The translations under genes and the position numbers were made by a program. A stretch of 64,000 bases of DNA from Proteiniphilum sp. X52. Its GTDB lineage: Bacteria; Bacteroidota; Bacteroidia; Bacteroidales; Dysgonomonadaceae. Under the pieces are notes generated by a model that was not told where the DNA came from, searched no databases, and worked only from the letters and a program-made list of their open reading frames with translations. This document shows, in pieces, positions 1 to 64,000 of this stretch (positions within the stretch are counted from its first letter, which is position 1; every line of letters starts with the position of its first letter). The stretch spans positions 1-64,000 of the forward strand of contig NZ_RDSD01000016.1 of NCBI RefSeq assembly GCF_003712195.1, read 5' to 3'.

Positions 1-606
1 CATCAATGGGAAGAACGATTAAATAATAAAATTGAGCGTCTTATCAGACAGGCCGGCTTTAGAGAACAGGCCAGTGTGGCAGATGTTGAGTATAATCAAC
101 AACGCAATCTGGATAAAAATATGTTTACCCGCCTGGCCACTCTGGACTTTATTAAACGAAAAGAAAACATCATAATAACTGGAGCATCCGGTACGGGCAA
201 AAGCTATCTTGCTCAAGCTTTGGGATATCAGGCCTGTTTAATGGAATACAAAGTGTTATATGCAAACACCGCCAAACTTATCGGCAGACTCAAACTCAGT
301 AAAATAGACGGCACTTACCTGAAGGAGCTGTCAAAACTAATAAAAACAGATATGCTTATCTTAGACGACTTTGGGCTGCATGCCTTTGACAATCAATCCA
401 GGGAGATATTACTGGATATTATTGACGAGAGGCATAATCAGGCATCAACTATATTGTCCTCACAGATACCGGTATCAGCCTGGTATGATCTGATTGGGGA
501 GCAAACAATAGCAGATGCTGTCCTGGACAGGATGGTAAACTCATCACACAGAATAATACTTAAAGGTGAGTCACTTAGGAAAGGAAAAATAAGTACAACT
601 GAATAA
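1..606 (+). CDS. istB: IstB-like ATPase of an IS21-family element (5' end outside window)
   Basis: This is the transposition helper ATPase that works with the IstA transposase in IS21-family elements. The frame is open from base 1, so the start lies upstream of the window; the GTG at 76 is internal, because the codons before it (HQWEERLNNKIERLIRQAGF) are typical IstB sequence. A Walker A motif, GASGTGKS, lies at 181-204 and a Walker B motif, LILDDFG, near 355-375. The C-terminal part ends at a normal length for the family, followed by the element's terminal repeats at 661-703. istA is not in the window and should lie to the left. The visible part looks intact. Confidence in the family is high; whether the whole element is active cannot be judged. 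Confidence 0.95.
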   Translation, partial: HQWEERLNNKIERLIRQAGFREQASVADVEYNQQRNLDKNMFTRLATLDFIKRKENIIITGASGTGKSYLAQALGYQACLMEYKVLYANTAKLIGRLKLSKIDGTYLKELSKLIKTDMLILDDFGLHAFDNQSREILLDIIDERHNQASTILSSQIPVSAWYDLIGEQTIADAVLDRMVNSSHRIILKGESLRKGKISTTE

Positions 607-660
607 AATTATTAACTTTGCCAATGATCTTTCAAATAGCTAAAAGAACTATGAATTATA

Positions 661-703
661 GTGGCACGGTTTGACCGAAAAGAGTGGCACTATCAGACCG
701 AAA
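661..703 (+). repeat. Two terminal direct repeats of the IS21-family element
   Basis: GTGGCACGGTTTGACCGAAA (661-680) and GTGGCACTATCAGACCGAAA (684-703) match at most positions and are separated by 3 bp. Multiple roughly 20-bp repeats at the ends, bound by the transposase, are a known trait of IS21-family elements. The matching left-end copies lie outside the window. Confidence 0.85.
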
Positions 704-709
704 TACACA

Positions 710-1249
710 ATTTTTTCTGATGAAGATCTCATATTATCAATAGCAAAATTTAAACCAGAGATTATTATTCGTGATGATTATGTCTATTTTATAAGACCTA
801 GCACTCTTAACTTTTACAGGTTTAAAATTGGCGTATTTGATGTTGAAGAAACAAAAAAAATTGAAGACGATTCTTATCAGATAGAAAAAGTTGACGATGC
901 AAACTACCTTATTAATAACCAAAGAATGAAAGCGTTTGACTACTTGTATAATAATAGTATAACTGATAATATTTTCCTCGTTAAAGATGGACTGATAATA
1001 AAAAGTGAAATTGGTAAGTATTATCCAAATGAAAGGAAGAAAATATTAGAAAGAAATAAAAGATTTAATAAATTTCATTTCTATTCATTTTCTAAATTAA
1101 AAAATGAAGATGTTGCTTGGATATCTAATGTCTCTTTCAATTCATACAATTATTTAAATTTCAAAGATGATTTGTATGTTATTGAAAATACTTTGAATAA
1201 TGAAACAGAACAAAGTAAATTGTATAAAATAAATTTTTTAAGCAAATGA
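710..1249 (+). pseudogene. 3' fragment of an unrecognised gene, cut by the IS21 end
   Basis: A frame from about 710 to the TGA at 1247-1249 encodes roughly 179 residues. It can only be extended upstream by reading through the IS terminal repeats (a TTG at 671 would make a hybrid start), so the original N-terminus has been removed. The remaining protein is rich in K, N, Y, F and I, and has repeated short beta-type strands such as DDYVYFIRP and FKDDLYVIEN, as in the propeller-like proteins that often accompany NVEALA genes. No family is assigned with certainty. The stop overlaps the ATG of the NVEALA gene (ATGA), so the two were translationally coupled. Confidence 0.6.
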
Positions 1250-1530
1250 AGAAGAAAGTTCTTTCGGGCCTGTTCGCCCTCGCACTCCTGGCAAGCGCAG
1301 GTTTTGGAGTGCACAAAAGTATGAACGGTAATGCCGGTCTGAGTGATTTGGCATTGGCCAATGTGTAGGCGCTGGCACAGGTAAGTGGTGAAGATGTTGT
1401 TATTACCTGCGGACGATATGAAGGGCGCTGCTGGGCTGGTTTTCCTACTCCATCAGGGCTTCACTTTAACTGTTATTTTACAGGATTACAGAGGGATTAT
1501 TGTGTATGGGATCCTTTTGGTATTGGTTAG
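1246..1530 (+). pseudogene. NVEALA-family exported peptide with an amber codon inside the NVEALA motif
   Basis: The reading frame encodes a 94-residue Bacteroidales NVEALA-type protein if one in-frame TAG is ignored. The N-terminus (MKKKVLSGLFALALLASAGF) is a signal-like hydrophobic segment. The family's hallmark motif appears as N-V-stop-A-L-A, with TAG at 1366-1368 where GAG (Glu) is expected. The frame then stays open for 53 more codons, encoding a Cys-rich tail (TCGRYEGRC, HFNCYF, DYCVWDPFG) before a TAG at 1528-1530. It is followed by a six-bladed propeller lipoprotein, the usual partner. Either a recent nonsense mutation or, less likely, amber recoding. The family's function is not established. 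Confidence 0.85.
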
Positions 1531-1550
1531 AAATAATAACTCCTAAAATA

Positions 1551-1586
1551 GATATGGATTTGTTTGTGTGGGATCCATTTCAATAA
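1551..1586 (+). pseudogene. Remnant of a second NVEALA-type C-terminus
   Basis: In one frame this stretch reads D-M-D-L-F-V-W-D-P-F-Q-stop, closely repeating the end of the gene just upstream (D-Y-C-V-W-D-P-F-G). The match also shows in the DNA (GTGTGGGATCC against GTGTATGGGATCC at 1501-1513). It looks like what is left of a tandem copy after deletion. Confidence 0.5.
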
Positions 1587-1595
1587 ATTAGCGAG

Positions 1596-2735
1596 ATGAA
1601 AAAAACAATAAGCTTTATCCCTATTTTTTTCTTTTTCATGTTATCGCCGTATGGCTGCGGTAAGAAAACAGAAAAAAGGGAAAATACGATTATTTCTGTT
1701 GACATAGAAAAGGATCAAAAAGTTTCTTTTAGTGATTTATTTTCCCACATAGAGTTGATTCCTTTAGAAACCAACCCACAATCATTGATAAGGGGAATCA
1801 GAAAAGTAATCATCCTTGAAGATATTTTCTATGTTTTCGATTACAATAAAGCTGAAATATTAAGATTTGACGCTTCTGGTAATTATCTAAATAAGATAAG
1901 CAACCGAGGAGAAGGTCCTCAAGAATATGTAAATATTGGCGATTTTGAAATAGATGCGGGAGCCAAAACAATAAACGTGTTATCGGCAGTGAATAACAGC
2001 ATGTATGAGTTCGATCTGAGTGGGAACTTTAAAAGCAAATATAAACTTCCCGAAATAGCGGGCGCATACAAATGTTTCAGAAGTATGAATAATGATACAA
2101 TAGTGTTTTTTACTTTTGACTACAATAATAGAATCAAGTTTTATTCGAAAGACAAAAAGAAAATAATAAAGGAGTTATTACCCGAAAAAGAAAATATCCT
2201 TAACAGATTTGCATATAATGTGTTTCCGTATTCAAATTATCTGCACCGGGCCTCATCAAACCATCTTTTCAGTATTGATAATGATTGCAGTGTCAATATT
2301 GGATATTCTTGGGATTTTGGGAGTTTAAACAATACGAAAAGTCAGATAAAAAATATTGAGAAAATATCCCCTAATGAGTTGCAATTCTATTTTTTGAAAC
2401 TCACCAATTCAGAATTAATCAATCAGATTATCATCTTACACGGAGGTAATTCCCGATTTCTTTTTTCTCAAATATGGAGAAAGGGCAGACATATCAATAT
2501 TTTCCATGACAAAATAGAAAATAAGAATTTTGTTTTTGAGAAAATGGTGGAAAAGGCTACATTTCATCCGTTATTTTGGCATGACGATTATGTGGTGGGA
2601 TATTATAGTGATGAGTGGGGTGAAATTGATGATACTCTTCCTGATGAAATATTAGACAGTCATGCCAGAAAAATTAAAGAGAGTATAACTGAATACGATA
2701 ATCCGGTATTCATAAAATATCACTTTAAAAAGTAA
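1596..2735 (+). CDS. Six-bladed beta-propeller lipoprotein
   Basis: 379 residues. The N-terminus has a signal peptide ending in a lipobox with Cys at about residue 21 (SPYGC), so the product is probably a lipoprotein. The sequence from about residue 47, with FSHIELIPLETN, then IFYVFDYNKAEILRFDASGN and NRGEGPQEYVNIGDFEID, is characteristic of the Bacteroidetes six-bladed propeller family (PF17170 type). These proteins commonly sit next to NVEALA peptides, as here. Molecular function is unknown; a role in recognising or handling the exported peptide is a guess. Low-GC codon use differs from the core genes that follow. The start at 1596 gives the complete signal peptide. The gene appears intact although its neighbours are decayed. 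Confidence 0.88.
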   Translation: MKKTISFIPIFFFFMLSPYGCGKKTEKRENTIISVDIEKDQKVSFSDLFSHIELIPLETNPQSLIRGIRKVIILEDIFYVFDYNKAEILRFDASGNYLNKISNRGEGPQEYVNIGDFEIDAGAKTINVLSAVNNSMYEFDLSGNFKSKYKLPEIAGAYKCFRSMNNDTIVFFTFDYNNRIKFYSKDKKKIIKELLPEKENILNRFAYNVFPYSNYLHRASSNHLFSIDNDCSVNIGYSWDFGSLNNTKSQIKNIEKISPNELQFYFLKLTNSELINQIIILHGGNSRFLFSQIWRKGRHINIFHDKIENKNFVFEKMVEKATFHPLFWHDDYVVGYYSDEWGEIDDTLPDEILDSHARKIKESITEYDNPVFIKYHFKK

Positions 2736-2740
2736 TCCTA

Positions 2741-2893
2741 ATGGACAGAAATATTTTCTTTTCACAGATAATCATTTGTTTCATTTGCTTAATGTCCATT
2801 TCATCTTGTTCAGATAAAAGAAAAGCCCGACGGAACGGTCCACCAACTGTTGCCCGACACGTCGGCGGAAGTAACCGCCATCACGAATTTTGA
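2741..2893 (+). pseudogene. Lipoprotein stub: signal peptide only
   Basis: An ATG five bases after the preceding stop opens a frame beginning MDRNIFFSQIIICF and reaching a clear lipobox (SISSC, Cys 23) followed by SDKRK. From about 2820 the frame reads arginine-rich nonsense and stops at 2891-2893. Size and position suggest a second propeller lipoprotein gene of the same cluster whose body was deleted. The break coincides with a change from AT-rich to GC-richer sequence. Confidence 0.65.
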
Positions 2894-2960
2894 GCGCGGG
2901 TTGGTGAGGGTTGTGCGAAATCCAAAAGTTAAGCCTGAGAAATTCAAAGAGCTCAAATAA
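2814..2960 (+). pseudogene. Orphan C-terminal gene fragment, unrecognised
   Basis: In the frame ending at TAA 2958-2960 the sequence reads as a plausible protein tail of about 48 residues (KEKPDGTVHQLLPDTSAEVT, then NFERGLVRVVRNPKVKPEKF) with codon use like the core genes. No start codon or upstream half is present: the frame is closed at 2790-2792 inside the lipoprotein stub. I read it as the end of a core gene that the accessory segment displaced. The family is not recognised. Confidence 0.45.
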
Positions 2961-3027
2961 TTCAAAACAACACAAATTGTTTTTTCTGATGTGGTGAAAA
3001 AGCCTTTTATTTCTGAAACTATTGTTG

Positions 3028-3157
3028 TACCTTTGTTCTGCAGTATGATGTTATTTGTTTTTTCTTTATCACTGTAAAGATACTGAATGACAAGGGCTTT
3101 GCCAAATAAACATGCTGCTTTTTTTCTAAATCACCCATTTATTCAACTTTCGAAAGT
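3028..3157 (+). promoter_or_regulatory. Probable yajC promoter and palindrome
   Basis: TACCTTTG at 3028-3035 fits the Bacteroidota -7 box (TAnnTTTG); no good -33 box is seen. Between it and yajC lies a perfect 12-bp palindrome, ACTTTCGAAAGT (3146-3157), of unknown role. The leader would be about 150 nt and contains a possible 10-codon reading frame starting near 3045. Confidence 0.45.
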
Positions 3158-3190
3158 CAAGTAATTATAAACACCTAAACAATAATTCTT

Positions 3191-3502
3191 ATGAATGTCT
3201 TATTACAAGCAGCCGCTCCCAGCGGCGGTATGGGCGGCACCCTGTTAATGATGGTTGCCATTTTTGCCGTGTTTTATTTCTTTATGATACGTCCCCAGCA
3301 GAAAAAACAGAAAGAACTGCAGAAAAGCCGCGAAGCCATGAAAAACGGGGACAAGGTTGTCACTTCAGGTGGTATCCATGGAAGGATCAGAGAAATAGGC
3401 GACACATGGTTTTTGGTGGAAGTGGCTGATGGCGTAAAATTAAAATTCGAAAAAGGTTCGGTATACGCCTCACCGGCCGACGTGGCACAACAGACCAAGT
3501 AA
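3191..3502 (+). CDS. yajC: Preprotein translocase subunit YajC
   Basis: 103 residues. YajC is a small inner-membrane accessory of the SecDF translocase. A single membrane segment (residues about 16-32, LLMMVAIFAVFYFFMI) is followed by the family signature RPQQKKQKE and a cytoplasmic domain with GDKVVTSGGIHGRI and a final beta-rich part. The N-terminal alanine- and glycine-rich stretch is usual in Bacteroidetes members. Directly followed by the YbbR-like gene and coaE, an order common in Bacteroidales. Length is normal. Confidence 0.96.
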   Translation: MNVLLQAAAPSGGMGGTLLMMVAIFAVFYFFMIRPQQKKQKELQKSREAMKNGDKVVTSGGIHGRIREIGDTWFLVEVADGVKLKFEKGSVYASPADVAQQTK

Positions 3503-3514
3503 ACCGCGTTTGTG

Positions 3515-4510
3515 ATGGAAGTGAGAGCTATCATCAAGAAATGGCAGCCCGGGATGAAGGCATTTTTCTCCACCTTCCCGTGGAAAAATGTATTGGCCCT
3601 TCTCTTCTTCCTGGTGCTGGCTTTTATTTTCTGGTTAATGCTCTTTTTTCAGAAGGAGAATGTGGAAGGCACCTACAGGATACCGTTGAAATACACGAAC
3701 ATCCCCGACGATGTGGTGTTCGATAATCCCCTGCCCCCCTTTTTAGAGGTGAGCGTGGCCGACAATGGCGCGCAGATCTTTCGTCTCGACATGAGAAAAA
3801 GAGACTCGCTCGAGATCAATGTCACTGAGATTACCGAAGGAGGCAATAAGGTGCTTCAGGGGAACCAGTACGAGCAGCTTATCCGCAGCCAACTATTCCC
3901 CGGCACTAACATAAGAGGTTATTACCCCATGAGTATCTCACTGGCAACCTCCAAACTGCAGAGGAAAGAATTGCCCGTGGTCTTCGACGGAGAAATCACC
4001 ACAAGCAGGGCCAATTTAGTGGCAGACAGCGCGACCTTCATTCCGGAGGTGGTGATGGCCTACGGCTCCCAGCAATCACTCGATAAACTGAAAGGTGCCG
4101 TGACCGAATATACGGTATTCAAAAACCTGAAAGCCACATCCCAGTTACCCATCAGGATAAATAATGTGGGAGGGGTGAAATTCGTGCCTTCACAGGTAGA
4201 TATATATATTCCCATCCAAGAGTATACCGAACGGACATTTGAAGTGCCCATTACGGTCACCCATATGCCTGCAAGGCTCGATGTGAAATTCTTCCCGTCC
4301 CGGGCCAACGTCACTTTTTCGGTCACACTTGAAGCGTACAGGAAAATCGTGCCGGAAGATTTCTCCATAGAGCTCGATTACAGAAAGTTTCATTCTAACG
4401 AGGATGGACGGGTGGAACTTGAACTTACCGACAGGCCCTCTTCCGTTATCAATCCGCGGATCTCACCGGCTTCAGTGGAATTCCTGTTTGAAAGCAAGAC
4501 CGAGAGATGA
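3515..4510 (+). CDS. YbbR-like domain protein, inner-membrane anchored
   Basis: About 331 residues. One N-terminal membrane helix (about residues 25-45, NVLALLFFLVLAFIFWLML) is followed by an extracytoplasmic region with YbbR-like repeats (for example TYRIPLKYTNIPDDVVF and ELPVVFDGEITT). In other bacteria YbbR (CdaR) regulates the c-di-AMP cyclase, but no cyclase gene is adjacent here, so that role is not claimed. A GTG at 3512 and an ATG at 3515 are both possible starts; the ATG is chosen. The stop overlaps the start of coaE by four bases (ATGA), indicating translational coupling. Confidence 0.88.
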   Translation: MEVRAIIKKWQPGMKAFFSTFPWKNVLALLFFLVLAFIFWLMLFFQKENVEGTYRIPLKYTNIPDDVVFDNPLPPFLEVSVADNGAQIFRLDMRKRDSLEINVTEITEGGNKVLQGNQYEQLIRSQLFPGTNIRGYYPMSISLATSKLQRKELPVVFDGEITTSRANLVADSATFIPEVVMAYGSQQSLDKLKGAVTEYTVFKNLKATSQLPIRINNVGGVKFVPSQVDIYIPIQEYTERTFEVPITVTHMPARLDVKFFPSRANVTFSVTLEAYRKIVPEDFSIELDYRKFHSNEDGRVELELTDRPSSVINPRISPASVEFLFESKTER

Positions 4511-5091
4511 TAAAAATCGGCATCACCGGAGGGATAGGAAGCGGGAAATCAGTCGTATCCGAACTTTTCCGCCTGCATGGAATTCCTGTATACAATGCCG
4601 ACCAGGAAGCAAAAAAACTGAATGATTCGTCACCTTATATCCGCGGGCAATTGACACAGCAGTTCGGAGAAGATCTTTATGTCAATGACAAACTCAACAG
4701 AAAAAAGCTGGCGTCCATTATTTTTCATGATAGTCGCAAATTGGCTTTGGTCAATTCCATTATCCATCCGGAACTGGCCAGGCATTTTACCGAATGGTCC
4801 CGGATGCGGGAACATTGCCCGATGGTGATCCTGGATGCCGCCCTCCTTATTGAGGCGGGCTTTCACCACTTCGTGGACAAAGTGGTGATGGTACAAGCTC
4901 CGAAAGAGCTTCGTATCGCCAGGGTTATGCAGCGCGACCGTTCGCCACGCCACGAGGTAGAAGCCCGGATGGACAGCCAACTCCCTGAAGAGGAGAAAAT
5001 AAAGTATGCCGATTATGTAATCTGCAACGACAACAGCCATTCGCTTATCAAACAGGTCTCAGAACTGATGAGAAGAGTAACTGAAAGTTGA
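4507..5091 (+). CDS. coaE: Dephospho-CoA kinase
   Basis: 194 residues. Catalyses the last step of coenzyme A synthesis, ATP-dependent phosphorylation of the 3'-hydroxyl of dephospho-CoA, in the cytoplasm. The P-loop is GITGGIGSGKS at residues 5-15, followed by the substrate-binding VYNADQEAKKL segment and the C-terminal DYVICND motif typical of CoaE. Length is normal. Last gene of the yajC-ybbR-coaE group. Confidence 0.96.
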   Translation: MIKIGITGGIGSGKSVVSELFRLHGIPVYNADQEAKKLNDSSPYIRGQLTQQFGEDLYVNDKLNRKKLASIIFHDSRKLALVNSIIHPELARHFTEWSRMREHCPMVILDAALLIEAGFHHFVDKVVMVQAPKELRIARVMQRDRSPRHEVEARMDSQLPEEEKIKYADYVICNDNSHSLIKQVSELMRRVTES

Positions 5092-5152
5092 TAGAAAAGT
5101 ATTACCTGATTGACCATCATCACTTATTTGTATCATTAACTTTACGAAAACG

Positions 5153-5183
5153 TTGTTTTTCCGCGAATATAACCGTAACTTTG
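5153..5183 (+). promoter_or_regulatory. Promoter of the small wHTH gene
   Basis: TTG at 5153-5155 and TAACTTTG at 5176-5183 are 20 bp apart, matching the Bacteroidota -33/-7 arrangement. The start codon is 40 bp downstream. Confidence 0.75.
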
Positions 5184-5223
5184 CGCCGAAATTATTAGGT
5201 TATACTATTAAAAATCAAAATGA

Positions 5224-5421
5224 ATGGTTGAACAAATTGGAATCAACGCCGGCAAGGTTTGGACGATTCTGGACGCGAAAGGCCGGCAGAATGTCAAAGA
5301 GATCAAAAAAGCGACGAAATTGGCCGATAAAGACCTCTACGCAGCACTCGGATGGCTGGCAAGAGAGGGAAAAGTTGTTTTGGACGCCGAAGAAAAAGAA
5401 CTCTTCGCGTCATTGAGCTGA
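5224..5421 (+). CDS. Small winged helix-turn-helix protein (DUF2582 type)
   Basis: 65 residues. The sequence MVEQIGINAGKVWTILDAKG followed by NVKEIKKATKLADKDLYAALGWLAREGKV matches the short DUF2582 winged-helix family widespread in Bacteroidetes. The whole protein is one wHTH domain, so it could bind DNA or act as a protein-interaction module; its targets are unknown. Monocistronic: its own promoter lies upstream and an intrinsic terminator directly downstream. Confidence 0.88.
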   Translation: MVEQIGINAGKVWTILDAKGRQNVKEIKKATKLADKDLYAALGWLAREGKVVLDAEEKELFASLS

Positions 5422-5456
5422 CAAGTAAAACTCATCGTTTAAATGAAAAAGTGTGT

Positions 5457-5484
5457 AAAAGCTGTCATTTCAGACAGCTTTTTT
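5457..5484 (+). terminator. Intrinsic terminator after the wHTH gene
   Basis: AAAAGCTGTC (5457-5466), a 6-nt loop, then GACAGCTTTT (5473-5482) continuing into a T-run. A perfect 10-bp stem followed by T residues. Confidence 0.9.
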
Positions 5485-5546
5485 CTTGCTACTTCTTCTC
5501 CTCCTATGAATTTATCATCTATCTTTACGCAAAAGATACGGATTAA

Positions 5547-8366
5547 ATGAAAACTAAACAATTACGTGACCGGCTCTTACAATTATTCCCTCAAGACCAG
5601 GTTTTCACCGATGAACTTTCACGTCTCGTCAAAGGAACGGACGCGGGACTCTACCGGCTTATTCCTAAAGCAGTAGTAAGGGTAGACTCAGAAGAGGAAG
5701 TAATTCGTTTATTGGGATTCTGCCGGACAGAAAACCTGCCTGTAACATTCAAAGCCGCAGGCACCAGTTTAAGTGGGCAGACCATCTCCGACTCCATACT
5801 AATGGAAGCCGGTAGCGGATTTGAATTTTCCACCATCACCGACGAGGGGCGTACCGCCACATTTGGGTGTGGACTCACCGGTGCCGCGGCAAACCGCGTG
5901 TTGATGAGATATAGGCGCAAATTGGGGCCGAAGCCGGCATCTATCAACTCCGCAAAAATCGGCGGGATTATTGCCAACAATGCAAGTGGATCGAGTTACG
6001 GGATCCAGCATAACAGCTATAACACGATCCGGTCGATGCGCATTATCTTTGCCGACGGTTCGTTATTAGATACTGCCGACAATGAGAGTTGCCGGACTTT
6101 CATCGCCTCTCATCCCCAACTTATCGCGGAAATTGAGCAGTTACACAACGATGCGGTCAGCCATGAAGCGATCCGGAAAAAGATCGCTTCAAAATTTGAA
6201 ATCAAAAACACGTGTGGTTACGGGGTAAATTCACTGATTGATTTCAATGATCCCATCCAGATTATCCAGCATCTGATGATTGGTTCCGAAGGTACTCTGG
6301 GATTTGTCTCACAAGCTACTTTCAAGACGGTGCGCGATGCCCCGATGAAAGCCACGGCAATGATCTATTTCCCCAACCTTCGGGAGGTAAGCAATACCAT
6401 CATCCCGTTGAGGAGTTGCCAGGTAAGCGCCGCTGAGTTGATGGATCGCAATGCCCTGCGCGCCGTGGAAGATCAGGAGGGCATGCCCGGAGAGCTGAAA
6501 TCGTTACCGGAGGGTGCGGCCGCATTGCTGATCGACACTTCAGCCGACGACGAAGAGACTTTACTGTCACAGATGGCTGAGATTGAGGAAAAGCTCGCGC
6601 ATATCAAGACACTTACCCCGATCAGGTTCACCACCGACAAACACCTCTATAATCTCTACTGGAACGTGCGCAACGGACTCTTCACTTCGGCAGCAGCCAC
6701 CCGGCCTCCGCGCACGGCAAGCATTATTGAAGATGTCGCCTTCAGGGCCGAGTCGTTAGGGGATGCACTCACAGATGTGCGTGAGTTGCTCGTGCGTTCC
6801 GGTTATGGAAACGCTGTGATGTGGGGCCATCTGCTCGACGGCAATGTCCATTTCACCGTCTTCCCTGATATCAACACCCCCGAAGAAGTGGAAAAATATG
6901 CTGTCTTCATGGAAGAATTGTGCGAATTGGTGGCGGTAAAACACAACGGCAGTCTCAAGGCCGAGCACGGTACAGGACGCAATATGGCTCCCTTTGTGGA
7001 AAAAGAGTGGGGTGGCGAAATCCACGATCTGATGAGACGTATCAAAAAAACCTTCGATCCGGCGAACATCCTCAATCCCGGCGTCTTGATCAACGATGAC
7101 AGGGAGATATTCATCAAGAACCTGAAGCGGATCCCGGAAGCCCATCCGATCATTGACAAATGTATTGAATGTGGTTTTTGTGAAGTGAACTGTCCTTCAA
7201 AGAATCTGACCCTTACCCCCCGGCAACGGATTGTAGCCTACCGCCACCTGGCAGAACCGGAGGCATCAGCCACCAAGAAAAGCAAGCCGATCCAGAAGCA
7301 GGTGAAAGACATTTCCTATCCTTTGGAAGAGACCTGTGCTACCGACGGGTTGTGCGGACTTGCCTGTCCGGTGAGGATCGACACGGGAAAGCTCGTCAAA
7401 GAGTTACGCTGGCAGCAAAACGGCAGATTGGCCAACCGAATGGCCGATATCATTGCCGCCAATATGGCTGGCACGACCTCACTGTTACGCGGACTGATGC
7501 CGATTCCCCATTACATAGGAAAGAGCGTGGGATACGGCATAATGGAAAGCGTAACAAAAGGTCTTTACCGGTTAGGCGACGGAGCATTCCCTTTATGGAC
7601 ACGTCATACCCCTTCCGGCAGCAAAAGGATCACGCAGAATATTTTCCCGGCGGGGGCTCCCGACGCTCCCGTGGCGGTCTATTTCCCTTCGTGCATCACA
7701 CGGGCCATGGGCGGCCCCTCATTCGGCTATCAAGAGGCGGAAGATATACCGCAGAAGATGCTTTCCATATTACGAAAAGCGGGATATACCGTTATCATTC
7801 CTGAAGAAAAAAACAGGCTCTGCTGTGGCATGGCTTTTAGCAGCAAGGGATTCCGGAAACAGGCGCAAAAAAAGGAGAACGAGTTGAATGAAGCGCTTCT
7901 GAAAGCAAGTCGCGACGGGGAGTTACCCGTCATCTGTGACATGAGCCCTTGTCTGCTACATATGCGTGAAACACTCGACAAGCGGCTTAGATTATACGAC
8001 CAGGTTGAGTTTATCCACGATTTCTTGCTCGACCGCCTGCAATTTACCAGACAGCCTGTTTCTGTCGCCATACATACCACTTGCAGTTCCACCAAGATGC
8101 ACCTGGAGGAGAAACTCCATCGCGTGGCATCACGATGCGCGCAAAAAGTGACCCTCCCCGAAAATATTGACTGTTGCGGTTGGGCAGGAGACCGGGGATT
8201 TTTCTATCCGGAGCTCAACAACTCGGCCCTTGCGCCGCTGAGAGATAGTATCCGTGATGCCACAGAGGGGTATTCCAACAGCCGGACATGCGAGATAGGA
8301 TTATCGATAAACAGTGGCATTGCCTACAAATCGATCGTTTATCTGGTAGATAAGGCTACCACCTGA
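5547..8366 (+). CDS. FAD-linked D-2-hydroxyacid (D-lactate type) dehydrogenase with Fe-S and CCG domains
   Basis: 939 residues. It joins a GlcD/Dld-like flavoprotein (residues about 35-520, with PVTFKAAGTSLSGQT and IGGIIANNASGSSYG in the FAD-binding half and KAEHGTGRNMAPF near the end of the substrate half) to a ferredoxin-like part. Two 4Fe-4S motifs are visible: CIECGFCEVNC at about 539 and CATDGLCGLACP at about 597. Two CCG-domain motifs follow: RLCCGMAF at about 759 and DCCGWAG at about 876. This YdiJ-like arrangement oxidises D-lactate or a related D-2-hydroxyacid and passes electrons to quinone or another carrier; the exact substrate cannot be read from sequence. Stands alone between the wHTH gene and a convergent yitT. 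A weak -7 box (TATCTTTA) lies at 5520-5527. Confidence 0.9.
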   Translation: MKTKQLRDRLLQLFPQDQVFTDELSRLVKGTDAGLYRLIPKAVVRVDSEEEVIRLLGFCRTENLPVTFKAAGTSLSGQTISDSILMEAGSGFEFSTITDEGRTATFGCGLTGAAANRVLMRYRRKLGPKPASINSAKIGGIIANNASGSSYGIQHNSYNTIRSMRIIFADGSLLDTADNESCRTFIASHPQLIAEIEQLHNDAVSHEAIRKKIASKFEIKNTCGYGVNSLIDFNDPIQIIQHLMIGSEGTLGFVSQATFKTVRDAPMKATAMIYFPNLREVSNTIIPLRSCQVSAAELMDRNALRAVEDQEGMPGELKSLPEGAAALLIDTSADDEETLLSQMAEIEEKLAHIKTLTPIRFTTDKHLYNLYWNVRNGLFTSAAATRPPRTASIIEDVAFRAESLGDALTDVRELLVRSGYGNAVMWGHLLDGNVHFTVFPDINTPEEVEKYAVFMEELCELVAVKHNGSLKAEHGTGRNMAPFVEKEWGGEIHDLMRRIKKTFDPANILNPGVLINDDREIFIKNLKRIPEAHPIIDKCIECGFCEVNCPSKNLTLTPRQRIVAYRHLAEPEASATKKSKPIQKQVKDISYPLEETCATDGLCGLACPVRIDTGKLVKELRWQQNGRLANRMADIIAANMAGTTSLLRGLMPIPHYIGKSVGYGIMESVTKGLYRLGDGAFPLWTRHTPSGSKRITQNIFPAGAPDAPVAVYFPSCITRAMGGPSFGYQEAEDIPQKMLSILRKAGYTVIIPEEKNRLCCGMAFSSKGFRKQAQKKENELNEALLKASRDGELPVICDMSPCLLHMRETLDKRLRLYDQVEFIHDFLLDRLQFTRQPVSVAIHTTCSSTKMHLEEKLHRVASRCAQKVTLPENIDCCGWAGDRGFFYPELNNSALAPLRDSIRDATEGYSNSRTCEIGLSINSGIAYKSIVYLVDKATT

Positions 8367-8379
8367 TGAGAGAGGATAA

Positions 8380-9252
8380 TTATTTCATTCGGTCGAATCC
8401 CTGCCCATAGACGCCTACCACATTACTCTGGGAGATAAAGGCGTTGCTGTCGATCTGTTTTACCAGCCGGAAAATGGAGGTCGACTCCGTTCGTTTGGCC
8501 ATTACCAGCAGCACTTTCTGCGGTTTTTTGGAATACCATCCAATGCCATCCAGCACGGTACAACCCCGGTGTAATTGCAAATTGATCTGGGTGGCAATCT
8601 CTTCATACTTGCTTGAAAAAATAAAGAACTGCACCGATTGGCGAATACCGTTCAACACCCAATCCACTGAAGTGGCCATCACCGCGATAATAATGATTCC
8701 GAAAACAATGGTCTCCACACTCCTGAAAATCAGGAAAGAGGAACCCACAATGACAAGGTCGACAAACAACATTGTCCGGCCGGGAGTAATGTTCCGGTAT
8801 TTATTGATGATAAGCACCACGATATCGGTTCCGCCACTACTACCGTTGACCGACATCACCAAACCCACCCCGGAACCCGCCACGATAGCACCGATCAGTC
8901 CGGCTATCAGCGGCTCGTCCATCATAATGGGTTGCCACTGAAAACTCTCGAACATACCGATAAACGCGGAAAGAAACGAGACTCCCACGATAGTCTTTAG
9001 TAAGAATTGAATACCCAATACTCTGAAAGCCACCAACAATAGCAAGGCATTCATTACAAACACCATCAACGAAACAGGCAATCCAAAAGCATAATTTAAA
9101 AGCACAGCGACTCCCGCAAGTCCACCCATCACGAAATGATGCGGCATAATGAACTGGGTAACCCCCAACGCATACATGAAAGTTCCCAAGGCAATAATCA
9201 GGTAATCCTTCCAATAAAACCTTTTCAGACTGAATTCAGGTAATTTTTCCAT
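8380..9252 (-). CDS. YitT family membrane protein (DUF161/DUF2179)
   Basis: 290 residues. Five hydrophobic segments between about residues 15 and 190 (for example YLIIALGTFMYALGVTQFIM and FVDLVIVGSSFLIF) and the conserved NGSSGGTDIVVLIINKYRN motif are followed by a soluble C-terminal DUF2179 domain (about 205-285, including HRGCTVLDGIGWYS). The family is common but has no firm function. It starts one base after the leuS stop, so it is probably co-transcribed with leuS. Confidence 0.9.
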   Translation of the reverse strand: MEKLPEFSLKRFYWKDYLIIALGTFMYALGVTQFIMPHHFVMGGLAGVAVLLNYAFGLPVSLMVFVMNALLLLVAFRVLGIQFLLKTIVGVSFLSAFIGMFESFQWQPIMMDEPLIAGLIGAIVAGSGVGLVMSVNGSSGGTDIVVLIINKYRNITPGRTMLFVDLVIVGSSFLIFRSVETIVFGIIIIAVMATSVDWVLNGIRQSVQFFIFSSKYEEIATQINLQLHRGCTVLDGIGWYSKKPQKVLLVMAKRTESTSIFRLVKQIDSNAFISQSNVVGVYGQGFDRMK

Positions 9253-9253
9253 C

Positions 9254-12007
9254 TTATATCACCACATTCACAATTTTTTTGGGAACGATAATTATTTTTT
9301 TCGGATTTTTGCCTTCTATCCATTTTTGGGAATTGGGATGAACCAACACCGCTTTTTCAATCTCTTCGTTGGTCACATCTGCCGGGAATTCCAGCACAAA
9401 CCGTGATTTCCCGTTGAAAGAGATCGCGTAGGGAAAAGCATCCTCCTTGAGATACTCTTCATTCCATACCGGCCATCGCGCGTCACATACCGATGTGCTA
9501 TTACCCAACGTGCGCCAGAGTTCTTCCGCCAAATGCGGCGCAAAGGGGGCAAGGCAAACGGTCAGATCACTCAGGATCGCCCTTTTGGAGCATTTCAATG
9601 AGGTCAGTTCATTCGCGCAAATCATAAAAGCGGAAACCGACGTGTTAAAGGAAAAATGCTCGATATCGAACGACACCTTTTTAATCAGTTTATGCAAAGA
9701 CTTCAACTCTTCCTTGGCAGGCTCCTCGTCGCTCACCGATAAATCCCCCTCCTTATAGAAGAGGCTCCATACTCTTCTCAGGAAACGGTGTACTCCATCG
9801 ATCCCGTTGGTATCCCACGGTTTGGATTGTTCGAGTGGACCCAGGAACATCTCATAAAGACGGAGGGTATCGGCTCCATACTTTTCCACGATATCATCAG
9901 GGTTGACCACGTTGAACATCGACTTCGACATTTTCTCAATAGCCCATCCACAGACATATTTCCCATCCTCCAGGATAAATTCCGCTGTCTTGTACTCGGG
10001 GTTCCACTGCCGGAATGCCTCTATGTCGAGGATATCGTGATGCACTATATTGACATCCACATGGATAGGCGTCACCTCATATTGCTCTTTCAGGTTCAGG
10101 GAGACGAATTTATTCGTCCCTTTTATCCGGTATACGAAATTGCTTCTGCCCTGGATCATCCCCTGGTTCACCAGCTTCTTGAAGGGTTCCTCTTCGCAGG
10201 AAACACCCAGGTCGAACAGGAATTTATTCCAGAAACGGCTGTAGACAAGATGCCCGGTAGCATGTTCCGTCCCTCCTATATAGAGGTCTACGTTACGCCA
10301 GTAGCTGTTGGCATCTTCCGATACCAGCGTATTGTCGTTCCGCGGGTCCATATAACGCAGGTAATAGGCCGACGATCCCGCAAAACCGGGCATAGTGTTC
10401 AATTCCAGCGGATAACCCTCTCCGGTATGCCAGTTTGCGGCGCGTCCCAACGGAGGTTCGCCTGATTCAGTGGGAAGATATTTATCCACTTCGGGAAGTT
10501 CCAAGGGTAATTGACTTTCTTCCAGCGTGTAAGGCATCCCGTCCTTGTAATAAACAGGGAACGGCTCGCCCCAGTAACGTTGTCTGGAGAAAATAGCATC
10601 CCGGAGGCGGAAATTGATTTTGCGGTAACCAATCCCTCGTTTCTCCACCTCATCGATAGCCGCGGGAATAGCTTCTTTCACCGTCATCCCGTTCAGGAAG
10701 TCGGAATTCATCATAATTCCCTCTTTCGCGTCAAAACTCTCTTCCGATATGTCACATCCTTCAATCAAAGGAATGATGGGCAGGTTGAAATGTCTGGCGA
10801 AAGCGTAGTCACGGCTGTCATGCGCGGGCACCGCCATAATTGCACCGGTGCCGTATCCGGCCAGCACGTAGTCAGATATCCATATGGGAAGCTGCTCTCC
10901 GGTAAAGGGGTGACAGGCATACGAACCGGAAAACACGCCGCTGACCGACTTGTCGGCCATACGTTCCCGTTCTGTTTTTTTCTTGGTTTTGGCGATATAG
11001 TCTTCCACCGCTTCACGCTGTTCACCGGTAGTGAGCTCTTTTACCAGTTCACTCTCGGGAGCGAGCACCATAAACGTCACACCAAAGATCGTATCGGCAC
11101 GGGTAGTGAAAATATCAAAGGCAATACCCCGGGAGGTTCTGAAATGCATCACGGCGCCCTCACTACGTCCTATCCAATTCCTTTGTGTTTCTTTCAGGGA
11201 ATCTGTCCAGTCCACCTTGTCAAGCCCATCCAACAGGCGGTGTGCATAAGCCGACACTCGCAGGCACCACTGACGCATCTTTTTCTGTTCCACGGGATAT
11301 CCGCCGCGAATGGAAAAGCCTTCACTCACCTCGTCATTGGCAAGCACCGTTCCCAGTTCCGGACACCAGTTCACCATGGTATCTCCCAGATAGGCGATAC
11401 GGTAGTTCATTAATATCTCCTGTTGTTTTTTTTCGGACATGGCATTCCACGCTTCGGCGGTAAATTCCATCGGCTCGTTACAGGCAAGGTCGAGTCCCCG
11501 GGTCCCCTGTCGGGAAAACAGCTCTGTCAGTTCGGCAATGGGACGGGCCTGTTGCGCCTGATTGCAATAGTAGGAATGGAACATACGGATAAATGCCCAC
11601 TGCGTCCACTTGTAGTAGCCAGGATCGCAGGTTCGCACTTCACGGCTCCAGTCGTAGGAGAACCCAATTTTATCGAGTTGTTCGCGATAACGTTTGATAT
11701 TGCTTTCCGTGGTAATAGCCGGATGTTGTCCGGTTTGAATGGCATACTGCTCTGCCGGCAACCCATAGGCATCATACCCCATAGGATGCAGCACATTGAA
11801 TCCCTGCGACCTTTTATATCTTGAAAAGATATCCGACGCAATATATCCCAGTGGATGCCCCACATGCAATCCCGCCCCCGAAGGATAAGGGAACATATCG
11901 AGCACGTAAAACTTGGGTTTCGACCGGTCTTCGGTCACTTTATACGTCTGGTGGTCAATCCAGTATTGCTGCCATCGTCTTTCTATTTCCCTGAAATTGT
12001 AATCCAT
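9254..12007 (-). CDS. leuS: Leucyl-tRNA synthetase
   Basis: 917 residues, cytoplasmic class I enzyme that charges tRNA-Leu. The HIGH-type motif is [13 protein letters not shown] near residue 45, the KMSKS motif ([15 protein letters not shown]) near 689. The editing domain lies between, with [17 protein letters not shown] and [15 protein letters not shown]. The length is somewhat above that of E. coli LeuS, with the extra segment after the first motif that Bacteroidetes enzymes carry. The ATG at 12007 lies about 18-20 nt after the expected transcription start of a strong promoter. Confidence 0.98.
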
Positions 12008-12029
12008 CCCTTTTCGCTTTAAAAAACTG

Positions 12030-12061
12030 CAAATATAGCGAAAGCCGAGAGAAAAGCCAAA
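12030..12061 (-). promoter_or_regulatory. leuS promoter whose -33 box sits in the upstream terminator hairpin
   Basis: On the minus strand TTTG (12061-12058), 20 bp, TATATTTG (12037-12030): a full match to the Bacteroidota promoter. The -33 TTTG is part of the stem of the fadD terminator (12051-12077). Confidence 0.8.
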
Positions 12062-12077
12062 CTTGTTTGAGCTTTTC
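12051..12077 (-). terminator. Terminator hairpin downstream of the acyl-CoA synthetase gene
   Basis: Arms GAAAAGC+CAAAC (12051-12062) and GTTTG+A+GCTTTTC (12065-12077) form a 12-bp stem with a single bulged base and a TT centre. Read on the minus strand it ends in GCTTTTCTC, a moderate T-tract. It lies 16 bp past the acyl-CoA synthetase stop and overlaps the leuS -33 box. Confidence 0.75.
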
Positions 12078-12092
12078 CGAGGCGCGTTTCAA

Positions 12093-13895
12093 TTACACAT
12101 AGAGTCCATCAATCACATCGGCGTATCTTTCCAGAATCACTTTTCTCCGCAGTTTAAGTGTATTGGTCAACTCACCGGTTTCCATCCGGAATGGCTCGGA
12201 CAGCAGGGCGAAACGCTTAATTTTCTCATAGGAGGTGAATTGCGCCTGCAACAATTCGATCCGGCCGAAAATAAAAGCATTGATTTCGGGGTTATCCACC
12301 AACTCTTCCGTCGAGTCAAACGGGATACCCTGTTCGCGGGCATACGACCTGAGCGCGTCATAGTTGGGAACGATCAACGCACTTACAAATTTCCGCTGAT
12401 CTCCAATCACAGCCACCTGGTCGATATATTTATCTTCGCCGATACGTGTTTCGATCATTTGCGGCGCGATATATTTCCCATTGGAAGTCTTGTAGAGATC
12501 TTTGATCCGTTCGGTGAGGATGATCTCATTATTTTCCGTGAGGGAACCGGCGTCCCCGGTTCGGAAATAACCATCTTCGGTGAAAGCGGCTTTGGTTGCC
12601 TCCGGCTTATTGTAATAGCCGCGGGTTACTGTTGCCCCTTTCACCAGTATCTCATTGTTGTCCCCTATCTTCACTTCCATGCCAGGCATCACTTTTCCGA
12701 CCGTACCTATACGGAACCCCTTGGCGGGGAAACAACTTACAGTGGCGGTCGTTTCGGTCAGGCCGTAACCATACATAATATGCACATCAATCGACTGCAT
12801 GAATTCGTTGATGGTGTCCGACAAGGGAGCACCGGCTACGGGGAAGAAATTCCCCCGGTCGATTCCCACGACCCGCTTTATCAGATAAAAAACCGTATGC
12901 TTGTAAATAAAAAATTTGAGCCGGTTACCGATCGGCGGTTTTTTCCCTTGGTTCACAAAATCCAGGTTATGCCGTCGTCCCGTCTTGACAGCATCAATAA
13001 ACAACCACCTTGTGATGCCGGAAGCACCGTCCATCTTCTCTTTCACGCCGTCATACACCTTTTCCCAAAAACGGGGGACGTTGCTCATCACCGTGGGACG
13101 CACCTGCTTAATCGTCTCCCTGATTTCTCCCGGCTCCTTATTCACGGCAATGGTCACGCCTTTACACAGGCAGTAATAACTCCACGCCTTTTCAAATATA
13201 TGAGTAAGAGGAAGAAAACACATCGAGAGGTCCTTGTCCGACAAATGGGTGATCCGGATATCATGTATCCTGAATATTTCCGAGAAGTTGGCATGGGTCA
13301 GCATCACTCCTTTCGGCTCTCCGGTAGTACCCGATGTATAGATAATAGTGGCCAGATCATTGTTGTCCAATTGCTTCAACCGGGCATTCACCAATGCTTG
13401 TGACTCCGAATTATCACCTGTGGTAATAAAATCATCAAAATAGACCGACGTCTTGTCGTCGGGTTTCAACACCACATTCCTGTCGAAGACTATCAGTTTT
13501 TCCAGAAAACGACTTTCTTGCCGCACTTTATATGCATTGTTATATTGAAACTGCTCGCCCACAAAGAGCAGCTTTATCTGAGAATCGTTCACAATATAGT
13601 CCACCTGCCTGGGAGACGAAGTGGCATACATCGGCACCATCACAGCCCTGTTGGCATACACGGCGAAATCGCTGATCAGATACTTTTCCATATTCTGAGA
13701 GTATATCCCGACATTATCACCCGGTTTGAGGGTCATCTCGGCCAAGGCCTGGGCAGCCTTTATGATCTTATCCGAAAGATTGTTCCACGACAAATGCAAC
13801 CATTCGCCCCCCGGCCCCTGATACATGATCGCTGTTTTATTTCCGTATTTCCGAGCCTGTTTGTGAACAAGTCCGCCTAAATGAGAATATGCCAT
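12093..13895 (-). CDS. Long-chain acyl-CoA synthetase (AMP-binding enzyme)
   Basis: 600 residues. Activates fatty acids to acyl-CoA through an acyl-adenylate. The AMP/P-loop motif TIIYTSGTTGEPKGVMLTH is at about residues 178-197, VMYGYGLTET-type motif A5 (HIMYGYGLTETTATV) at about 370, and TGDAGSLTENNEIILTERIKDLYKTSNGKYIAP in the C-terminal hinge (shown here as TGDAG and KDLYKTSNGKYI). No signal peptide. Bacteroidetes usually carry several such genes. Its own promoter lies at 13916-13923. Confidence 0.93.
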   Translation of the reverse strand: MAYSHLGGLVHKQARKYGNKTAIMYQGPGGEWLHLSWNNLSDKIIKAAQALAEMTLKPGDNVGIYSQNMEKYLISDFAVYANRAVMVPMYATSSPRQVDYIVNDSQIKLLFVGEQFQYNNAYKVRQESRFLEKLIVFDRNVVLKPDDKTSVYFDDFITTGDNSESQALVNARLKQLDNNDLATIIYTSGTTGEPKGVMLTHANFSEIFRIHDIRITHLSDKDLSMCFLPLTHIFEKAWSYYCLCKGVTIAVNKEPGEIRETIKQVRPTVMSNVPRFWEKVYDGVKEKMDGASGITRWLFIDAVKTGRRHNLDFVNQGKKPPIGNRLKFFIYKHTVFYLIKRVVGIDRGNFFPVAGAPLSDTINEFMQSIDVHIMYGYGLTETTATVSCFPAKGFRIGTVGKVMPGMEVKIGDNNEILVKGATVTRGYYNKPEATKAAFTEDGYFRTGDAGSLTENNEIILTERIKDLYKTSNGKYIAPQMIETRIGEDKYIDQVAVIGDQRKFVSALIVPNYDALRSYAREQGIPFDSTEELVDNPEINAFIFGRIELLQAQFTSYEKIKRFALLSEPFRMETGELTNTLKLRRKVILERYADVIDGLYV

Positions 13896-13915
13896 TGTCT
13901 TGAGTTTAATCCAGT

Positions 13916-13923
13916 CAAAAATA
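13916..13923 (-). promoter_or_regulatory. -7 box of the acyl-CoA synthetase promoter
   Basis: TATTTTTG on the minus strand matches TAnnTTTG. A TTTG lies 22 bp further upstream, slightly more than the usual spacing. The start codon is 20 bp downstream. Confidence 0.6.
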
Positions 13924-14012
13924 CATCTTTTATCCGGTTATCTCTCAAAAATGCACTTTTTTTTGTTTTCTCCTCTCCTGAGTTGTATTATCTCTATTTT
14001 ACTTAACAATCT

Positions 14013-14052
14013 AAAAACTCGGGGATTAATTAACTACACTTAACGAGTTTTT
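14013..14052 (+). other. Hairpin with T-run upstream of the DUF4294 gene
   Basis: AAAAACTCG (14013-14021) pairs with CGAGTTTTT (14044-14052), which continues as a run of seven T. It looks like an intrinsic terminator, yet no plus-strand gene ends upstream. It could end a short RNA starting in 13950-14010, or be chance. The T-run merges with the -33 box of the next promoter. Confidence 0.4.
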
Positions 14053-14085
14053 TTGACTAAAAATAAAAGTGACCCATTATCTTTG
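14052..14085 (+). promoter_or_regulatory. Promoter directly at the DUF4294 start
   Basis: TTTG at 14052-14055, 22 bp, TATCTTTG at 14078-14085. The ATG at 14093 is only 7 bp past the box, so the transcript would be leaderless or nearly so. Confidence 0.65.
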
Positions 14086-14092
14086 CATCGTT

Positions 14093-14737
14093 ATGGAAAG
14101 ACTTATCTTCATATCCCTGGCACTATTCATCACTCTTTTATCTCCCCGGATAGAAGCGCAGGAGTATTATGCGGCCCATATAAACCCGGATTCCGACACG
14201 CCGGTGTCTACCATTTTTTTAATGCCCAACGTGTATCCTGCCGTGGTATTGGGAGGGGATACCGTCGCCTGTATGTGGCTGAAGGATTTCATTAAGTATT
14301 CTCCTCTCACCTTCCGGAACACCAAAGATCAGATAGCCTATACCAAGCTGGTTCGCGATGTGAAGAAAACACTCCCTTATGCGAAGGAGATTGCCGCCAT
14401 CATCCTGGAAACATATGAATATATGGAGACACTTCCCAACGATAAAGAGCGGCAAAAGCATCTGAACCGGATGGAGAAATACCTCATGGATCAATATACC
14501 CCGAAAATGAAGAAACTCACCCGGTCGCAGGGACAGTTGTTGATGAAACTGGTGGACCGGGAAACCAATTCTTCCTCCTATCATATTATCGATGCTTTTA
14601 TGGGAAGCTTCAAAGCCTGGTCGTACAACCTGTTCGCCGGAATGTTCGGCAACAGCCTCAAAGCCCGCTACAACCCTTATGGTGAAGACCGTGTGACCGA
14701 GCGTGTCTGCGTACTGGTGGAACAGGGAGCGGTATAA
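14093..14737 (+). CDS. DUF4294 domain protein, exported
   Basis: About 214 residues. A signal peptide (MERLIFISLALFITLLSP, ending IEAQE) is followed by the DUF4294 region: IFLMPNVYPAVVLGGD, the YTKLVRDVKKTLPYAKEIAAI core, and KKLTRSQGQLLMKLVDRE near residue 145. The family is restricted to Bacteroidetes and has no known function. The ATG at 14093 is preferred over an in-frame GTG at 14069, because the promoter box (14078-14085) lies between them and because this start gives a clean signal peptide. Confidence 0.85.
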   Translation: MERLIFISLALFITLLSPRIEAQEYYAAHINPDSDTPVSTIFLMPNVYPAVVLGGDTVACMWLKDFIKYSPLTFRNTKDQIAYTKLVRDVKKTLPYAKEIAAIILETYEYMETLPNDKERQKHLNRMEKYLMDQYTPKMKKLTRSQGQLLMKLVDRETNSSSYHIIDAFMGSFKAWSYNLFAGMFGNSLKARYNPYGEDRVTERVCVLVEQGAV

Positions 14738-14842
14738 AAATGTGCGATGAGTCAATGAGGAAATTGAACGATTAGCGGACTATAATTACCTAATCCGGAC
14801 ACCACCGCATCATCCCATCAGCAAATTATCACAATAAATTGC

Positions 14843-14850
14843 TACCTTTG
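14843..14850 (+). promoter_or_regulatory. -7 box upstream of sulP
   Basis: TACCTTTG matches TAnnTTTG. It places the short-word repeat of 14862-14933 inside the 5' untranslated leader of the SulP mRNA. Confidence 0.6.
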
Positions 14851-14861
14851 TACTGCTTTTC

Positions 14862-14933
14862 ATTGTCAAATTGTCATATTGTCACATTAGTCACATTGGC
14901 ACATTGGCACATTAGTCACATTAGTCACATTAG
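14862..14933 (+). repeat. Tandem 8-9-bp word repeat in the sulP leader
   Basis: Nine consecutive units with the pattern ATT-(GT/AGT/GG)-CA(A/T/C) fill the leader: three ATTGTCA(A/T/C), then ATTAGTCAC, ATTGGCAC, ATTGGCAC, ATTAGTCAC, ATTAGTCAC and ATTAG. The array ends four bases before the ATG. An open frame runs through it in phase with sulP and would add an implausible HISHISHIS-like N-terminus. Confidence 0.85.
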
Positions 14934-14937
14934 TTTC

Positions 14938-16653
14938 ATGAGAATAGATTTCCTGCGGGATTTTCAACCGGCCCTTTTTCAATCACTAAAAACCTACAGC
15001 AAGGAGAAATTCTTTGCCGACCTGATGTCGGGATTGATTGTGGGTGTAGTGGCATTACCCCTCGCCATCGCTTTTGGGATTGCCTCGGGAGTTACGCCTG
15101 AGAAAGGAATATATACTGCCATAATTGCCGGGTTCATCATCTCATTGCTGGGCGGCAGCAGGGTTCAGATCGGAGGTCCTACCGGCGCCTTCATCGTGAT
15201 TGTCTATGGTATTGTGGAGCAACATGGAGTGCAGGGTCTTGCCATCGCGACCGTACTTGCCGGTATAATGCTTTTGGCGATGGGTTTTCTGAAACTGGGT
15301 ACGGTGATCAAGTTTATCCCTTATCCCATTGTCATCGGTTTCACAAGTGGCATCGCCCTGACCATCTTTTCCACACAGATAAAAGATTTCTTCGGGCTTA
15401 CCACTCCGGCATTGCCTTCGGGATTCATTGAAAAATGGGGCGTTTACTTCCGGCATTTCGACTCGATCAATTGGTGGGCGGCGCTCATAGCCGTTTTGAG
15501 CGTGGTTATTATCGTATTCACGCCCAAAATATCAAAAAAAGTGCCGGGTTCACTCGTAGCTCTTGTCGTAATGACGTTGGCGGCCTACCTGCTAAAAACC
15601 CACGGAGGTGTCACGACCATAGAAACTATTGGTGACCGGTTTATCATCAACAGCCAGTTACCGGGTATGGAGCAAATACCATTGAATCTCGAAAGTATCC
15701 GCCTCCTGTCCCCGGTCGCATTTACCATTGCCATGCTGGGAGCTATTGAATCCCTATTGTCGGCTACTGTGGCTGATGGAGCGACAGGACACAAGCACAA
15801 TTCGAATATGGAGTTGATAGCACAAGGTGCCGCCAATATCATCACCCCGTTTTTTGGAGGTATTCCCGCCACCGGGGCCATCGCGCGCACAATGACCAAC
15901 ATCAACAACGGCGGAAGGACACCTGTCGCGGGAATTATCCACGCGGTGGTACTCCTGTTGATAGTCCTGTTCCTGGGCGATCTTACCCGGCATATCCCGA
16001 TGGCTTGCCTCGCGGGGGTATTGGTGGTTGTGGCATACAACATGAGTGAGTGGCGTACGTTCCTATTACTCACCAGACAGTCGAAATCGACCATGGGTAT
16101 TCTCATGACCACCTTTTTGCTTACGGTTATCTTCGATCTGACCATCGCCATAGGAGTCGGTCTGATGCTTGCTATTTTCGGCTTTCTCAAGAGAATGAAT
16201 GAAAGTATGCAGATATCCCGCACTACCGGAAGTATTGATCTGGCAAAAGGGATGGAATCGCAATCTGCCGACACCCAGGAAGAACTGCTCCATCTGCCCG
16301 ATGGAGTGGAGGTCTATGAAATTGAAGGGCCCTTCTTTTTTGGAGTGGCCAGCAAATTCGATGAGATCACACGGGAATTGGGGGATCATCCACGTATTCG
16401 GATCATCCGCATGCGAATGGTGCCTTTCATCGACTCCACCGGATTGAACAACCTCGAAATGTTGTGCAGACGGTCAAAGAAAGAGAAGATACAAATCATC
16501 CTTTCAGGAGTGAAAGAGAACGTGCGCGAAAGTATCGAAAAGTCCGATATTCCACAGATCATCGGCAGTGAGAATATCTGTTCGAACATCCACCTGGCGG
16601 TAGAGAGAGCTGTATTATTGAATGCGCGGCAAAAACAGTCTCACCATGGCTGA
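14938..16653 (+). CDS. SulP family inorganic anion transporter
   Basis: 571 residues from the ATG at 14938; the frame extends upstream only through the leader repeat. The membrane domain carries the SulP features VGVVALPLAIAFGIASGVTPEKG (split here as VGVVALPLAIAFG and GVTPEKG), GSRVQIGGPTGAF and GGIPATGAIARTMTN, with about ten or more hydrophobic segments. A C-terminal STAS domain (about 455-560) includes RMVPFIDSTGLNNLE. Members carry sulfate, bicarbonate or other anions; the substrate cannot be told from sequence, and no carbonic anhydrase or sulfur gene is adjacent. The end overlaps the start of the YgiQ gene. Confidence 0.93.
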   Translation: MRIDFLRDFQPALFQSLKTYSKEKFFADLMSGLIVGVVALPLAIAFGIASGVTPEKGIYTAIIAGFIISLLGGSRVQIGGPTGAFIVIVYGIVEQHGVQGLAIATVLAGIMLLAMGFLKLGTVIKFIPYPIVIGFTSGIALTIFSTQIKDFFGLTTPALPSGFIEKWGVYFRHFDSINWWAALIAVLSVVIIVFTPKISKKVPGSLVALVVMTLAAYLLKTHGGVTTIETIGDRFIINSQLPGMEQIPLNLESIRLLSPVAFTIAMLGAIESLLSATVADGATGHKHNSNMELIAQGAANIITPFFGGIPATGAIARTMTNINNGGRTPVAGIIHAVVLLLIVLFLGDLTRHIPMACLAGVLVVVAYNMSEWRTFLLLTRQSKSTMGILMTTFLLTVIFDLTIAIGVGLMLAIFGFLKRMNESMQISRTTGSIDLAKGMESQSADTQEELLHLPDGVEVYEIEGPFFFGVASKFDEITRELGDHPRIRIIRMRMVPFIDSTGLNNLEMLCRRSKKEKIQIILSGVKENVRESIEKSDIPQIIGSENICSNIHLAVERAVLLNARQKQSHHG

Positions 16654-18520
16654 CCCGATTGACAACCGATCCTACCAACTCACAGACTGGTTACCCACCA
16701 CGAAGAAAGAATTGGATCTTCGTGGATGGGACACCGTGGATGTGATCCTTTTCTCCGGTGACGCCTATATCGACCACCCCTCTTTTGGCACGGCTGTAAT
16801 TGGCCGCCTGCTCGAAAGCCAGGGCCTACGTGTGGCGATCGTGCCACAACCGAACTGGCGGGACGATTTGCGCGATTTCAAGAAACTGGGCGCTCCCCGC
16901 CTCTTCTTTGCGGTGACCGCCGGCGTGATGGATTCAATGATCAATCATTACACCGCCAATAAAAGGCTCCGATCAGAGGATGCCTACACCCCTGACGGCC
17001 GCGCCGATATGCGCCCCGACAGGGCAGTAACCGTATACTGCCGTATTCTGAAGGAACTCTATCCCGACGTGGCGGTGGTAATCGGCGGGGTGGAAGCTTC
17101 ATTACGCCGGATCACCCATTATGATTACTGGAACGACAAACTCCACAAGAGCATCCTGGCCGATACGAAGGCCGACCTGCTGATATACGGGATGGGGGAA
17201 CTCCCTCTTAAACAACTGATATGCGAGATTCGTGATGGTAAAACCGTCAGGGAGATAAATGATATCCCGCAAACCGCTTTTATTTGCACCGAAGCGCCTG
17301 AGAATCCGTTCAATGAGGAAGTCACACTTTTTTCGCATGAAGAATGTGCGAAAGATAAACTGAAACAGGCCAAAAATTTCCGCATGGTGGAGGAACAATC
17401 CAATCGGCTTTCCGCCGCGCGCCTTCTCCAAAAGGTAGACGGTAAAACCCTTATTGTCAATCCTCCCTACCCTCCAATGAAGGAGGAGGAGATAGACGCC
17501 TCGTTCGACCTTCCCTATACCCGTCTACCCCATCCCAAATACAAGGGCAAGCACATCCCGGCTTACGAGATGATCAAATTCTCGGTCAACCTCCATCGCG
17601 GGTGCTTCGGCGGATGTGCTTTCTGCACTATCTCCGCGCATCAGGGGAAATTTATCGCCTCCCGATCCAGACAATCCATCTTGGATGAAGTGAAGAAGAT
17701 CACCCAAATGCCCGACTTCAAAGGATATATCAGCGATTTGGGAGGCCCATCGGCCAATATGTACCGGATGCAAGGAAAGGATTTGTCTGTTTGCGAAAAA
17801 TGCAAGAAACCCTCCTGCATCTTCCCGAAAATCTGTTTCAACCTCAATACCGATCATTCCGATTTGTTGGATATCTATAAAGCAGTGGATTCATTGCCCG
17901 GGATAAAAAAATCGTTTATCGGAAGCGGAATCCGTTACGATATGCTGTTGCAAGACAGCCACGACGCGAAAATCAATGAATCCCACCGGATGTACCTCAA
18001 CGAACTGATAAGAAACCATGTCTCCGGCAGATTGAAGGTCGCTCCCGAGCACACTTCAGAGACCACGCTCAAAATCATGAGAAAACCTTCTTTCCGGTAT
18101 TTCGACCGGTTCAAACAAATTTTCGATGAACTGAATAAAAAACATTCGCTGAACCAGCAACTTGTCCCCTACTTCATCTCTTCTCACCCGGGATGCAATG
18201 AGGAAGATATGGCGGAACTGGCCGTGATCACAAAAAAACTACACTTCAAACTGGAACAGGTTCAGGACTTCACGCCATCCCCCATGACGCTCGCCACCGA
18301 GATCTATTACACAGGTTACCATCCCTATACATTGCAACCGGTATATACAGCCAAAAGCAGAGAGGAAAAAAACAATCAGCGGCAATTCTTCTTTTGGTAC
18401 GATCCTACACAAAGACTCTCCATCATCAAAAAACTCAAACGCATAGGCAGGGCCGACCTGGTTAAAAAACTCTATTCCGGAGATTTTTTATCCCTACCGC
18501 CCGACAAAAGTTTTAAATAA
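16646..18520 (+). CDS. YgiQ family radical SAM protein
   Basis: About 624 residues from the ATG at 16646 (an ATG at 16622 is also in frame). An N-terminal YgiQ domain (WLPTTKKELDLRGWDTVDVI) with a cobalamin-binding-like fold precedes the radical SAM core, where Cys 320, 324 and 327 in RGCFGGCAFCTI form the 4Fe-4S site. A further cysteine cluster (CEKCKKPSC) and the C-terminal DUF3362 region (FTPSPMTLATEIYYTG, then YTAKSREEKNNQRQFFFW) complete the usual YgiQ layout. The reaction is unknown. It overlaps sulP by eight bases, so it is probably in the same transcript. Confidence 0.92.
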   Translation: MADPIDNRSYQLTDWLPTTKKELDLRGWDTVDVILFSGDAYIDHPSFGTAVIGRLLESQGLRVAIVPQPNWRDDLRDFKKLGAPRLFFAVTAGVMDSMINHYTANKRLRSEDAYTPDGRADMRPDRAVTVYCRILKELYPDVAVVIGGVEASLRRITHYDYWNDKLHKSILADTKADLLIYGMGELPLKQLICEIRDGKTVREINDIPQTAFICTEAPENPFNEEVTLFSHEECAKDKLKQAKNFRMVEEQSNRLSAARLLQKVDGKTLIVNPPYPPMKEEEIDASFDLPYTRLPHPKYKGKHIPAYEMIKFSVNLHRGCFGGCAFCTISAHQGKFIASRSRQSILDEVKKITQMPDFKGYISDLGGPSANMYRMQGKDLSVCEKCKKPSCIFPKICFNLNTDHSDLLDIYKAVDSLPGIKKSFIGSGIRYDMLLQDSHDAKINESHRMYLNELIRNHVSGRLKVAPEHTSETTLKIMRKPSFRYFDRFKQIFDELNKKHSLNQQLVPYFISSHPGCNEEDMAELAVITKKLHFKLEQVQDFTPSPMTLATEIYYTGYHPYTLQPVYTAKSREEKNNQRQFFFWYDPTQRLSIIKKLKRIGRADLVKKLYSGDFLSLPPDKSFK

Positions 18521-18571
18521 AAAAAGGGCTCCAGCGAAGTATTGCCCCAAAGTTATAAGAAGCTGTTTTGA

Positions 18572-18745
18572 ATTTTTTGCGAATCGTTTTGTTTCTTGAT
18601 ATTCAGGTTCTTTAACATAAGGATGATGCCCTTTTGCTAGTAAAGTAGCATCGGACTTTCCAAAATCTGCTACCACATAGCCGTTTCCCAAAAATCTTTG
18701 CAATTGGGAGGGATAGGAGTTTTGTTCTCTATTTTCTATAATGAA
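18572..18745 (-). pseudogene. Fragment of an SGNH/GDSL esterase gene
   Basis: On the minus strand the frame reads ENREQNSYPSQLQ, FLGNGYVVADFGKSDATLL and KGHHPYVKEPEY. This matches the region just after the catalytic GDS motif in Bacteroidetes SGNH hydrolases (consensus recalled: NSYP.QL...LG..Y.V.N.G.SGATLL..G..PY). The part with the catalytic Ser and everything after about residue 55, including the Asp/His region, are missing. The remainder of the frame, down to 18494, no longer resembles the family. An apparent ATG at 18751 lies inside the hairpin arm and is not a genuine start. Probably a lost member of the adjacent SusCD1 locus. Confidence 0.7.
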
Positions 18746-18781
18746 GCCCATAAGTGTGCTGAAAGCAGCACACTTATGGGC
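18746..18781. terminator. Perfect 16-bp hairpin after the GDPD gene
   Basis: GCCCATAAGTGTGCTG (18746-18761), loop AAAG, CAGCACACTTATGGGC (18766-18781). No T-run follows on either strand. It begins 15 bp past the end of the phosphodiesterase gene and abuts the esterase fragment, so it could stabilise or end that transcript, or mark the deletion joint. Confidence 0.7.
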
Positions 18782-18796
18782 AAGTACACGAAACGT

Positions 18797-19717
18797 TTAT
18801 CGCCAATTCTCGTACTTCAAATATCTAAGTAAATCATGAGGATAGTTGGTTTCCAAAACACGGAATCCTTGCTCGAGCAGCCATCCCCATCCTTTGGAGG
18901 GTTTGTCGAAGATTGATATTTGGTCATCGTGATTGGCCGTGTGCTCAGGCCATGTTGCGGCAACGAATGGCTTCGCACCCACTCCCAGCACTTTGGGCAA
19001 TTGTTTATAAACGTCTGTATCCAATGTTTTCATTCTGAATTGATATAAGACCGGATTGTACTTAGCAATCCAGTCATCTACGTATTCATTGATATTTGGA
19101 ATTCGATCCGAGATGGCTGGACAAAAGATGACTTTTTCCAACTTGTCACCAAAGATTCTTTTGGCTTTCTCATAAGGCCATTCCAGTACGAAGATAGACT
19201 CCTCCAAAGCATTCTTCTTTTCTAGTACTTTCAGAACCTGTTGCACCATATATCCTTCAGGCTTGCCGGGTATCTCGTACCCTGCTTTGTCTAAGTATAG
19301 CAGGATTTTCCCTTTGGCGATATCAATAAACTCTTCCAATGTAGGAACGAGTAAATCTGTTTTGCCGCCATAGTTAATACTTCTCATATGATATTGCCTG
19401 ATCTCGTCCAGTGTCATATCGATAATGACACCTTTACCTTCTGTTGTTCTGTCTATAGTAGCATCATGCATCATGATAATTTTTCCGTCTTTAGTAAGAC
19501 GAACATCTGTTTCTGCAATATCCACGCCAATTCTAATGGCATTTTTCAATGCGTCTGTGGAATTTTCCACGGAGTATATCCAATCACAACGATGACCTGC
19601 AATCCAAACATAATCTTTGTTCTCCCTGTCTTTGATTGCTTTAACAATATCTGATTGCCCAGCAAATCCCATATCGCAGCAAAAGCAGCAAAACACAAAC
19701 AATAAAAACTTTCTCAT
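18797..19717 (-). CDS. Exported glycerophosphodiester phosphodiesterase
   Basis: 306 residues from the ATG at 19717, which gives a signal peptide (MRKFLLFVFCCFCCDMGFAG). The GDPD catalytic set is visible: GHRC with VENS (first His/Arg and Glu), ETDVRLTKDG (Glu and Asp for metal) and MMHDATIDRTT (second His). The family releases sn-glycerol 3-phosphate from glycerophosphodiesters; some members act on wall teichoic acids or other phosphodiesters. The product is probably periplasmic. It lies at the end of the SusC1-SusD1 transcription unit, which suggests that phosphodiester removal is part of substrate processing there (inference). An in-frame ATG at 19741 would overlap the upstream gene and spoil the signal peptide. 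Confidence 0.9.
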   Translation of the reverse strand: MRKFLLFVFCCFCCDMGFAGQSDIVKAIKDRENKDYVWIAGHRCDWIYSVENSTDALKNAIRIGVDIAETDVRLTKDGKIIMMHDATIDRTTEGKGVIIDMTLDEIRQYHMRSINYGGKTDLLVPTLEEFIDIAKGKILLYLDKAGYEIPGKPEGYMVQQVLKVLEKKNALEESIFVLEWPYEKAKRIFGDKLEKVIFCPAISDRIPNINEYVDDWIAKYNPVLYQFRMKTLDTDVYKQLPKVLGVGAKPFVAATWPEHTANHDDQISIFDKPSKGWGWLLEQGFRVLETNYPHDLLRYLKYENWR

Positions 19718-19727
19718 ATTTACAGTT

Positions 19728-21407
19728 TTATAAATCCACACCAGTATTGTTTAATTGCGGACCACCTCCTGCCGTAAATCCTCTGCTCTCCCCTTTTTCT
19801 GATGGAGAAACCCAGAATGCGTAGAGTTGCCCGTTCTGAAGATAAAACTTGAATCTCACCGTTTTCCCTCTGAGGCCAGAAAGATCGTTTTTGCCTTTCC
19901 ATGTTATCATGCACTTGGTTTTATCTGACTTTTTCATACTCAGGCAATCATGACGAGTAAATCCAGGGATCGGCAAGTTATTTTCATCTAGGATTTCAAC
20001 TGTCAACATCCCTTTCTTCTCTGAAACATCTGCATTGACAAAAAGGTAGATACCATCAAAAGTTATCTTTTCTGTCGTCAGGCTACCTTCTGATTTTCCT
20101 GCAGACATTGAAACAAAACCATCTCTACGAAGGGTAAAGAGACCTGTGGAGGTATAACAGTCCCAGAAAATGTCGTTTAGGCGACGACCGCTAGCATAGA
20201 AATAAAGAGAATCTCCCACAATCAAGGGCGTTCCGTTTATCGACTGAACATTTCCCCAGTTCCAAGCACCCTCTGTTTCGTTAACATCAATGAAAGCATT
20301 GTGTGTTGGACGGGAGAAATGGAAACCATCCCGGCTGTATCCTAAAGAGACCACATTACGTTTCTGTATGTTGTCTTTTGCGCAAACGTCATTTTCTGGC
20401 CCGCACCAAGCCGCGTACTGTCCAATCATAATGCTTTCATAAGGAATAACATCAAAGTTATATATTCCCGGTTCTACCTCAGGGTATTTTGGATGTCGCA
20501 ACTCCTTGTCATCTGGAGTAAACCAATATACAATACTTCTATCTTCAACATCTTTACGTTTCCTGTGTGCCAGACTGACTAACATTTCGGGATCACTATG
20601 CTCCGCATAAAAGCGAGATCGGAAAGATAGATCCGTAACCCCCCGCATACTCAAAGCCCACTTATTCGTGAATGGGTTAAAGAAGGCAGTAGTACGATCA
20701 TACATGTCGCCAGACTGTGCCTTGCCTTTTGACCAGTGGATACCATCCTCAGAATACTTGAGAACAATCTGCCAACGGTCATCTTTATCACGATGCTCTA
20801 TATTAAAGAATTTCCATCTCCGCGAAGGATCCTTTTCGCTTCTGTCAAGCCAAATAGTGGCAGCATCACGCCTACATGTGTCAACGATGTTGGTTCCGGG
20901 CACAAGATTCAAATTGGGCTTAGTCCAATTCTTACCGTCCTTGGATTCTGCATAACAGGTATAGAACTCCCGCCTCTTTTCATTTTTCTGTATGTTTCCC
21001 GCACCCGCCAGATACCACATTCTAAAGAGGCCTGTTTCATCATCATACCAGATGCCATCACTAAATGGGGCGGCATATGGTTCCCCTTTACTTGTTTTCT
21101 CCCACTCCCTGTCCGGTTCCAAGACAGGATTACCCGCATAGGGTGTAGGAGTGTGGAAAACGCGCACAAGATCAGTCTCAGAGATCAGGAAATCATCTAC
21201 AAATAATTGTCTTCCAACGTTGATGGGTATAACGTTAGGCTTATTATGTAGATAAGGAACGGGCATTTCTCTTGGAGCAGCGGGCTCCTCGTAACGAGGA
21301 GGCCACTGTCCCCCGAGTTCGATTCCGTTGTGCAATGTCTGTGCACTGACAGATTGCACTGGAATCATCAAAAAAACTACTACTAATTTACGAACGTAAC
21401 TAACCAT
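19728..21407 (-). CDS. Exported glycoside-hydrolase-like protein with predicted five-bladed propeller
   Basis: 559 residues. Signal peptide MVSYVRKLVVVFLMIPVQSV ending at SAQ. The body has repeated propeller-type blades with sequences typical of the GH32/GH43/GH68-like fold: NPVLEPDREWE, YAAPFSDGIWYDDETGLFRMWY, YAESKDGKNWTKPN, LKYSEDGIHWSK, GYSRDGFHFSRP. The final 120 residues form a separate beta-rich domain (ITFDGIYLFVNADVSEKKG). I cannot place it in a numbered GH family and cannot name catalytic residues with confidence; the Asp of LFVDDF near residue 70 and the DD of WYDDE are candidates. It follows susD1 by 10 bp and precedes the phosphodiesterase. Confidence 0.7.
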   Translation of the reverse strand: MVSYVRKLVVVFLMIPVQSVSAQTLHNGIELGGQWPPRYEEPAAPREMPVPYLHNKPNVIPINVGRQLFVDDFLISETDLVRVFHTPTPYAGNPVLEPDREWEKTSKGEPYAAPFSDGIWYDDETGLFRMWYLAGAGNIQKNEKRREFYTCYAESKDGKNWTKPNLNLVPGTNIVDTCRRDAATIWLDRSEKDPSRRWKFFNIEHRDKDDRWQIVLKYSEDGIHWSKGKAQSGDMYDRTTAFFNPFTNKWALSMRGVTDLSFRSRFYAEHSDPEMLVSLAHRKRKDVEDRSIVYWFTPDDKELRHPKYPEVEPGIYNFDVIPYESIMIGQYAAWCGPENDVCAKDNIQKRNVVSLGYSRDGFHFSRPTHNAFIDVNETEGAWNWGNVQSINGTPLIVGDSLYFYASGRRLNDIFWDCYTSTGLFTLRRDGFVSMSAGKSEGSLTTEKITFDGIYLFVNADVSEKKGMLTVEILDENNLPIPGFTRHDCLSMKKSDKTKCMITWKGKNDLSGLRGKTVRFKFYLQNGQLYAFWVSPSEKGESRGFTAGGGPQLNNTGVDL

Positions 21408-21417
21408 AAACTATTAA

Positions 21418-23103
21418 TTAATTCCAACCAGGATTATTGGTAGTGATATATGGATTACCTTCCACCTCGTCAACTGGGATGGGAAGCCATTCGTTTTTAT
21501 TCTCTTGGAAGCCTAGGTAAGCGGAATTGTTGAATTGCTTAAAGTAGGGATCACTGGTCTCGAGTGCCTTGAAGCGAGAAACGAGTTTACCCCATCTGAG
21601 CAAATCATAGAAACGTTGTCCCTCTCCCGTGAGTTCAAGGATACGTTCTTTCTCAATAGCATCCATATTAACAGTGGTCAACGCGGGCATATTGACACTC
21701 TTTCTTGCTCTTACCAGATTGATGGACTGAAGTGCGGAAAGACTGCCCTGAGAACCGCCATTTACCACAGCTTCGGCATACATCAGCAGCACATCTGCAT
21801 AACGGATTTCGATATAGTTCATACCATTAGCACGAAGATTACCGATCCACATGCCATTACCTGGATTCGTTGTTGGGAGAGTCCAGTCTATGCCCTTACG
21901 ACAAGCTGACTTGTAATTCTCGCCTCCTGCAAGAACCAGTCCGAAGTCATGTCTGTCGGTTCCGGCTTTTGTATAATATTCACGGAATGTTTTACCATCA
22001 AATACAATCACCTGATTGCCTGGACGTGCTTTGATTTCTGAAGCAGTATCATCAAAAATGAGTGTGCCAAACATTCTCGGATCAGTAAAACCGTCAGCAT
22101 CTTTTGATGCCACAAATGCATCATAAACCCACTGGTGGACAACATGACCATTTATGGAGACAAATGAGATGGGCTGAACACCACGAGGATCGCGCCATAC
22201 TCCACTGTTTGCCAAGCCGGGATTGAAGTTTGTGTTGACCGCATCCCCTAAGAATTGCCATTCAAGGATGGATTCGTCGTTATTCTCTGTGGCAACCCTG
22301 AAATTATCATCGTAGTTATCCACAAGCTTATATGCCCCATGTTGTCCAGCAATAATCTCGTTAAAATTCTGGGCAGCTTCATTATAGTACTCAGTTGTTG
22401 AACCACCAAAGAACTTCTCGATTCCTGAGCGATAGAGGTAGGCCTTCCCCAAAAGAGCTGTAGCAGTTCCGCTGGTCACTCGTCCTGTATTATTTCCTGT
22501 CCAATAGCCTTTCTTGGGAAGAAGTTCCTTGGCCTGCTCCAAATCGGAAATAATAAACTTCCAAGTGTCTTCCGGGGCAGCCTGAGGCTTATAGTCCATG
22601 GAGTTTCGGGGGAATCTGTTCATTAAAGGAATGTTCCTCCAATTGGTAAACAGGAACCAATGACAGTAAGCCCTCAGAAAATAAGCCTCTCCAAGATAGG
22701 CGTTTTTGAGCTGTTGGTCAGTAAATTCTGCTGCAGGTATTGATTCAATCATTTGACACGCCTGGGCTGCCGCTGTGTAAAACAATTGGAAAGGCTGGAC
22801 AAGTGTGTACCACGAAGGAGTAAGAGAAGCGCAATACTGGCCGGGAACTCCATAGTCTGTACGATCGCTTTCCTCATCGCTTCTGTTAACCATGAGTCGT
22901 GTCCCGGAAACTCCCATTGCACGGGGGGTGGTAATATAAGAGTAGATACCTTTGATACCTTTATCCACATTCTCGGGTGTTGTGTAAAACGAATTCACGT
23001 CCTGCTGGTTTGGGTTAACTGCCAGGTCGTCAAACACACTATTACAAGCTGTGAATGTGAGTCCTGTGGCAACAATAACTGCAATAAATATATATTTTTT
23101 CAT
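21418..23103 (-). CDS. SusD/RagB family outer-membrane glycan-binding lipoprotein
   Basis: 561 residues. Lipoprotein signal peptide with lipobox Cys 20 (LTFTAC). Typical SusD features follow: TPENVDKGIKGIYSYITTP, LGEAYFLRAYCHWFLFTNW in the TPR-like helical region, and C-terminal LRANGMNYIEIRYADVLLMYAEA and ELTGEGQRFYDLLRWGKL. It caps the SusC1 channel at the cell surface and binds its substrate. The gene is 221 bp downstream of susC1, an unusually wide gap for a SusCD pair. Confidence 0.96.
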   Translation of the reverse strand: MKKYIFIAVIVATGLTFTACNSVFDDLAVNPNQQDVNSFYTTPENVDKGIKGIYSYITTPRAMGVSGTRLMVNRSDEESDRTDYGVPGQYCASLTPSWYTLVQPFQLFYTAAAQACQMIESIPAAEFTDQQLKNAYLGEAYFLRAYCHWFLFTNWRNIPLMNRFPRNSMDYKPQAAPEDTWKFIISDLEQAKELLPKKGYWTGNNTGRVTSGTATALLGKAYLYRSGIEKFFGGSTTEYYNEAAQNFNEIIAGQHGAYKLVDNYDDNFRVATENNDESILEWQFLGDAVNTNFNPGLANSGVWRDPRGVQPISFVSINGHVVHQWVYDAFVASKDADGFTDPRMFGTLIFDDTASEIKARPGNQVIVFDGKTFREYYTKAGTDRHDFGLVLAGGENYKSACRKGIDWTLPTTNPGNGMWIGNLRANGMNYIEIRYADVLLMYAEAVVNGGSQGSLSALQSINLVRARKSVNMPALTTVNMDAIEKERILELTGEGQRFYDLLRWGKLVSRFKALETSDPYFKQFNNSAYLGFQENKNEWLPIPVDEVEGNPYITTNNPGWN

Positions 23104-23324
23104 ATGATTATTTTATTTTTTTATTTCTGTATATGGAACCTTTGATGTTCAAAATATTCACTAAAGTTAGATATTTGAGTCGCCTTCGCTCCTCGATTTT
23201 CAATTCCTCGCTATGGCATAGTCCAAACAAGTTTGTCCTTTGCTCATTTAGCTTAACGGAAATATTCATTCCCTTCGGGTGTTTAATGATTATTTTAAAC
23301 ATGTCGGTTTCATAATGCTTCAGT
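23104..23324 (-). other. Spacer between susC1 and susD1
   Basis: A 221-bp gap where most SusCD pairs have a few tens of bases. It contains CAAACAAGTTTG (23224-23235), a dyad seen at two other sites in the window. A 64-codon frame on the minus strand (23108-23302) crosses most of it but resembles nothing known and is not called. It could tune susC:susD expression. Confidence 0.5.
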
Positions 23325-26300
23325 TTAGAATGTTATGTTGAAACCAATATTATATGTGCGGGCGTTAATTGCGGGAGCATTCCAATGGATGCCGTCTACG
23401 CCACGATCGAACAATGTATTGCTGCTCACTTCCGGATCATAAAGATCATAGCGAGTAATAGTAAAGAGGTTTTGAATACTTGCATAGATTCTCAATGATT
23501 CGAGCAGACCAATTTTATTAAGAACCTTTTGATCGAATGTGTAGCCGAGTTGTAGATTCTTCAGACGAGCATATGAACCATCTTCGATGTAATAACTGCT
23601 GGGCAGTGAGTTGTTACCCGCAAAGTTATCAACATTCGCATAACAGAGGTCATTGCTCTTGTTTGATGGGGTCCAAGAATTTAATGCTTCTACCAATTTA
23701 TTTGTATTAGGATTGAAAATATAATGATATTTTGCAGCAGCATAAATATCGTTACCAACACTACCTTGGAAGAATGCTGTCAAATCCCAATTCTTATAAC
23801 CCAAGTTGATGTTCAGACCAAAAGTGAAGTCCGGATTAGGATTACCTATCACCTGTTTGTCATCCTGGGTCACTTCTGTTGATTCCTTGGCTGTTCCATC
23901 CGCGCCTTCAAACAGGAAATTACCTGTTGTTTGGCTAACACCTAACACCTTGTAGCCATAGAAACTCCCAATAGGCAAACCTTCTTGAGTAAGTGTGGCG
24001 CGGTCATTGTACTGTGAAGCCAAAATGCTCCCGCGAATAGGCTGCACGCCTTCTCCAAGTTTGATTACCTTATTTTTAAGGAGGGTGATATTGCCTTGTG
24101 CGTTCAGAGTCCAATCCCCCCAGCTCTTATTATAGCCCATTGTGAACTCAAATCCCTTGTTCTCAACAGATGCGGTATTATAATAGTTGAGTTCGCCTTC
24201 ATTCAGCACTATTGTCTGACCCGAGGATGGAAGTGACTCTAACGGAGCAAGCAGGTCATTATTTCTCCGCCAGAAATATTCAGATGTAAAGGTTAAGGCG
24301 TTGTCAAACAAACCAAGTTCCAATCCGACATTCGCAGAGATAGCCTTTTCCCAAGTCAGCGTCTGCTGCATCAAGCGTGTCACATAGCCATACTGACGGC
24401 TGTTATTGAAGATTGTAGCTACAGGGCCATAGGCAAGATTTGTGAACTGGTAAGGATTAATGAAGTTCGCGCCCATCTCTCCATAGCTGCCACGGATTTT
24501 CATACGGGGGATCCAGGGAACCTTAAAGAACTCTTCTTCGTGGATATTCCAACCTGCGGATACTGATGGGAAGTAACCCACACGATGACCATCTGCAAAC
24601 TTTGAAGATTCATCACTCCGAATACTCAGTGAGAGCAAATACCTACTCTTATAGTTATAGTTCAGTCGTGCAAAGAATGACAACAGTGCGGAATTCAGTT
24701 CGTTGGATGCCACTGTGCCCTCTCCGTTATAGGTTGTGATAGAGGAAGATCCCAAGTCATTCACACCAGAATTGATACCCATAGAGCGATAAAATTCTCG
24801 CATCCAGCTAGTACCTAATAAGACATCGAAATTGTGATTGCCGAAAGAATTGTTGAAGAAAAGAAGGTTATCGATGGTATAGTTAAAACTTTCATCACGG
24901 CTCTCATCCAAGGAGGTGTAAGGCTGGCTAAAACGAGAATCCATTTCACCGCTTTCTGTCCAATAAGAAGCATAGGCTGGTGTATGTGTATAGTCATGCG
25001 AATTCAGATAGCTGCCTGCCAGATTTAATTTGTACTTGAAACCATATCCCAAGTCCAATGCAGCGCTAAGGCTTCCGGTGATGTCACTCTTCTTGATATA
25101 ATTGTTTTGTGTATAGATCTGTGCCAACGGATTGGTTATATCCGCATTGGTGATTGAATAACCAAGTTCTGAAGGTGTGGAGATATAGCGCCCATATGAA
25201 TCCTTAACAGGAATCGTTGGCATTTCTATTGCGCGATGTTTGGGAGCATTTGTCTTGTGAGTATGTGCAAGAGAAAGGTTCTCCGTTATGGTCAGTCTGC
25301 CTTTTTTCAGCATACTATTCACGCGACCATTATATTTCTTGTAATCAGACTGGATGACAATACCTTGCTGGTCTGTATAGCCAATACTAGTATTATAAGT
25401 GGCATTTTCTGTTCCTCCTGATATACCTGAACTCAGATTCCACATTGGAGCATTCCGGTAATAGAGATCCTGCCAGTCCTGGCTGAAACTCGGGTCTGAT
25501 GGGTTGTCATTCTGGTCAGCATGCTTGTAATTTGGAGTGTTGTCCGCCATCATATTTGAAAATTGCCTCCATTGGTTGGCATCCATGAACTCAAGCTGTT
25601 TACTAGGAGTCTGATAGGAGTAAGATCCATTGATTTCCACCTTGGTTTTTCCGCTCTTACCCGATTTTGTTGTGACAAGAATAACACCATTGGCTGCGCG
25701 GGAACCATAAATGGCCGCAGCAGAACCGTCTTTCAAGATTTCAATAGATTCAATGTCTGCAGAGTTGAGCGAATTGATTCCGTTGTTGCTGATTGCACCG
25801 TCAATAATGTATAGCGGCTCTGTGGAACCAAAGGATGCTGCGCCGCGTACCAAGATACTTACATCACCTCCTGCTTCTCCTCCAGCTTGAAGGACTTCTA
25901 CACCAGGAATACGGCCTAACAAAGCAGAGGCGACATTAGAGGTTACTTGCTTGGAAATTTCCTTGGCAGAAACAGTTGATATAGATGCCGTCATGCTCGA
26001 CTTCTTTTGAACTCCATAGCCGACAACGACAATTTCATCGATCAAAACATGATCTTCTTCAAGATTTACATGGAGGGTTGTCTGATTTCCCACCGCCACC
26101 TCACGAGTAGTATAGCCAATGTAGCTGAATACCAACGTGGCTCCTTGACTAACCTGCAAAGTGTAGTTTCCATCAAGGTCTGTTACGGTTCCATTAATGG
26201 AGCCTTTCTCCACAACAGAAACTCCGATCATAGGTTCTTTGTTCTGGTCTAATACGGTACCAGAAACAGTTGCTTTCTGAGCAAAAGCGCCAATCGTCAT

Positions 26301-26336
26301 TATGAGCGATAGTAAAGCTAAAAAACAATGTTTCAT
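23325..26336 (-). CDS. SusC/RagA family TonB-linked outer-membrane transporter
   Basis: 1003 residues. Signal peptide (MKHCFLALLSLIMTIGAFAQ), a carboxypeptidase-D-regulatory-like domain (about 22-100, with GTVLDQNKEPMIGVSV and GTVTDLDGNYTL), then the plug starting IDEIVVVGYGVQKKSSMT and containing LLGRIPGVEVLQ and SIEILKDGSAAAIYGSRAANGVI. A long beta-barrel ends in ARTYNIGFNITF with the usual C-terminal Phe. No N-terminal FecR-interaction domain is seen, so control is unlikely to be through an anti-sigma partner. Forms the SusCD1 pair with the next gene. Confidence 0.97.
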   Translation of the reverse strand: MKHCFLALLSLIMTIGAFAQKATVSGTVLDQNKEPMIGVSVVEKGSINGTVTDLDGNYTLQVSQGATLVFSYIGYTTREVAVGNQTTLHVNLEEDHVLIDEIVVVGYGVQKKSSMTASISTVSAKEISKQVTSNVASALLGRIPGVEVLQAGGEAGGDVSILVRGAASFGSTEPLYIIDGAISNNGINSLNSADIESIEILKDGSAAAIYGSRAANGVILVTTKSGKSGKTKVEINGSYSYQTPSKQLEFMDANQWRQFSNMMADNTPNYKHADQNDNPSDPSFSQDWQDLYYRNAPMWNLSSGISGGTENATYNTSIGYTDQQGIVIQSDYKKYNGRVNSMLKKGRLTITENLSLAHTHKTNAPKHRAIEMPTIPVKDSYGRYISTPSELGYSITNADITNPLAQIYTQNNYIKKSDITGSLSAALDLGYGFKYKLNLAGSYLNSHDYTHTPAYASYWTESGEMDSRFSQPYTSLDESRDESFNYTIDNLLFFNNSFGNHNFDVLLGTSWMREFYRSMGINSGVNDLGSSSITTYNGEGTVASNELNSALLSFFARLNYNYKSRYLLSLSIRSDESSKFADGHRVGYFPSVSAGWNIHEEEFFKVPWIPRMKIRGSYGEMGANFINPYQFTNLAYGPVATIFNNSRQYGYVTRLMQQTLTWEKAISANVGLELGLFDNALTFTSEYFWRRNNDLLAPLESLPSSGQTIVLNEGELNYYNTASVENKGFEFTMGYNKSWGDWTLNAQGNITLLKNKVIKLGEGVQPIRGSILASQYNDRATLTQEGLPIGSFYGYKVLGVSQTTGNFLFEGADGTAKESTEVTQDDKQVIGNPNPDFTFGLNINLGYKNWDLTAFFQGSVGNDIYAAAKYHYIFNPNTNKLVEALNSWTPSNKSNDLCYANVDNFAGNNSLPSSYYIEDGSYARLKNLQLGYTFDQKVLNKIGLLESLRIYASIQNLFTITRYDLYDPEVSSNTLFDRGVDGIHWNAPAINARTYNIGFNITF

Positions 26337-26898
26337 AAGGATGATTTTTGTTAATTAATAATAAGAATACTTTCGTTGTTAGTTTATTTGAGAGGATTTT
26401 ATGACAGAAGGTAGAGGCTACGACCATCATACGGGGAATATGGAACGGCTGATTCCCCTTTGCAGGCGGTGCTACAGTACCATCACGATTTTATTTTGTG
26501 CCGCAAATATATAAATTTTTTATTATTATCGAATAAATTATGAGAAATTTTTAGTTTATGCCGTACATTTAGATAAAAATTTGAAGAGCTGGGAGGGGTG
26601 CCTCGCTTCGCGCTCTTACCATTAGCCACCATTTAACTCCATGAAATAAAACTTAACTAACTGAAAATTATAAATTTTGCTCAGGAACGAATCGGTTGTA
26701 GTGATCCCAATTTATTTAAATTTTAATAGTCCATCATTTAGTGGACATTACTGATTTTTTATAAATGAAAAACATCCCATTTGAGAACTCTTCCTCAAAA
26801 TACCCTAAATAACGTTAAATATTAAAATTTTCCTCCTTTCCCATGCAGCGTTTTCTCTTTTTCTGCATCTGACTAATAAAGAAAAATAAGAATGTCGC
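26337..26898. promoter_or_regulatory. Divergent intergenic region with the susC1 promoter
   Basis: On the minus strand TATATTTG at 26511-26504 is a good -7 box, giving a susC1 leader of about 165 nt. The leader has an imperfect dyad, GGTGCTACAGTACC (26468-26481), and a 7-bp stem (GGGGAAT 26433-26439 with ATTCCCC 26452-26458). The right half, toward the NigD-like gene, is AT-rich with a small stem (GTCCA/TGGAC near 26730-26744); I see no clear promoter there and no gene. Confidence 0.55.
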
Positions 26899-27642
26899 AT
26901 GAAGAAAACAGTATTAAAAATCAGCATCCTTTTGATGGGAATTTTACTGTCTACCCCCTCCTGTGACGATAATGGAAGGTCGCTGGGAGATATCTATATC
27001 AGTATAGCCACCGTTGTACCCGAAGGTGAAAATGCTTACTCATTTCTTCTAGACAACGGCAAACGCCTATGGCCTGCCGCCGGCAATGTAAGATATGCAC
27101 CAACGCGCAACCGGCGTGTTTTCCTCAATTACACGATACTGTGGGAGAGTTCGGGAGCAAACTACGATTATGACATCAAAGTAAACGACGTATGGAATAT
27201 CCTTACCAAACAAGCGATTGAACTGAATGCCGAAAACCGGGACAGCATAGGCAACGATCCGGTAAAAGTCAAAGAGATATGGGTAGGGGGAGATTATCTG
27301 AATGTATCCTTTTTGTTCAATTACGGCGGTGAGAGACCACACCTGATCAACCTCGTCAGGAACACTCTCTCGGAAGAAACATCACCCGAGGCCATTGATC
27401 TCGAATTCCGCCATAACGCCTATCAGAGCAGACAGACAAAATTATATGAAGGATTTGTCTGTTTCGACCTGAAACCCTTTAGGGTGAACGATGCCAACTC
27501 TGTGAATCTTTCCATTAAAGTGAAAGGATGGAACGGAGAGACAACAACATACGATGTAGTTTACAGGTATAACCAACCGGCTGCGGAGGAAACAACCGCA
27601 CGGATACCCACACCTGTAATATCATCCAATGAATACTATTGA
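26899..27642 (+). CDS. NigD-like lipoprotein
   Basis: 247 residues. Lipoprotein signal peptide with Cys 22 (STPSC) and then DDNG. The order of the two predicted beta domains and motifs such as RVFLNYTILWESSGANYDYDIKVNDVWNILTK (split: RVFLNYTIL and YDIKVNDVWNILTK), then EIWVGGDYLNVSFLF and the C-terminal VCFDLKPF, match the NigD family of Bacteroidales, originally named from a bacteriocin operon in Prevotella. The role of most members is unknown. It stands divergent to susC1 and upstream of the fucose regulator without an obvious partner. Confidence 0.85.
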   Translation: MKKTVLKISILLMGILLSTPSCDDNGRSLGDIYISIATVVPEGENAYSFLLDNGKRLWPAAGNVRYAPTRNRRVFLNYTILWESSGANYDYDIKVNDVWNILTKQAIELNAENRDSIGNDPVKVKEIWVGGDYLNVSFLFNYGGERPHLINLVRNTLSEETSPEAIDLEFRHNAYQSRQTKLYEGFVCFDLKPFRVNDANSVNLSIKVKGWNGETTTYDVVYRYNQPAAEETTARIPTPVISSNEYY

Positions 27643-27798
27643 TTTTTAAACCACAACTTAATTAGTTCTATTTCTTATATGACTTTTTGATTTTCCAATA
27701 GCCGGGCGGCCTCTGTGAAGAGATCGTCCGGTTTCCTTTTACTGAAAAGATATGTTATATAACATGTGAAAAATTTTTTCCCCGTCTCTTTTTTGTGT

Positions 27799-27839
27799 TA
27801 TTTTTGCGCCAGCACAGTACAGCACAGCATAGCAGACTT
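27799..27839 (+). promoter_or_regulatory. Promoter and tandem-decamer operator of the GntR gene
   Basis: TATTTTTG (27799-27806) is a perfect -7 box. From 27810 run three 10-bp direct repeats: CAGCACAGTA, CAGCACAGCA, TAGCAGACTT. The repeats overlap the expected transcription start, a position fitting repression of the regulator's own gene. The same decamers precede fucI and susC2. Confidence 0.75.
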
Positions 27840-27845
27840 GCGCCC

Positions 27846-28829
27846 ATGGAATTAAACTTCAATAACAAAAACACCAAAGTACAGCAACTGACGGATTTCG
27901 TACAGAAATCCATTGCCGCGCGTGAATTAAAGGTGGGAGATAAATTACCCTCCATCAACCAGTTAAGTCAACGGTTTCAACTCTCCCGCGATACAGTGTT
28001 CAAAGCTTTCACTGACTTAAAAAACAGGGGAATAATTGATTCTGTACATGGTAAAAACTATTATGTTGCCTCGCACACCAAAAATATATTGTTGCTGCTG
28101 GATGAGTACACACCCTTTAAAGAGGTAATGTACAACACATTACGGAAAAGACTACCCTCTTACTATGAGATCGATCTCTGGTTCCATCAGTACAATGAAC
28201 ATCTTTTCAACCAGATCATCCACGATTCCATAGGCATGTACAACCGGTATCTTGTGATGAATTATCACAACGAGAGGTTTTCCGAAGCATTGACAAAAAT
28301 TGATAAAAAGAAATTATTACTGTTGGATTTCGGCAAATTTGACAAAAATGGGTATTCTTATGTTTGCCAGGACTTCGACACCGCACTTTACAATGCTTTG
28401 GAAACGATTAAAAGCCGGTTAAAAAAATACCGGAAACTGTTCTTCGTCTTCAATAAAAACCATAAACATCCACAGAGCAGCAAAGAGTATTTTAGTAAAT
28501 TCTGTATTGACAACAACCTTCCGTTTGAGATTATCGACGAGGTCACCGAAAAAATGATTATCCTGGATAACGCGTTTTATCTGGTTATCAAACAGGAAGA
28601 TCTCGTTACGATCATAAAGAAAGGGAGACTGGCACAACTCAAGGCCGGCAGCGGTTACGGCTTACTGGCATACAATGAAAACCCCTTCTATGAAGTGATA
28701 GAAAACGGGATAGCGAGCATAGGGGTCAATTGGGAAAGAATGGGAAATTTGGCCGCTGATTTTATCATTCATGAAGATCCCCTACAGGAATTTTTGCCTA
28801 CAGAGATTATGTTGCGGGATTCGTTTTGA
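27846..28829 (+). CDS. GntR family regulator with sugar-binding-like domain, probable fucose regulator
   Basis: 327 residues from the ATG at 27846; a frame from 27795 crosses the promoter and is rejected. The N-terminal GntR winged helix (about residues 5-75) has VGDKLPSINQLSQRFQLSRDTV and KNRGIIDSVHGKNYYV. The rest resembles a periplasmic-binding-protein-like effector domain (about 80-320), the architecture of Bacteroides sugar regulators such as FucR. It precedes fucI and fucP, and its own promoter bears the same repeat sequence as theirs, so L-fucose or a fucose derivative is the likely effector. That assignment is inference from context. Confidence 0.85.
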   Translation: MELNFNNKNTKVQQLTDFVQKSIAARELKVGDKLPSINQLSQRFQLSRDTVFKAFTDLKNRGIIDSVHGKNYYVASHTKNILLLLDEYTPFKEVMYNTLRKRLPSYYEIDLWFHQYNEHLFNQIIHDSIGMYNRYLVMNYHNERFSEALTKIDKKKLLLLDFGKFDKNGYSYVCQDFDTALYNALETIKSRLKKYRKLFFVFNKNHKHPQSSKEYFSKFCIDNNLPFEIIDEVTEKMIILDNAFYLVIKQEDLVTIIKKGRLAQLKAGSGYGLLAYNENPFYEVIENGIASIGVNWERMGNLAADFIIHEDPLQEFLPTEIMLRDSF

Positions 28830-28862
28830 TCCTGGAACTCCTGAAAAAACTTCATCTGTGAT

Positions 28863-28882
28863 CAGCACAGTTCAGCACGCAG
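28863..28882 (+). promoter_or_regulatory. Tandem-decamer operator upstream of fucI
   Basis: CAGCACAGTT then CAGCACGCAG, related to the repeats at 27810 and 32291. It lies about 66 bp upstream of a possible -7 box (CATCTTTG, 28948-28955), further from the promoter than the other two sites. Confidence 0.65.
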
Positions 28883-28979
28883 GCATTACGACTAAAAAAT
28901 AATTGATCCCGATGAGTCTGTAGGAATATAGTGATAAAGTGATTTTTCATCTTTGTTTTAAATAGATAATCATAATGGT

Positions 28980-30752
28980 ATGGAAAAGAAGTATCCTAAA
29001 ATAGGAATCCGCCCCACTATCGACGGGCGTCAGGGAGGCGTCAGGGAAAGCCTCGAGGAGAAAACCATGAGCCTGGCAAAGGCAGTCGCGGAACTAATCA
29101 GCACCCATTTGAAGAATGGTGACGGAAGCCCGGTGGAGTGCGTGATCGCCGATGGCACCATCGGACGGGTGGGTGAGAGCGCCGCGTGCGCGGCAAAATT
29201 CGAGCGGGAAGGTGTAGGCTCTACTATCACTGTCACTTCAAGCTGGTGTTACGGTTCGGAAACCATGGATATGAATCCGCACTATCCGAAAGCTGTTTGG
29301 GGGTTCAATGGAACGGAGCGCCCCGGTGCCGTATACCTGGCGGCAGTGCTGGCATCCCATTCACAGAAAGGACTACCGGCATTCGGCATCTACGGACACG
29401 AGGTGCAGGACCTGCAGGACAATACCATACCTGAAGACGTGGCCGAAAAGCTCCTGCGTTTTGCCCGCGCGGCACAAGCCGCAGCCACAATGAGGGGACA
29501 ATCATACCTGTCCATCGGCAGTGTTTCGATGGGTATTGCCGGTTCCATCGTCAATCCCGATTTCTTCCAGAAATACCTGGGCATCCGCAACGAATCAGTC
29601 GATTCCACAGAAATCTTACGACGGATACAGGAGGGGATCTACGACCACGAGGAATTCGAAAAAGCCATGGCGTGGACAGAAAAATACTGCAAAGTGAACG
29701 AAGGTGCCGATTTCAACAGGCCGGAAAAACAAAAGAGCCGGGAAGAAAAAGACAATGACTGGGAATTCTCGGTAAAAATGACCATCATCATCCGTGACCT
29801 GATGCGGGGTAACCCTAAACTCGAAGCAATGGGCTTCAAAGAAGAGGCGGTCGGCCACAATGCCATCTTCGGTGGATTCCAGGGACAACGACAATGGACC
29901 GATTTCCTGCCCAATGGCGATTTCAGCGAGACAATACTGACTACATCCTTTGACTGGAACGGCATACGTGAAGCTTTCACATTTGCCACTGAGAACGATT
30001 CGCTGAACGCTGTCGCGATGCTATTCGGCCACCTGCTTACCAATAGGGCCCAGCTATTTTCCGACGTTCGTACTTATTGGAGCCCCGATGCCGTAAAACG
30101 CGTTACCGGAAAAGAGCTGACGGGATTAGCCGCGAACGGCATAATTCACCTGATCAATTCGGGAGCCACCACCCTCGATGGCACAGGCCGCATGGCTATT
30201 GATGGCAGACCAGCCCTGAAAGAACCCTGGAATATCACCGAAGAAGAAACAAAAGCCTGTCTTGCCGCCACCACCTGGTCGCCGGCTAACCGTGATTATT
30301 TCCGTGGCGGTGGATATTCATCCACCTTCCTCACCAGAGGCGGTATGCCCGTCACCATGTCCCGGTTAAATATGGTGGACGGTTTGGGACCTGTACTACA
30401 GATAGCCGAAGGATGGACGGTAGATATCGACCCCGAGGTGCACGACATGATCAACCAGCGTACCGATAAAACATGGCCTACCACCTGGTTTGCTCCCCGT
30501 CTTACCGGAAAAGGCCCTTTCAAAAATGTCTATTCTGTGATGAACAACTGGGGAGCCAACCATGGAGCGATCAGCTACGGCCATATCGGCCAGGATCTGA
30601 TCACACTTGCATCGATCCTTCGCATTCCGGTATGTATGCACAACGTGGAAGAAGATGACATCTTCCGTCCGTCAGCATGGAACGCCTTCGGTATGGACAA
30701 AGAAGGTGCCGATTTCCGCGCCTGTAAAAATTTTGGTCCTATTTATAAATAA
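28980..30752 (+). CDS. fucI: L-fucose isomerase
   Basis: 590 residues, the usual length. Converts L-fucose to L-fuculose, and D-arabinose to D-ribulose, in the cytoplasm with Mn2+. The sequence opens with [20 protein letters not shown] and contains [58 protein letters not shown] and [17 protein letters not shown], all characteristic of FucI. The next gene in this direction is fucP; the kinase and aldolase genes that often lie between them in Bacteroides are absent. Likely regulated by the GntR protein through the operator at 28863. Confidence 0.97.
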
Positions 30753-30785
30753 CACCACAACAATCATCATGCATCCACTCCTTCC

Positions 30786-30815
30786 CCCCATTGAGTTGAT
30801 GACGATTCAACGGGG
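30786..30815 (+). other. Hairpin between fucI and fucP
   Basis: Left arm 30786-30798 (CCCCATTGAGTTG) pairs with 30803-30815 (CGATTCAACGGGG), with one mismatch and two G-U pairs, around an ATGA loop. No T-run follows. Likely an mRNA stabiliser or a segmental-expression element within a fucI-fucP transcript. Confidence 0.6.
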
Positions 30816-30866
30816 AGGGGACAGGATGGTCAGACAATGATCAGGAGTGGTTCAATAAATAATGAG

Positions 30867-32195
30867 ATGAACAGAACGAAACTACCATTACTTAAACACA
30901 ACAGCGTCAATTATCTGTTGCCGTTTATCATCATTACCGCCTGCTTCGCGCTGTGGGGATTTGCCAACGATATTACCAATCCCATGGTAAAAGCGTTCTC
31001 CAAAATTTTCAGGATGAACGTTACGCAGGGCGCACTGGTACAACTGGCTTTTTACGGAGGTTATTTTGCCATGGCATTCCCCGCTGCTATCTTTATAAAG
31101 AAATTTTCCTATAAATCGGGAATTTTGCTCGGATTGGCATTATATGCCGCGGGCGCTTTTCTGCTTTTCCCCGCCAAAATGTCGGGCAACTACTATCCCT
31201 TCCTGGTAGCTTATTTTGTACTCACCTGCGGATTATCATTCCTTGAGACCAGTGCCAACCCCTATGTCCTGACCATGGGCCCCGAGGAGAACGCTACCCG
31301 ACGACTTAATATGGCACAGGCATTTAATCCCATAGGGTCGCTTATGGGGATGTTCGTGGCCATGAATTTTATTCAGGCACGACTCAATCCTATGAGTACC
31401 GCGGAGCGCGCCCTGCTCTCCGAGACGGAATTCGAGGCGGTGAAGCAATCCGACCTTTCCCTCCTGATCGCACCTTATCTGGTGATAGGATTCGTGGTCC
31501 TTGCCATGTTCCTGATCATCCTTGTAATGAGAATGCCTAAAAATGGAGATAAAGATAAAAGCCTCCATTTTGGCACCACGCTCAAACGGATTTTTTCTAT
31601 TCCCAACTATCGCCAGGGAGTCATCGCGCAATTCTTTTATGTGGGTGCGCAAATCATGTGCTGGACATTTATCATCCAGTATGGCACGCGTGTTTTCATG
31701 AACCGGGGAATGGAAGAACAGGTGGCCGAAGTGCTTTCTCAGAGATATAATATTGTGGCGATGATTATTTTCTGTATCAGTCGATTAATCGCCACTTACC
31801 TGATGAAATTCTTCGATCCCGGAAAAATGTTACGCGCGTTTGCCATTGCCGCCGGAATATTCACGCTGGGAGTGATCTTTCTTCAGAACATTGGGGGACT
31901 TTATTGTCTGGTGGCGGTGTCGGCCTGTATGTCGCTCATGTTTCCCACTATCTATGGTATTGCCCTGAAAGGAATGGGAGATGATGCGAAATTCGGTGCG
32001 GCAGGACTCATCATGGCCATATTGGGAGGATCCGTACTACCTCCGGTACAGGCAGCGATTATCGATATGGGTACAATAGGAGCGGCATTCCCTGCAGTAA
32101 ATGCTTCATTTATTCTGCCGCTGATATGCTTTGTGGTGGTAGCCTGGTACGGTACTCAGGCATATAAAAGGAGTAAAATAACCCCACGCGCGTGA
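30867..32195 (+). CDS. fucP: L-fucose:H+ symporter
   Basis: 442 residues from the ATG at 30867 (an in-frame ATG at 30837 adds ten residues). A major-facilitator protein with about twelve membrane segments. FucP hallmarks: ACFALWGFANDITNPMVKAF in the first helix, including the Asp/Asn region used for proton and sugar binding, then FLETSANPYVLTMGPEENATRRLNMAQAFNPIGS (short form FLETSANPYV and NMAQAFNPIGS) and the late MFPTIYGIALKGMGDDAKFGAA. Imports L-fucose across the inner membrane to supply FucI. Preceded by an intercistronic hairpin. Confidence 0.94.
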   Translation: MNRTKLPLLKHNSVNYLLPFIIITACFALWGFANDITNPMVKAFSKIFRMNVTQGALVQLAFYGGYFAMAFPAAIFIKKFSYKSGILLGLALYAAGAFLLFPAKMSGNYYPFLVAYFVLTCGLSFLETSANPYVLTMGPEENATRRLNMAQAFNPIGSLMGMFVAMNFIQARLNPMSTAERALLSETEFEAVKQSDLSLLIAPYLVIGFVVLAMFLIILVMRMPKNGDKDKSLHFGTTLKRIFSIPNYRQGVIAQFFYVGAQIMCWTFIIQYGTRVFMNRGMEEQVAEVLSQRYNIVAMIIFCISRLIATYLMKFFDPGKMLRAFAIAAGIFTLGVIFLQNIGGLYCLVAVSACMSLMFPTIYGIALKGMGDDAKFGAAGLIMAILGGSVLPPVQAAIIDMGTIGAAFPAVNASFILPLICFVVVAWYGTQAYKRSKITPRA

Positions 32196-32875
32196 TAGAG
32201 CGATGGTTAGAATTGAGCATGTGAAACGTTAAAAAACGAAGAATTTTTTTCTATTAAAAATCATTTTTTTACTTTTGCATCAGAAAACATCAGCACAGTA
32301 CAGGACAGCCGCCGTCTCCCTTTCCGCATAATAATGAACGGCTTGCAAAATAAAGTATTATACTATTATTAAGAACGACAGGCATAAATGGAAAATGAAA
32401 TATTTCTCATGTATAGAGTTTGTATTTTGTACAAAGAGAGTTATATTCTTATTTCACTTTTTATCTTTTTTGCTTCTTTGTATCTCAGACAAGCAGCATC
32501 TTTTGATCCATTTATCAACCTAAGGTAAATTTAATTTATATGCAAAAAAGGGAAGAAAATTACGAAAACAACCGGTTTATCAAGATTCGGTTTCCGGTTG
32601 CAACAAGTCGGGCTGATAATGGAAACGGTTTTAATTTTATATTTTACATATGACAATGGTTCGGCATTTTTACTCAAAATTGCTCATGACTGCTTGATTA
32701 TTGACAGTAAACACACTTCTTAAAAAAAACGAAGCAATCACCTGATTATATGGTTGTTAAATAGAAATTCACAAACTATTTAATATAATATGTTGAAAAA
32801 TGAAGAATCTTTTCGAAAATGAAAAGATATCCTGTAATTAAATAAAAATCACATCAATTATTAAAAGAAGAAAGA
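32196..32875 (+). other. Long leader region before susC2
   Basis: 680 bp without a convincing gene. The susC2 promoter and operator lie at 32270-32310, which would give an mRNA leader of about 590 nt, very long for a SusC gene. It contains a 7-bp perfect stem, CAACCGG (32569-32575) with CCGGTTG (32594-32600), and a 37-codon frame at 32540-32653 (MQKREENYENN...) that overlaps it and resembles nothing known. The rest is AT-rich. A regulatory leader or a small RNA is possible. Confidence 0.5.
32270..32310 (+). promoter_or_regulatory. Promoter and operator of the susC2 unit
   Basis: TACTTTTG (32270-32277) is a perfect -7 box. Fourteen bases downstream come CAGCACAGTA (32291-32300) and CAGGACAGCC (32301-32310), matching the decamers at the regulator gene. 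The shared site ties the SusCD2-fucosidase operon to the fucose regulator. Confidence 0.72.
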
Positions 32876-35800
32876 ATGAAAAGAGAGATGTCATTTAAGT
32901 GGAAAGGATTTCTATTCGCATGGATGTGGATAATATCCTTGGCGATGTTCGCTCAAAACATTACCGTGACTGGAACGGTAACCAATGTTTACAATGAACC
33001 GGTTATCGGAGCGACGATTGTGGTACAGGGAAACGCAACGCATGGAACAGTGACCGATATAGACGGGAATTATACATTGAGCAATGTTCCCGCGGATGCC
33101 ACATTGCAATTCAGTTATGTGGGAATGGCCACTCAATCTGTTCCGGTAAACGGAAGAACAACCATTGAGGTTGTAATGGACTCCGACTCGGAAATGTTGG
33201 AAGAAGTGGTAGTGACGGCATTGGGAATCAAGAGGGATGCTAAAAAACTGGGATACGCGATTAGTAATGTCAGCTCGGAAGATTTACTCAGAACAGCCTC
33301 TCCGAATTTAGGATCGGCGCTATACGGGAAAGCTTCGGGGGTGCGCATTCAAACCGCGCCGGGCGGACTGACAGGATCTATATCTATCAATGTCAGAGGA
33401 TTGAGTTCTATTACAGGAACAAACCAGCCTTTGATTATTGTAGATGGTGTTCCCATTCACAACACCGATGCCAATACCGACGGTTATTGGGACAACCAAC
33501 GTATACAAACCAACGGTCTAGCGGACATCAATCCGGAAGACATAGAAAGTTTATCGATTTTGAAAGGAGCCTCCGCCTCCGCATTATACGGTTCGGAAGC
33601 CGCCAACGGGGTTGTGATGATCACCACAAAATCGGGTAAAGGCGTGCAAGGTTTCGGTGTTGATTTCAATGCCAGCTTGACGGCGGACGTTGTCGCGTAT
33701 ATGCCGAAATATCAAACAACGTTCGGACCTGGCGTGCGTGTAGGGTCTCGTATAGCTTCCGGATCCGATGCAGACGGATGGTATAATCGTACAGACAGGA
33801 ACGGAACGATGCGGCAAACATTTTACCCCACCACCACCTATTTTGGACCCAAATACGATGGCAGAGATGTTCTTTATTACGATGGAACCATGCGCAAATA
33901 TTCTCCGATCACCAGTGATCCTTGGAGTGATGTGTTCCGCACCGGATTGACCCAACAATACAATTTGGCTATCGTCAGAGGTGACGAGAAGGGAAATACC
34001 CGTCTTTCCTACACATATGTCGACAATTTACCCACTCAGTATAACTCTACATATGATAAGCATAATTTCAATCTGACAGGAAGTCAAAAAATATCGGAAG
34101 CCCTGAGTGTGGATTATGCCGTGAATTACATTCTGACAAACATAAAAAACCGCCCTTATCGGATAAGCCGGTTGACAAACAATTTTGGCGGTATGTTCGG
34201 GGCGTTCGATGACGTAAATTATTTGAGAGAGCATACCATGACCAGTTTAGGTTATAAAAATATGGCATACAATAATTCGAAACATTTGACACCGGATGAA
34301 GGTTTCGAATGGACTCCCTCTACCTATGCATTGGTCGACGAATATTATTGGAATATTTATGGACGGGAACAACTCGAAAAAAACAATCGCCTGATAGCCA
34401 GTGTTACTCCAACCTGGAGAATTATCGACGGTTTAACCCTTCGCGGGCGCATGGCAACCGACTTAATTGTTGATAAAATGGAGAGAAAAGAGAAGACGGA
34501 ACAATCCACTTTATTCAATGAATTCACCGGATATTATGGTCTTACGAATAGTCGTTATGAAATTTATTATGGCGACATAATGCTTACTTACGATACAAAC
34601 CTGACTGATGCGGTAGGCCTTTTGGCGTCAGTTGGTTGGCAAGGACGAACCGAGACAAATTATGAATCCAGTGTCGGGACTTCCGGGGGCCTTTCAGTGG
34701 AAAACTGGTTCCATTTGAATGCCAGCAAAGAAACAAAAAATGCAGATATGGTACTGAGTGAGCTTTTAAAGACGGCTTTTTTCGGGACCGTAAGCCTTTC
34801 CTATAATAACTGGGCTTTTGTGGAAGCAACAGGACGCCAGGAAAAAACCTCAACCCTGGCCAGCGGAAACAATTCGTTCTTCTATCCATCGGTAAACAGT
34901 AGTATTATTTTCTCAGAACTGATGGGAGACAGCAAACCGGCATGGTACGACTACGGTAAAATCCGCGCATCCTACGGCATTGTGGGAAATGCCCCGCAAA
35001 TTTACAAAGCGACGAAGGCATATGAGCAAAACAGCGCCTCAGGATACATCTACAATAGAATCCCTGTGGTAATCGGTAACGAAGGGATCAAACCGGAGAA
35101 GAAGTATGAATGGGAATTCGGATTGGAAAGCAGATTCTTCGCGAATCGTTTAGGATTGGATATGTCTTTCTATACCAATACCGTGAAAGACCAGATCCTG
35201 GAAACGACCATGCCCTCCTCTTCCGGAGCCAGAGGGATCTGGATGAATGTGGGTGAATTACAGAACAAGGGATGGGAGGTTTCGGTACACGGGACTCCCA
35301 TACTGACCAAAGATTGGTCATGGAAAGTTCAGGGTAATTTTGCCCTGAATAGGAATAAAGTAACAAAACTGGCCGAGGGAATTAATACGTTGCAACACAG
35401 AAATGAAGATAACGGATCATTGTTTCTTTATTCCAAGGTAGGGGAGCCGATGGGCGACTTCTATTCATTAGCCCCGGCCAAAGACGAAAACGGAAATAAT
35501 ATTATCGGGAGTGACGGACTTTATAAACTGACCGATGAGCCGGTGAAAGTGGGAAATGCCATGCCTAAATTTGTCGGCGGATTCGCCACATCGGTAGCTT
35601 ACAAAAACATTTCTCTGGATGCTAGTTTTGACTATCGTGTAGGCGGAGCTATTCTGAACATGCCTTATCAATATTTAATGGGACGCGGTTCACTGGAAAG
35701 CTCCATGCAATACCGGGATGCGGAACACGGAGGGATGACCTATTATCTGGATGCGAACACGAATAGCGTCCCCTATAGTGGAGCGCAAGGCCCTAATGGG

Positions 35801-36205
35801 GAAAAGATCTATGATAACGGAATGATCTTACCGGGGGTTAAAGAAGACGGAACGCCCAATGACATTATGATCCAAGCCGACAAGTATTACAACTGGACAT
35901 ACAATTGGGGTGGTTGGGATCCGTCAGGTCCGACCTTCTATTCTCATTCCGTATTTGACAACAGCTACGTGAAATTGCGTGAATTATCCCTGACTTATAG
36001 CTTTGCGTCGGCTCTCACTTCAAAATTCAATTGCAAAAATTTACAGTTATCTGTTTGGGGACGTAATTTATTCTATCTCTATAAGAACCTGCCGGACTTC
36101 GATGCCGAAGCAACTGACGGTACAAGCTGGATTTCTCAGGCTGTTATCGGAGGATCAACGGCTACTACCCGTTCTTTCGGAATTTCTTTACGTGCCAGTT
36201 TCTGA
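32876..36205 (+). CDS. SusC/RagA family TonB-linked outer-membrane transporter of the fucose locus
   Basis: 1109 residues. Signal region MKREMSFKWKGFLFAWMWII ending near FAQN, carboxypeptidase-D-regulatory-like domain (GTVTNVYNEPVIGATI, GTVTDIDGNYTLSNVP), then EEVVVTALGIKRDAKKLGYA at the start of the plug and SLSILKGASASALYGSEAANGVV inside it. The beta-barrel ends TTRSFGISLRASF with C-terminal Phe. It transports oligosaccharide across the outer membrane using TonB energy. susD2 follows after 34 bp. The promoter with a fucose-type operator is far upstream (32270). Confidence 0.97.
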   Translation: MKREMSFKWKGFLFAWMWIISLAMFAQNITVTGTVTNVYNEPVIGATIVVQGNATHGTVTDIDGNYTLSNVPADATLQFSYVGMATQSVPVNGRTTIEVVMDSDSEMLEEVVVTALGIKRDAKKLGYAISNVSSEDLLRTASPNLGSALYGKASGVRIQTAPGGLTGSISINVRGLSSITGTNQPLIIVDGVPIHNTDANTDGYWDNQRIQTNGLADINPEDIESLSILKGASASALYGSEAANGVVMITTKSGKGVQGFGVDFNASLTADVVAYMPKYQTTFGPGVRVGSRIASGSDADGWYNRTDRNGTMRQTFYPTTTYFGPKYDGRDVLYYDGTMRKYSPITSDPWSDVFRTGLTQQYNLAIVRGDEKGNTRLSYTYVDNLPTQYNSTYDKHNFNLTGSQKISEALSVDYAVNYILTNIKNRPYRISRLTNNFGGMFGAFDDVNYLREHTMTSLGYKNMAYNNSKHLTPDEGFEWTPSTYALVDEYYWNIYGREQLEKNNRLIASVTPTWRIIDGLTLRGRMATDLIVDKMERKEKTEQSTLFNEFTGYYGLTNSRYEIYYGDIMLTYDTNLTDAVGLLASVGWQGRTETNYESSVGTSGGLSVENWFHLNASKETKNADMVLSELLKTAFFGTVSLSYNNWAFVEATGRQEKTSTLASGNNSFFYPSVNSSIIFSELMGDSKPAWYDYGKIRASYGIVGNAPQIYKATKAYEQNSASGYIYNRIPVVIGNEGIKPEKKYEWEFGLESRFFANRLGLDMSFYTNTVKDQILETTMPSSSGARGIWMNVGELQNKGWEVSVHGTPILTKDWSWKVQGNFALNRNKVTKLAEGINTLQHRNEDNGSLFLYSKVGEPMGDFYSLAPAKDENGNNIIGSDGLYKLTDEPVKVGNAMPKFVGGFATSVAYKNISLDASFDYRVGGAILNMPYQYLMGRGSLESSMQYRDAEHGGMTYYLDANTNSVPYSGAQGPNGEKIYDNGMILPGVKEDGTPNDIMIQADKYYNWTYNWGGWDPSGPTFYSHSVFDNSYVKLRELSLTYSFASALTSKFNCKNLQLSVWGRNLFYLYKNLPDFDAEATDGTSWISQAVIGGSTATTRSFGISLRASF

Positions 36206-36239
36206 AATAATCTGATCTTAACATTAAAAAGCAACTAAA

Positions 36240-37817
36240 ATGAAAAGAATATTTATACTGATGATAGGATTAGGATTGGTTGCCGGCTTTAATCGCTGTG
36301 CCGATGACGACTACTCTAGTAAATACAATAATCCGGAACAAACATCGGAACCATCCATCGAAAAATTGATGACAGGCGTCTTCCATGCCGGAAGAGATTT
36401 CACATTCAATTCCTACTGGCGTTCCTACACATGGGAAAATGGCGTTATGGGCGTTTATGCACAAACGATCGGTTTCTTAAATGCTCCGGGGGGTATGTAT
36501 ACGGCAAATGACAGTTATGCCAACAATCGTTGGGAAAATTTTTATGATGTTTTGGCTCAATTTCGTATATTACAGCATGAATTCGGGAAATTAGATGCCG
36601 TACAACAAGCCAATTACAAAGTTTTCGTGAACTTGTCCGAAATATTTGTGTACGATCATCTGTCTCAAATTATAGATACCTTCGGGGATGTACCCTTCTC
36701 GAAAGCGGGCTACCTTTATATTACCAACGATTTGCAGGGATCATATCCATCTTATGATAAAGCGACTGATATCTATTCGGAGATGCTTGACAGGCTGGGA
36801 GAAATTTATACCGAATTAAATGCGATAGGGAGTCCAAATAACATCCTTGCCGCGCAAGACTTTATCAACAAAGGAGATCTTTCTTTATGGATAAAATATT
36901 GCAATTCACTTCGATTGCGATTAGCCATGCGGGTCGCCTCTCAAGGTGATCTCTCTTCGAAAGGCAGGCAAATTGTCGCGGAAATTCTGAACGGTAACTA
37001 TCCGCTTGTCTCGGCACTAACTGAAACAATCCAGGTACTTCCCGACACCCGGGACTTCAATTACGGAGATGAATTCCGTGATGGATTCAAAGATCACAGC
37101 CGGGCTTCACAAGAAATGCTGAACGTCTTGCTCACCGAAGGGACTTTAGGAGAGAACGATCCTCGCTTACCTATCATGTATTCCACCAATGCCGCAGGAG
37201 AGTATAAAGGATTGTCCACCCACGAAACCTATGCCGAGCAACAAACCAACACTAATCTTTCAGAATCTCAACGCGTTTATTCTCGCATTGATTCCACAAC
37301 GGTTATATTTAACAGAAACCTAATAAGTCCCATTGTGACTGCCGCGGAGGTTGACTTCATGAAAGCCGAAGCGTTCCAAAGAGGTTGGGCAGATGGAGAT
37401 GCCAAGCAAGCTTTTATCGACGGAATACTACATTCCACCCAATTCTACTTTGAAGAAAACAAAGTAAGCCCAAGCAGCGACGGGACAAAAATGGATATTC
37501 CCGCTGAATCCCTCATTGTGGCGTATGCTGAAAAAGTCTGGAATGCAGCCACAAACAAAGAGATCGCAATTATTACTCAAAAATGGCTGAACTTTGGATT
37601 TTTACAACCTTTTCAGGCATGGAACGAAATCCGCCGTACAGGATATCCGGAGTTCTACTATCCGGAAGATGTAACTGCCCAATTGTTAAAGACTCTTCCC
37701 AACCGGGTTCGATATCCGGCTTCGGAACGAAATAACAACACTGAGAATTATAATGCGCAAGTCCAGTCTATGGGAGGAACGGATGACGCTTATATCAAAC
37801 CATTCTGGGCTAAATAA
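36240..37817 (+). CDS. SusD-like outer-membrane lipoprotein of the fucose locus
   Basis: 525 residues. Signal peptide ends at Cys 20 (AGFNRC), followed by ADDDYSS. The sequence belongs to the SusD-like_2 type (PF12771): early YNNPEQTSEPSIEKLMTGV, then FVNLSEIFVYDHLSQIIDTFGDVPFSKAG, shown here as DHLSQIIDTFGDVPFS, WIKYCNSLRLRLAMRV, and near the end QKWLNFGFLQPFQAWNEIRRTGYPEF (short form FQAWNEIRRTGYP). It pairs with SusC2 to capture glycan at the cell surface. A strong hairpin with a T-run follows. Confidence 0.93.
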   Translation: MKRIFILMIGLGLVAGFNRCADDDYSSKYNNPEQTSEPSIEKLMTGVFHAGRDFTFNSYWRSYTWENGVMGVYAQTIGFLNAPGGMYTANDSYANNRWENFYDVLAQFRILQHEFGKLDAVQQANYKVFVNLSEIFVYDHLSQIIDTFGDVPFSKAGYLYITNDLQGSYPSYDKATDIYSEMLDRLGEIYTELNAIGSPNNILAAQDFINKGDLSLWIKYCNSLRLRLAMRVASQGDLSSKGRQIVAEILNGNYPLVSALTETIQVLPDTRDFNYGDEFRDGFKDHSRASQEMLNVLLTEGTLGENDPRLPIMYSTNAAGEYKGLSTHETYAEQQTNTNLSESQRVYSRIDSTTVIFNRNLISPIVTAAEVDFMKAEAFQRGWADGDAKQAFIDGILHSTQFYFEENKVSPSSDGTKMDIPAESLIVAYAEKVWNAATNKEIAIITQKWLNFGFLQPFQAWNEIRRTGYPEFYYPEDVTAQLLKTLPNRVRYPASERNNNTENYNAQVQSMGGTDDAYIKPFWAK

Positions 37818-37856
37818 CAACAATGGAGTGACAAGTAAGCCATTGGATTAAACAGC

Positions 37857-37901
37857 AAGGGAATCGGGAGAATACCGATGGTTATTCTCCTGGGTTCCCT
37901 T
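37857..37901 (+). terminator. Hairpin with T-run between susD2 and the first fucosidase
   Basis: Arms 37857-37876 (starting AAGGGAAT, ending GAATACC) and 37880-37901 (starting GGTTATTC, ending GTTCCCTT) pair over about 18 positions with a few mismatches, followed by TTTTC. It looks like a partial terminator that would lower expression of the three enzyme genes relative to susCD2. Confidence 0.75.
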
Positions 37902-37918
37902 TTCACACAAAAAGAAAA

Positions 37919-39307
37919 ATGCACAAAAAACAAATCTTGATCTTGTGTGGGATACTATTCTCCGCACTGATCCATTCCCAGCAGGGTTTCGTACACGAAC
38001 AATCGAAAGGATATGTCTGGCCGGAAGAAGAGAACGTCCTCAAAAAACTGGATGAGTGGCAGGATCTCAAATTCGGGGTACTGTTCCATTGGGGTCTATA
38101 CTCCGTCCCGGGAATAGTGGAATCATGGTCGATCTGTTCGGAAGATGTCGATTGGATACCGCGCGACAGTACGGTCTCCTATGAGGAATACAAGCGTTGG
38201 TACTGGGGGTTGAAAGACCGGTTCAATCCGGTAGACTTCGATCCCGGCCAGTGGAGTGACGTGATGGAAAAGGCGGGAATGAGATATGCCATCTTCACCA
38301 CCAAACATCATGACGGTTTCAACCTGTTCGATACGAAAGAATCGGATTTCTCCATCGCTAAAGGCCCCTTCAAAAACCATCCGAAAGCCGATGTGGCAAA
38401 ATACGTGTTTGAAGCCTTCCGACAAAAGGATTTTATGGTGGGAGCCTATTTCTCCAAACCCGACTGGCATAGCCAATATTACTGGTGGGACTATTTTGCC
38501 ACCCCTACCCGGAATGTAAACTACAAAATCGAACGCCACCCGGAACGATGGGAGAAATTCAAACAATTCACTTTCAGACAGATACAGGAGTTGATGACCC
38601 ACTACGGTGATATAGACATCCTTTGGCTCGACGGCGGATGGGTAGCTCCTCCCAGACAGGATATCGATATGGACAGGATCGCGGCAATGGCGCGCGGCAA
38701 CCAGCCCGGTTTGCTGATCGTAGACCGCACCATCCGCGGGAAATACGAGAACTACCAGACACCGGAACGCTCCATTCCCGCGGAACAACTCACCTACCCC
38801 TGGGAAAGTTGTATTCCTCTGAGCAGCGACTGGGGGTGGATACCGGACGCCTCCTTCAAGACACCGGCCGAAGTGATCGCGCTGCTGGTCGAAGTGACGG
38901 CAAAGGGAGGAAACTTTCTCCTGGGTGTGGGACCCACACCCGAAGGGATTATCCAGCCGGAAGTGGAAGGAATATTGAAAGAGATCGGCGACTGGCTGAA
39001 AATAAACGGCAAAAGCATATACAACACCCGTATCACTCCTCATTACCATAGCGGGGACGTATGGTTCACAGCAGACAAGGACAGCAAAACAACCTACGCC
39101 CTTTATGTTCCTGAAAGCGGAAAGGAAATTCCCCCGGTGGTCGAGTGGGAAGGCAACACACCCAAAAAAGGAAGCAAGGTGACTCTTCTCCACACCCGAA
39201 AACAGGTAAAATGGAGAGTAGAGGAAAATAAAACCCGTATCGTTTTGCCGGTTATAAAAAATCATGCTAACTTGCCATTGGTATTTTCATTTGAAACGAG
39301 CAAATAA
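37919..39307 (+). CDS. Alpha-L-fucosidase, GH29
   Basis: 462 residues. Signal peptide MHKKQILILCGILFSALIHS. The GH29 catalytic barrel has DLKFGVLFHWGLYSVPG, YAIFTTKHHDGFNLFDT and GDIDILWLDGGWV, where Asp 238 is the expected nucleophile. The later WESCIPLSSDWGW and GGNFLLGVGPTPEG motifs are standard. A short beta-sandwich domain ends the protein. It releases terminal alpha-L-fucose by a retaining mechanism, probably in the periplasm, and feeds FucP/FucI. The acid/base residue is not identified. The second fucosidase follows after 102 bp. Confidence 0.94.
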   Translation: MHKKQILILCGILFSALIHSQQGFVHEQSKGYVWPEEENVLKKLDEWQDLKFGVLFHWGLYSVPGIVESWSICSEDVDWIPRDSTVSYEEYKRWYWGLKDRFNPVDFDPGQWSDVMEKAGMRYAIFTTKHHDGFNLFDTKESDFSIAKGPFKNHPKADVAKYVFEAFRQKDFMVGAYFSKPDWHSQYYWWDYFATPTRNVNYKIERHPERWEKFKQFTFRQIQELMTHYGDIDILWLDGGWVAPPRQDIDMDRIAAMARGNQPGLLIVDRTIRGKYENYQTPERSIPAEQLTYPWESCIPLSSDWGWIPDASFKTPAEVIALLVEVTAKGGNFLLGVGPTPEGIIQPEVEGILKEIGDWLKINGKSIYNTRITPHYHSGDVWFTADKDSKTTYALYVPESGKEIPPVVEWEGNTPKKGSKVTLLHTRKQVKWRVEENKTRIVLPVIKNHANLPLVFSFETSK

Positions 39308-39409
39308 ACCTTTTTCACACAAGAAAACTATTAAAGCGGAGTTCCATTATGATACCTTTGAGAATAAAAGTATTCATCATATGAAACGAGCAGATAAATC
39401 ATTCCAATA

Positions 39410-41638
39410 ATGCAAAAAATGATTCTATTCCTGGCCGGCATTCTTCTTTTATCTTGCCAAACAGGATCACAAAGTTCCATCACACCTCGAAGCACAATCA
39501 AAATAGAAGAGGGAGACAGTAAAGAGCTCATTATCGAAAAGGCGGCTCATGTGGTTCCTACAAAGAACCAGTTAGATGCCTTGAGAAACGAATTCATCGC
39601 TTTTATTCACTTCGGCCCCAACACCTTTACCCGTAAAGAGTGGGGCGACGGCATGGAAGACCCGGCGGTTTTTGATCTGAAAACGCTCGACACCGACCAG
39701 TGGTGTCAGGCCATGAAAGCAGCCGGCATGAAAATGGTCATCCTCACCGTCAAGCATCATGACGGATTCGTGCTGTGGCAAAGCCGTTACACCGACCATG
39801 GCATCATGTCGTCGGGGTTCCTCGGAGGGAAAGGCGATATACTCAAAGACCTTTCGGAATCATGCGAGAAATATGGGTTGAAACTCGGCGTTTATCTCTC
39901 CCCGGCAGATTTGTATCAAATTGAACATCCCGAAGGGTTGTACGGCAACCTGAGTGAATATAGAAAACGCACCATTCCGCGCGAGGTGCCGGGTCGCCCG
40001 TTCGAAAACAAAACCACGTTCGAGTTCGAAGTGGATGATTACAATGAATATTTCCTGAATCAGCTTTTCGAGATACTGACAGAATATGGCGAGATCCATG
40101 AAGTATGGTTTGATGGCGCGCATCCCAAAAGAAAAGGCGGACAGACATATCACTATCCGGCATGGAAGGAACTGATCCGTACCCTCGCGCCCAAGGCGGT
40201 CATTTTCGGGCGTGAAGATATCCGCTGGTGCGGCAATGAAGCAGGAGCCACACGGCCTAACGAGTGGAACGTGATCACTTATCCCGAAGATCCCCATTCC
40301 TCCACCCATTTTTCCGATCTGACCAATACCGATCTGGGCTCAAGGGAGAAGCTTTATGAGGGTAAATACCTTCATTACCAACAGGCCGAGACCAATACCT
40401 CCATTCGCGAAGGGTGGTTTTACCGCGACGATACGCACCAGAAAGTGCGGACCGCCGACGATTTGTTCGACATTTACGAACGTTCCGTCGGGGGAAATTC
40501 CACATTCCTGCTGAATATTCCACCCAACCGTGAAGGGACATTCTCTCCCCGGGATGTAGAGGCGCTCGAAGAAGTGGGAAAACGAATCCGGGAAACTTAC
40601 CAAGTAAACCTCTTGCAAGATGCCAAAGGGCCGAAACAGGCACTGGACGGCGATCCGGACACCTACCTGTTATTGCCTGAAAACAAGCGCGAGATCGTCG
40701 TCACACTCCCCGCGCCCGCCACGATCAACCGGCTGATGTTACAGGAAGCCATCGCCACCCACAGTGAACGAGTGGAACAACATGCGGTGGACGCATGGAT
40801 AGACAATCAGTGGAAAGAGGTTGCCACGGCGACCAACATCGGTTATAAGCGTATTCTCCGTTTTCCCGAAGTCACGACCGATAAGATACGTGTCCGTGTG
40901 TTGGAGTCACGGCTTGATCCGGCTATCAGCCACATATCGGCACACTATTACCGTACCCGCCCGCCCCAACTGGCGTTTACCCGCGACAAAGAGGGAATGG
41001 TCACCATTGCGCCGTTGCAAACCGAATTCAATTGGAATCCCCACGGGGAGAATGCCGCCGACAACCTGAATACCGGATATGAGATTTTTTACACGCTCGA
41101 CGGATCGGAACCGACCCAGAATTCCCAACGATACGAGAATCCTGTAAAAGTGGAGAACAATGTGCTGAAAGCAGTCTCGTTCAACAATGACGTGCAAGGG
41201 CCGGTACATAGCGAAGCATTCGGAATTGTGAAAAAAGACTGGGTATTGCTCGGCGTCAATAGTCAACGAAGCGACCGCGCCGCGGCCCCGCACGCTTTCG
41301 ATGCAAATCGCCGCACTTACTGGCAATCACAGGAAGGCGCAATGCCTCACTTCATCGCTATTGATCTTGGCAAGGAATATGAACTGAAGGCGATGGTATA
41401 CACACCTCAGACCTTTCACTCCGAGGGGATGATGGCCAAAGGAAATATTCAGGTCAGCGCTGACGGGAAAAACTGGAAAACGGTGGAAACCTTTGAATTC
41501 GGGAATCTGATGAACGATCCCACTCCGCGGACACACCCATTCGGCAAGCCTGTAACTGCCCGTTATATACGGGTACAAGCCACAGCCATCGCGGGAGACG
41601 GAAGATCGGTAGCAATCGCGGAGTTGGATTTTTTGTAA
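39410..41638 (+). CDS. Alpha-L-fucosidase, GH29, with C-terminal accessory domains
   Basis: 742 residues. Lipobox at Cys 16 (LLLSC), so probably a lipoprotein. The GH29 barrel (about 50-400) has FIHFGPNTFTRKEWGDG, MVILTVKHHDGFVLWQS and IHEVWFDGAH, where Asp 235 is the expected nucleophile. It then carries a beta-sandwich region (about 410-510), a chitobiase-C-like segment (YEIFYTLDGSEPT near 560) and a final F5/8 type C (discoidin-like) domain (FDANRRTYWQS to ARYIRVQATAI). Such multidomain enzymes resemble GH29 subfamily B, which prefers branched alpha-1,3/1,4-fucose; that specificity is inference. Seven bases separate it from the GH3 gene. Confidence 0.93.
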   Translation: MQKMILFLAGILLLSCQTGSQSSITPRSTIKIEEGDSKELIIEKAAHVVPTKNQLDALRNEFIAFIHFGPNTFTRKEWGDGMEDPAVFDLKTLDTDQWCQAMKAAGMKMVILTVKHHDGFVLWQSRYTDHGIMSSGFLGGKGDILKDLSESCEKYGLKLGVYLSPADLYQIEHPEGLYGNLSEYRKRTIPREVPGRPFENKTTFEFEVDDYNEYFLNQLFEILTEYGEIHEVWFDGAHPKRKGGQTYHYPAWKELIRTLAPKAVIFGREDIRWCGNEAGATRPNEWNVITYPEDPHSSTHFSDLTNTDLGSREKLYEGKYLHYQQAETNTSIREGWFYRDDTHQKVRTADDLFDIYERSVGGNSTFLLNIPPNREGTFSPRDVEALEEVGKRIRETYQVNLLQDAKGPKQALDGDPDTYLLLPENKREIVVTLPAPATINRLMLQEAIATHSERVEQHAVDAWIDNQWKEVATATNIGYKRILRFPEVTTDKIRVRVLESRLDPAISHISAHYYRTRPPQLAFTRDKEGMVTIAPLQTEFNWNPHGENAADNLNTGYEIFYTLDGSEPTQNSQRYENPVKVENNVLKAVSFNNDVQGPVHSEAFGIVKKDWVLLGVNSQRSDRAAAPHAFDANRRTYWQSQEGAMPHFIAIDLGKEYELKAMVYTPQTFHSEGMMAKGNIQVSADGKNWKTVETFEFGNLMNDPTPRTHPFGKPVTARYIRVQATAIAGDGRSVAIAELDFL

Positions 41639-41645
41639 TTAAATA

Positions 41646-43997
41646 ATGAAGAAAATAATTCGTTTCATCATCATCCTCTGTTTGTGCGCCATCGCACAAC
41701 TATCTGTGGCACAACAACGCTACAAGGACCCGACCGCCCCGGTCGAAGAGAGGGTAAAGGATCTGTTGAGCCTTATGACAATGGAGGAGAAGATCGGTCA
41801 GCTGTGTTTTCCCACCGGATGGGAGATGTACACCAAAACAGGTGAATATTCCGTCACACCTTCCGGCTTGTTCAGGGAACGGATGCAAGCCATGCCGCTG
41901 GGCGGCTTCTGGGCGACGCTACGGGCTGACCCGTGGACCCGGAAAACGTTACAGACAGGCCTTAATCCCCGGTTGGCGGCCAATGCCCTGAACGAATTAC
42001 AAAAATATGCCGTAGAACATACCCGGCTGGGCATTCCCCTTTTCTTCGCCGAAGAGTGTATGCATGGACACATGGCTATCGGCACAACCGTTTTCCCCAC
42101 CGGCCTCGGGCAAGGCAGCACATGGAATCCCGGGCTGATAGGGCAAATGGCGGAAGCAATCGCCCTTGAGACACGGTTGCAGGGCGCCCATATAGGATAT
42201 GGCCCGATCCTCGATCTGGCAAGGGAACCCAGATGGTCGAGAGTGGAAGAAACTTTCGGTGAAGATCCGGTACTGACGGCAAAACTGGGTGTTTCCTTTG
42301 TTCAGGGGCTGCAGGGAGATGATTTCGGCAACGGCCGGCATCTCTATTCCACCCCCAAGCATTTTGCTGCCTACGGTGTGCCTTTGGGCGGACACAACGG
42401 ACAACAGGCGCATATCGGAATGCGGGAATTATTCTCCGACCATTTGTCACCGTTCAAGAAGGTGACTGCCGCGGGAGTGAAGACCGTTATGACTTCCTAT
42501 AATGCCATTGACGGCATCCCCGCCACCGCACACCGGTTCCTGCTAAAAGATGTGTTGCGCGGTCAATGGAGTTTCGACGGGTTTGTATTCTCCGACCTCG
42601 GCAGTATCGAAGGCATCGCGGGAACACACCGCGTGGCACCCGATATCAAACATGCAGCCGCCATGGCGTTACAAGCAGGGGTGGACGCCGACCTCGGGGG
42701 AAATGCCTATGGAAGAAACCTTGCAAGCGCATTGGAAGAAGGGCTTATCACCATGCGGGAGATAGACGATGCGGCAGCCCACATCCTCCGGATGAAATTC
42801 GAAATGGGACTGTTCGAAAATCCCTATGTCAACCCCGATCAGGCAGCTCGTTTCGTAAGGAGTGAGGCGCATAAACAGATCGCTCGCGAGGTGGCCCGCC
42901 AGGGTATCGTATTGCTCAAAAACAACGATGGACTCCTGCCGCTTCCCAAAGAGATCGGTTCCATTGCGGTGATCGGCCCGAACGCCGATAATATCTACAA
43001 CCAGTTGGGTGATTACACCGCCCCGCAGGAGCGAAGCAATATTGTGACCGTGCTCGACGGGATCAAAAAAGCCGTAAATCCCCGGACTGTTGTCCGCTAT
43101 GCGAAAGGATGCGCCATCCGGGATACCACCCAAAGCGATATAGAAGCAGCGGTACGGATAGCCCGCCGGTCCGACGTGATCCTGTTGGTGGTGGGAGGAT
43201 CCAGCGCGCGGGATTTCAAGACGGAGTACATTGAAACCGGAGCGGCTACAGTCAACAACAACCCGGATGAAATTCTTCCGGATATGGAGTCGGGCGAAGG
43301 ATACGACCGCAATTCACTCGACCTGCCGGGCGACCAGGAAAAGCTGCTGGATGCCCTCGCCGATACCGGAAAGCCATTGATCGTGATCTACATACAAGGG
43401 CGCCCGTTAAATATGAATAACGCATCGGTAAAAGCCGATGCGCTGCTCACGGCGTGGTATCCGGGACAGGGAGGGGGGCACGCTGTCGCCGACATCCTTT
43501 TCGGAGACTATAATCCGGCGGGCAGGTTACCTGTCTCCATCCCACGTTCAGTGGGGCAATTACCGGTATATTACTCATTGGGCAGGCAGGCCGATTATGT
43601 GGAAGAGAGCGGTTCTCCCCTGTATGCTTTCGGGTATGGATTGAGTTATACCGATTTCAGTTACGACGACCTTTTCGTAAACGTAACGCAAGACCATGTG
43701 CGGATATCCTGTACCGTCACCAATACGGGCGGTATTGACGGGGACGAAGTGGTGCAACTCTATCTTCGTGACAATATAAGTTCGGTGGTGACTCCTCCCA
43801 TCCAACTGAAAGATTTTCGACGGATCCATATCCCGAAGGGCGAATCGAAACAAGTGGAGTTTACCCTGTCATATGACGACCTGGCACTGTATAACCAGGA
43901 TATGCGGCGCATCACCGAGCCGGGAGAGTTCACCGTGATGATCGGTGCTGCCTCCAACGATATCCGGTTAAAAGGACGTTTCCGGATTGAAGAATAG
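41646..43997 (+). CDS. GH3 family beta-glycosidase
   Basis: 783 residues. Signal peptide ends at SVAQ (about residue 22). The GH3 N-terminal barrel has LMTMEEKIGQL, IPLFFAEECMHGH and EETFGEDPVL, with nucleophile Asp 317 in DGFVFSDLGSIEG. The alpha/beta-sandwich domain (VLLKNNDGLLPLPK, IAVIGPNAD) and the C-terminal fibronectin-III-like domain (YAFGYGLSYTDF, VTNTGGIDGDEVVQLYL) complete a beta-glucosidase/beta-xylosidase layout. The sugar removed cannot be told; its place after two fucosidases suggests it trims the defucosylated backbone. Last gene of the unit. Confidence 0.92.
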   Translation: MKKIIRFIIILCLCAIAQLSVAQQRYKDPTAPVEERVKDLLSLMTMEEKIGQLCFPTGWEMYTKTGEYSVTPSGLFRERMQAMPLGGFWATLRADPWTRKTLQTGLNPRLAANALNELQKYAVEHTRLGIPLFFAEECMHGHMAIGTTVFPTGLGQGSTWNPGLIGQMAEAIALETRLQGAHIGYGPILDLAREPRWSRVEETFGEDPVLTAKLGVSFVQGLQGDDFGNGRHLYSTPKHFAAYGVPLGGHNGQQAHIGMRELFSDHLSPFKKVTAAGVKTVMTSYNAIDGIPATAHRFLLKDVLRGQWSFDGFVFSDLGSIEGIAGTHRVAPDIKHAAAMALQAGVDADLGGNAYGRNLASALEEGLITMREIDDAAAHILRMKFEMGLFENPYVNPDQAARFVRSEAHKQIAREVARQGIVLLKNNDGLLPLPKEIGSIAVIGPNADNIYNQLGDYTAPQERSNIVTVLDGIKKAVNPRTVVRYAKGCAIRDTTQSDIEAAVRIARRSDVILLVVGGSSARDFKTEYIETGAATVNNNPDEILPDMESGEGYDRNSLDLPGDQEKLLDALADTGKPLIVIYIQGRPLNMNNASVKADALLTAWYPGQGGGHAVADILFGDYNPAGRLPVSIPRSVGQLPVYYSLGRQADYVEESGSPLYAFGYGLSYTDFSYDDLFVNVTQDHVRISCTVTNTGGIDGDEVVQLYLRDNISSVVTPPIQLKDFRRIHIPKGESKQVEFTLSYDDLALYNQDMRRITEPGEFTVMIGAASNDIRLKGRFRIEE

Positions 43998-44021
43998 ATA
44001 TCACCGGTGCATAAATCCGCC

Positions 44022-44062
44022 GCCGGCATGTGTATCCATTGGAGCATATATGCTCTGCCGGC
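44022..44062. terminator. Nested palindromes between convergent genes
   Basis: GCCGGCA (44022-44028) pairs with TGCCGGC (44056-44062). Inside the loop lies a perfect 14-bp palindrome, GAGCATATATGCTC (44042-44055). It sits between the ends of the GH3 gene and the leftward SRPBCC gene and may end both transcripts, though no T-run is present. Confidence 0.5.
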
Positions 44063-44126
44063 GCGGCGCGAACCGGTACAACTTTAGGAAAAAGCATGGC
44101 GGAGATCTCCGAAGATATGCATCGCA

Positions 44127-44546
44127 TCAAATCTGATCATAAGGCAACTCTGCCAGCATATCGGAGATCTTATCCACCGCTTCCTTCATCGGTTTCTCGA
44201 TCATCCCCCTGATAAAGGGGTTTAAGTCAGCCCTTACCGTCATTCGCAAGCGGGTATCTTTTTCTGCTTTGGAAACCAGTTGTATCCACAGGAAAATATC
44301 AAAAGGCAGCTTGTCCGACTTAAATTTCACCAGTTTGTTCGGCTCTCGCTCCAACACCTGGAAAGCCACCTCCCCTACCGGATCGACCCGGAAGGAGACA
44401 CTGTCTTGGTCAAACGAGAATTCTTTGAGTTTATCTTCGGGAATCTTATCCTTTACCACCTCGAGTTTCCGGAAATCGGAAAGCACACGGAACACATCCG
44501 CATCATTGTGCGGAATGGTTTTCACCTCACTGGTAAATTCGGTCAT
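44127..44546 (-). CDS. SRPBCC (START-like) family protein
   Basis: 139 residues. One complete helix-grip domain, with TIPHNDADVFRVLSDFRKLE at the start, VGEVAFQVLEREPNKLVKF in the middle and the long C-terminal helix EKPMKEAVDKISDMLAEL. Such proteins bind hydrophobic ligands, but nothing points to a ligand. The start overlaps the pyrE stop by four bases, so it is translated from the same mRNA as pyrE. Confidence 0.82.
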   Translation of the reverse strand: MTEFTSEVKTIPHNDADVFRVLSDFRKLEVVKDKIPEDKLKEFSFDQDSVSFRVDPVGEVAFQVLEREPNKLVKFKSDKLPFDIFLWIQLVSKAEKDTRLRMTVRADLNPFIRGMIEKPMKEAVDKISDMLAELPYDQI

Positions 44547-45196
44547 CTTTTACTTTTTTTTGCGGGTTGTCCCCAGTTTTCAGGATCTTTGCGCCAGTCC
44601 TGTAAGGTCTGTAGCTCGGATTCATCAATGTAATCGGTCGCCAACGCCTCATCCAGTATCGCGTCGTAATTGCAAAGCGTGGTGAGTTCCACCCGCGCCT
44701 CATGCATACGTTTCTCGGCATAAGGAAACCCATAGGTAAACACCGCCAGCATGCCGAGGACGTCCGAACCATTATTGCGAATAGCTTCCACCGCCTTCAG
44801 GCTACTTCCTCCCGTGGAGACCAGGTCCTCGATCACGATCACCTTCTGTTTCGGTTTCAAGTCACCCTCTATCATATTTTCCAGTCCGTGATCTTTCGGC
44901 GCGGAACGCACATACACAAAAGGTAATCCGAGCAGGTCGGCCACCAACGCGCCGGGGGCAATAGCGCCCGTGGCAACCCCTGCCACCGCGTCGGCCTGCG
45001 GATATTTCTCAAGGACAAGGCGGGCAAATTCCACTTTCACAAAATTACGTATAGCCGGATAAGACATCAGTTTCCGGTTGTCACAATATATGGGTGATTT
45101 CCAACCTGAGGCCCATGTAAACGGGTTAGATGGCTGTAGTTTAATGGCTTTAATTCTAAGAAGCTTCTCGGCTGTCAATTTCTGTAGCGTGTTCAT
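44543..45196 (-). CDS. pyrE: Orotate phosphoribosyltransferase
   Basis: 217 residues. Joins orotate to PRPP to form OMP in pyrimidine synthesis. The PRPP motif is KVIVIEDLVSTGGSSLKAV (about 119-137), preceded by GVATGAIAPGALVADLLGLP and the N-terminal FTWASGWKSPIYCDNRKLMS typical of PyrE. Length is normal. A -7 box lies at 45245-45238, but pyrE may also be read from the comF side. Confidence 0.96.
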   Translation of the reverse strand: MNTLQKLTAEKLLRIKAIKLQPSNPFTWASGWKSPIYCDNRKLMSYPAIRNFVKVEFARLVLEKYPQADAVAGVATGAIAPGALVADLLGLPFVYVRSAPKDHGLENMIEGDLKPKQKVIVIEDLVSTGGSSLKAVEAIRNNGSDVLGMLAVFTYGFPYAEKRMHEARVELTTLCNYDAILDEALATDYIDESELQTLQDWRKDPENWGQPAKKSKR

Positions 45197-45237
45197 ACGA
45201 TTAATTTATTTTTGTCACCTTTTTCGCAGATTAACCA

Positions 45238-45245
45238 CAAAAGTA
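45238..45245 (-). promoter_or_regulatory. -7 box upstream of pyrE
   Basis: TACTTTTG on the minus strand matches TAnnTTTG and lies about 42 bp before the pyrE start. No well-spaced -33 box is seen. Confidence 0.5.
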
Positions 45246-45291
45246 CGCTTTTTCAAAATTATTCGGTCGCAATTTCTGAAAAAAAATAGGA

Positions 45292-45996
45292 TTAAAAAAC
45301 CTCCCCGAGAGTGGCAATACTGATTTTCACATGCTTACACGCCTGCAACGCCATTCCACAGGCTTCCAGTGTGGATCCCGTGGTAATCACGTCATCTACC
45401 AGCAACAGGTGTTTCCGTTCGAACAGGCGCGGATCGGCCACTTTGAAAATATCTTTTACATTTTCCCAACGCTGTGTTTTTGTCCGTTTTGTCTGGGTGG
45501 GATTGTATACTATGCGAATCAGGTTATTTGTGGAAACGGGTAGGCCGGTGACTTCGGAAAGGCCATTGGCGATTATCGCGGCCTGGTTGTATCCCCTCCT
45601 CTTTTCCCTTTTGGGATGGAGCGGCACCGGCACTATCAAGTCGACGGAGTGGATGAATTCACTCCCTATCAGGTCTTTACCAAACATCCTTCCCAATAGC
45701 AGGCCGATCTCTTGCTTATGGCGGTATTTCAGGTGATGGATCAAGGGAGGGAGGGTTCCTTCCTTGGCATAGACACAATAAGAGGCAATCCGCTCGAAAG
45801 GTATCCGTCCGGCCATCAGCTTTTCCGCATCGTTATCGGGCTCCGAGAAGTTATGGGTTTTCGGCAACTTATAGAGGCATTGCAGGCAGGCTCCTTTTTC
45901 CCCGGGCAGTAATTCGTTGCCACACACCACACACACGTTCGGGTAAAAAAGGTGTGTCAGTTCATGCAATAACTTATTGCGTTTCATCGAAGGCAT
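45292..45996 (-). CDS. comF: ComF family phosphoribosyltransferase-like protein
   Basis: 234 residues. An N-terminal zinc-ribbon (CVVCGNELLPGEKGACLQC, near residues 22-40) is followed by a type I phosphoribosyltransferase fold with LIVPVPLHPKREKRRGYNQ and the PRPP-type loop LLLVDDVITTGSTLEACG. ComF proteins are linked to DNA uptake in naturally competent bacteria; the function in Bacteroidales is not shown. The start region overlaps the recX end by up to 23 bp; an ATG at 45987 is an alternative start. Confidence 0.9.
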   Translation of the reverse strand: MPSMKRNKLLHELTHLFYPNVCVVCGNELLPGEKGACLQCLYKLPKTHNFSEPDNDAEKLMAGRIPFERIASYCVYAKEGTLPPLIHHLKYRHKQEIGLLLGRMFGKDLIGSEFIHSVDLIVPVPLHPKREKRRGYNQAAIIANGLSEVTGLPVSTNNLIRIVYNPTQTKRTKTQRWENVKDIFKVADPRLFERKHLLLVDDVITTGSTLEACGMALQACKHVKISIATLGEVF

Positions 45997-46480
45997 CCCC
46001 CATCTCCATTCGTTTCATACAGGCCATCACCTCCTCCATGGAAAACCCCCTGCCCAACGCATACCGGATCAATTTTCCCCGTTTTTCGTAGTCCGACTTT
46101 CCTGTCACACTCTTCCATTTTTTCTCCAGCATTGGCTGTAGTGACAGGCCGAAAGAAATATCGGAAAATTCAGCGAATCCCTCTTCGATTAACTCCTGAG
46201 GCAGTTGTTTGCACTTTAAAAAAAGCGCAATTTTTCCCTTACCCCATTTATTAAAGTGGAGTTTGTCATGGATATAACTACGGATGAACCGTTTTTCATC
46301 AAGAAACTTCTCTTTTTTCAGCCGATGGATAATCTTGTCTATTACTGGTTCCGTCAGTTCCATCCTCTTGAGTTTCCGGGTGATATCAAAGGGAGCGCAC
46401 TCCTTTTGCGAGCAGGTCCGCGCCATCCTCGCATAAGCCGCCTCCTCGGTGATGATTTTCCCTTTTTTATCCATGATCAT
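45974..46480 (-). CDS. recX: Regulatory protein RecX
   Basis: 168 residues. RecX binds RecA filaments and limits their activity. The three-helix repeats are visible: YARMARTCSQKECAPFDITRKL, then RLKKEKFLDEKRFIRSYIHDKLHFNKWGKGKIALFL (short form DEKRFIRSYI and KWGKGKI), and KRGKLIRYALGRGFSMEEV near the C-terminus. The first repeat carries an unusual CSQKEC pair. The start overlaps the end of prmC; an ATG at 46474 is an alternative. recA is not in this window. Confidence 0.88.
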   Translation of the reverse strand: MIMDKKGKIITEEAAYARMARTCSQKECAPFDITRKLKRMELTEPVIDKIIHRLKKEKFLDEKRFIRSYIHDKLHFNKWGKGKIALFLKCKQLPQELIEEGFAEFSDISFGLSLQPMLEKKWKSVTGKSDYEKRGKLIRYALGRGFSMEEVMACMKRMEMGDAFDETQ

Positions 46481-47297
46481 CCGGTTTTATGGCACGTACC
46501 ATCCTGTCATTCCCCGAAATATCCTTTCTCAATTCCACATGGGCAAAACCCTTGCCTCGAAGCATGTCGCACACTTCCATACCTTTATCCCTGTTGATCT
46601 CGAAATACAACTCACCTCCGTTGTAGAGTGACGTCAGTGCCACATCGGCGATCCGCTCATAAAAGATCAAAGCATGGTCGTCAGGAACAAAAAGCGCCCC
46701 ATGGGGCTCAAAACCAAGCACATTTGCCTCCATGGTCCTCTTTTCCGATTCGGTCACATAGGGTGGATTGCTTACTATCAGGTCAAAGAGGGGTTCCTTA
46801 TCCACCGGCTGAAAGATATCCCGCAACGAAAAGCGCACGTTGACACCGTTCAGGAATGCATTTTCCGATGCGACCTTCAGCGCCCTTTCCGATATATCCC
46901 ACGCATAGACGTGGGCGCCCCGTATTTTCTTGGCCAGCGTCACCGCGATACAACCGCTGCCGGTTCCGATATCGAGCACCGAGAAACCCGGCCGCCGGTT
47001 TCCGGCAAGGATCCACTCCACGAGTTCCTCGGTTTCCGGGCGGGGGATAAGCACATCCGGCGTAACGGCGAAAGGCATCCCGTAAAATTCCGTCTTTCCC
47101 AATATGTACTGTATCGGCTCACCGCTTTTCAGCCTAAAGGTAATATCTTCCGCTTTCCTGCGCTCCGAACCGGAGAAATGATTAATTTTGTTACCGCATA
47201 CCTCTTCCAGGATAAGTCGCGTGAGAACGGATATCTCCTCTCTTGTGTAGAGACCCTCCAACTCCTGTAGGATAATATGTTGAACTGAGTGTCGCAT
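46467..47297 (-). CDS. prmC: Peptide chain release factor N5-glutamine methyltransferase
   Basis: 276 residues from the ATG at 47297, which matches the family start (MRHSVQHIILQELEGLYTRE); an ATG at 47318 lies across the promoter box. Methylates the GGQ glutamine of RF1 and RF2 using SAM. SAM-binding motif VLDIGTGSGCIAVTLAK, catalytic LIVSNPPYV, and RPETEELVEW typical of PrmC. Head of a leftward group with recX, comF, pyrE and the SRPBCC gene, divergent from ribD with only 25 bp between the start codons. Confidence 0.95.
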   Translation of the reverse strand: MRHSVQHIILQELEGLYTREEISVLTRLILEEVCGNKINHFSGSERRKAEDITFRLKSGEPIQYILGKTEFYGMPFAVTPDVLIPRPETEELVEWILAGNRRPGFSVLDIGTGSGCIAVTLAKKIRGAHVYAWDISERALKVASENAFLNGVNVRFSLRDIFQPVDKEPLFDLIVSNPPYVTESEKRTMEANVLGFEPHGALFVPDDHALIFYERIADVALTSLYNGGELYFEINRDKGMEVCDMLRGKGFAHVELRKDISGNDRMVRAIKPDDHG

Positions 47298-47306
47298 AAC
47301 GATGTG

Positions 47307-47314
47307 TAAAGATA
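47307..47314 (-). promoter_or_regulatory. -7 box at the prmC start
   Basis: TATCTTTA on the minus strand differs from TAnnTTTG only in the last base. The prmC ATG is nine bases downstream, so the transcript is nearly leaderless. The box lies upstream of the chosen ribD start at 47323. Confidence 0.5.
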
Positions 47315-47322
47315 ACAAAAAA

Positions 47323-48393
47323 ATGGAATTAAATCCGCTATTTATGGAGAGATGCCTTCAACTTGCCCGCAAGGGTGAAGGCTTCACAAAGCCGAACCCT
47401 TTGGTAGGCGCCGTAGTGGTGCATAACGGCAAAATTATCGGGGAAGGATTTCATCGTCAATATGGAGAGGCCCACGCGGAGGTAAATGCCATTGCTTCGG
47501 TAAAAGACGGCGCGTTACTGCGGGAATCCACTCTTTATGTCTCTCTCGAACCCTGTGCACATCATGGCAAAACCCCTCCCTGTGCGGAGTTGATCATTCA
47601 CAGGGAAATTCCTCGGGTGGTGGTGGCTACCGGTGACCCCAACCCGAACGTTTCCGGAAAAGGCATTGCGATGATGCGGGAGAATGGCATCGAAGTGACG
47701 CTGGGAATGCTGGAGAAAGAGGCTCTTGAGCTGAACCGGATGTTCTTTGTCAATCAACTCCATCACAGGCCTTACATAATTTTAAAATGGGCGCAGAGCA
47801 GCGATGGTTTCATGGATTACCTTCGTAAGCCGGGTGATGGCAAGCGTCCGGTTATTATATCCAACACGGTGACACACACTATTGTGCATAAATTCCGCAC
47901 ACAGGTACAAGGGATCATGGTAGGAACAAATACCGCCCTGCTGGACGATCCGCGGTTGACAGCAAGAAAATGGTTCGGCAACGACCCCTTGAGAGTGGTT
48001 ATCGACAGGCAAAATAAAATCCCCGCCGACGCGTCGATTTTTGACGGACCAGCGCCTACCATCGTTTTCACGGCATCCGCTCCTGCCCACACCGCAAAAA
48101 AAAGCCCTGTAAAATACATAGAAATAGACTTCTCGGGAGACGTCTGCCAACAGATCTTAGACCGGTTATACGATGAAAAAATATACTCCTTGATGATTGA
48201 GGGAGGAGCTCAATTGTTAGCCTCTTTCATAGAAAAAGAGATGTGGGACGAGGCCTATGTGGAGATAGCCCAAAAGGGGATCCAATCGGGTGTGGAAGCG
48301 CCGGCCATACGGGGAGATGTGGCCGCTTTCAGAAATTACCCCGGTTCGGTGCAATTTCATTTAAAGAGTAAAATAACTCGAAATTTTCATTAA
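47323..48393 (+). CDS. ribD: Bifunctional riboflavin biosynthesis deaminase/reductase RibD
   Basis: 356 residues from the ATG at 47323, which gives the family N-terminus (MELNPLFMERCLQLARKG); an in-frame ATG at 47302 overlaps the prmC promoter. The deaminase half has the zinc motifs GEAHAEVNAI and EPCAHHGKTPPCAEL. The reductase half (about 140-350) has HRPYIILKWAQSSDGF, GIMVGTNTALLDDPRLTAR and LMIEGGAQLLASF. Performs two steps of riboflavin synthesis after GTP cyclohydrolase II. Other rib genes are not nearby. Confidence 0.96.
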   Translation: MELNPLFMERCLQLARKGEGFTKPNPLVGAVVVHNGKIIGEGFHRQYGEAHAEVNAIASVKDGALLRESTLYVSLEPCAHHGKTPPCAELIIHREIPRVVVATGDPNPNVSGKGIAMMRENGIEVTLGMLEKEALELNRMFFVNQLHHRPYIILKWAQSSDGFMDYLRKPGDGKRPVIISNTVTHTIVHKFRTQVQGIMVGTNTALLDDPRLTARKWFGNDPLRVVIDRQNKIPADASIFDGPAPTIVFTASAPAHTAKKSPVKYIEIDFSGDVCQQILDRLYDEKIYSLMIEGGAQLLASFIEKEMWDEAYVEIAQKGIQSGVEAPAIRGDVAAFRNYPGSVQFHLKSKITRNFH

Positions 48394-48430
48394 ATATTCA
48401 TTTTAATATGGTTAAAGAGAAAAATCTTTC

Positions 48431-48438
48431 TACTTTTG
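48431..48438 (+). promoter_or_regulatory. -7 box of the DUF6242 gene
   Basis: TACTTTTG matches TAnnTTTG. The position shows that translation starts at the downstream ATG (48480) rather than at 48408. Confidence 0.65.
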
Positions 48439-48479
48439 CATATCCTAAACAACTCTGGTGTACAATAGTTTTGAAACAA

Positions 48480-49826
48480 ATGATATCTAAATATTTCCTT
48501 GGGGCATCGCTAGTTATCGCGAACTTATTGTTGTTTTCCTCTTGTCTTAATTCATCCAACAACAATATGGAATACCCCACTGATCCGCAAATATATGCTA
48601 TCTCCCTTACCTCCAAGACCGATACCACCAACCTGTTACCCGGAGTGGTTTTCACCATTGACCAAGTAAACGGGAAATTATACAACAAGGAACCGCTTCC
48701 CTACGGTTTTCACGTGGATAGCGCCATGCTAAAGCTTACAGGATCAACCAGTTGGGCTTTTTCAATGATAGATTTAACCCTCGATCCCGACAGCACCTAT
48801 GCATGGAACGCGTCGGATTCAATCTCCATCGCCAGGTTACGCAAAATCAAGACTACGGCTCCCGATGGTGTCACGTCAAAAAATTATGATTTTCAACTGA
48901 ACATATATCAGGAAGACCCATATATCCTCATTTGGGGAAAAATAGCAGGAAACTACCTCGGTTCACCGGTAGAAAATCAAACAACAATCATCTACAACAA
49001 CCGGTTTTACACCTATTACAAGTCGGGAGAAGAGATGAAAGCAGTGTCCACCGCCATTTCCGAGACCCCACAGTGGGGAACAGTCAACCTGTCCGGCATA
49101 CCCCACACTCTTCGCCTTTCGTCGCTTATCGTCTCCGGAGACATCATCTATGCTCTCGACGCGGCCACAGGCACTGTTTATCGATCGACCAACGGCGCCG
49201 ACTGGAGTTGGGTGCAAACAGAGTACGAGGTGAAAGCCCTTTACGGCGAATTACCCTCATCAACCCCCGGCAATATTTTGCTGGCGGTAAGTCACGACGA
49301 AAAAATCAAGTTTGCCCGGGCAAACAACCATCTCTCTGATATGGTCCTGATGAACGACACACCAGCCAACATACCGGTAACGGATTTTTCATCGATAAAA
49401 GTGGAAAGCAGTACCTCTTATGCCAGCAAATTTATCTTCCTGTCTGGCGGAGCGACAACCCTTGGCACCTCCAATGACGATATCTGGCTGTTACAGGAAG
49501 ACGGTGGGGTTATTAAATATATCAGGTCAAAAAGGCCGGCAGAAGGTGCAATGAAAGGAAGCAGCCTCTTTTTCTATGACGACAAGCCTTACCTGATTGC
49601 CACGTCAGCCGGAAAAAATCTGTTGATGTATTCAGACAATTATGGTGTGGATTGGATCACAGCAGGAGAAAACCAATCCTTTCCAGCCGACTTTGCGGGA
49701 AGGACTTATCCTTCCGTGGTTACCGACGCGAACAACAATATATGGATATTCGGCGGAATATCCTCATCCAATACTCCCCTAGTGGATATCTGGAAAGGCA
49801 GGCTCAATAAGTTTGCCCTGAATTGA
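48480..49826 (+). CDS. DUF6242-type lipoprotein
   Basis: About 448 residues from the ATG at 48480. Lipoprotein signal peptide MISKYFLGASLVIANLLLFS with lipobox SSC. A beta-rich N-terminal domain (about 30-150) is followed by a propeller-like region with recurring strands (ALDAATGTVYRSTNGADWSW, LLAVSHDEKIKFARANN, ILLQEDGGVIKYI-like, LMYSDNYGVDWITAG, NNNIWIFGGISS). These match the DUF6242 family of Bacteroidales, whose function is unknown. It has its own promoter and stands alone between ribD and the envelope cluster. Confidence 0.8.
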   Translation: MISKYFLGASLVIANLLLFSSCLNSSNNNMEYPTDPQIYAISLTSKTDTTNLLPGVVFTIDQVNGKLYNKEPLPYGFHVDSAMLKLTGSTSWAFSMIDLTLDPDSTYAWNASDSISIARLRKIKTTAPDGVTSKNYDFQLNIYQEDPYILIWGKIAGNYLGSPVENQTTIIYNNRFYTYYKSGEEMKAVSTAISETPQWGTVNLSGIPHTLRLSSLIVSGDIIYALDAATGTVYRSTNGADWSWVQTEYEVKALYGELPSSTPGNILLAVSHDEKIKFARANNHLSDMVLMNDTPANIPVTDFSSIKVESSTSYASKFIFLSGGATTLGTSNDDIWLLQEDGGVIKYIRSKRPAEGAMKGSSLFFYDDKPYLIATSAGKNLLMYSDNYGVDWITAGENQSFPADFAGRTYPSVVTDANNNIWIFGGISSSNTPLVDIWKGRLNKFALN

Positions 49827-49859
49827 CAGGAAAAGCCACTTTTACGGGTAAAACAAGCC

Positions 49860-49889
49860 TTGTCCTGAACAATTTATGCGCTAAATTTG
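49860..49889 (+). promoter_or_regulatory. Promoter of the DUF6089-uppS-bamA group
   Basis: TTG (49860-49862), 19 bp, TAAATTTG (49882-49889): a full match in sequence and spacing. The DUF6089 start is 20-32 bp downstream. Confidence 0.82.
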
Positions 49890-49908
49890 CGTTAGAGTTG
49901 AGACAAAA

Positions 49909-50628
49909 ATGCTCAACAGTATGAAAATTGAAAGATCTGTCGTTGTCTCCCTTTTGGTAAGGGGTCTCTTCTTGATGGCACCTATCACAAATATCTGCGC
50001 TCAGGAATACAAGTACGAGATAGGAGGCGCTGCCGGCACTTCATTTTATATGGGCGATGCCAATAAGACCAAATTCTACCTCCATCCCGGAATAAGCGGG
50101 GGACTTTTGTTCCGGCACAACATCAATTTTCTCTGGAGTATCAAAAGCAATATATTTGCAGCCAATGTCTCAGGGAACAGTGACGACTCGGGCAACCGTT
50201 TTCCGTTTGCGCGGCAGGCTTCTTTTCAACGTACGCTGGCTGAGTTGGGCACACAGGTGGAGTTTAATTTTTTTCCGTATAGCGATAAGTACGCGTACCT
50301 CGGGACAAAACCCTATACTCCTTACCTGTTCACAGGGGTAGGCCTCACTTATGCCACCGGGGAGAAAACTTTTACTGGTGCGAACATCCCTTTGGGAATG
50401 GGATTTAAGTATAAATTAAAAAACAGGATGAATATCGGCATTGAGTTTTCAATGCGAAAACTCTTTGGCGACGATTTTGATGTTACTGAAAAAACCACCG
50501 GATGGAATTTGGACACTCCTTTCGGCATTAAAAGCAGCTTCCTTAAGAACAGGGACTGGTATTCATTCACAATAATTTTTCTGACATGGGAATTCGGCAT
50601 GCGTGAAGATCCCTGTCACGGGAATTAA
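49909..50628 (+). CDS. DUF6089 family outer-membrane beta-barrel-like protein
   Basis: 239 residues (an in-frame ATG at 49921 would give 235). Signal peptide ends at ICAQE. The sequence begins the mature part with YKYEIGGAAGTSFYMGDANK and goes on in alternating beta strands (YTPYLFTGVGLTYATG, FGIKSSFLKNRDWYSF) typical of a small outer-membrane barrel. The family regularly precedes uppS and bamA in Bacteroidetes, as here, suggesting a link to envelope assembly; the function is unknown. Confidence 0.85.
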   Translation: MLNSMKIERSVVVSLLVRGLFLMAPITNICAQEYKYEIGGAAGTSFYMGDANKTKFYLHPGISGGLLFRHNINFLWSIKSNIFAANVSGNSDDSGNRFPFARQASFQRTLAELGTQVEFNFFPYSDKYAYLGTKPYTPYLFTGVGLTYATGEKTFTGANIPLGMGFKYKLKNRMNIGIEFSMRKLFGDDFDVTEKTTGWNLDTPFGIKSSFLKNRDWYSFTIIFLTWEFGMREDPCHGN

Positions 50629-50647
50629 CCATTCAGACATAAAGAAG

Positions 50648-51397
50648 ATGTCATTGATTGACAAGATAGACAAAAACCGCCTTCCTGCCCACATTGCCAT
50701 CATCATGGATGGCAACGGTCGATGGGCAAAAACCAGAGGATTGGAGCGAGGCGAAGGACATAGAGAAGGAGTGAGTGCGATAAGAAGAGTCGTGGAGGCT
50801 GCATCGAAAGCGTCGATACAGTATCTCACGCTCTATGCCTTCTCCACAGAAAACTGGAGACGTCCCAGCGAAGAGGTGAGGGGATTGATGGATTTGATGG
50901 TGTATGCCGTCTCCAAGGAGACCGCCGATCTGAAGAAGAATGGGGTCCGGATCCGCTCCATCGGCGATATGGAGCGACTTCCCGAATATGCCCGCACCGC
51001 GCTGGAAGAATGTGTCAGAGAAACGGCAGGAGGAACAGGGCTTACTTTAGTGCTTGCTTTAAGTTACTCATCTAAATGGGAACTCACTACGGCTGCTAAA
51101 AAGATGGCCGCAGACGTGGTGAAAGGGGTTTTACAGGAAGGGGATATTGATGAAGGAACATTCAGCGGTTATCTCACCACCGGTGATATCCCTGATCCCG
51201 ACCTGCTGATAAGAACCGGAGGCGAGCAACGGATAAGCAATTTTTTGTTGTGGCAATGCGCCTATGCGGAATTTTATTTTACCGGCACTTTCTGGCCCGA
51301 TTTTGGGGAAGATGCTTTATACGAAGCAATTATCGAATATCAGAGGCGGGAAAGAAGATACGGCAAAACCAGTGAACAAATAGAGAGTGAACAATAA
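50648..51397 (+). CDS. uppS: Isoprenyl transferase (undecaprenyl diphosphate synthase)
   Basis: 249 residues from the ATG at 50648, chosen because the frame above it overlaps the DUF6089 gene. Builds the C55 lipid carrier for peptidoglycan and other wall polymers by adding isopentenyl units in cis. Motifs: HIAIIMDGNGRWAKTRGLER with catalytic Asp, EGVSAIRRVVEAA, LTLYAFSTENWRRP, and the C-terminal DLLIRTGGEQRISNFLLWQ with AEFYFT. Followed after 46 bp by bamA. Confidence 0.96.
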   Translation: MSLIDKIDKNRLPAHIAIIMDGNGRWAKTRGLERGEGHREGVSAIRRVVEAASKASIQYLTLYAFSTENWRRPSEEVRGLMDLMVYAVSKETADLKKNGVRIRSIGDMERLPEYARTALEECVRETAGGTGLTLVLALSYSSKWELTTAAKKMAADVVKGVLQEGDIDEGTFSGYLTTGDIPDPDLLIRTGGEQRISNFLLWQCAYAEFYFTGTFWPDFGEDALYEAIIEYQRRERRYGKTSEQIESEQ

Positions 51398-51443
51398 CAG
51401 TTCTCCACTGAAAAAGAGAGTCAGAGAAAAGAAAAATATCACA

Positions 51444-54104
51444 ATGTCGAAGAGAATAGCTTATTTACTTCTGTTATTTATCATGCTGTCGCAGTTTGTG
51501 TCAATGGCACAATCCAATGACACCATTCCCTCGTCTACTCCGAGTCCACCCACCGTGAACTATACGGCCACCCCAAAAAAATATTACATAGCCGATATCG
51601 ATGTTACGGGTGTGGAAGGCACCATGTATGAGGAGCAGAAGTTTACCCTCGTGGGTTTTTCGGGGTTGGCGAAAGGACAGCAGATACAAATCCCCGGTGA
51701 TGAACTATCCAATGTCGTCAAAAAATTCTGGCGGCACGGGCTCTTTTCAGATATAAAAATATTACAGACCCGGGTAGAGGGTGACAGCGTCTGGCTGGAG
51801 ATACGTCTGACCGACCGGCCGCGGGTAAGTGATATCCGCTATATCGGCATGAGGAAGGGTGAACAGGATGATATTGAGAAAAAATTAGGTGTTGTCAAAG
51901 GGAACCAGATCACTCCACCGCAGATATCCCGCGCGGAGATGATCATCAAAAGTTTCTTCTCGGAAAAAGGGTTCGGCGACGCGGAAGTGAGAATTATGCA
52001 GCGGCCTGATCCCGCACAAAAAAACCAGGTAATATTGGAAATTGAGGTCGATAAAAAGGAAAAGCTGAAGGTAAACAGAATCAATATCACGGGGAACGAA
52101 GCGCTTTCAGACCGCAAATTGAAATGGGCAATGAAGAAAACCAACGAGAAGGGAAAGCTGATCAACCTGTTCCGTTCCAAAAAATTTGTGGAAGACCTGT
52201 ATAAGGAAGACAAGAACAACCTCATCTGGAAATATCACGAAGAGGGGTACCGTGACGCGGAAATCATCAGTGACTCGGTTTACAAACATGACGAAAAAAC
52301 GGTAAACATAGATATTGTACTCGAAGAAGGGCCGTTGTACCATATCCGCTCCATCAATTGGGTGGGAAATACTCATTATCCCTCTTCTCAACTGGAACAA
52401 CTGCTGAATATGTCTTCAGGAGATGTCTATAACCAGAAGAAATTACAGGAAAGGCTGACCTCCGATGAAGACGCGGCAGTCAACCTCTACCAGAATAACG
52501 GTTATTTGTTCTCCCGCATAGATCCGGTGGAGATCAATATCGAAAACGATTCGGTAGACCTCGAACTCCGCGTGGTAGAAGGCCCCAAAGCCACGATCAA
52601 GCGGGTGATCATCCAGGGGAACGACCGCCTCTATGAAGATATCATCCGTCGTGAGCTGAGGACAAAACCGGGTACCGTATTCAGTAAAGAAGACCTCCTT
52701 CGTTCCGTACGTGAGATCGCGCAGACAGGACACTTCGATCCCGAAGCCCTCTCGGCCGACATCTCGGGGGGGATCAATCCCAATCCTGAGGACGGCACCG
52801 TGGATATTACTTATCCCTTAACATCAAAGGGGAACGACCAGGTAGAATTTTCAGCCGGATGGGGTGTGACAGGACTGGTAGGAAAACTCAGCTTACGTCT
52901 GAATAACTTCTCGCTGCAAAATCTGTTGAACCCCTCGATGCGCAGAGGTATCATCCCCCAGGGAGAGGGACAGACACTGGTGTTGAGCGCGCAGACCAAC
53001 GGACGCTATTATCAATCTTACCAGTTTCAGTTTATTGAACCCTGGTTTGGCGGGAAAAGGCCCAACAACCTATCATTCAGCGCCTACTATTCGAGAATGA
53101 CCGGGATGAACGAGCGGTATTACAGCCAGAACCTTTACAACAATCCCTATATGTATGGATATCCCTACTACGGTTACGGAAGTTATGGCGGCTATGGTAG
53201 TGGATATTACCAGGATGCGATGGAGTACAGCTACGACCCCAATCAGGTATTCAATATGGTGGGAGTTTCCATGGGATACGGAAAAAGGCTCGCATGGCCC
53301 GACGATTATTTTCAATTTATGGCGGAGTTAGGCTACCAACTCTACAGTTTGAAAAACTGGAGGTATAACTATTTTCCTTTCCAGACAGGGAATAGCAACA
53401 GTGTCACACTCGGCTTGACACTCTCGCGCATCTCTACCGACAGCCCTATCTACACACGGGTCGGCTCTCAATTCACTTTAAGCGTCAGCGCGACCCCTCC
53501 TTTCTCGTTGTGGGATGGCAACAACTACGCCGATATGGCTGACACCAACCCGGCAAAATACAGATGGAACGAATATCACAAATGGAAATTGAAAGTACGC
53601 ACTTTCACGCCGCTGACTCCATTGACCGTCAAAAGAACACCGGTAATGGCAACCAGGGCTGAGTTCGGCGTATTGGGGCACTACAACAAAAATAAACAGA
53701 CTCCTTTTGAAACATTCGATGTGGGTGGTGACGGAATGACGGGTTATACCACTACCTTCGCTACCGAAAACATAGCGTTGCGCGGATATGAAAACAACTC
53801 GATCGCGCAGCAGGCCCGCGCCTATACTCGTCTTGGACTGGAATTACGCTATCCGTTTATTCTGGAACCCAACTCCACTATCTATGGAGTGGCATTCCTC
53901 GAAGCGGGAAATGCGTGGTGGCAAGTCAAAGATATCAATCCTTTCGATCTGAAACGTTCCGCGGGTGTGGGAGCACGTATCTTCCTACCCATGATCGGAT
54001 TGATGGGAATCGACTGGGCTTATGGGTTCGACACAGTATACGGCCGTGGGACAAGAGAGAGAGGTGGCAGCCAATTCCACTTTATTATCGGACAGGAATT
54101 CTAA
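51444..54104 (+). CDS. bamA: Outer-membrane protein assembly factor BamA
   Basis: About 886 residues from the ATG at 51444; the frame above it (from 51387) runs into the uppS tail. Signal peptide MSKRIAYLLLLFIMLSQFVS. Five POTRA-type repeats occupy about residues 40-430 (for example YYIADIDVTGVEG, KVNRINITGNEALSDRKL, HIRSINWVGNTHYPSSQLEQ, TIKRVIIQGNDRLYEDII). The Omp85 barrel follows, ending RERGGSQFHFIIGQEF with C-terminal Phe. It inserts barrel proteins into the outer membrane. A loop near residues 560-590 is strikingly rich in Tyr and Gly. Followed by two ompH/skp chaperone genes. Confidence 0.95.
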   Translation: MSKRIAYLLLLFIMLSQFVSMAQSNDTIPSSTPSPPTVNYTATPKKYYIADIDVTGVEGTMYEEQKFTLVGFSGLAKGQQIQIPGDELSNVVKKFWRHGLFSDIKILQTRVEGDSVWLEIRLTDRPRVSDIRYIGMRKGEQDDIEKKLGVVKGNQITPPQISRAEMIIKSFFSEKGFGDAEVRIMQRPDPAQKNQVILEIEVDKKEKLKVNRINITGNEALSDRKLKWAMKKTNEKGKLINLFRSKKFVEDLYKEDKNNLIWKYHEEGYRDAEIISDSVYKHDEKTVNIDIVLEEGPLYHIRSINWVGNTHYPSSQLEQLLNMSSGDVYNQKKLQERLTSDEDAAVNLYQNNGYLFSRIDPVEINIENDSVDLELRVVEGPKATIKRVIIQGNDRLYEDIIRRELRTKPGTVFSKEDLLRSVREIAQTGHFDPEALSADISGGINPNPEDGTVDITYPLTSKGNDQVEFSAGWGVTGLVGKLSLRLNNFSLQNLLNPSMRRGIIPQGEGQTLVLSAQTNGRYYQSYQFQFIEPWFGGKRPNNLSFSAYYSRMTGMNERYYSQNLYNNPYMYGYPYYGYGSYGGYGSGYYQDAMEYSYDPNQVFNMVGVSMGYGKRLAWPDDYFQFMAELGYQLYSLKNWRYNYFPFQTGNSNSVTLGLTLSRISTDSPIYTRVGSQFTLSVSATPPFSLWDGNNYADMADTNPAKYRWNEYHKWKLKVRTFTPLTPLTVKRTPVMATRAEFGVLGHYNKNKQTPFETFDVGGDGMTGYTTTFATENIALRGYENNSIAQQARAYTRLGLELRYPFILEPNSTIYGVAFLEAGNAWWQVKDINPFDLKRSAGVGARIFLPMIGLMGIDWAYGFDTVYGRGTRERGGSQFHFIIGQEF

Positions 54105-54397
54105 TCCACTATCTGAAAAACGGAGGAGTGAAGTCACTGAAAAACTTGTCGTTCAGGGAGAATTTCAAACTGACCCGACAATGTTTAACATAATTTATTA
54201 AGATACCTGTAAACGTTTCACCTATCAGAGCGTCATTATATTCGGTAGTTATTCACATGCAGTGGCAATTCAGTTGGGATTCATAATTATTTGATGATAA
54301 CGCGGGAAATAGAGCGTAGCTGAACAATGAGAGCGAAGCAAACGAATAAAAACCAATAACCGATTTGTATAACGTATATGGCAAAAAATAAGATTAT
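54105..54397 (+). other. Gap between bamA and ompH, no convincing gene
   Basis: 293 bp. A 22-codon frame from a GTG at 54130, after a GGAGG, is possible but unsupported. TTGTCG near 54149 and CGACAA near 54176 could pair over a long loop. The right part is AT-rich with a GAGCG/AGCGAAGC-type word pair. I see no TAnnTTTG box with good spacing. Confidence 0.4.
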
Positions 54398-54913
54398 ATG
54401 AAGAAAACACTTTTTTTAATAGGGATATTCATGGCGATGGCAGTGGGGAGCACCTATGCTCAGCAGAGGTACGCACTGATAGATATGGAGTACATACTGA
54501 AAAGGATTCCCGCCTATGAAAGCGCCAACAAGCAACTCGAGTCATTCTCAAATCAGTGGCAGAGAGAAGTAGACAAAGAGGTGGAAACTGTCGACGCAAT
54601 GTATAAAAAGTATCAGGCTGATTTAGCGTTCCTGGCAGGAAATGAAAAAACCAAACGGGAAAACGAAATTGTGGCAAAAGAGAATGCCATCCAGGAACTC
54701 AGGAATAAATATTTCGGGCCTAAGGGTGAGTTATTCAAAAAGCAGGAAGAACTGATCAAGCCCATACAGGATGATATCTATGAAGCGGTCAAGGCAGTTT
54801 CCACCGAATCGGGCTATACTATCGTGGTAGACAGGGCTTCCGCTACTTCGATCATTTTTGCTTCTCCCAGCATTGATATCAGTGATCAGGTACTCTCAAG
54901 GTTAGGTTATTAA
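54398..54913 (+). CDS. OmpH/Skp family periplasmic chaperone (first copy)
   Basis: 171 residues. Signal peptide MKKTLFLIGIFMAMAVGSTY with cleavage near AQQ. The body is mostly a long coiled coil (about 40-130, rich in K, E and Q), bounded by the short beta segments RYALIDMEYILKRIPAYESA and GYTIVVDRASATSIIFASP typical of Skp. It holds unfolded outer-membrane proteins on the way to BamA, encoded just upstream. A paralogue follows directly. Confidence 0.92.
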   Translation: MKKTLFLIGIFMAMAVGSTYAQQRYALIDMEYILKRIPAYESANKQLESFSNQWQREVDKEVETVDAMYKKYQADLAFLAGNEKTKRENEIVAKENAIQELRNKYFGPKGELFKKQEELIKPIQDDIYEAVKAVSTESGYTIVVDRASATSIIFASPSIDISDQVLSRLGY

Positions 54914-54924
54914 AAAAAATAGAT

Positions 54925-54932
54925 TAACTTTG
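54925..54932 (+). promoter_or_regulatory. -7 box of the second ompH gene
   Basis: TAACTTTG matches TAnnTTTG and lies 11 bp after the first ompH stop, about 49 bp before the second start. The -33 region overlaps the end of the first gene and is not well conserved. Confidence 0.55.
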
Positions 54933-54980
54933 TAGCCGATTTTTTATCGAATTACCCACTAAAAAATAGAAATAGTAATC

Positions 54981-55487
54981 ATGTTAAAGAAATTATTGAT
55001 TTTGTGTATTGCTTTGGCTCCATTGGCAGCCATGGCCCAAGAAGTGAAAATCGCCACAGTAAATGTGCAGGAGATTTTTGCAGCTATGCCCGAACTTTCC
55101 GGCATTGAGAATCAACTTTCTAGCAAGCAGGATGAGATCAGAAAAAATATCCAGGCATTGCAAGATGAATACTCAAAGAAACTGGAAGAGTTTGAGAAGA
55201 GCCCGGCAGTATCTGAAGCAGGAAAACAAGACCAGCAAAAACAAATAATCCAGTTGGAGGAGAGATACCAGACTTATATGCAGAATGGGCAGCAGGAGTT
55301 GAATCAATTGCAACAGAAACTGCTTGAACCCATAAATAGAAAGATTTTTGATGCTATTAAAGCTGTAGGAGATGAAAACAAATACGCGTTTGTCTATGAT
55401 ATCTCCTCCATGCAATCACCCATCGTTTATTTTACCCCTTCGGCCGTGGATATTACACCGCAGGTAAAAACAAAACTGGGTCTCTGA
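54981..55487 (+). CDS. OmpH/Skp family periplasmic chaperone (second copy)
   Basis: 168 residues. Signal peptide MLKKLLILCIALAPLAAMAQ. Same layout as the copy before it: EVKIATVNVQEIFAAMPELS, a coiled-coil stalk (about 45-120), and YAFVYDISSMQSPIVYFTP. The two proteins diverge strongly, so the duplication is old. Tandem ompH genes after bamA are common in Bacteroidetes. Ends before a very strong hairpin terminator. Confidence 0.93.
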   Translation: MLKKLLILCIALAPLAAMAQEVKIATVNVQEIFAAMPELSGIENQLSSKQDEIRKNIQALQDEYSKKLEEFEKSPAVSEAGKQDQQKQIIQLEERYQTYMQNGQQELNQLQQKLLEPINRKIFDAIKAVGDENKYAFVYDISSMQSPIVYFTPSAVDITPQVKTKLGL

Positions 55488-55513
55488 TATAAAACGATTA
55501 ATAAGATAAATTC

Positions 55514-55561
55514 CCCAAAAGGAAAAGGGTTCCTCGCACGAGGAACCCTTTTCCTTTTGGG
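55514..55561. terminator. Perfect 23-bp bidirectional terminator
   Basis: The left arm (55514-55536, CCCAAAAGGAAAAGGG...) and right arm (55539-55561, ...CCCTTTTCCTTTTGGG) are perfectly complementary around a CA centre. It lies between the convergent ompH and Usp genes, 26 bp past one stop and 6 bp past the other. Confidence 0.93.
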
Positions 55562-55567
55562 TATAGT

Positions 55568-56713
55568 TTACATCCCCTTTATCACCAATAATGGTGTATC
55601 GGAATGGAATAACATCCGCCTTGCGATTCCGGGATTGAATATCCGCGCGAAAATATTACGCCGCGAACTCGACAAGGATATCATGTCAACATTGTGTGCC
55701 TCTGCAAACTTATCAAGTGCCTCTTCCAATCCCTCGTTCTGGTCGATCAACCTATATTCGATCTGAAGGTGCGGATAGAGGTCGGAAAACCGTTTCTGTA
55801 CGCCTGACAGTTTGATTTCGTTCCACACGTCCTCCTTCTTGGCGATATGGGCCAGATAGACTTTTACCGGATAAGGTCTCAGGAACTTCATCATGATATC
55901 GAACGCCTTAAACTCACGCTCTTGGAAGTTGGTAAGAAAAACAATCGTCTTCATTTCCGAAAGGCCCCTTATCTTGGCTCCTTCCGGAATAGCGAAAACA
56001 GGTGTCTTACATCCTTCCATCACTTCAGCGGTGACACTTCCAATAAGATCCAGTTCCTTGGCATTTTTTCCTCTTGTCCCCATCACGATAGCAGTGGGAC
56101 GCATCTTCTTAGAGTAGGAGATAATCTCCTCCTCAGGCAGACCTTCCACCAGGGCGGTCCGGTAAGACACCTCCGGTATTGATCCGGAAGCAATTCTGTT
56201 CTCAACCTTCTCCACCAGACTCTGCATCTCTCTTTCCGTCCTGTTTCTCACATCCTGAAACAGATCTTTATCTGTCGTCTGCAAGGTAAAAGTATCTCCA
56301 AAAGGAACAGATGCCGGATAAAAAGGAGTAAAGAAAGCATGGAGCAATTTTACTTTACAATCCAGATCACGTGCCAAACGAAATCCGAATTCACATGCAA
56401 CCAGGGAATAATCGGAAAAATCGACCGGAATGAGAATCTCTTTCTTTGTTTTATTCTGATCTTTCTCCTCCATGTTTGAGGTAAAATCCACCTCTTCAAT
56501 GATTTGGAGTGCTCTGGGAAGATCACTCTCATTGATGCGTACACGGACATTTCCTGGCACTACCGGATCGATCAGCTTTATACCGTGTATGACCGCCGGA
56601 ATTCCCTCTGACTCAAGGATCGATTTTAATATATGCGCTTTCTCATACGTATGGATGGCAACGGTAACCAGCTTTTCGTCGTATGAACTGCTGTTTTTTT
56701 CATCCTTTCCCAT
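55568..56713 (-). CDS. DUF2007 domain fused to tandem universal stress protein domains
   Basis: 381 residues, no signal peptide. Residues about 15-75 (LVTVAIHTYEKAHILKSILE, IPAVIHGIKLIDPV) form a DUF2007 putative signal-transducing domain. Two Usp domains follow. The first (about 90-245) has EILIPVDFSDYSLVACEFGF and the nucleotide-type loop IVMGTRGKNAKELDLIGSVTAEV. The second (about 255-380) has KTIVFLTNFQEREFKAF and a degenerate end (MISLSSSRRNIFARIFNPG). The fusion suggests that one module senses a ligand and the other binds nucleotide; unproven. Confidence 0.85.
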   Translation of the reverse strand: MGKDEKNSSSYDEKLVTVAIHTYEKAHILKSILESEGIPAVIHGIKLIDPVVPGNVRVRINESDLPRALQIIEEVDFTSNMEEKDQNKTKKEILIPVDFSDYSLVACEFGFRLARDLDCKVKLLHAFFTPFYPASVPFGDTFTLQTTDKDLFQDVRNRTEREMQSLVEKVENRIASGSIPEVSYRTALVEGLPEEEIISYSKKMRPTAIVMGTRGKNAKELDLIGSVTAEVMEGCKTPVFAIPEGAKIRGLSEMKTIVFLTNFQEREFKAFDIMMKFLRPYPVKVYLAHIAKKEDVWNEIKLSGVQKRFSDLYPHLQIEYRLIDQNEGLEEALDKFAEAHNVDMISLSSSRRNIFARIFNPGIARRMLFHSDTPLLVIKGM

Positions 56714-56768
56714 ACAATTATCATTTTTGGGGCATTGAAGGAACGGTTTTCTCCAATGCCAGTGTTTG

Positions 56769-57059
56769 TTATTGCTCCACTTCGTTTTGCACCGGATTGG
56801 GCTCAGGATAATCCTTCAGGCCAAGAATACTCAGTGCCTTATCGAAGATCGTAGTATCATCAAGGACCACAATGCCGCCATTGGGGCCCGGTTCAATATG
56901 TATTCCCACACTTCCGCCTTCCTTGTAATTGTACCCACCAAAATAATTCCTCACGGTTTCGGGTTTCATATCCAATTCCTCGGCTATCCGGTGGATACTA
57001 CCGTCAGGGAGTTTGTCTTTCAGCTCTCTCAACTCGTTAAAAGTGATTGTTCTTGCCAT
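56769..57059 (-). CDS. Small helix-turn-helix DNA-binding protein, Bacteroidetes type
   Basis: 96 residues. Residues about 5-40 (FNELRELKDKLPDGSIHRIAEELDMKPETVRNYFGG, in parts: SIHRIAEEL and DMKPETVRNYF) form a clear HTH with the recognition helix at PETVRNYFGG. A Gly-rich hairpin (NYKEGGSVGIHIEPGPNGG) and the short ending VVLDDTTIFDKALSILGLKD follow. This arrangement is conserved in Bacteroidetes, but no function is known to me. Confidence 0.75.
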   Translation of the reverse strand: MARTITFNELRELKDKLPDGSIHRIAEELDMKPETVRNYFGGYNYKEGGSVGIHIEPGPNGGIVVLDDTTIFDKALSILGLKDYPEPNPVQNEVEQ

Positions 57060-57195
57060 GGCTTTTTATTTTTTATATTAATACTACATTTTGGTAATCA
57101 ATTTATGCCATAAACATACACAAAAAAACAGAGAAACCCAATTTTTTGTGTGAAAATCTTTATGAAAATCTTCAGTCTCTATTGTTATAACATCT

Positions 57196-57894
57196 TCAAT
57201 GGGGTAAAGTTGCCAAAAAAGGGCTAAAAATAGTAATCATGACCAGATATAAAATGATAAAAGCGGCCAGTATCGTTCCCTCTTTCTTACCATAAGCGCT
57301 CTGTCTTCGGGATGAGGGAGGATGAACAATGGTTTTTCTCAACGCCGTGTAAATGCCATACAAGAGAAATGCCAGAAGGGTACCCACAATCATTCCAGCC
57401 AGGATATCGGAAATAAAATGCACTCCCAGGTAGATCCGGGTATAACTGTTGATCATGGCCCATAGCAATGTGCTGAGTGTGACCAAGCGGTTCCGGAATA
57501 CCAATGAGAGGAACACGGCCAGCCCGAAACTGTTGGTGGCATGTCCGGAAATAAAGCCGTATCTACCGCCTCTATAGCCATTCATAATATCCACCATATC
57601 CCTGAAATCGGGATGATGGGTAGGACGAAAACGCTCAAAAAAGGGTTTAAAAAACGAGGACGATATCTGATCTGTCGCCACAAACAAAAGAATGAAAAAA
57701 AGGGTGACAAGAATTGCCTCGTTCCGGCGCGCGCGGTGAAAAAAGAGAAAAAGGATAAAAAGGAACAGCGGGATCCAGATAAACCGACCACTGATTGTCC
57801 ACATCACATTATCCAAAAACAGCGAGTCGCTGCCATTCATGGCAAAAAAGAGATCGCGCTCCAAAGGGAGTAGACTCTCCACAAATTCTCTCAT
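57196..57894 (-). CDS. PAP2 family phosphatase, membrane-bound
   Basis: 232 residues with about five or six membrane segments. The three PAP2 signature motifs are present: KPFFERFRP (K-x6-RP), FISGHATNS (SGH) and TRIYLGVHFISD (the R...H...D motif, with Thr in place of the first Ser). The family dephosphorylates lipid phosphates such as undecaprenyl diphosphate or phosphatidic acid; the substrate is not decided by sequence. The last residues before the stop form an extra hydrophobic segment. uppS lies about 6 kb away on the other strand. Confidence 0.92.
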   Translation of the reverse strand: MREFVESLLPLERDLFFAMNGSDSLFLDNVMWTISGRFIWIPLFLFILFLFFHRARRNEAILVTLFFILLFVATDQISSSFFKPFFERFRPTHHPDFRDMVDIMNGYRGGRYGFISGHATNSFGLAVFLSLVFRNRLVTLSTLLWAMINSYTRIYLGVHFISDILAGMIVGTLLAFLLYGIYTALRKTIVHPPSSRRQSAYGKKEGTILAAFIILYLVMITIFSPFLATLPH

Positions 57895-57934
57895 ATTTAT
57901 TTAGAACTAAGAAATTAGAAATAAGAAGTTGGAT

Positions 57935-58891
57935 TTAAATGACTTCCACATCCTGTTGCTGTATCCAGCCTACGCTGCCATCGGGAATCTGAATTTCGAA
58001 CCAGTTGCCATCCCTGTTTCTGATCTTCACCTTGGTTCCTTCATGCAATTCAAAAAGTTGATTACTGCCGGTATCGGGCGAGGTATTGACTGTGGCCGCC
58101 CCCGCCATCACAATAGCGGCATCCCCGCGGGTACGTTCCCTCTTCTGACTAAAAGCAAAGATATTTGCCGCAATCATCAACAGGAACAGCGCGATACCTG
58201 CATAAAAGGCGGTTTTCCTCGCCCAAAGCAGGCGAATAAAAAGATACACGGCCGCACAAACCAGAAACAAGATGAAAAATATAATACCTGTGACAGCCCA
58301 TTGATTGGAGCTAAACAGATTCCTCACACCTCTGAACCAGTTTTCAAGAAAGAGATCGGCAGCCGTGTCGATACGATCTACGGTGCGGTTCCGGGCAAAC
58401 CGGAGGTTATGGCGGATATCACCATCACCGGGATCAAGAAGCAATGCCCTCTCGTAACAGAGGATCGCTTTTCCCAGTTGATTATCGCGGAAATAGGCGT
58501 TCCCAAGGTTATAATAGAGTTGCGCCGACACCCTGTCTTCAGCCATTTCCTGGGCAATAAGTTCCTCATAAAGCGTTATACTTTCCTTATAGTCCTGGGC
58601 ACGGTACGCCTGGGCGGCGGCCTCCCGCGCATCGTCCGATACCGCTGCCGAAGGGGTTGCCGCTGCCGTATTGGCTGTCCGCGGGAGAGTATCACCCACC
58701 ATCTCCTGTCCCATAGCCACCTCCGCACCACCACAAAGGATCAGTGTGAAAATCAACGTTTTCGTTAAGTAAGGACAGGACAACTGGCGCCAAGCTGAAA
58801 CCCACGACCCAAACTTGTTTGGATGGTGGTGAGCCGCCAAGGAAGCCGAATGTGGAAAACGGCGAATGAAATTGAATATATCCCGTATCAT
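57935..58891 (-). CDS. batE: BatE, TPR and SH3-like domain membrane protein
   Basis: 318 residues as called from the ATG at 58891. Domain order: TPR repeats (about 95-175, AYRAQDYKESITLYEELIA, YYNLGNAYFRDNQLGKAILCYERAL), two membrane segments (about 200-265) and a C-terminal bacterial SH3-like domain (ATVNTSPDTGSNQLFELHEGTKVKI). This is the BatE layout of the Bacteroides aerotolerance operon. The start is uncertain: the first 45 residues (SASLAAHHHPNKFGSW) are unlike a protein N-terminus and contain the CAAACTTGTTTG dyad, while a signal-peptide-like stretch (LTKTLIFTLILCGG, ending AMGQ) begins only near residue 42, so a TTG around 58776 may be the true start. Confidence 0.85.
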   Translation of the reverse strand: MIRDIFNFIRRFPHSASLAAHHHPNKFGSWVSAWRQLSCPYLTKTLIFTLILCGGAEVAMGQEMVGDTLPRTANTAAATPSAAVSDDAREAAAQAYRAQDYKESITLYEELIAQEMAEDRVSAQLYYNLGNAYFRDNQLGKAILCYERALLLDPGDGDIRHNLRFARNRTVDRIDTAADLFLENWFRGVRNLFSSNQWAVTGIIFFILFLVCAAVYLFIRLLWARKTAFYAGIALFLLMIAANIFAFSQKRERTRGDAAIVMAGAATVNTSPDTGSNQLFELHEGTKVKIRNRDGNWFEIQIPDGSVGWIQQQDVEVI

Positions 58892-58989
58892 ATTATATCT
58901 CTTCGATTTGCAAATTAACTGATTTCCAGATTAGCTGATCATAACCGCATCAACCCGTCATCACATCATCAAGCCATCAAATTATCACA
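58892..58989 (-). repeat. TGATG-type word repeat between batD and batE
   Basis: On the minus strand this gap is built of short words (GATGTGATAATTTGATGG, TTGATGATGTGATGACGG, TTGATGC). It is one of four similar low-complexity gaps in the window, each close to a start codon. Confidence 0.6.
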
Positions 58990-60831
58990 TCATTTTCCCG
59001 CTTTCCGCAGCCTGTTTTCCATCTCTTCGATCGCCTTCATCGTGTCGTTATAAATCCGATCCATTTCAGCATTGCTTTCGGCAGGGGCATATCGCGCAAA
59101 TTCGCAGGTGTTCAGGATTTCAATAAACCTGCCTGCCAACTCTTCACTGATACCTTTTCGCGAGAGTTCTTCTTCGATATTGTTTCTTGAAAGGCGTGCC
59201 AACGGTATGGAAAGCTTATCGCTGAAATATCCCCAGATAGCACGGAGTACTTCATCATAGAAGTGCTCCTTATCCTGCTCTTTGAGATATCTGTTTGCTG
59301 TTTTTAACCGCTTGATAGCCGTCTTATTCGCTTTCCGGGTACGCATCAACGCTACATTGGCATTTTCCCGCGCCTGCTTCTGGTTAATTATGTATAACAC
59401 AATCAATAGAATTAGCGGGATCAAATACCACAACCAGTAGTTCAACGAGCCCACAAAAAAGGCGGTTGTGGAAAGATAAGCCGGCTCACCTGTCTTCAGG
59501 AAACGGATATCCTGCTCTACCCTCACATCCTGGCGGTTTACAAAGGTGCTTACCGCGCTGCTGCCCGGATCCCCTTTCGCTATCCGCAACTTCTGCTCGG
59601 GCATGGACAGTGTTTCATACCTGTTCTTGGTCGGATCAAAATAGGTGAATTCCACGGCCGGGATAGTATAGGATCCTTCATAGCGCGGGATAGCCATATA
59701 TTCTATCTTTCTGATCCCGGTCAACCCGTTCGTAGTCACATTCAATGAGTTCGTGACCGTAGGGTCATATACCTCGAAATTGCTTGGAAAGTCTATTTCG
59801 GGATTCCGGATCAGTTTCATATTTCCTGTACCCGATATTTCCAATGTCACGGTGATCGCTTCATTGGCCTTTACTTCTGTGGAATTGATGCCGGATTTCA
59901 ATGTGAAGGCACCTACCGCATTGGCGTAACTGGGAGGGCGGTTTGCCGGAAGAGGTTTCACGTTGATCGATAAAGGATTTGTAACCAACTCTTTTTTCAC
60001 ATCCACCATCACCTCCTGGGTACCGAAGAAGGTGGAGACTCTCCTCCCCGAGGGGACTGAAAAGACCATCTCCAGGCTCCCGCGGGGAATGGATATCTGT
60101 CCCGAGCGTTGAGGGAACAGCAATGTCTTGCGAAGATCCGCCGTGAAATAATTCCTTCCATTGAATCTCTCCAACTGTAATTGCTGGTTCGACGGGAGTT
60201 CAACCTCTTCCACCATAAAACCCTCGAATTCGGGGAACTGTATCTTTCCGAAATTGACCACGTTCAATGTGGTATAAAGTCGGAATGTAACGGTAAACCC
60301 CTCCTGTTCATAGGGATCGTTCTTGGAAACAATGGCCCTGATAAAGGCCTCATCAGCCGAAACGGTGGCCGTCCCCTTGCCGGAGGAGCGTTCCTCGCCG
60401 CGACTTCCACCCGCGGAAGAGCTCCGCGACGATGACTCATCGGGAGGAAGCACTTCTATTTGCAGGGAATTGGATTCGTAATTACTCCCTCCTACCTTGA
60501 TCAATGCGGGGGGAATGGTGAATTTCCCCGTTTTTTTCGCCATCAGGATATAAGTATAGGTGACGGAACTGTGGGAAGTGGTTTTTCCGTTTATTATCTG
60601 CTGGCTGGAGCTGGTGGTTGTGGTAGGGCCAAATAGAATGTCGAAATCGGGAAGATCGGGTACGCGCAGATCCTTCCCCACTTCATTCGTCAAGATGAAA
60701 CTCAGCCTGAACTGTTCCCCCTCAACCACCGCCGCCGGCGCGGAAGCCTTGAACGTCACCTGTCCGAATGCCTTGCCGCCACCGGTAAGTAACACAGCGA
60801 AAAGAAGAAAAAATATATAGATACGCTTCAT
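58990..60831 (-). CDS. batD: BatD, large membrane-anchored protein of the Bat operon
   Basis: About 613 residues from the ATG at 60831. Signal peptide MKRIYIFFLLFAVLLTGGGK ending FGQV. The exported part consists of beta-sandwich repeats typical of BatD (VTFKASAPAAVVEGEQFRLS, VRAIVSKNDPYEQEGFTVTFRLYTT in parts, MLIRNPEIDFPSNFEVYDP in parts). One membrane segment near residue 480 (YWLWYLIPLILLIVLYII) precedes a cytoplasmic helical tail. A Ser/Gly-rich linker (SSSRSSSAGGSRGEERSSGK) lies near residue 135-155. A longer frame from 60873 adds only KNEKRRMKNE-type residues encoded by the upstream word repeat and is not used. Biochemical role unknown; loss of the operon affects oxygen tolerance in Bacteroides fragilis. 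Confidence 0.9.
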   Translation of the reverse strand: MKRIYIFFLLFAVLLTGGGKAFGQVTFKASAPAAVVEGEQFRLSFILTNEVGKDLRVPDLPDFDILFGPTTTTSSSQQIINGKTTSHSSVTYTYILMAKKTGKFTIPPALIKVGGSNYESNSLQIEVLPPDESSSRSSSAGGSRGEERSSGKGTATVSADEAFIRAIVSKNDPYEQEGFTVTFRLYTTLNVVNFGKIQFPEFEGFMVEEVELPSNQQLQLERFNGRNYFTADLRKTLLFPQRSGQISIPRGSLEMVFSVPSGRRVSTFFGTQEVMVDVKKELVTNPLSINVKPLPANRPPSYANAVGAFTLKSGINSTEVKANEAITVTLEISGTGNMKLIRNPEIDFPSNFEVYDPTVTNSLNVTTNGLTGIRKIEYMAIPRYEGSYTIPAVEFTYFDPTKNRYETLSMPEQKLRIAKGDPGSSAVSTFVNRQDVRVEQDIRFLKTGEPAYLSTTAFFVGSLNYWLWYLIPLILLIVLYIINQKQARENANVALMRTRKANKTAIKRLKTANRYLKEQDKEHFYDEVLRAIWGYFSDKLSIPLARLSRNNIEEELSRKGISEELAGRFIEILNTCEFARYAPAESNAEMDRIYNDTMKAIEEMENRLRKAGK

Positions 60832-60861
60832 AGGGCTTATTTCATTTTTCATTCTCCGTTT

Positions 60862-60910
60862 TTCATTCTTCATTCTTCATTCTTCACTCTTCATTCTTCA
60901 CTCTTCACTC
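60862..60910 (-). repeat. Seven tandem heptamers upstream of batD
   Basis: Plus strand: TTCATTC x3, TTCACTC, TTCATTC, TTCACTC x2, without interruption. On the batD strand each unit reads GAATGAA or GAGTGAA, so every unit carries an ATG or GTG overlapping a TGA (ATGA/GTGA). It lies 31 bp before the batD start. Confidence 0.92.
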
Positions 60911-60951
60911 TATCGACTCATTGGCATATTCGCACATTCATCAATTATTTT

Positions 60952-61680
60952 TCACCAGTTTTTATTGTTCCTTCTGTTATTTTCAGCACGCTCCTCTCTT
61001 TCCTTAGCCCTTATCTGTTGAACCTTCTCCTGGGTTTCCCGCTCATCCTGTTCGATTGCCTGGAGCAATTGTCGGGCATTGTCACTTGACATCTGCTCCG
61101 GCTGTTCGGGTTGTTCCGCGCGTTGTTCCCTATCCTGTTCATTCTGCCGCGGCTGTTCCTGCTGTTGCTGTTCTTGTTGTTGCTCCTGCTGATCCTCCTG
61201 CTGATCCTGGTTCCCTCCGCCCTGATCCTCCTGGTCCTGAATCATTTTCTGCACTACCGCCAGGTTGTATCGGGCTTCATCATCCCCGGGATTTAACCGT
61301 AACGCCATTTTATAGGCCTCTATCGAGCCTTGCAACTCTTTCTTTTGCAGCATCGCGTTCCCTATATTGTGCCACGCGGCGGAGGCTTCCAACGGTTTCT
61401 CCTGTTCGAGTGAAATATAGTGATTATATTTTTCAATGGCCTGGTCCCACTCTTTTTGCCGGTAAAGGGCATTCCCCAGGTTAAAATTCGCTTCTTTGGA
61501 GGCAGCATTTTCTTCTACCGCATTTTCGTAGAACCTGGCCGCGTCGGAGAATTTTTCCTGCCGGTACTCCTTATTCCCCTTGCGGATGTTCTTCCGGACA
61601 TCTTTTTGCGCGGAGACAGCTACAGGCAGGATCATCCCCGCCAAGAAACACAGGAGATATCTTTTAATGGATACTTTCAT
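60952..61680 (-). CDS. batC: BatC, TPR protein with Gln-rich linker
   Basis: 242 residues from the ATG at 61680, which gives a signal peptide (MKVSIKRYLLCFLAGMILPV, ending VSAQ); an ATG at 61701 adds seven residues. TPR repeats span about 30-145 (GNKEYRQEKFSDAARFYENA, NFNLGNALYRQKEWDQAIEKY, WHNIGNAMLQKKELQGSIEAY). A Gln/Glu-rich low-complexity segment covers about 150-200 (61090-61240), and a charged helix (EREERAENNRRNNKNW) closes the protein. Probably periplasmic scaffold for the Bat complex, by analogy. Confidence 0.9.
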   Translation of the reverse strand: MKVSIKRYLLCFLAGMILPVAVSAQKDVRKNIRKGNKEYRQEKFSDAARFYENAVEENAASKEANFNLGNALYRQKEWDQAIEKYNHYISLEQEKPLEASAAWHNIGNAMLQKKELQGSIEAYKMALRLNPGDDEARYNLAVVQKMIQDQEDQGGGNQDQQEDQQEQQQEQQQQEQPRQNEQDREQRAEQPEQPEQMSSDNARQLLQAIEQDERETQEKVQQIRAKEREERAENNRRNNKNW

Positions 61681-61710
61681 TTGATTTTTCAACTTTACCA
61701 CTTTACCACT

Positions 61711-62733
61711 TTATTCAAACACCCTCACATTCCTGAACAGTGGATTTTTCTTGTCATATACAACTATTTCCAGCAACAGGATCACCAACAGTATCCATGC
61801 GAGTAACGAAAATTTCTCGTCATACTCCGAATAGGTGAGGCTGGTAGTCTTGCCTGTCTGCAACTCATCGAGTTGTGTTTCCAACGCCCGGATAGCACTG
61901 TTCGAGTTATCGGCACGGACATAAAATCCCCCTCCACTCTGAGCTATCTCCATCGCTATCTGTTCATTCAGGCGGGAGACCACCACATTGCCTTCCGCAT
62001 CGGTCATGAAATTGCTTCCATATTCAGTGGCGGGTATGGGCGAACCCTCCGGGGAACCGATCCCGACCAGATTAATCATCACTCCTGCTTTTGCCGCTTC
62101 CGCGGCAATATCGACGGCACTTCCCCCATGATCTTCACCATCGGTTATGATCACCATCGCCTTACTCATCTCCTGGTCACCGGAGAAGCAGCTCATGCCG
62201 AGGCTGATTGCCTGTCCGATGGCAGTGCCCTGTATGGGAACCAAGCTCGGATCGATGGTGTTGAGGAAAATTTTCGCCGACTGGGTATCCGATGTCAGGG
62301 GCATTTGCACATACGCCTCCCCGGCGAACACGATCAGTGCCACCTTATCATTCCTGCGCAGGTCGATCAGTCTCGACAGGATCTGCTTAGCCCGCGCGAG
62401 TCGATTCGGTGACACGTCTTCAGCCAACATCGAATTGGACACGTCAATGGCAATCACCAATTCAATCCCCTCTTTTTCAACTGTTTCCACCTTTGTGCCG
62501 AATTGAGGACGGGCAATCATAAATATGCCGGCACATAATGCCGCAAAGATCAACCAGAATTTCAGGTAGGAACGTTTCAGGGATAGTTCGGGCATCATCA
62601 TCTTCAGCGTGGAGAGATTGCCCAATTTTTGGACATCCTTGCGTTTCCTGATGTTCAGATAGATGTACACCGCCAGCAACAGGGGCATGGCGAAGAACAA
62701 CCACAAATATTCCGGATTTCCGAATCTAAACAT
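61711..62733 (-). CDS. batB: BatB, von Willebrand factor A domain membrane protein
   Basis: 340 residues. Two N-terminal membrane segments (LWLFFAMPLLLAVYIYLNI and FWLIFAALCAGIFMIA), a VWA domain (about 85-290) and a C-terminal membrane segment (LLAWILLVILLLEIVV). The metal-binding MIDAS motif DVSNSM is complete, with the later TDGEDHGG. Paralogous to BatA. The two VWA proteins are thought to form a complex in the membrane with the MoxR ATPase encoded upstream in most species. Confidence 0.93.
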   Translation of the reverse strand: MFRFGNPEYLWLFFAMPLLLAVYIYLNIRKRKDVQKLGNLSTLKMMMPELSLKRSYLKFWLIFAALCAGIFMIARPQFGTKVETVEKEGIELVIAIDVSNSMLAEDVSPNRLARAKQILSRLIDLRRNDKVALIVFAGEAYVQMPLTSDTQSAKIFLNTIDPSLVPIQGTAIGQAISLGMSCFSGDQEMSKAMVIITDGEDHGGSAVDIAAEAAKAGVMINLVGIGSPEGSPIPATEYGSNFMTDAEGNVVVSRLNEQIAMEIAQSGGGFYVRADNSNSAIRALETQLDELQTGKTTSLTYSEYDEKFSLLAWILLVILLLEIVVYDKKNPLFRNVRVFE

Positions 62734-62859
62734 TTCCTATTTTTATATTGTATCCCACTATTACCAATCAATTGTTCCGCTTCGGGGAATCCATTCCCGT
62801 TCGGCAAAGCCTCTTCTCACTATCCTCTATCCACTATTCACTTTTCATTGTTCACTTTC
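62734..62859 (-). repeat. GTGAA/ATGAA word repeat between batA and batB
   Basis: On the minus strand near 62865-62815 the sequence runs through AGTGAAC, AATGAAA, AGTGAAT, AGTGGAT, AGAGGAT and AGTGAGA, irregular 7-mers of the same kind as those in front of batD. The remainder up to the batB start shows no feature. Confidence 0.6.
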
Positions 62860-63849
62860 TTATGGCACGCTCCTCAGCCACGTCCTTCGCAACAACAACT
62901 CCAAGAGTATCAATCCCAAGGCAGCCAGCGCGAAGGGGAGGAATAATTCCTTACGCCGCGTCACATTCTGCACACTGATCAGGTACTTCTCCATCTCGTC
63001 GATCTCATCATATACCTGACGGAGCCCTTCGGTATCCTGCGCGCGGAAATATTGCCCGCCGGTCATCGCGGCAATTTCAGTCAGTGTCTTCTCGTCGATG
63101 TCCACCCGCATGTTCTGCATCCTGATCCCGTAGGGCGTATTCATAGGGGTGGGCGCCATCCCTTTGGTTCCCACACCCACTGTGTAGACGCGGATACCAT
63201 AGGAGCGCGCCAGGTCGGCAGCGGTAAGCGGAGCGATCTGGCCACTGTTATTGGTGCCATCGGTAAGCAGGATCACCACCCGCGACTCCGATCCGCTATC
63301 TTTCAGCCTGTTCACCGAAGTAGCCAACCCCAGTCCGATGGCCGTGCCATCCTCTATCATTCCGAACTCTATCTCGTTGAGCAGGTTCAATAATACTTTA
63401 TGGTCGGTGGTAAGCGGGCATTGCGTAAAACTCTCGCCGGCAAAGATCACCAATCCTATATTGTCATTGGGGCGGTCGGTAATAAATTCAGCCGCCACCT
63501 TCTTTGCCGCCTGCAAGCGATCGGGCTGCAAATCCTGCGCAAGCATGGATCCCGACACATCGAGCGCCATCACAATATCTATACCTTGTGTCTCGGTCTC
63601 TTCCCAACGGTTAACCGATTGGGGACGGGCGATCACCACGATGACCAGTGCAATGGAGATCAGCCGCAAGGCAAACGGAAGGTGCCGCATATAGACCCTG
63701 AGATCCGATTTCATTCCGCCAAAAGCGCTTGTTGAGGCCAATTTGAATGAAGCCTGTGTCTTCGACAGGCGCAGCACATACCACACCATCAGCGGGATAA
63801 TCAGCAGCAACAGATATAGGTATTCAGGATGCAGAAATTCCATTCTCAC
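62860..63849 (-). CDS. batA: BatA, von Willebrand factor A domain membrane protein
   Basis: 329 residues. Membrane segments near residues 10-27 (YLYLLLLIIPLMVWYVLRL) and 58-75 (FALRLISIALVIVVIA), a VWA domain (about 88-290) with MIDAS DVSGSM, TDGTNNSG and the NIGLVIFAGESFTQCPLT stretch, and a C-terminal membrane segment (LFLPFALAALGLILLELLL). The start overlaps the stop of the preceding gene by four bases (ATGA). First of the five bat genes visible here. Confidence 0.95.
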   Translation of the reverse strand: MRMEFLHPEYLYLLLLIIPLMVWYVLRLSKTQASFKLASTSAFGGMKSDLRVYMRHLPFALRLISIALVIVVIARPQSVNRWEETETQGIDIVMALDVSGSMLAQDLQPDRLQAAKKVAAEFITDRPNDNIGLVIFAGESFTQCPLTTDHKVLLNLLNEIEFGMIEDGTAIGLGLATSVNRLKDSGSESRVVILLTDGTNNSGQIAPLTAADLARSYGIRVYTVGVGTKGMAPTPMNTPYGIRMQNMRVDIDEKTLTEIAAMTGGQYFRAQDTEGLRQVYDEIDEMEKYLISVQNVTRRKELFLPFALAALGLILLELLLRRTWLRSVP

Positions 63850-64000
63850 TTACTTTTTTTATTACTATTCTCCGGACTCTTCCCATCTCCCATTCTTCCC
63901 GTCTCCCGTTCCCTTTCGGGCTCTTCTTCTCTCACAACAGGATCGGGTTCCCGGGTCTGGTTCACAAAGAAATAAGCATTTACCAGGCTCAAATCGTTTT
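63846..64000 (-). CDS. C-terminal end of the gene upstream of batA (partial)
   Basis: On the minus strand an open frame enters from the right edge and ends at TGA 63848-63846, overlapping the batA start. About 50 codons are visible: NDLSLVNAYFFVNQTREPD, then a highly charged tail rich in Glu, Arg and Lys ending SNKKSK. In Bacteroidales the gene between the DUF58 gene and batA encodes a membrane protein of unknown function; this is probably it. Confidence 0.65.
   Translation of the reverse strand, partial: NDLSLVNAYFFVNQTREPDPVVREEEPERERETGRMGDGKSPENSNKKSK

Follow-up and report, generated by a model that had tools for sequence, protein, structure and literature searches.

The split peptide gene and its surroundings

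The window, that is, the whole stretch of 64,000 nucleotides that was analysed, is the start of contig 10 in a 4.43-Mb draft assembly of 96 contigs. Near its left end, on the forward strand, lies a peptide gene of the NVEALA type (1246-1530; PF14055 profile match) with a TAG inside its reading frame. The ATG at 1246 begins a leader of 40 codons (1246-1365, forward strand; PF14055), which has an MKKK N-terminus and a hydrophobic stretch and ends in ...LALANV. Codon 41 (1366-1368, forward strand) is the amber TAG and is followed by GCG CTG GCA, encoding A-L-A; the motif reads N-V-stop-A-L-A with the stop at the place of Glu, as the first-pass annotation had it. Its description of the downstream part was equally correct: the 53 codons after the stop are open, encode a tail with four Cys residues and close with the natural stop (1369-1530, forward strand; TAG at 1528-1530).

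Both the leader and the motif match PF14055. Read through its internal stop (reported as '1 TAG'), the gene reaches 35.2 bits, exceeding the 27-bit cut-off, and the 40-aa product alone scores 25.6 bits (E=1e-5), just below it. Five of the six motif positions are kept; the Glu is replaced by a stop, which is where this copy departs from the family and why we class it as a broken PF14055 copy rather than a working member. Also encoded are the Cys-containing tail, which lies beyond the stop (as a family criterion, such a tail is our own generalisation from the tails of the family), and the motif Ala residues at the proposed -3 and -1 positions, which are present but downstream of the amber codon.

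Both flanks of the locus are truncated. The contig itself starts at window position 1, and positions 76-606 (forward strand) hold the 3' part of an IS21-family istB helper-ATPase gene (PF01695, E=6e-50; NF038214, E=1.1e-55, below the 200-bit cut-off of that model). The end of the element (511-710, forward strand), with its junction to the cut gene at about 709/710, was located by a DNA search within the same genome: a copy on contig C51 matches the window at 98% up to 710 and ends there, another on C13 matches 633-709 at 100% and also ends there, and two weaker matches (85%) lie at contig ends. Beyond the junction stands the C-terminal remnant of a gene (710-1249, forward strand) whose start was lost to the IS21 end and whose stop overlaps the start of the peptide gene (ATGA). 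No credible Pfam match was found for this remnant, and the search of 101 relatives gave one weak homologue (E=0.0092) and no others.

On the other side of the peptide gene, positions 1549-1580 (forward strand) are a diverged repeat of the last codons of the tail (75% identical to 1487-1518, with a local score reached by 6 of 2000 simple shuffles) and probably represent the relic of a second tail. The adjoining gene encodes an intact six-bladed beta-propeller protein of 379 aa from the DUF5128 family (1596-2735, forward strand; PF17170, E=3.1e-37). It is conserved, being 74% identical to its relative in genome G028 with a dN/dS of 0.18, and it is the propeller neighbour that had been annotated; from its N-terminus it is presumed to be a lipoprotein. 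It is followed by a chimaeric remnant (2741-2893, forward strand), in which a deletion has brought the beginning of a small gene up against a fragment of an HlyD-type adaptor gene. Window positions 1652-2824 align at 80% to 4553-5725 of the G028 locus L052, and 2816-2883 align at 84% to L052 5913-5980, 188 bases further on in the G028 adaptor gene (HlyD_D23); positions 2817-2885 align at 90% to genome G012. Compared with G028, the genes downstream of the propeller gene are partly deleted. The decayed copies of which the annotation spoke exist elsewhere in the source genome as well: C44 carries a leader with a frameshift, C19 and C30 carry fragments of leaders, and C41 carries a short copy.

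NVEALA genes in related genomes

Our survey covered 101 genomes of the bacterial family to which the source genome belongs; NVEALA genes occur in 20 of them, with a total of 85 PF14055 matches. The source genome accounts for 10 of these, 8 of them without an in-frame stop, and its intact paralogues score up to 60 bits. At the third motif residue, 80 of the 85 matches have Glu, as had been expected of relatives, three have Leu, one has Ile and one, the window copy, has the stop. Glu at this position is strongly, though not absolutely, conserved.

In-frame stops were found in 4 of the 85 matches, each at a different codon: TAG at codon 41, the motif Glu, in the window gene; TAG at codon 7 in a copy on C30 of the source genome; TGA at codon 4 in G012; and TAG at the codon just before the motif in G025, the nearest other case. 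A stop recurring at the motif Glu across the family was thereby rejected, only one of the four standing there. The C30 copy is a second amber NVEALA gene of the source genome (G000:C30:34817-34996; L062:6812-7075); its tail is conserved relative to G012, with a dN of 0.073 and a dS of 0.922 over 37 codons.

With the amber codon treated as Glu, 27 of the 94 codons of the window gene are one step away from a stop, by 34 possible changes, 13 of them to TAG. Among the six motif codons this is true of the Glu codon only, so that nonsense would fall in the motif in about 1 in 27 cases by codon, or about 1 in 13 when the count is restricted to the 13 one-step changes to TAG. The position of the amber within the motif is a modest coincidence and not beyond chance. 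The special meaning that the annotation had attached to it was not borne out, as other copies break elsewhere and this locus has lost sequence at both flanks.

The organization of the genes was compared in the 67 of 85 copies that have a clean motif and start. Within genomes, leaders are much more alike than tails, with median identities of 0.66 versus 0.28 in the source genome (7 copies), 0.50 versus 0.23 in G012 (19 copies), 0.62 versus 0.23 in G021 (9 copies) and 0.45 versus 0.26 in G137 (9 copies). An even number of Cys residues was counted in 55 of these 67 tails. In the clusters, peptide genes alternate with genes for six-bladed propellers of the families DUF5128 (PF17170) and TolB_like (PF15869); no description of a role of propellers with NVEALA peptides was found in the open-licence literature. 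The same clusters also hold DUF1573, Trans_reg_C-domain, transglutaminase-like and Wzy_C (O-antigen-ligase) proteins, together with a signal peptidase I of the S26 family. In the source genome, the S26 gene lies beside a Wzy_C gene in an NVEALA/propeller cluster (G000:C41:1565-4097; L066). In the complete genome G012, the NVEALA matches number 22, and the majority lie within 60 kb together with propeller and transposase-like genes (G012:C1:2953000-3012700; L108-L110).

Signal peptidase I follows the Ala-X-Ala rule. In likeness to substrates of this enzyme, the window gene encodes an MKKK N-terminus followed by a hydrophobic stretch, and Ala occupies motif position 4 (the proposed -3) in 83 and position 6 (-1) in 82 of the 85 matches. 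A subfamily of the S26 enzymes co-occurs with the NVEALA genes: defined by 21 entries, gene fragments among them, with E of about 1e-30 or better, a cut chosen after seeing the list, it is present in 12 of the 101 genomes, and 11 of these 12 are among the 20 NVEALA genomes (Fisher P 1.2e-8, a value that ignores the relatedness of the genomes). Thirteen of the 21 entries lie within 2.5 kb of an NVEALA match; that of the source genome is 5.5 kb from the nearest one. At the chosen cut, 9 of the 20 NVEALA genomes are without the subfamily, and one carrier, G121, has it without NVEALA. With the alanines at positions 4 and 6 and the co-occurring peptidase, the most plausible reading of NVEALA is that of a putative Ala-X-Ala cleavage site, in agreement with the annotation's idea of a processing site, and it looks like an extended form of the signal peptidase I site. 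About 20 residues separate the hydrophobic stretch of the NVEALA leader from the predicted site, a greater distance than signal peptides usually have.

Bacteroidetocin leaders are of the double-glycine type, in contrast to the NVEALA leader. With leader/core peptide precursors such as the class II bacteriocins and the bacteroidetocins (PMC6671954), NVEALA genes share a conserved leader and a diverse, often Cys-containing core; they differ in a leader without the double-glycine motif, in a nearby signal peptidase instead of a C39 peptidase-transporter, and in having propeller proteins as partners.

Age of the stop and decoding of UAG

The first-pass annotation had called the lesion either recent or tolerated. 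One close tail was found outside the source genome, in a Bacteroidales MAG (G102:C386 = JAAZMQ010000381.1), with 82% identity to the window across 252 bases. There the motif retains its Glu (NVEALG). The G102 copy has lost one base within the first codons of its tail, its start is changed, and a gene for a DDE transposase is inserted between the peptide gene and the propeller gene that comes next.

In the 41 codons of the tail that align, the two copies differ by 10 synonymous and 3 nonsynonymous changes, giving a dN/dS of 0.07, which stems from a single relative and spans the time before the stop too. Were more than about 20% of the total path between the window and G102 neutral, three or fewer nonsynonymous changes would have a P of about 0.04. 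Thus, the small number of amino-acid changes in the tail indicates that both losses are recent, if neither of them is a sequencing error. Relatives with many unrelated lesions in the tail had been named as the sign of an old pseudogene; G102 does have a different lesion, but the remainder of the G102 tail is conserved, a sign of recent and not of old decay. The leader gives a dN/dS of 0.56 against G102 (31 codons) and the propeller gene a dS of 1.10, above the tail dS of 0.46, and G102 may therefore not be a simple orthologue.

A search with the tail in 393 genomes of the order returned the two own copies and six weak matches elsewhere (E 0.0017-0.0084). A search for related loci with the propeller protein returned nothing, a pattern scan returned a single named relative, and viral contigs gave no match. 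In G053 (L053:4070-4200, minus strand), a related propeller gene is preceded by a related tail with 43% identity, where a recognisable NVEALA leader in one frame was not found.

The "recent" part of the annotated claim thus agrees with the tail comparison; tolerance by suppression found no support in the decoding apparatus. RF1 is present (TIGR00019, 490.6 bits, over the cut-off; a frame of 374 aa without stops). Of 44 RF00005 matches, 43 were over the cut-off and all 43 are named by ARAGORN, which alone gave one further tRNA (Pro, cgg). None of the 43, with 150 of 192 candidates scored, has a CTA anticodon, the mark of the amber suppressor for which the annotation had proposed to look. A pattern combining a CTA anticodon loop with a T-arm matched at 7 places, versus 8 in a reversed control, and yielded no CTA tRNA; according to ARAGORN, two of these places hold tRNAs, one for Glu (ctc) and one for Trp (cca). 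A profile search gave no PylS match in the source genome. Among 14 control genomes, 13 also gave a match to the same model, one of them over the cut-off, and the absence of a match here is for this reason informative for PylS alone.

At the gene itself, the region searched for a recoding RNA fold (1330-1460) folds no better than shuffles (z -0.28), and the tail after the amber has no in-frame ATG, GTG or TTG for reinitiation and only one CTG. In 106,812 bases of the organism's own sequence, the stops that split frames are TAA in three cases, TGA in two and TAG in one, that is, without an excess of TAG. Among 37 window ORFs of at least 200 aa, 24 end in TAA, 12 in TGA and one in TAG, and both in-frame stops in PF14055 copies of the source genome are TAG. 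Such rare TAG gene ends together with two in-frame TAG stops would also be expected of an organism that reads TAG. Suppression or recoding is not supported by the tRNA scan, the CTA pattern, RF1, PylS or the types of frame-splitting stops.

Probable inactivation of the gene and the peptide family behind it

We consider it very probable that the gene at 1246-1530 is a recently inactivated copy, a null allele, of the NVEALA family in a decaying cluster. Through a single nonsense change at the motif Glu codon, translation would stop at residue 40, short of both the proposed cleavage site and the entire Cys-containing tail, so that no mature peptide could be made; we infer that the gene has lost its function. 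The cluster of peptide and propeller genes around it is decaying, cut upstream by an IS21 insertion and downstream by a deletion, with stop-free paralogues remaining elsewhere. In intact copies, the conserved leader would most likely direct export, and signal peptidase I, often the S26 enzyme of the family's own, would cut at N-V-E-A-L-A and release a short, probably disulfide-bonded peptide. Against a null allele count the tail, which is still clean, and the intact partner propeller gene.

Alternatively, the stop could be a sequencing or assembly error, the true codon being Glu and the gene intact. One base decides the matter, the rest of the gene is clean, and the draft has 96 contigs, one of which ends 1.4 kb from the site, with a repeated element alongside. 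However, single-base substitution errors are generally rare in finished drafts, the second amber copy in the source genome repeats the same stop codon, and the locus shows independent decay, which makes an error unlikely. The clean tails behind both TAGs of the source genome, along with the single TAG among 37 gene ends, speak for a tolerated amber, in which readthrough by a suppressor or near-cognate tRNA would yield some full-length peptide and mostly the leader alone. With RF1 present, a CTA tRNA and PylS not found in the searches described above, an ordinary RNA fold, no excess of TAG-split frames and the upstream gene interrupted by the IS21 end, we regard this as highly improbable.

The least credible account, to which we give hardly any weight, is a functional switch that makes the 40-residue leader without the tail the product, as a leader-only regulator or decoy. 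It would suit a stop placed exactly before the proposed cleavage site behind a leader that remains open, yet none of the other matches among the 85 of the family set stops at that codon, and the neighbouring genes are decaying.

The broken copy points to the family to which it belongs. Judging by its sequences, intact members would be exported and cleaved at the motif, and their tails would form disulfides. The annotation had suggested a small peptide-export-like system whose biology is not described; the family behaves in this way, and no description of an NVEALA peptide system was found in the open-licence literature, as judged by title. Tentatively, and with slightly less than even confidence in the reading taken as a whole, we propose that NVEALA genes constitute an undescribed peptide system of Bacteroidales that may combine a conserved leader, which would end in an extended Ala-X-Ala site for a signal peptidase I of its own, with a Cys tail that diversifies rapidly and with six-bladed-propeller lipoproteins as partners. 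Its clusters would also encode a DUF1573 protein, an O-antigen-ligase-like protein and a wHTH regulator in the membrane. Turnover of such a system would proceed through exchange of leaders, duplication and decay, and the amber copy would be a snapshot of this process.

The amber itself is ordinary, one copy lost among several. Its value lies in leading to a peptide family that is present in many copies and for which the literature searched describes no function. The co-occurring peptidase predicts mature peptides that would start right after NVEALA and carry disulfides, and if this prediction is true, the role of the peptides, be it in signalling, competition or surface assembly, would become testable.
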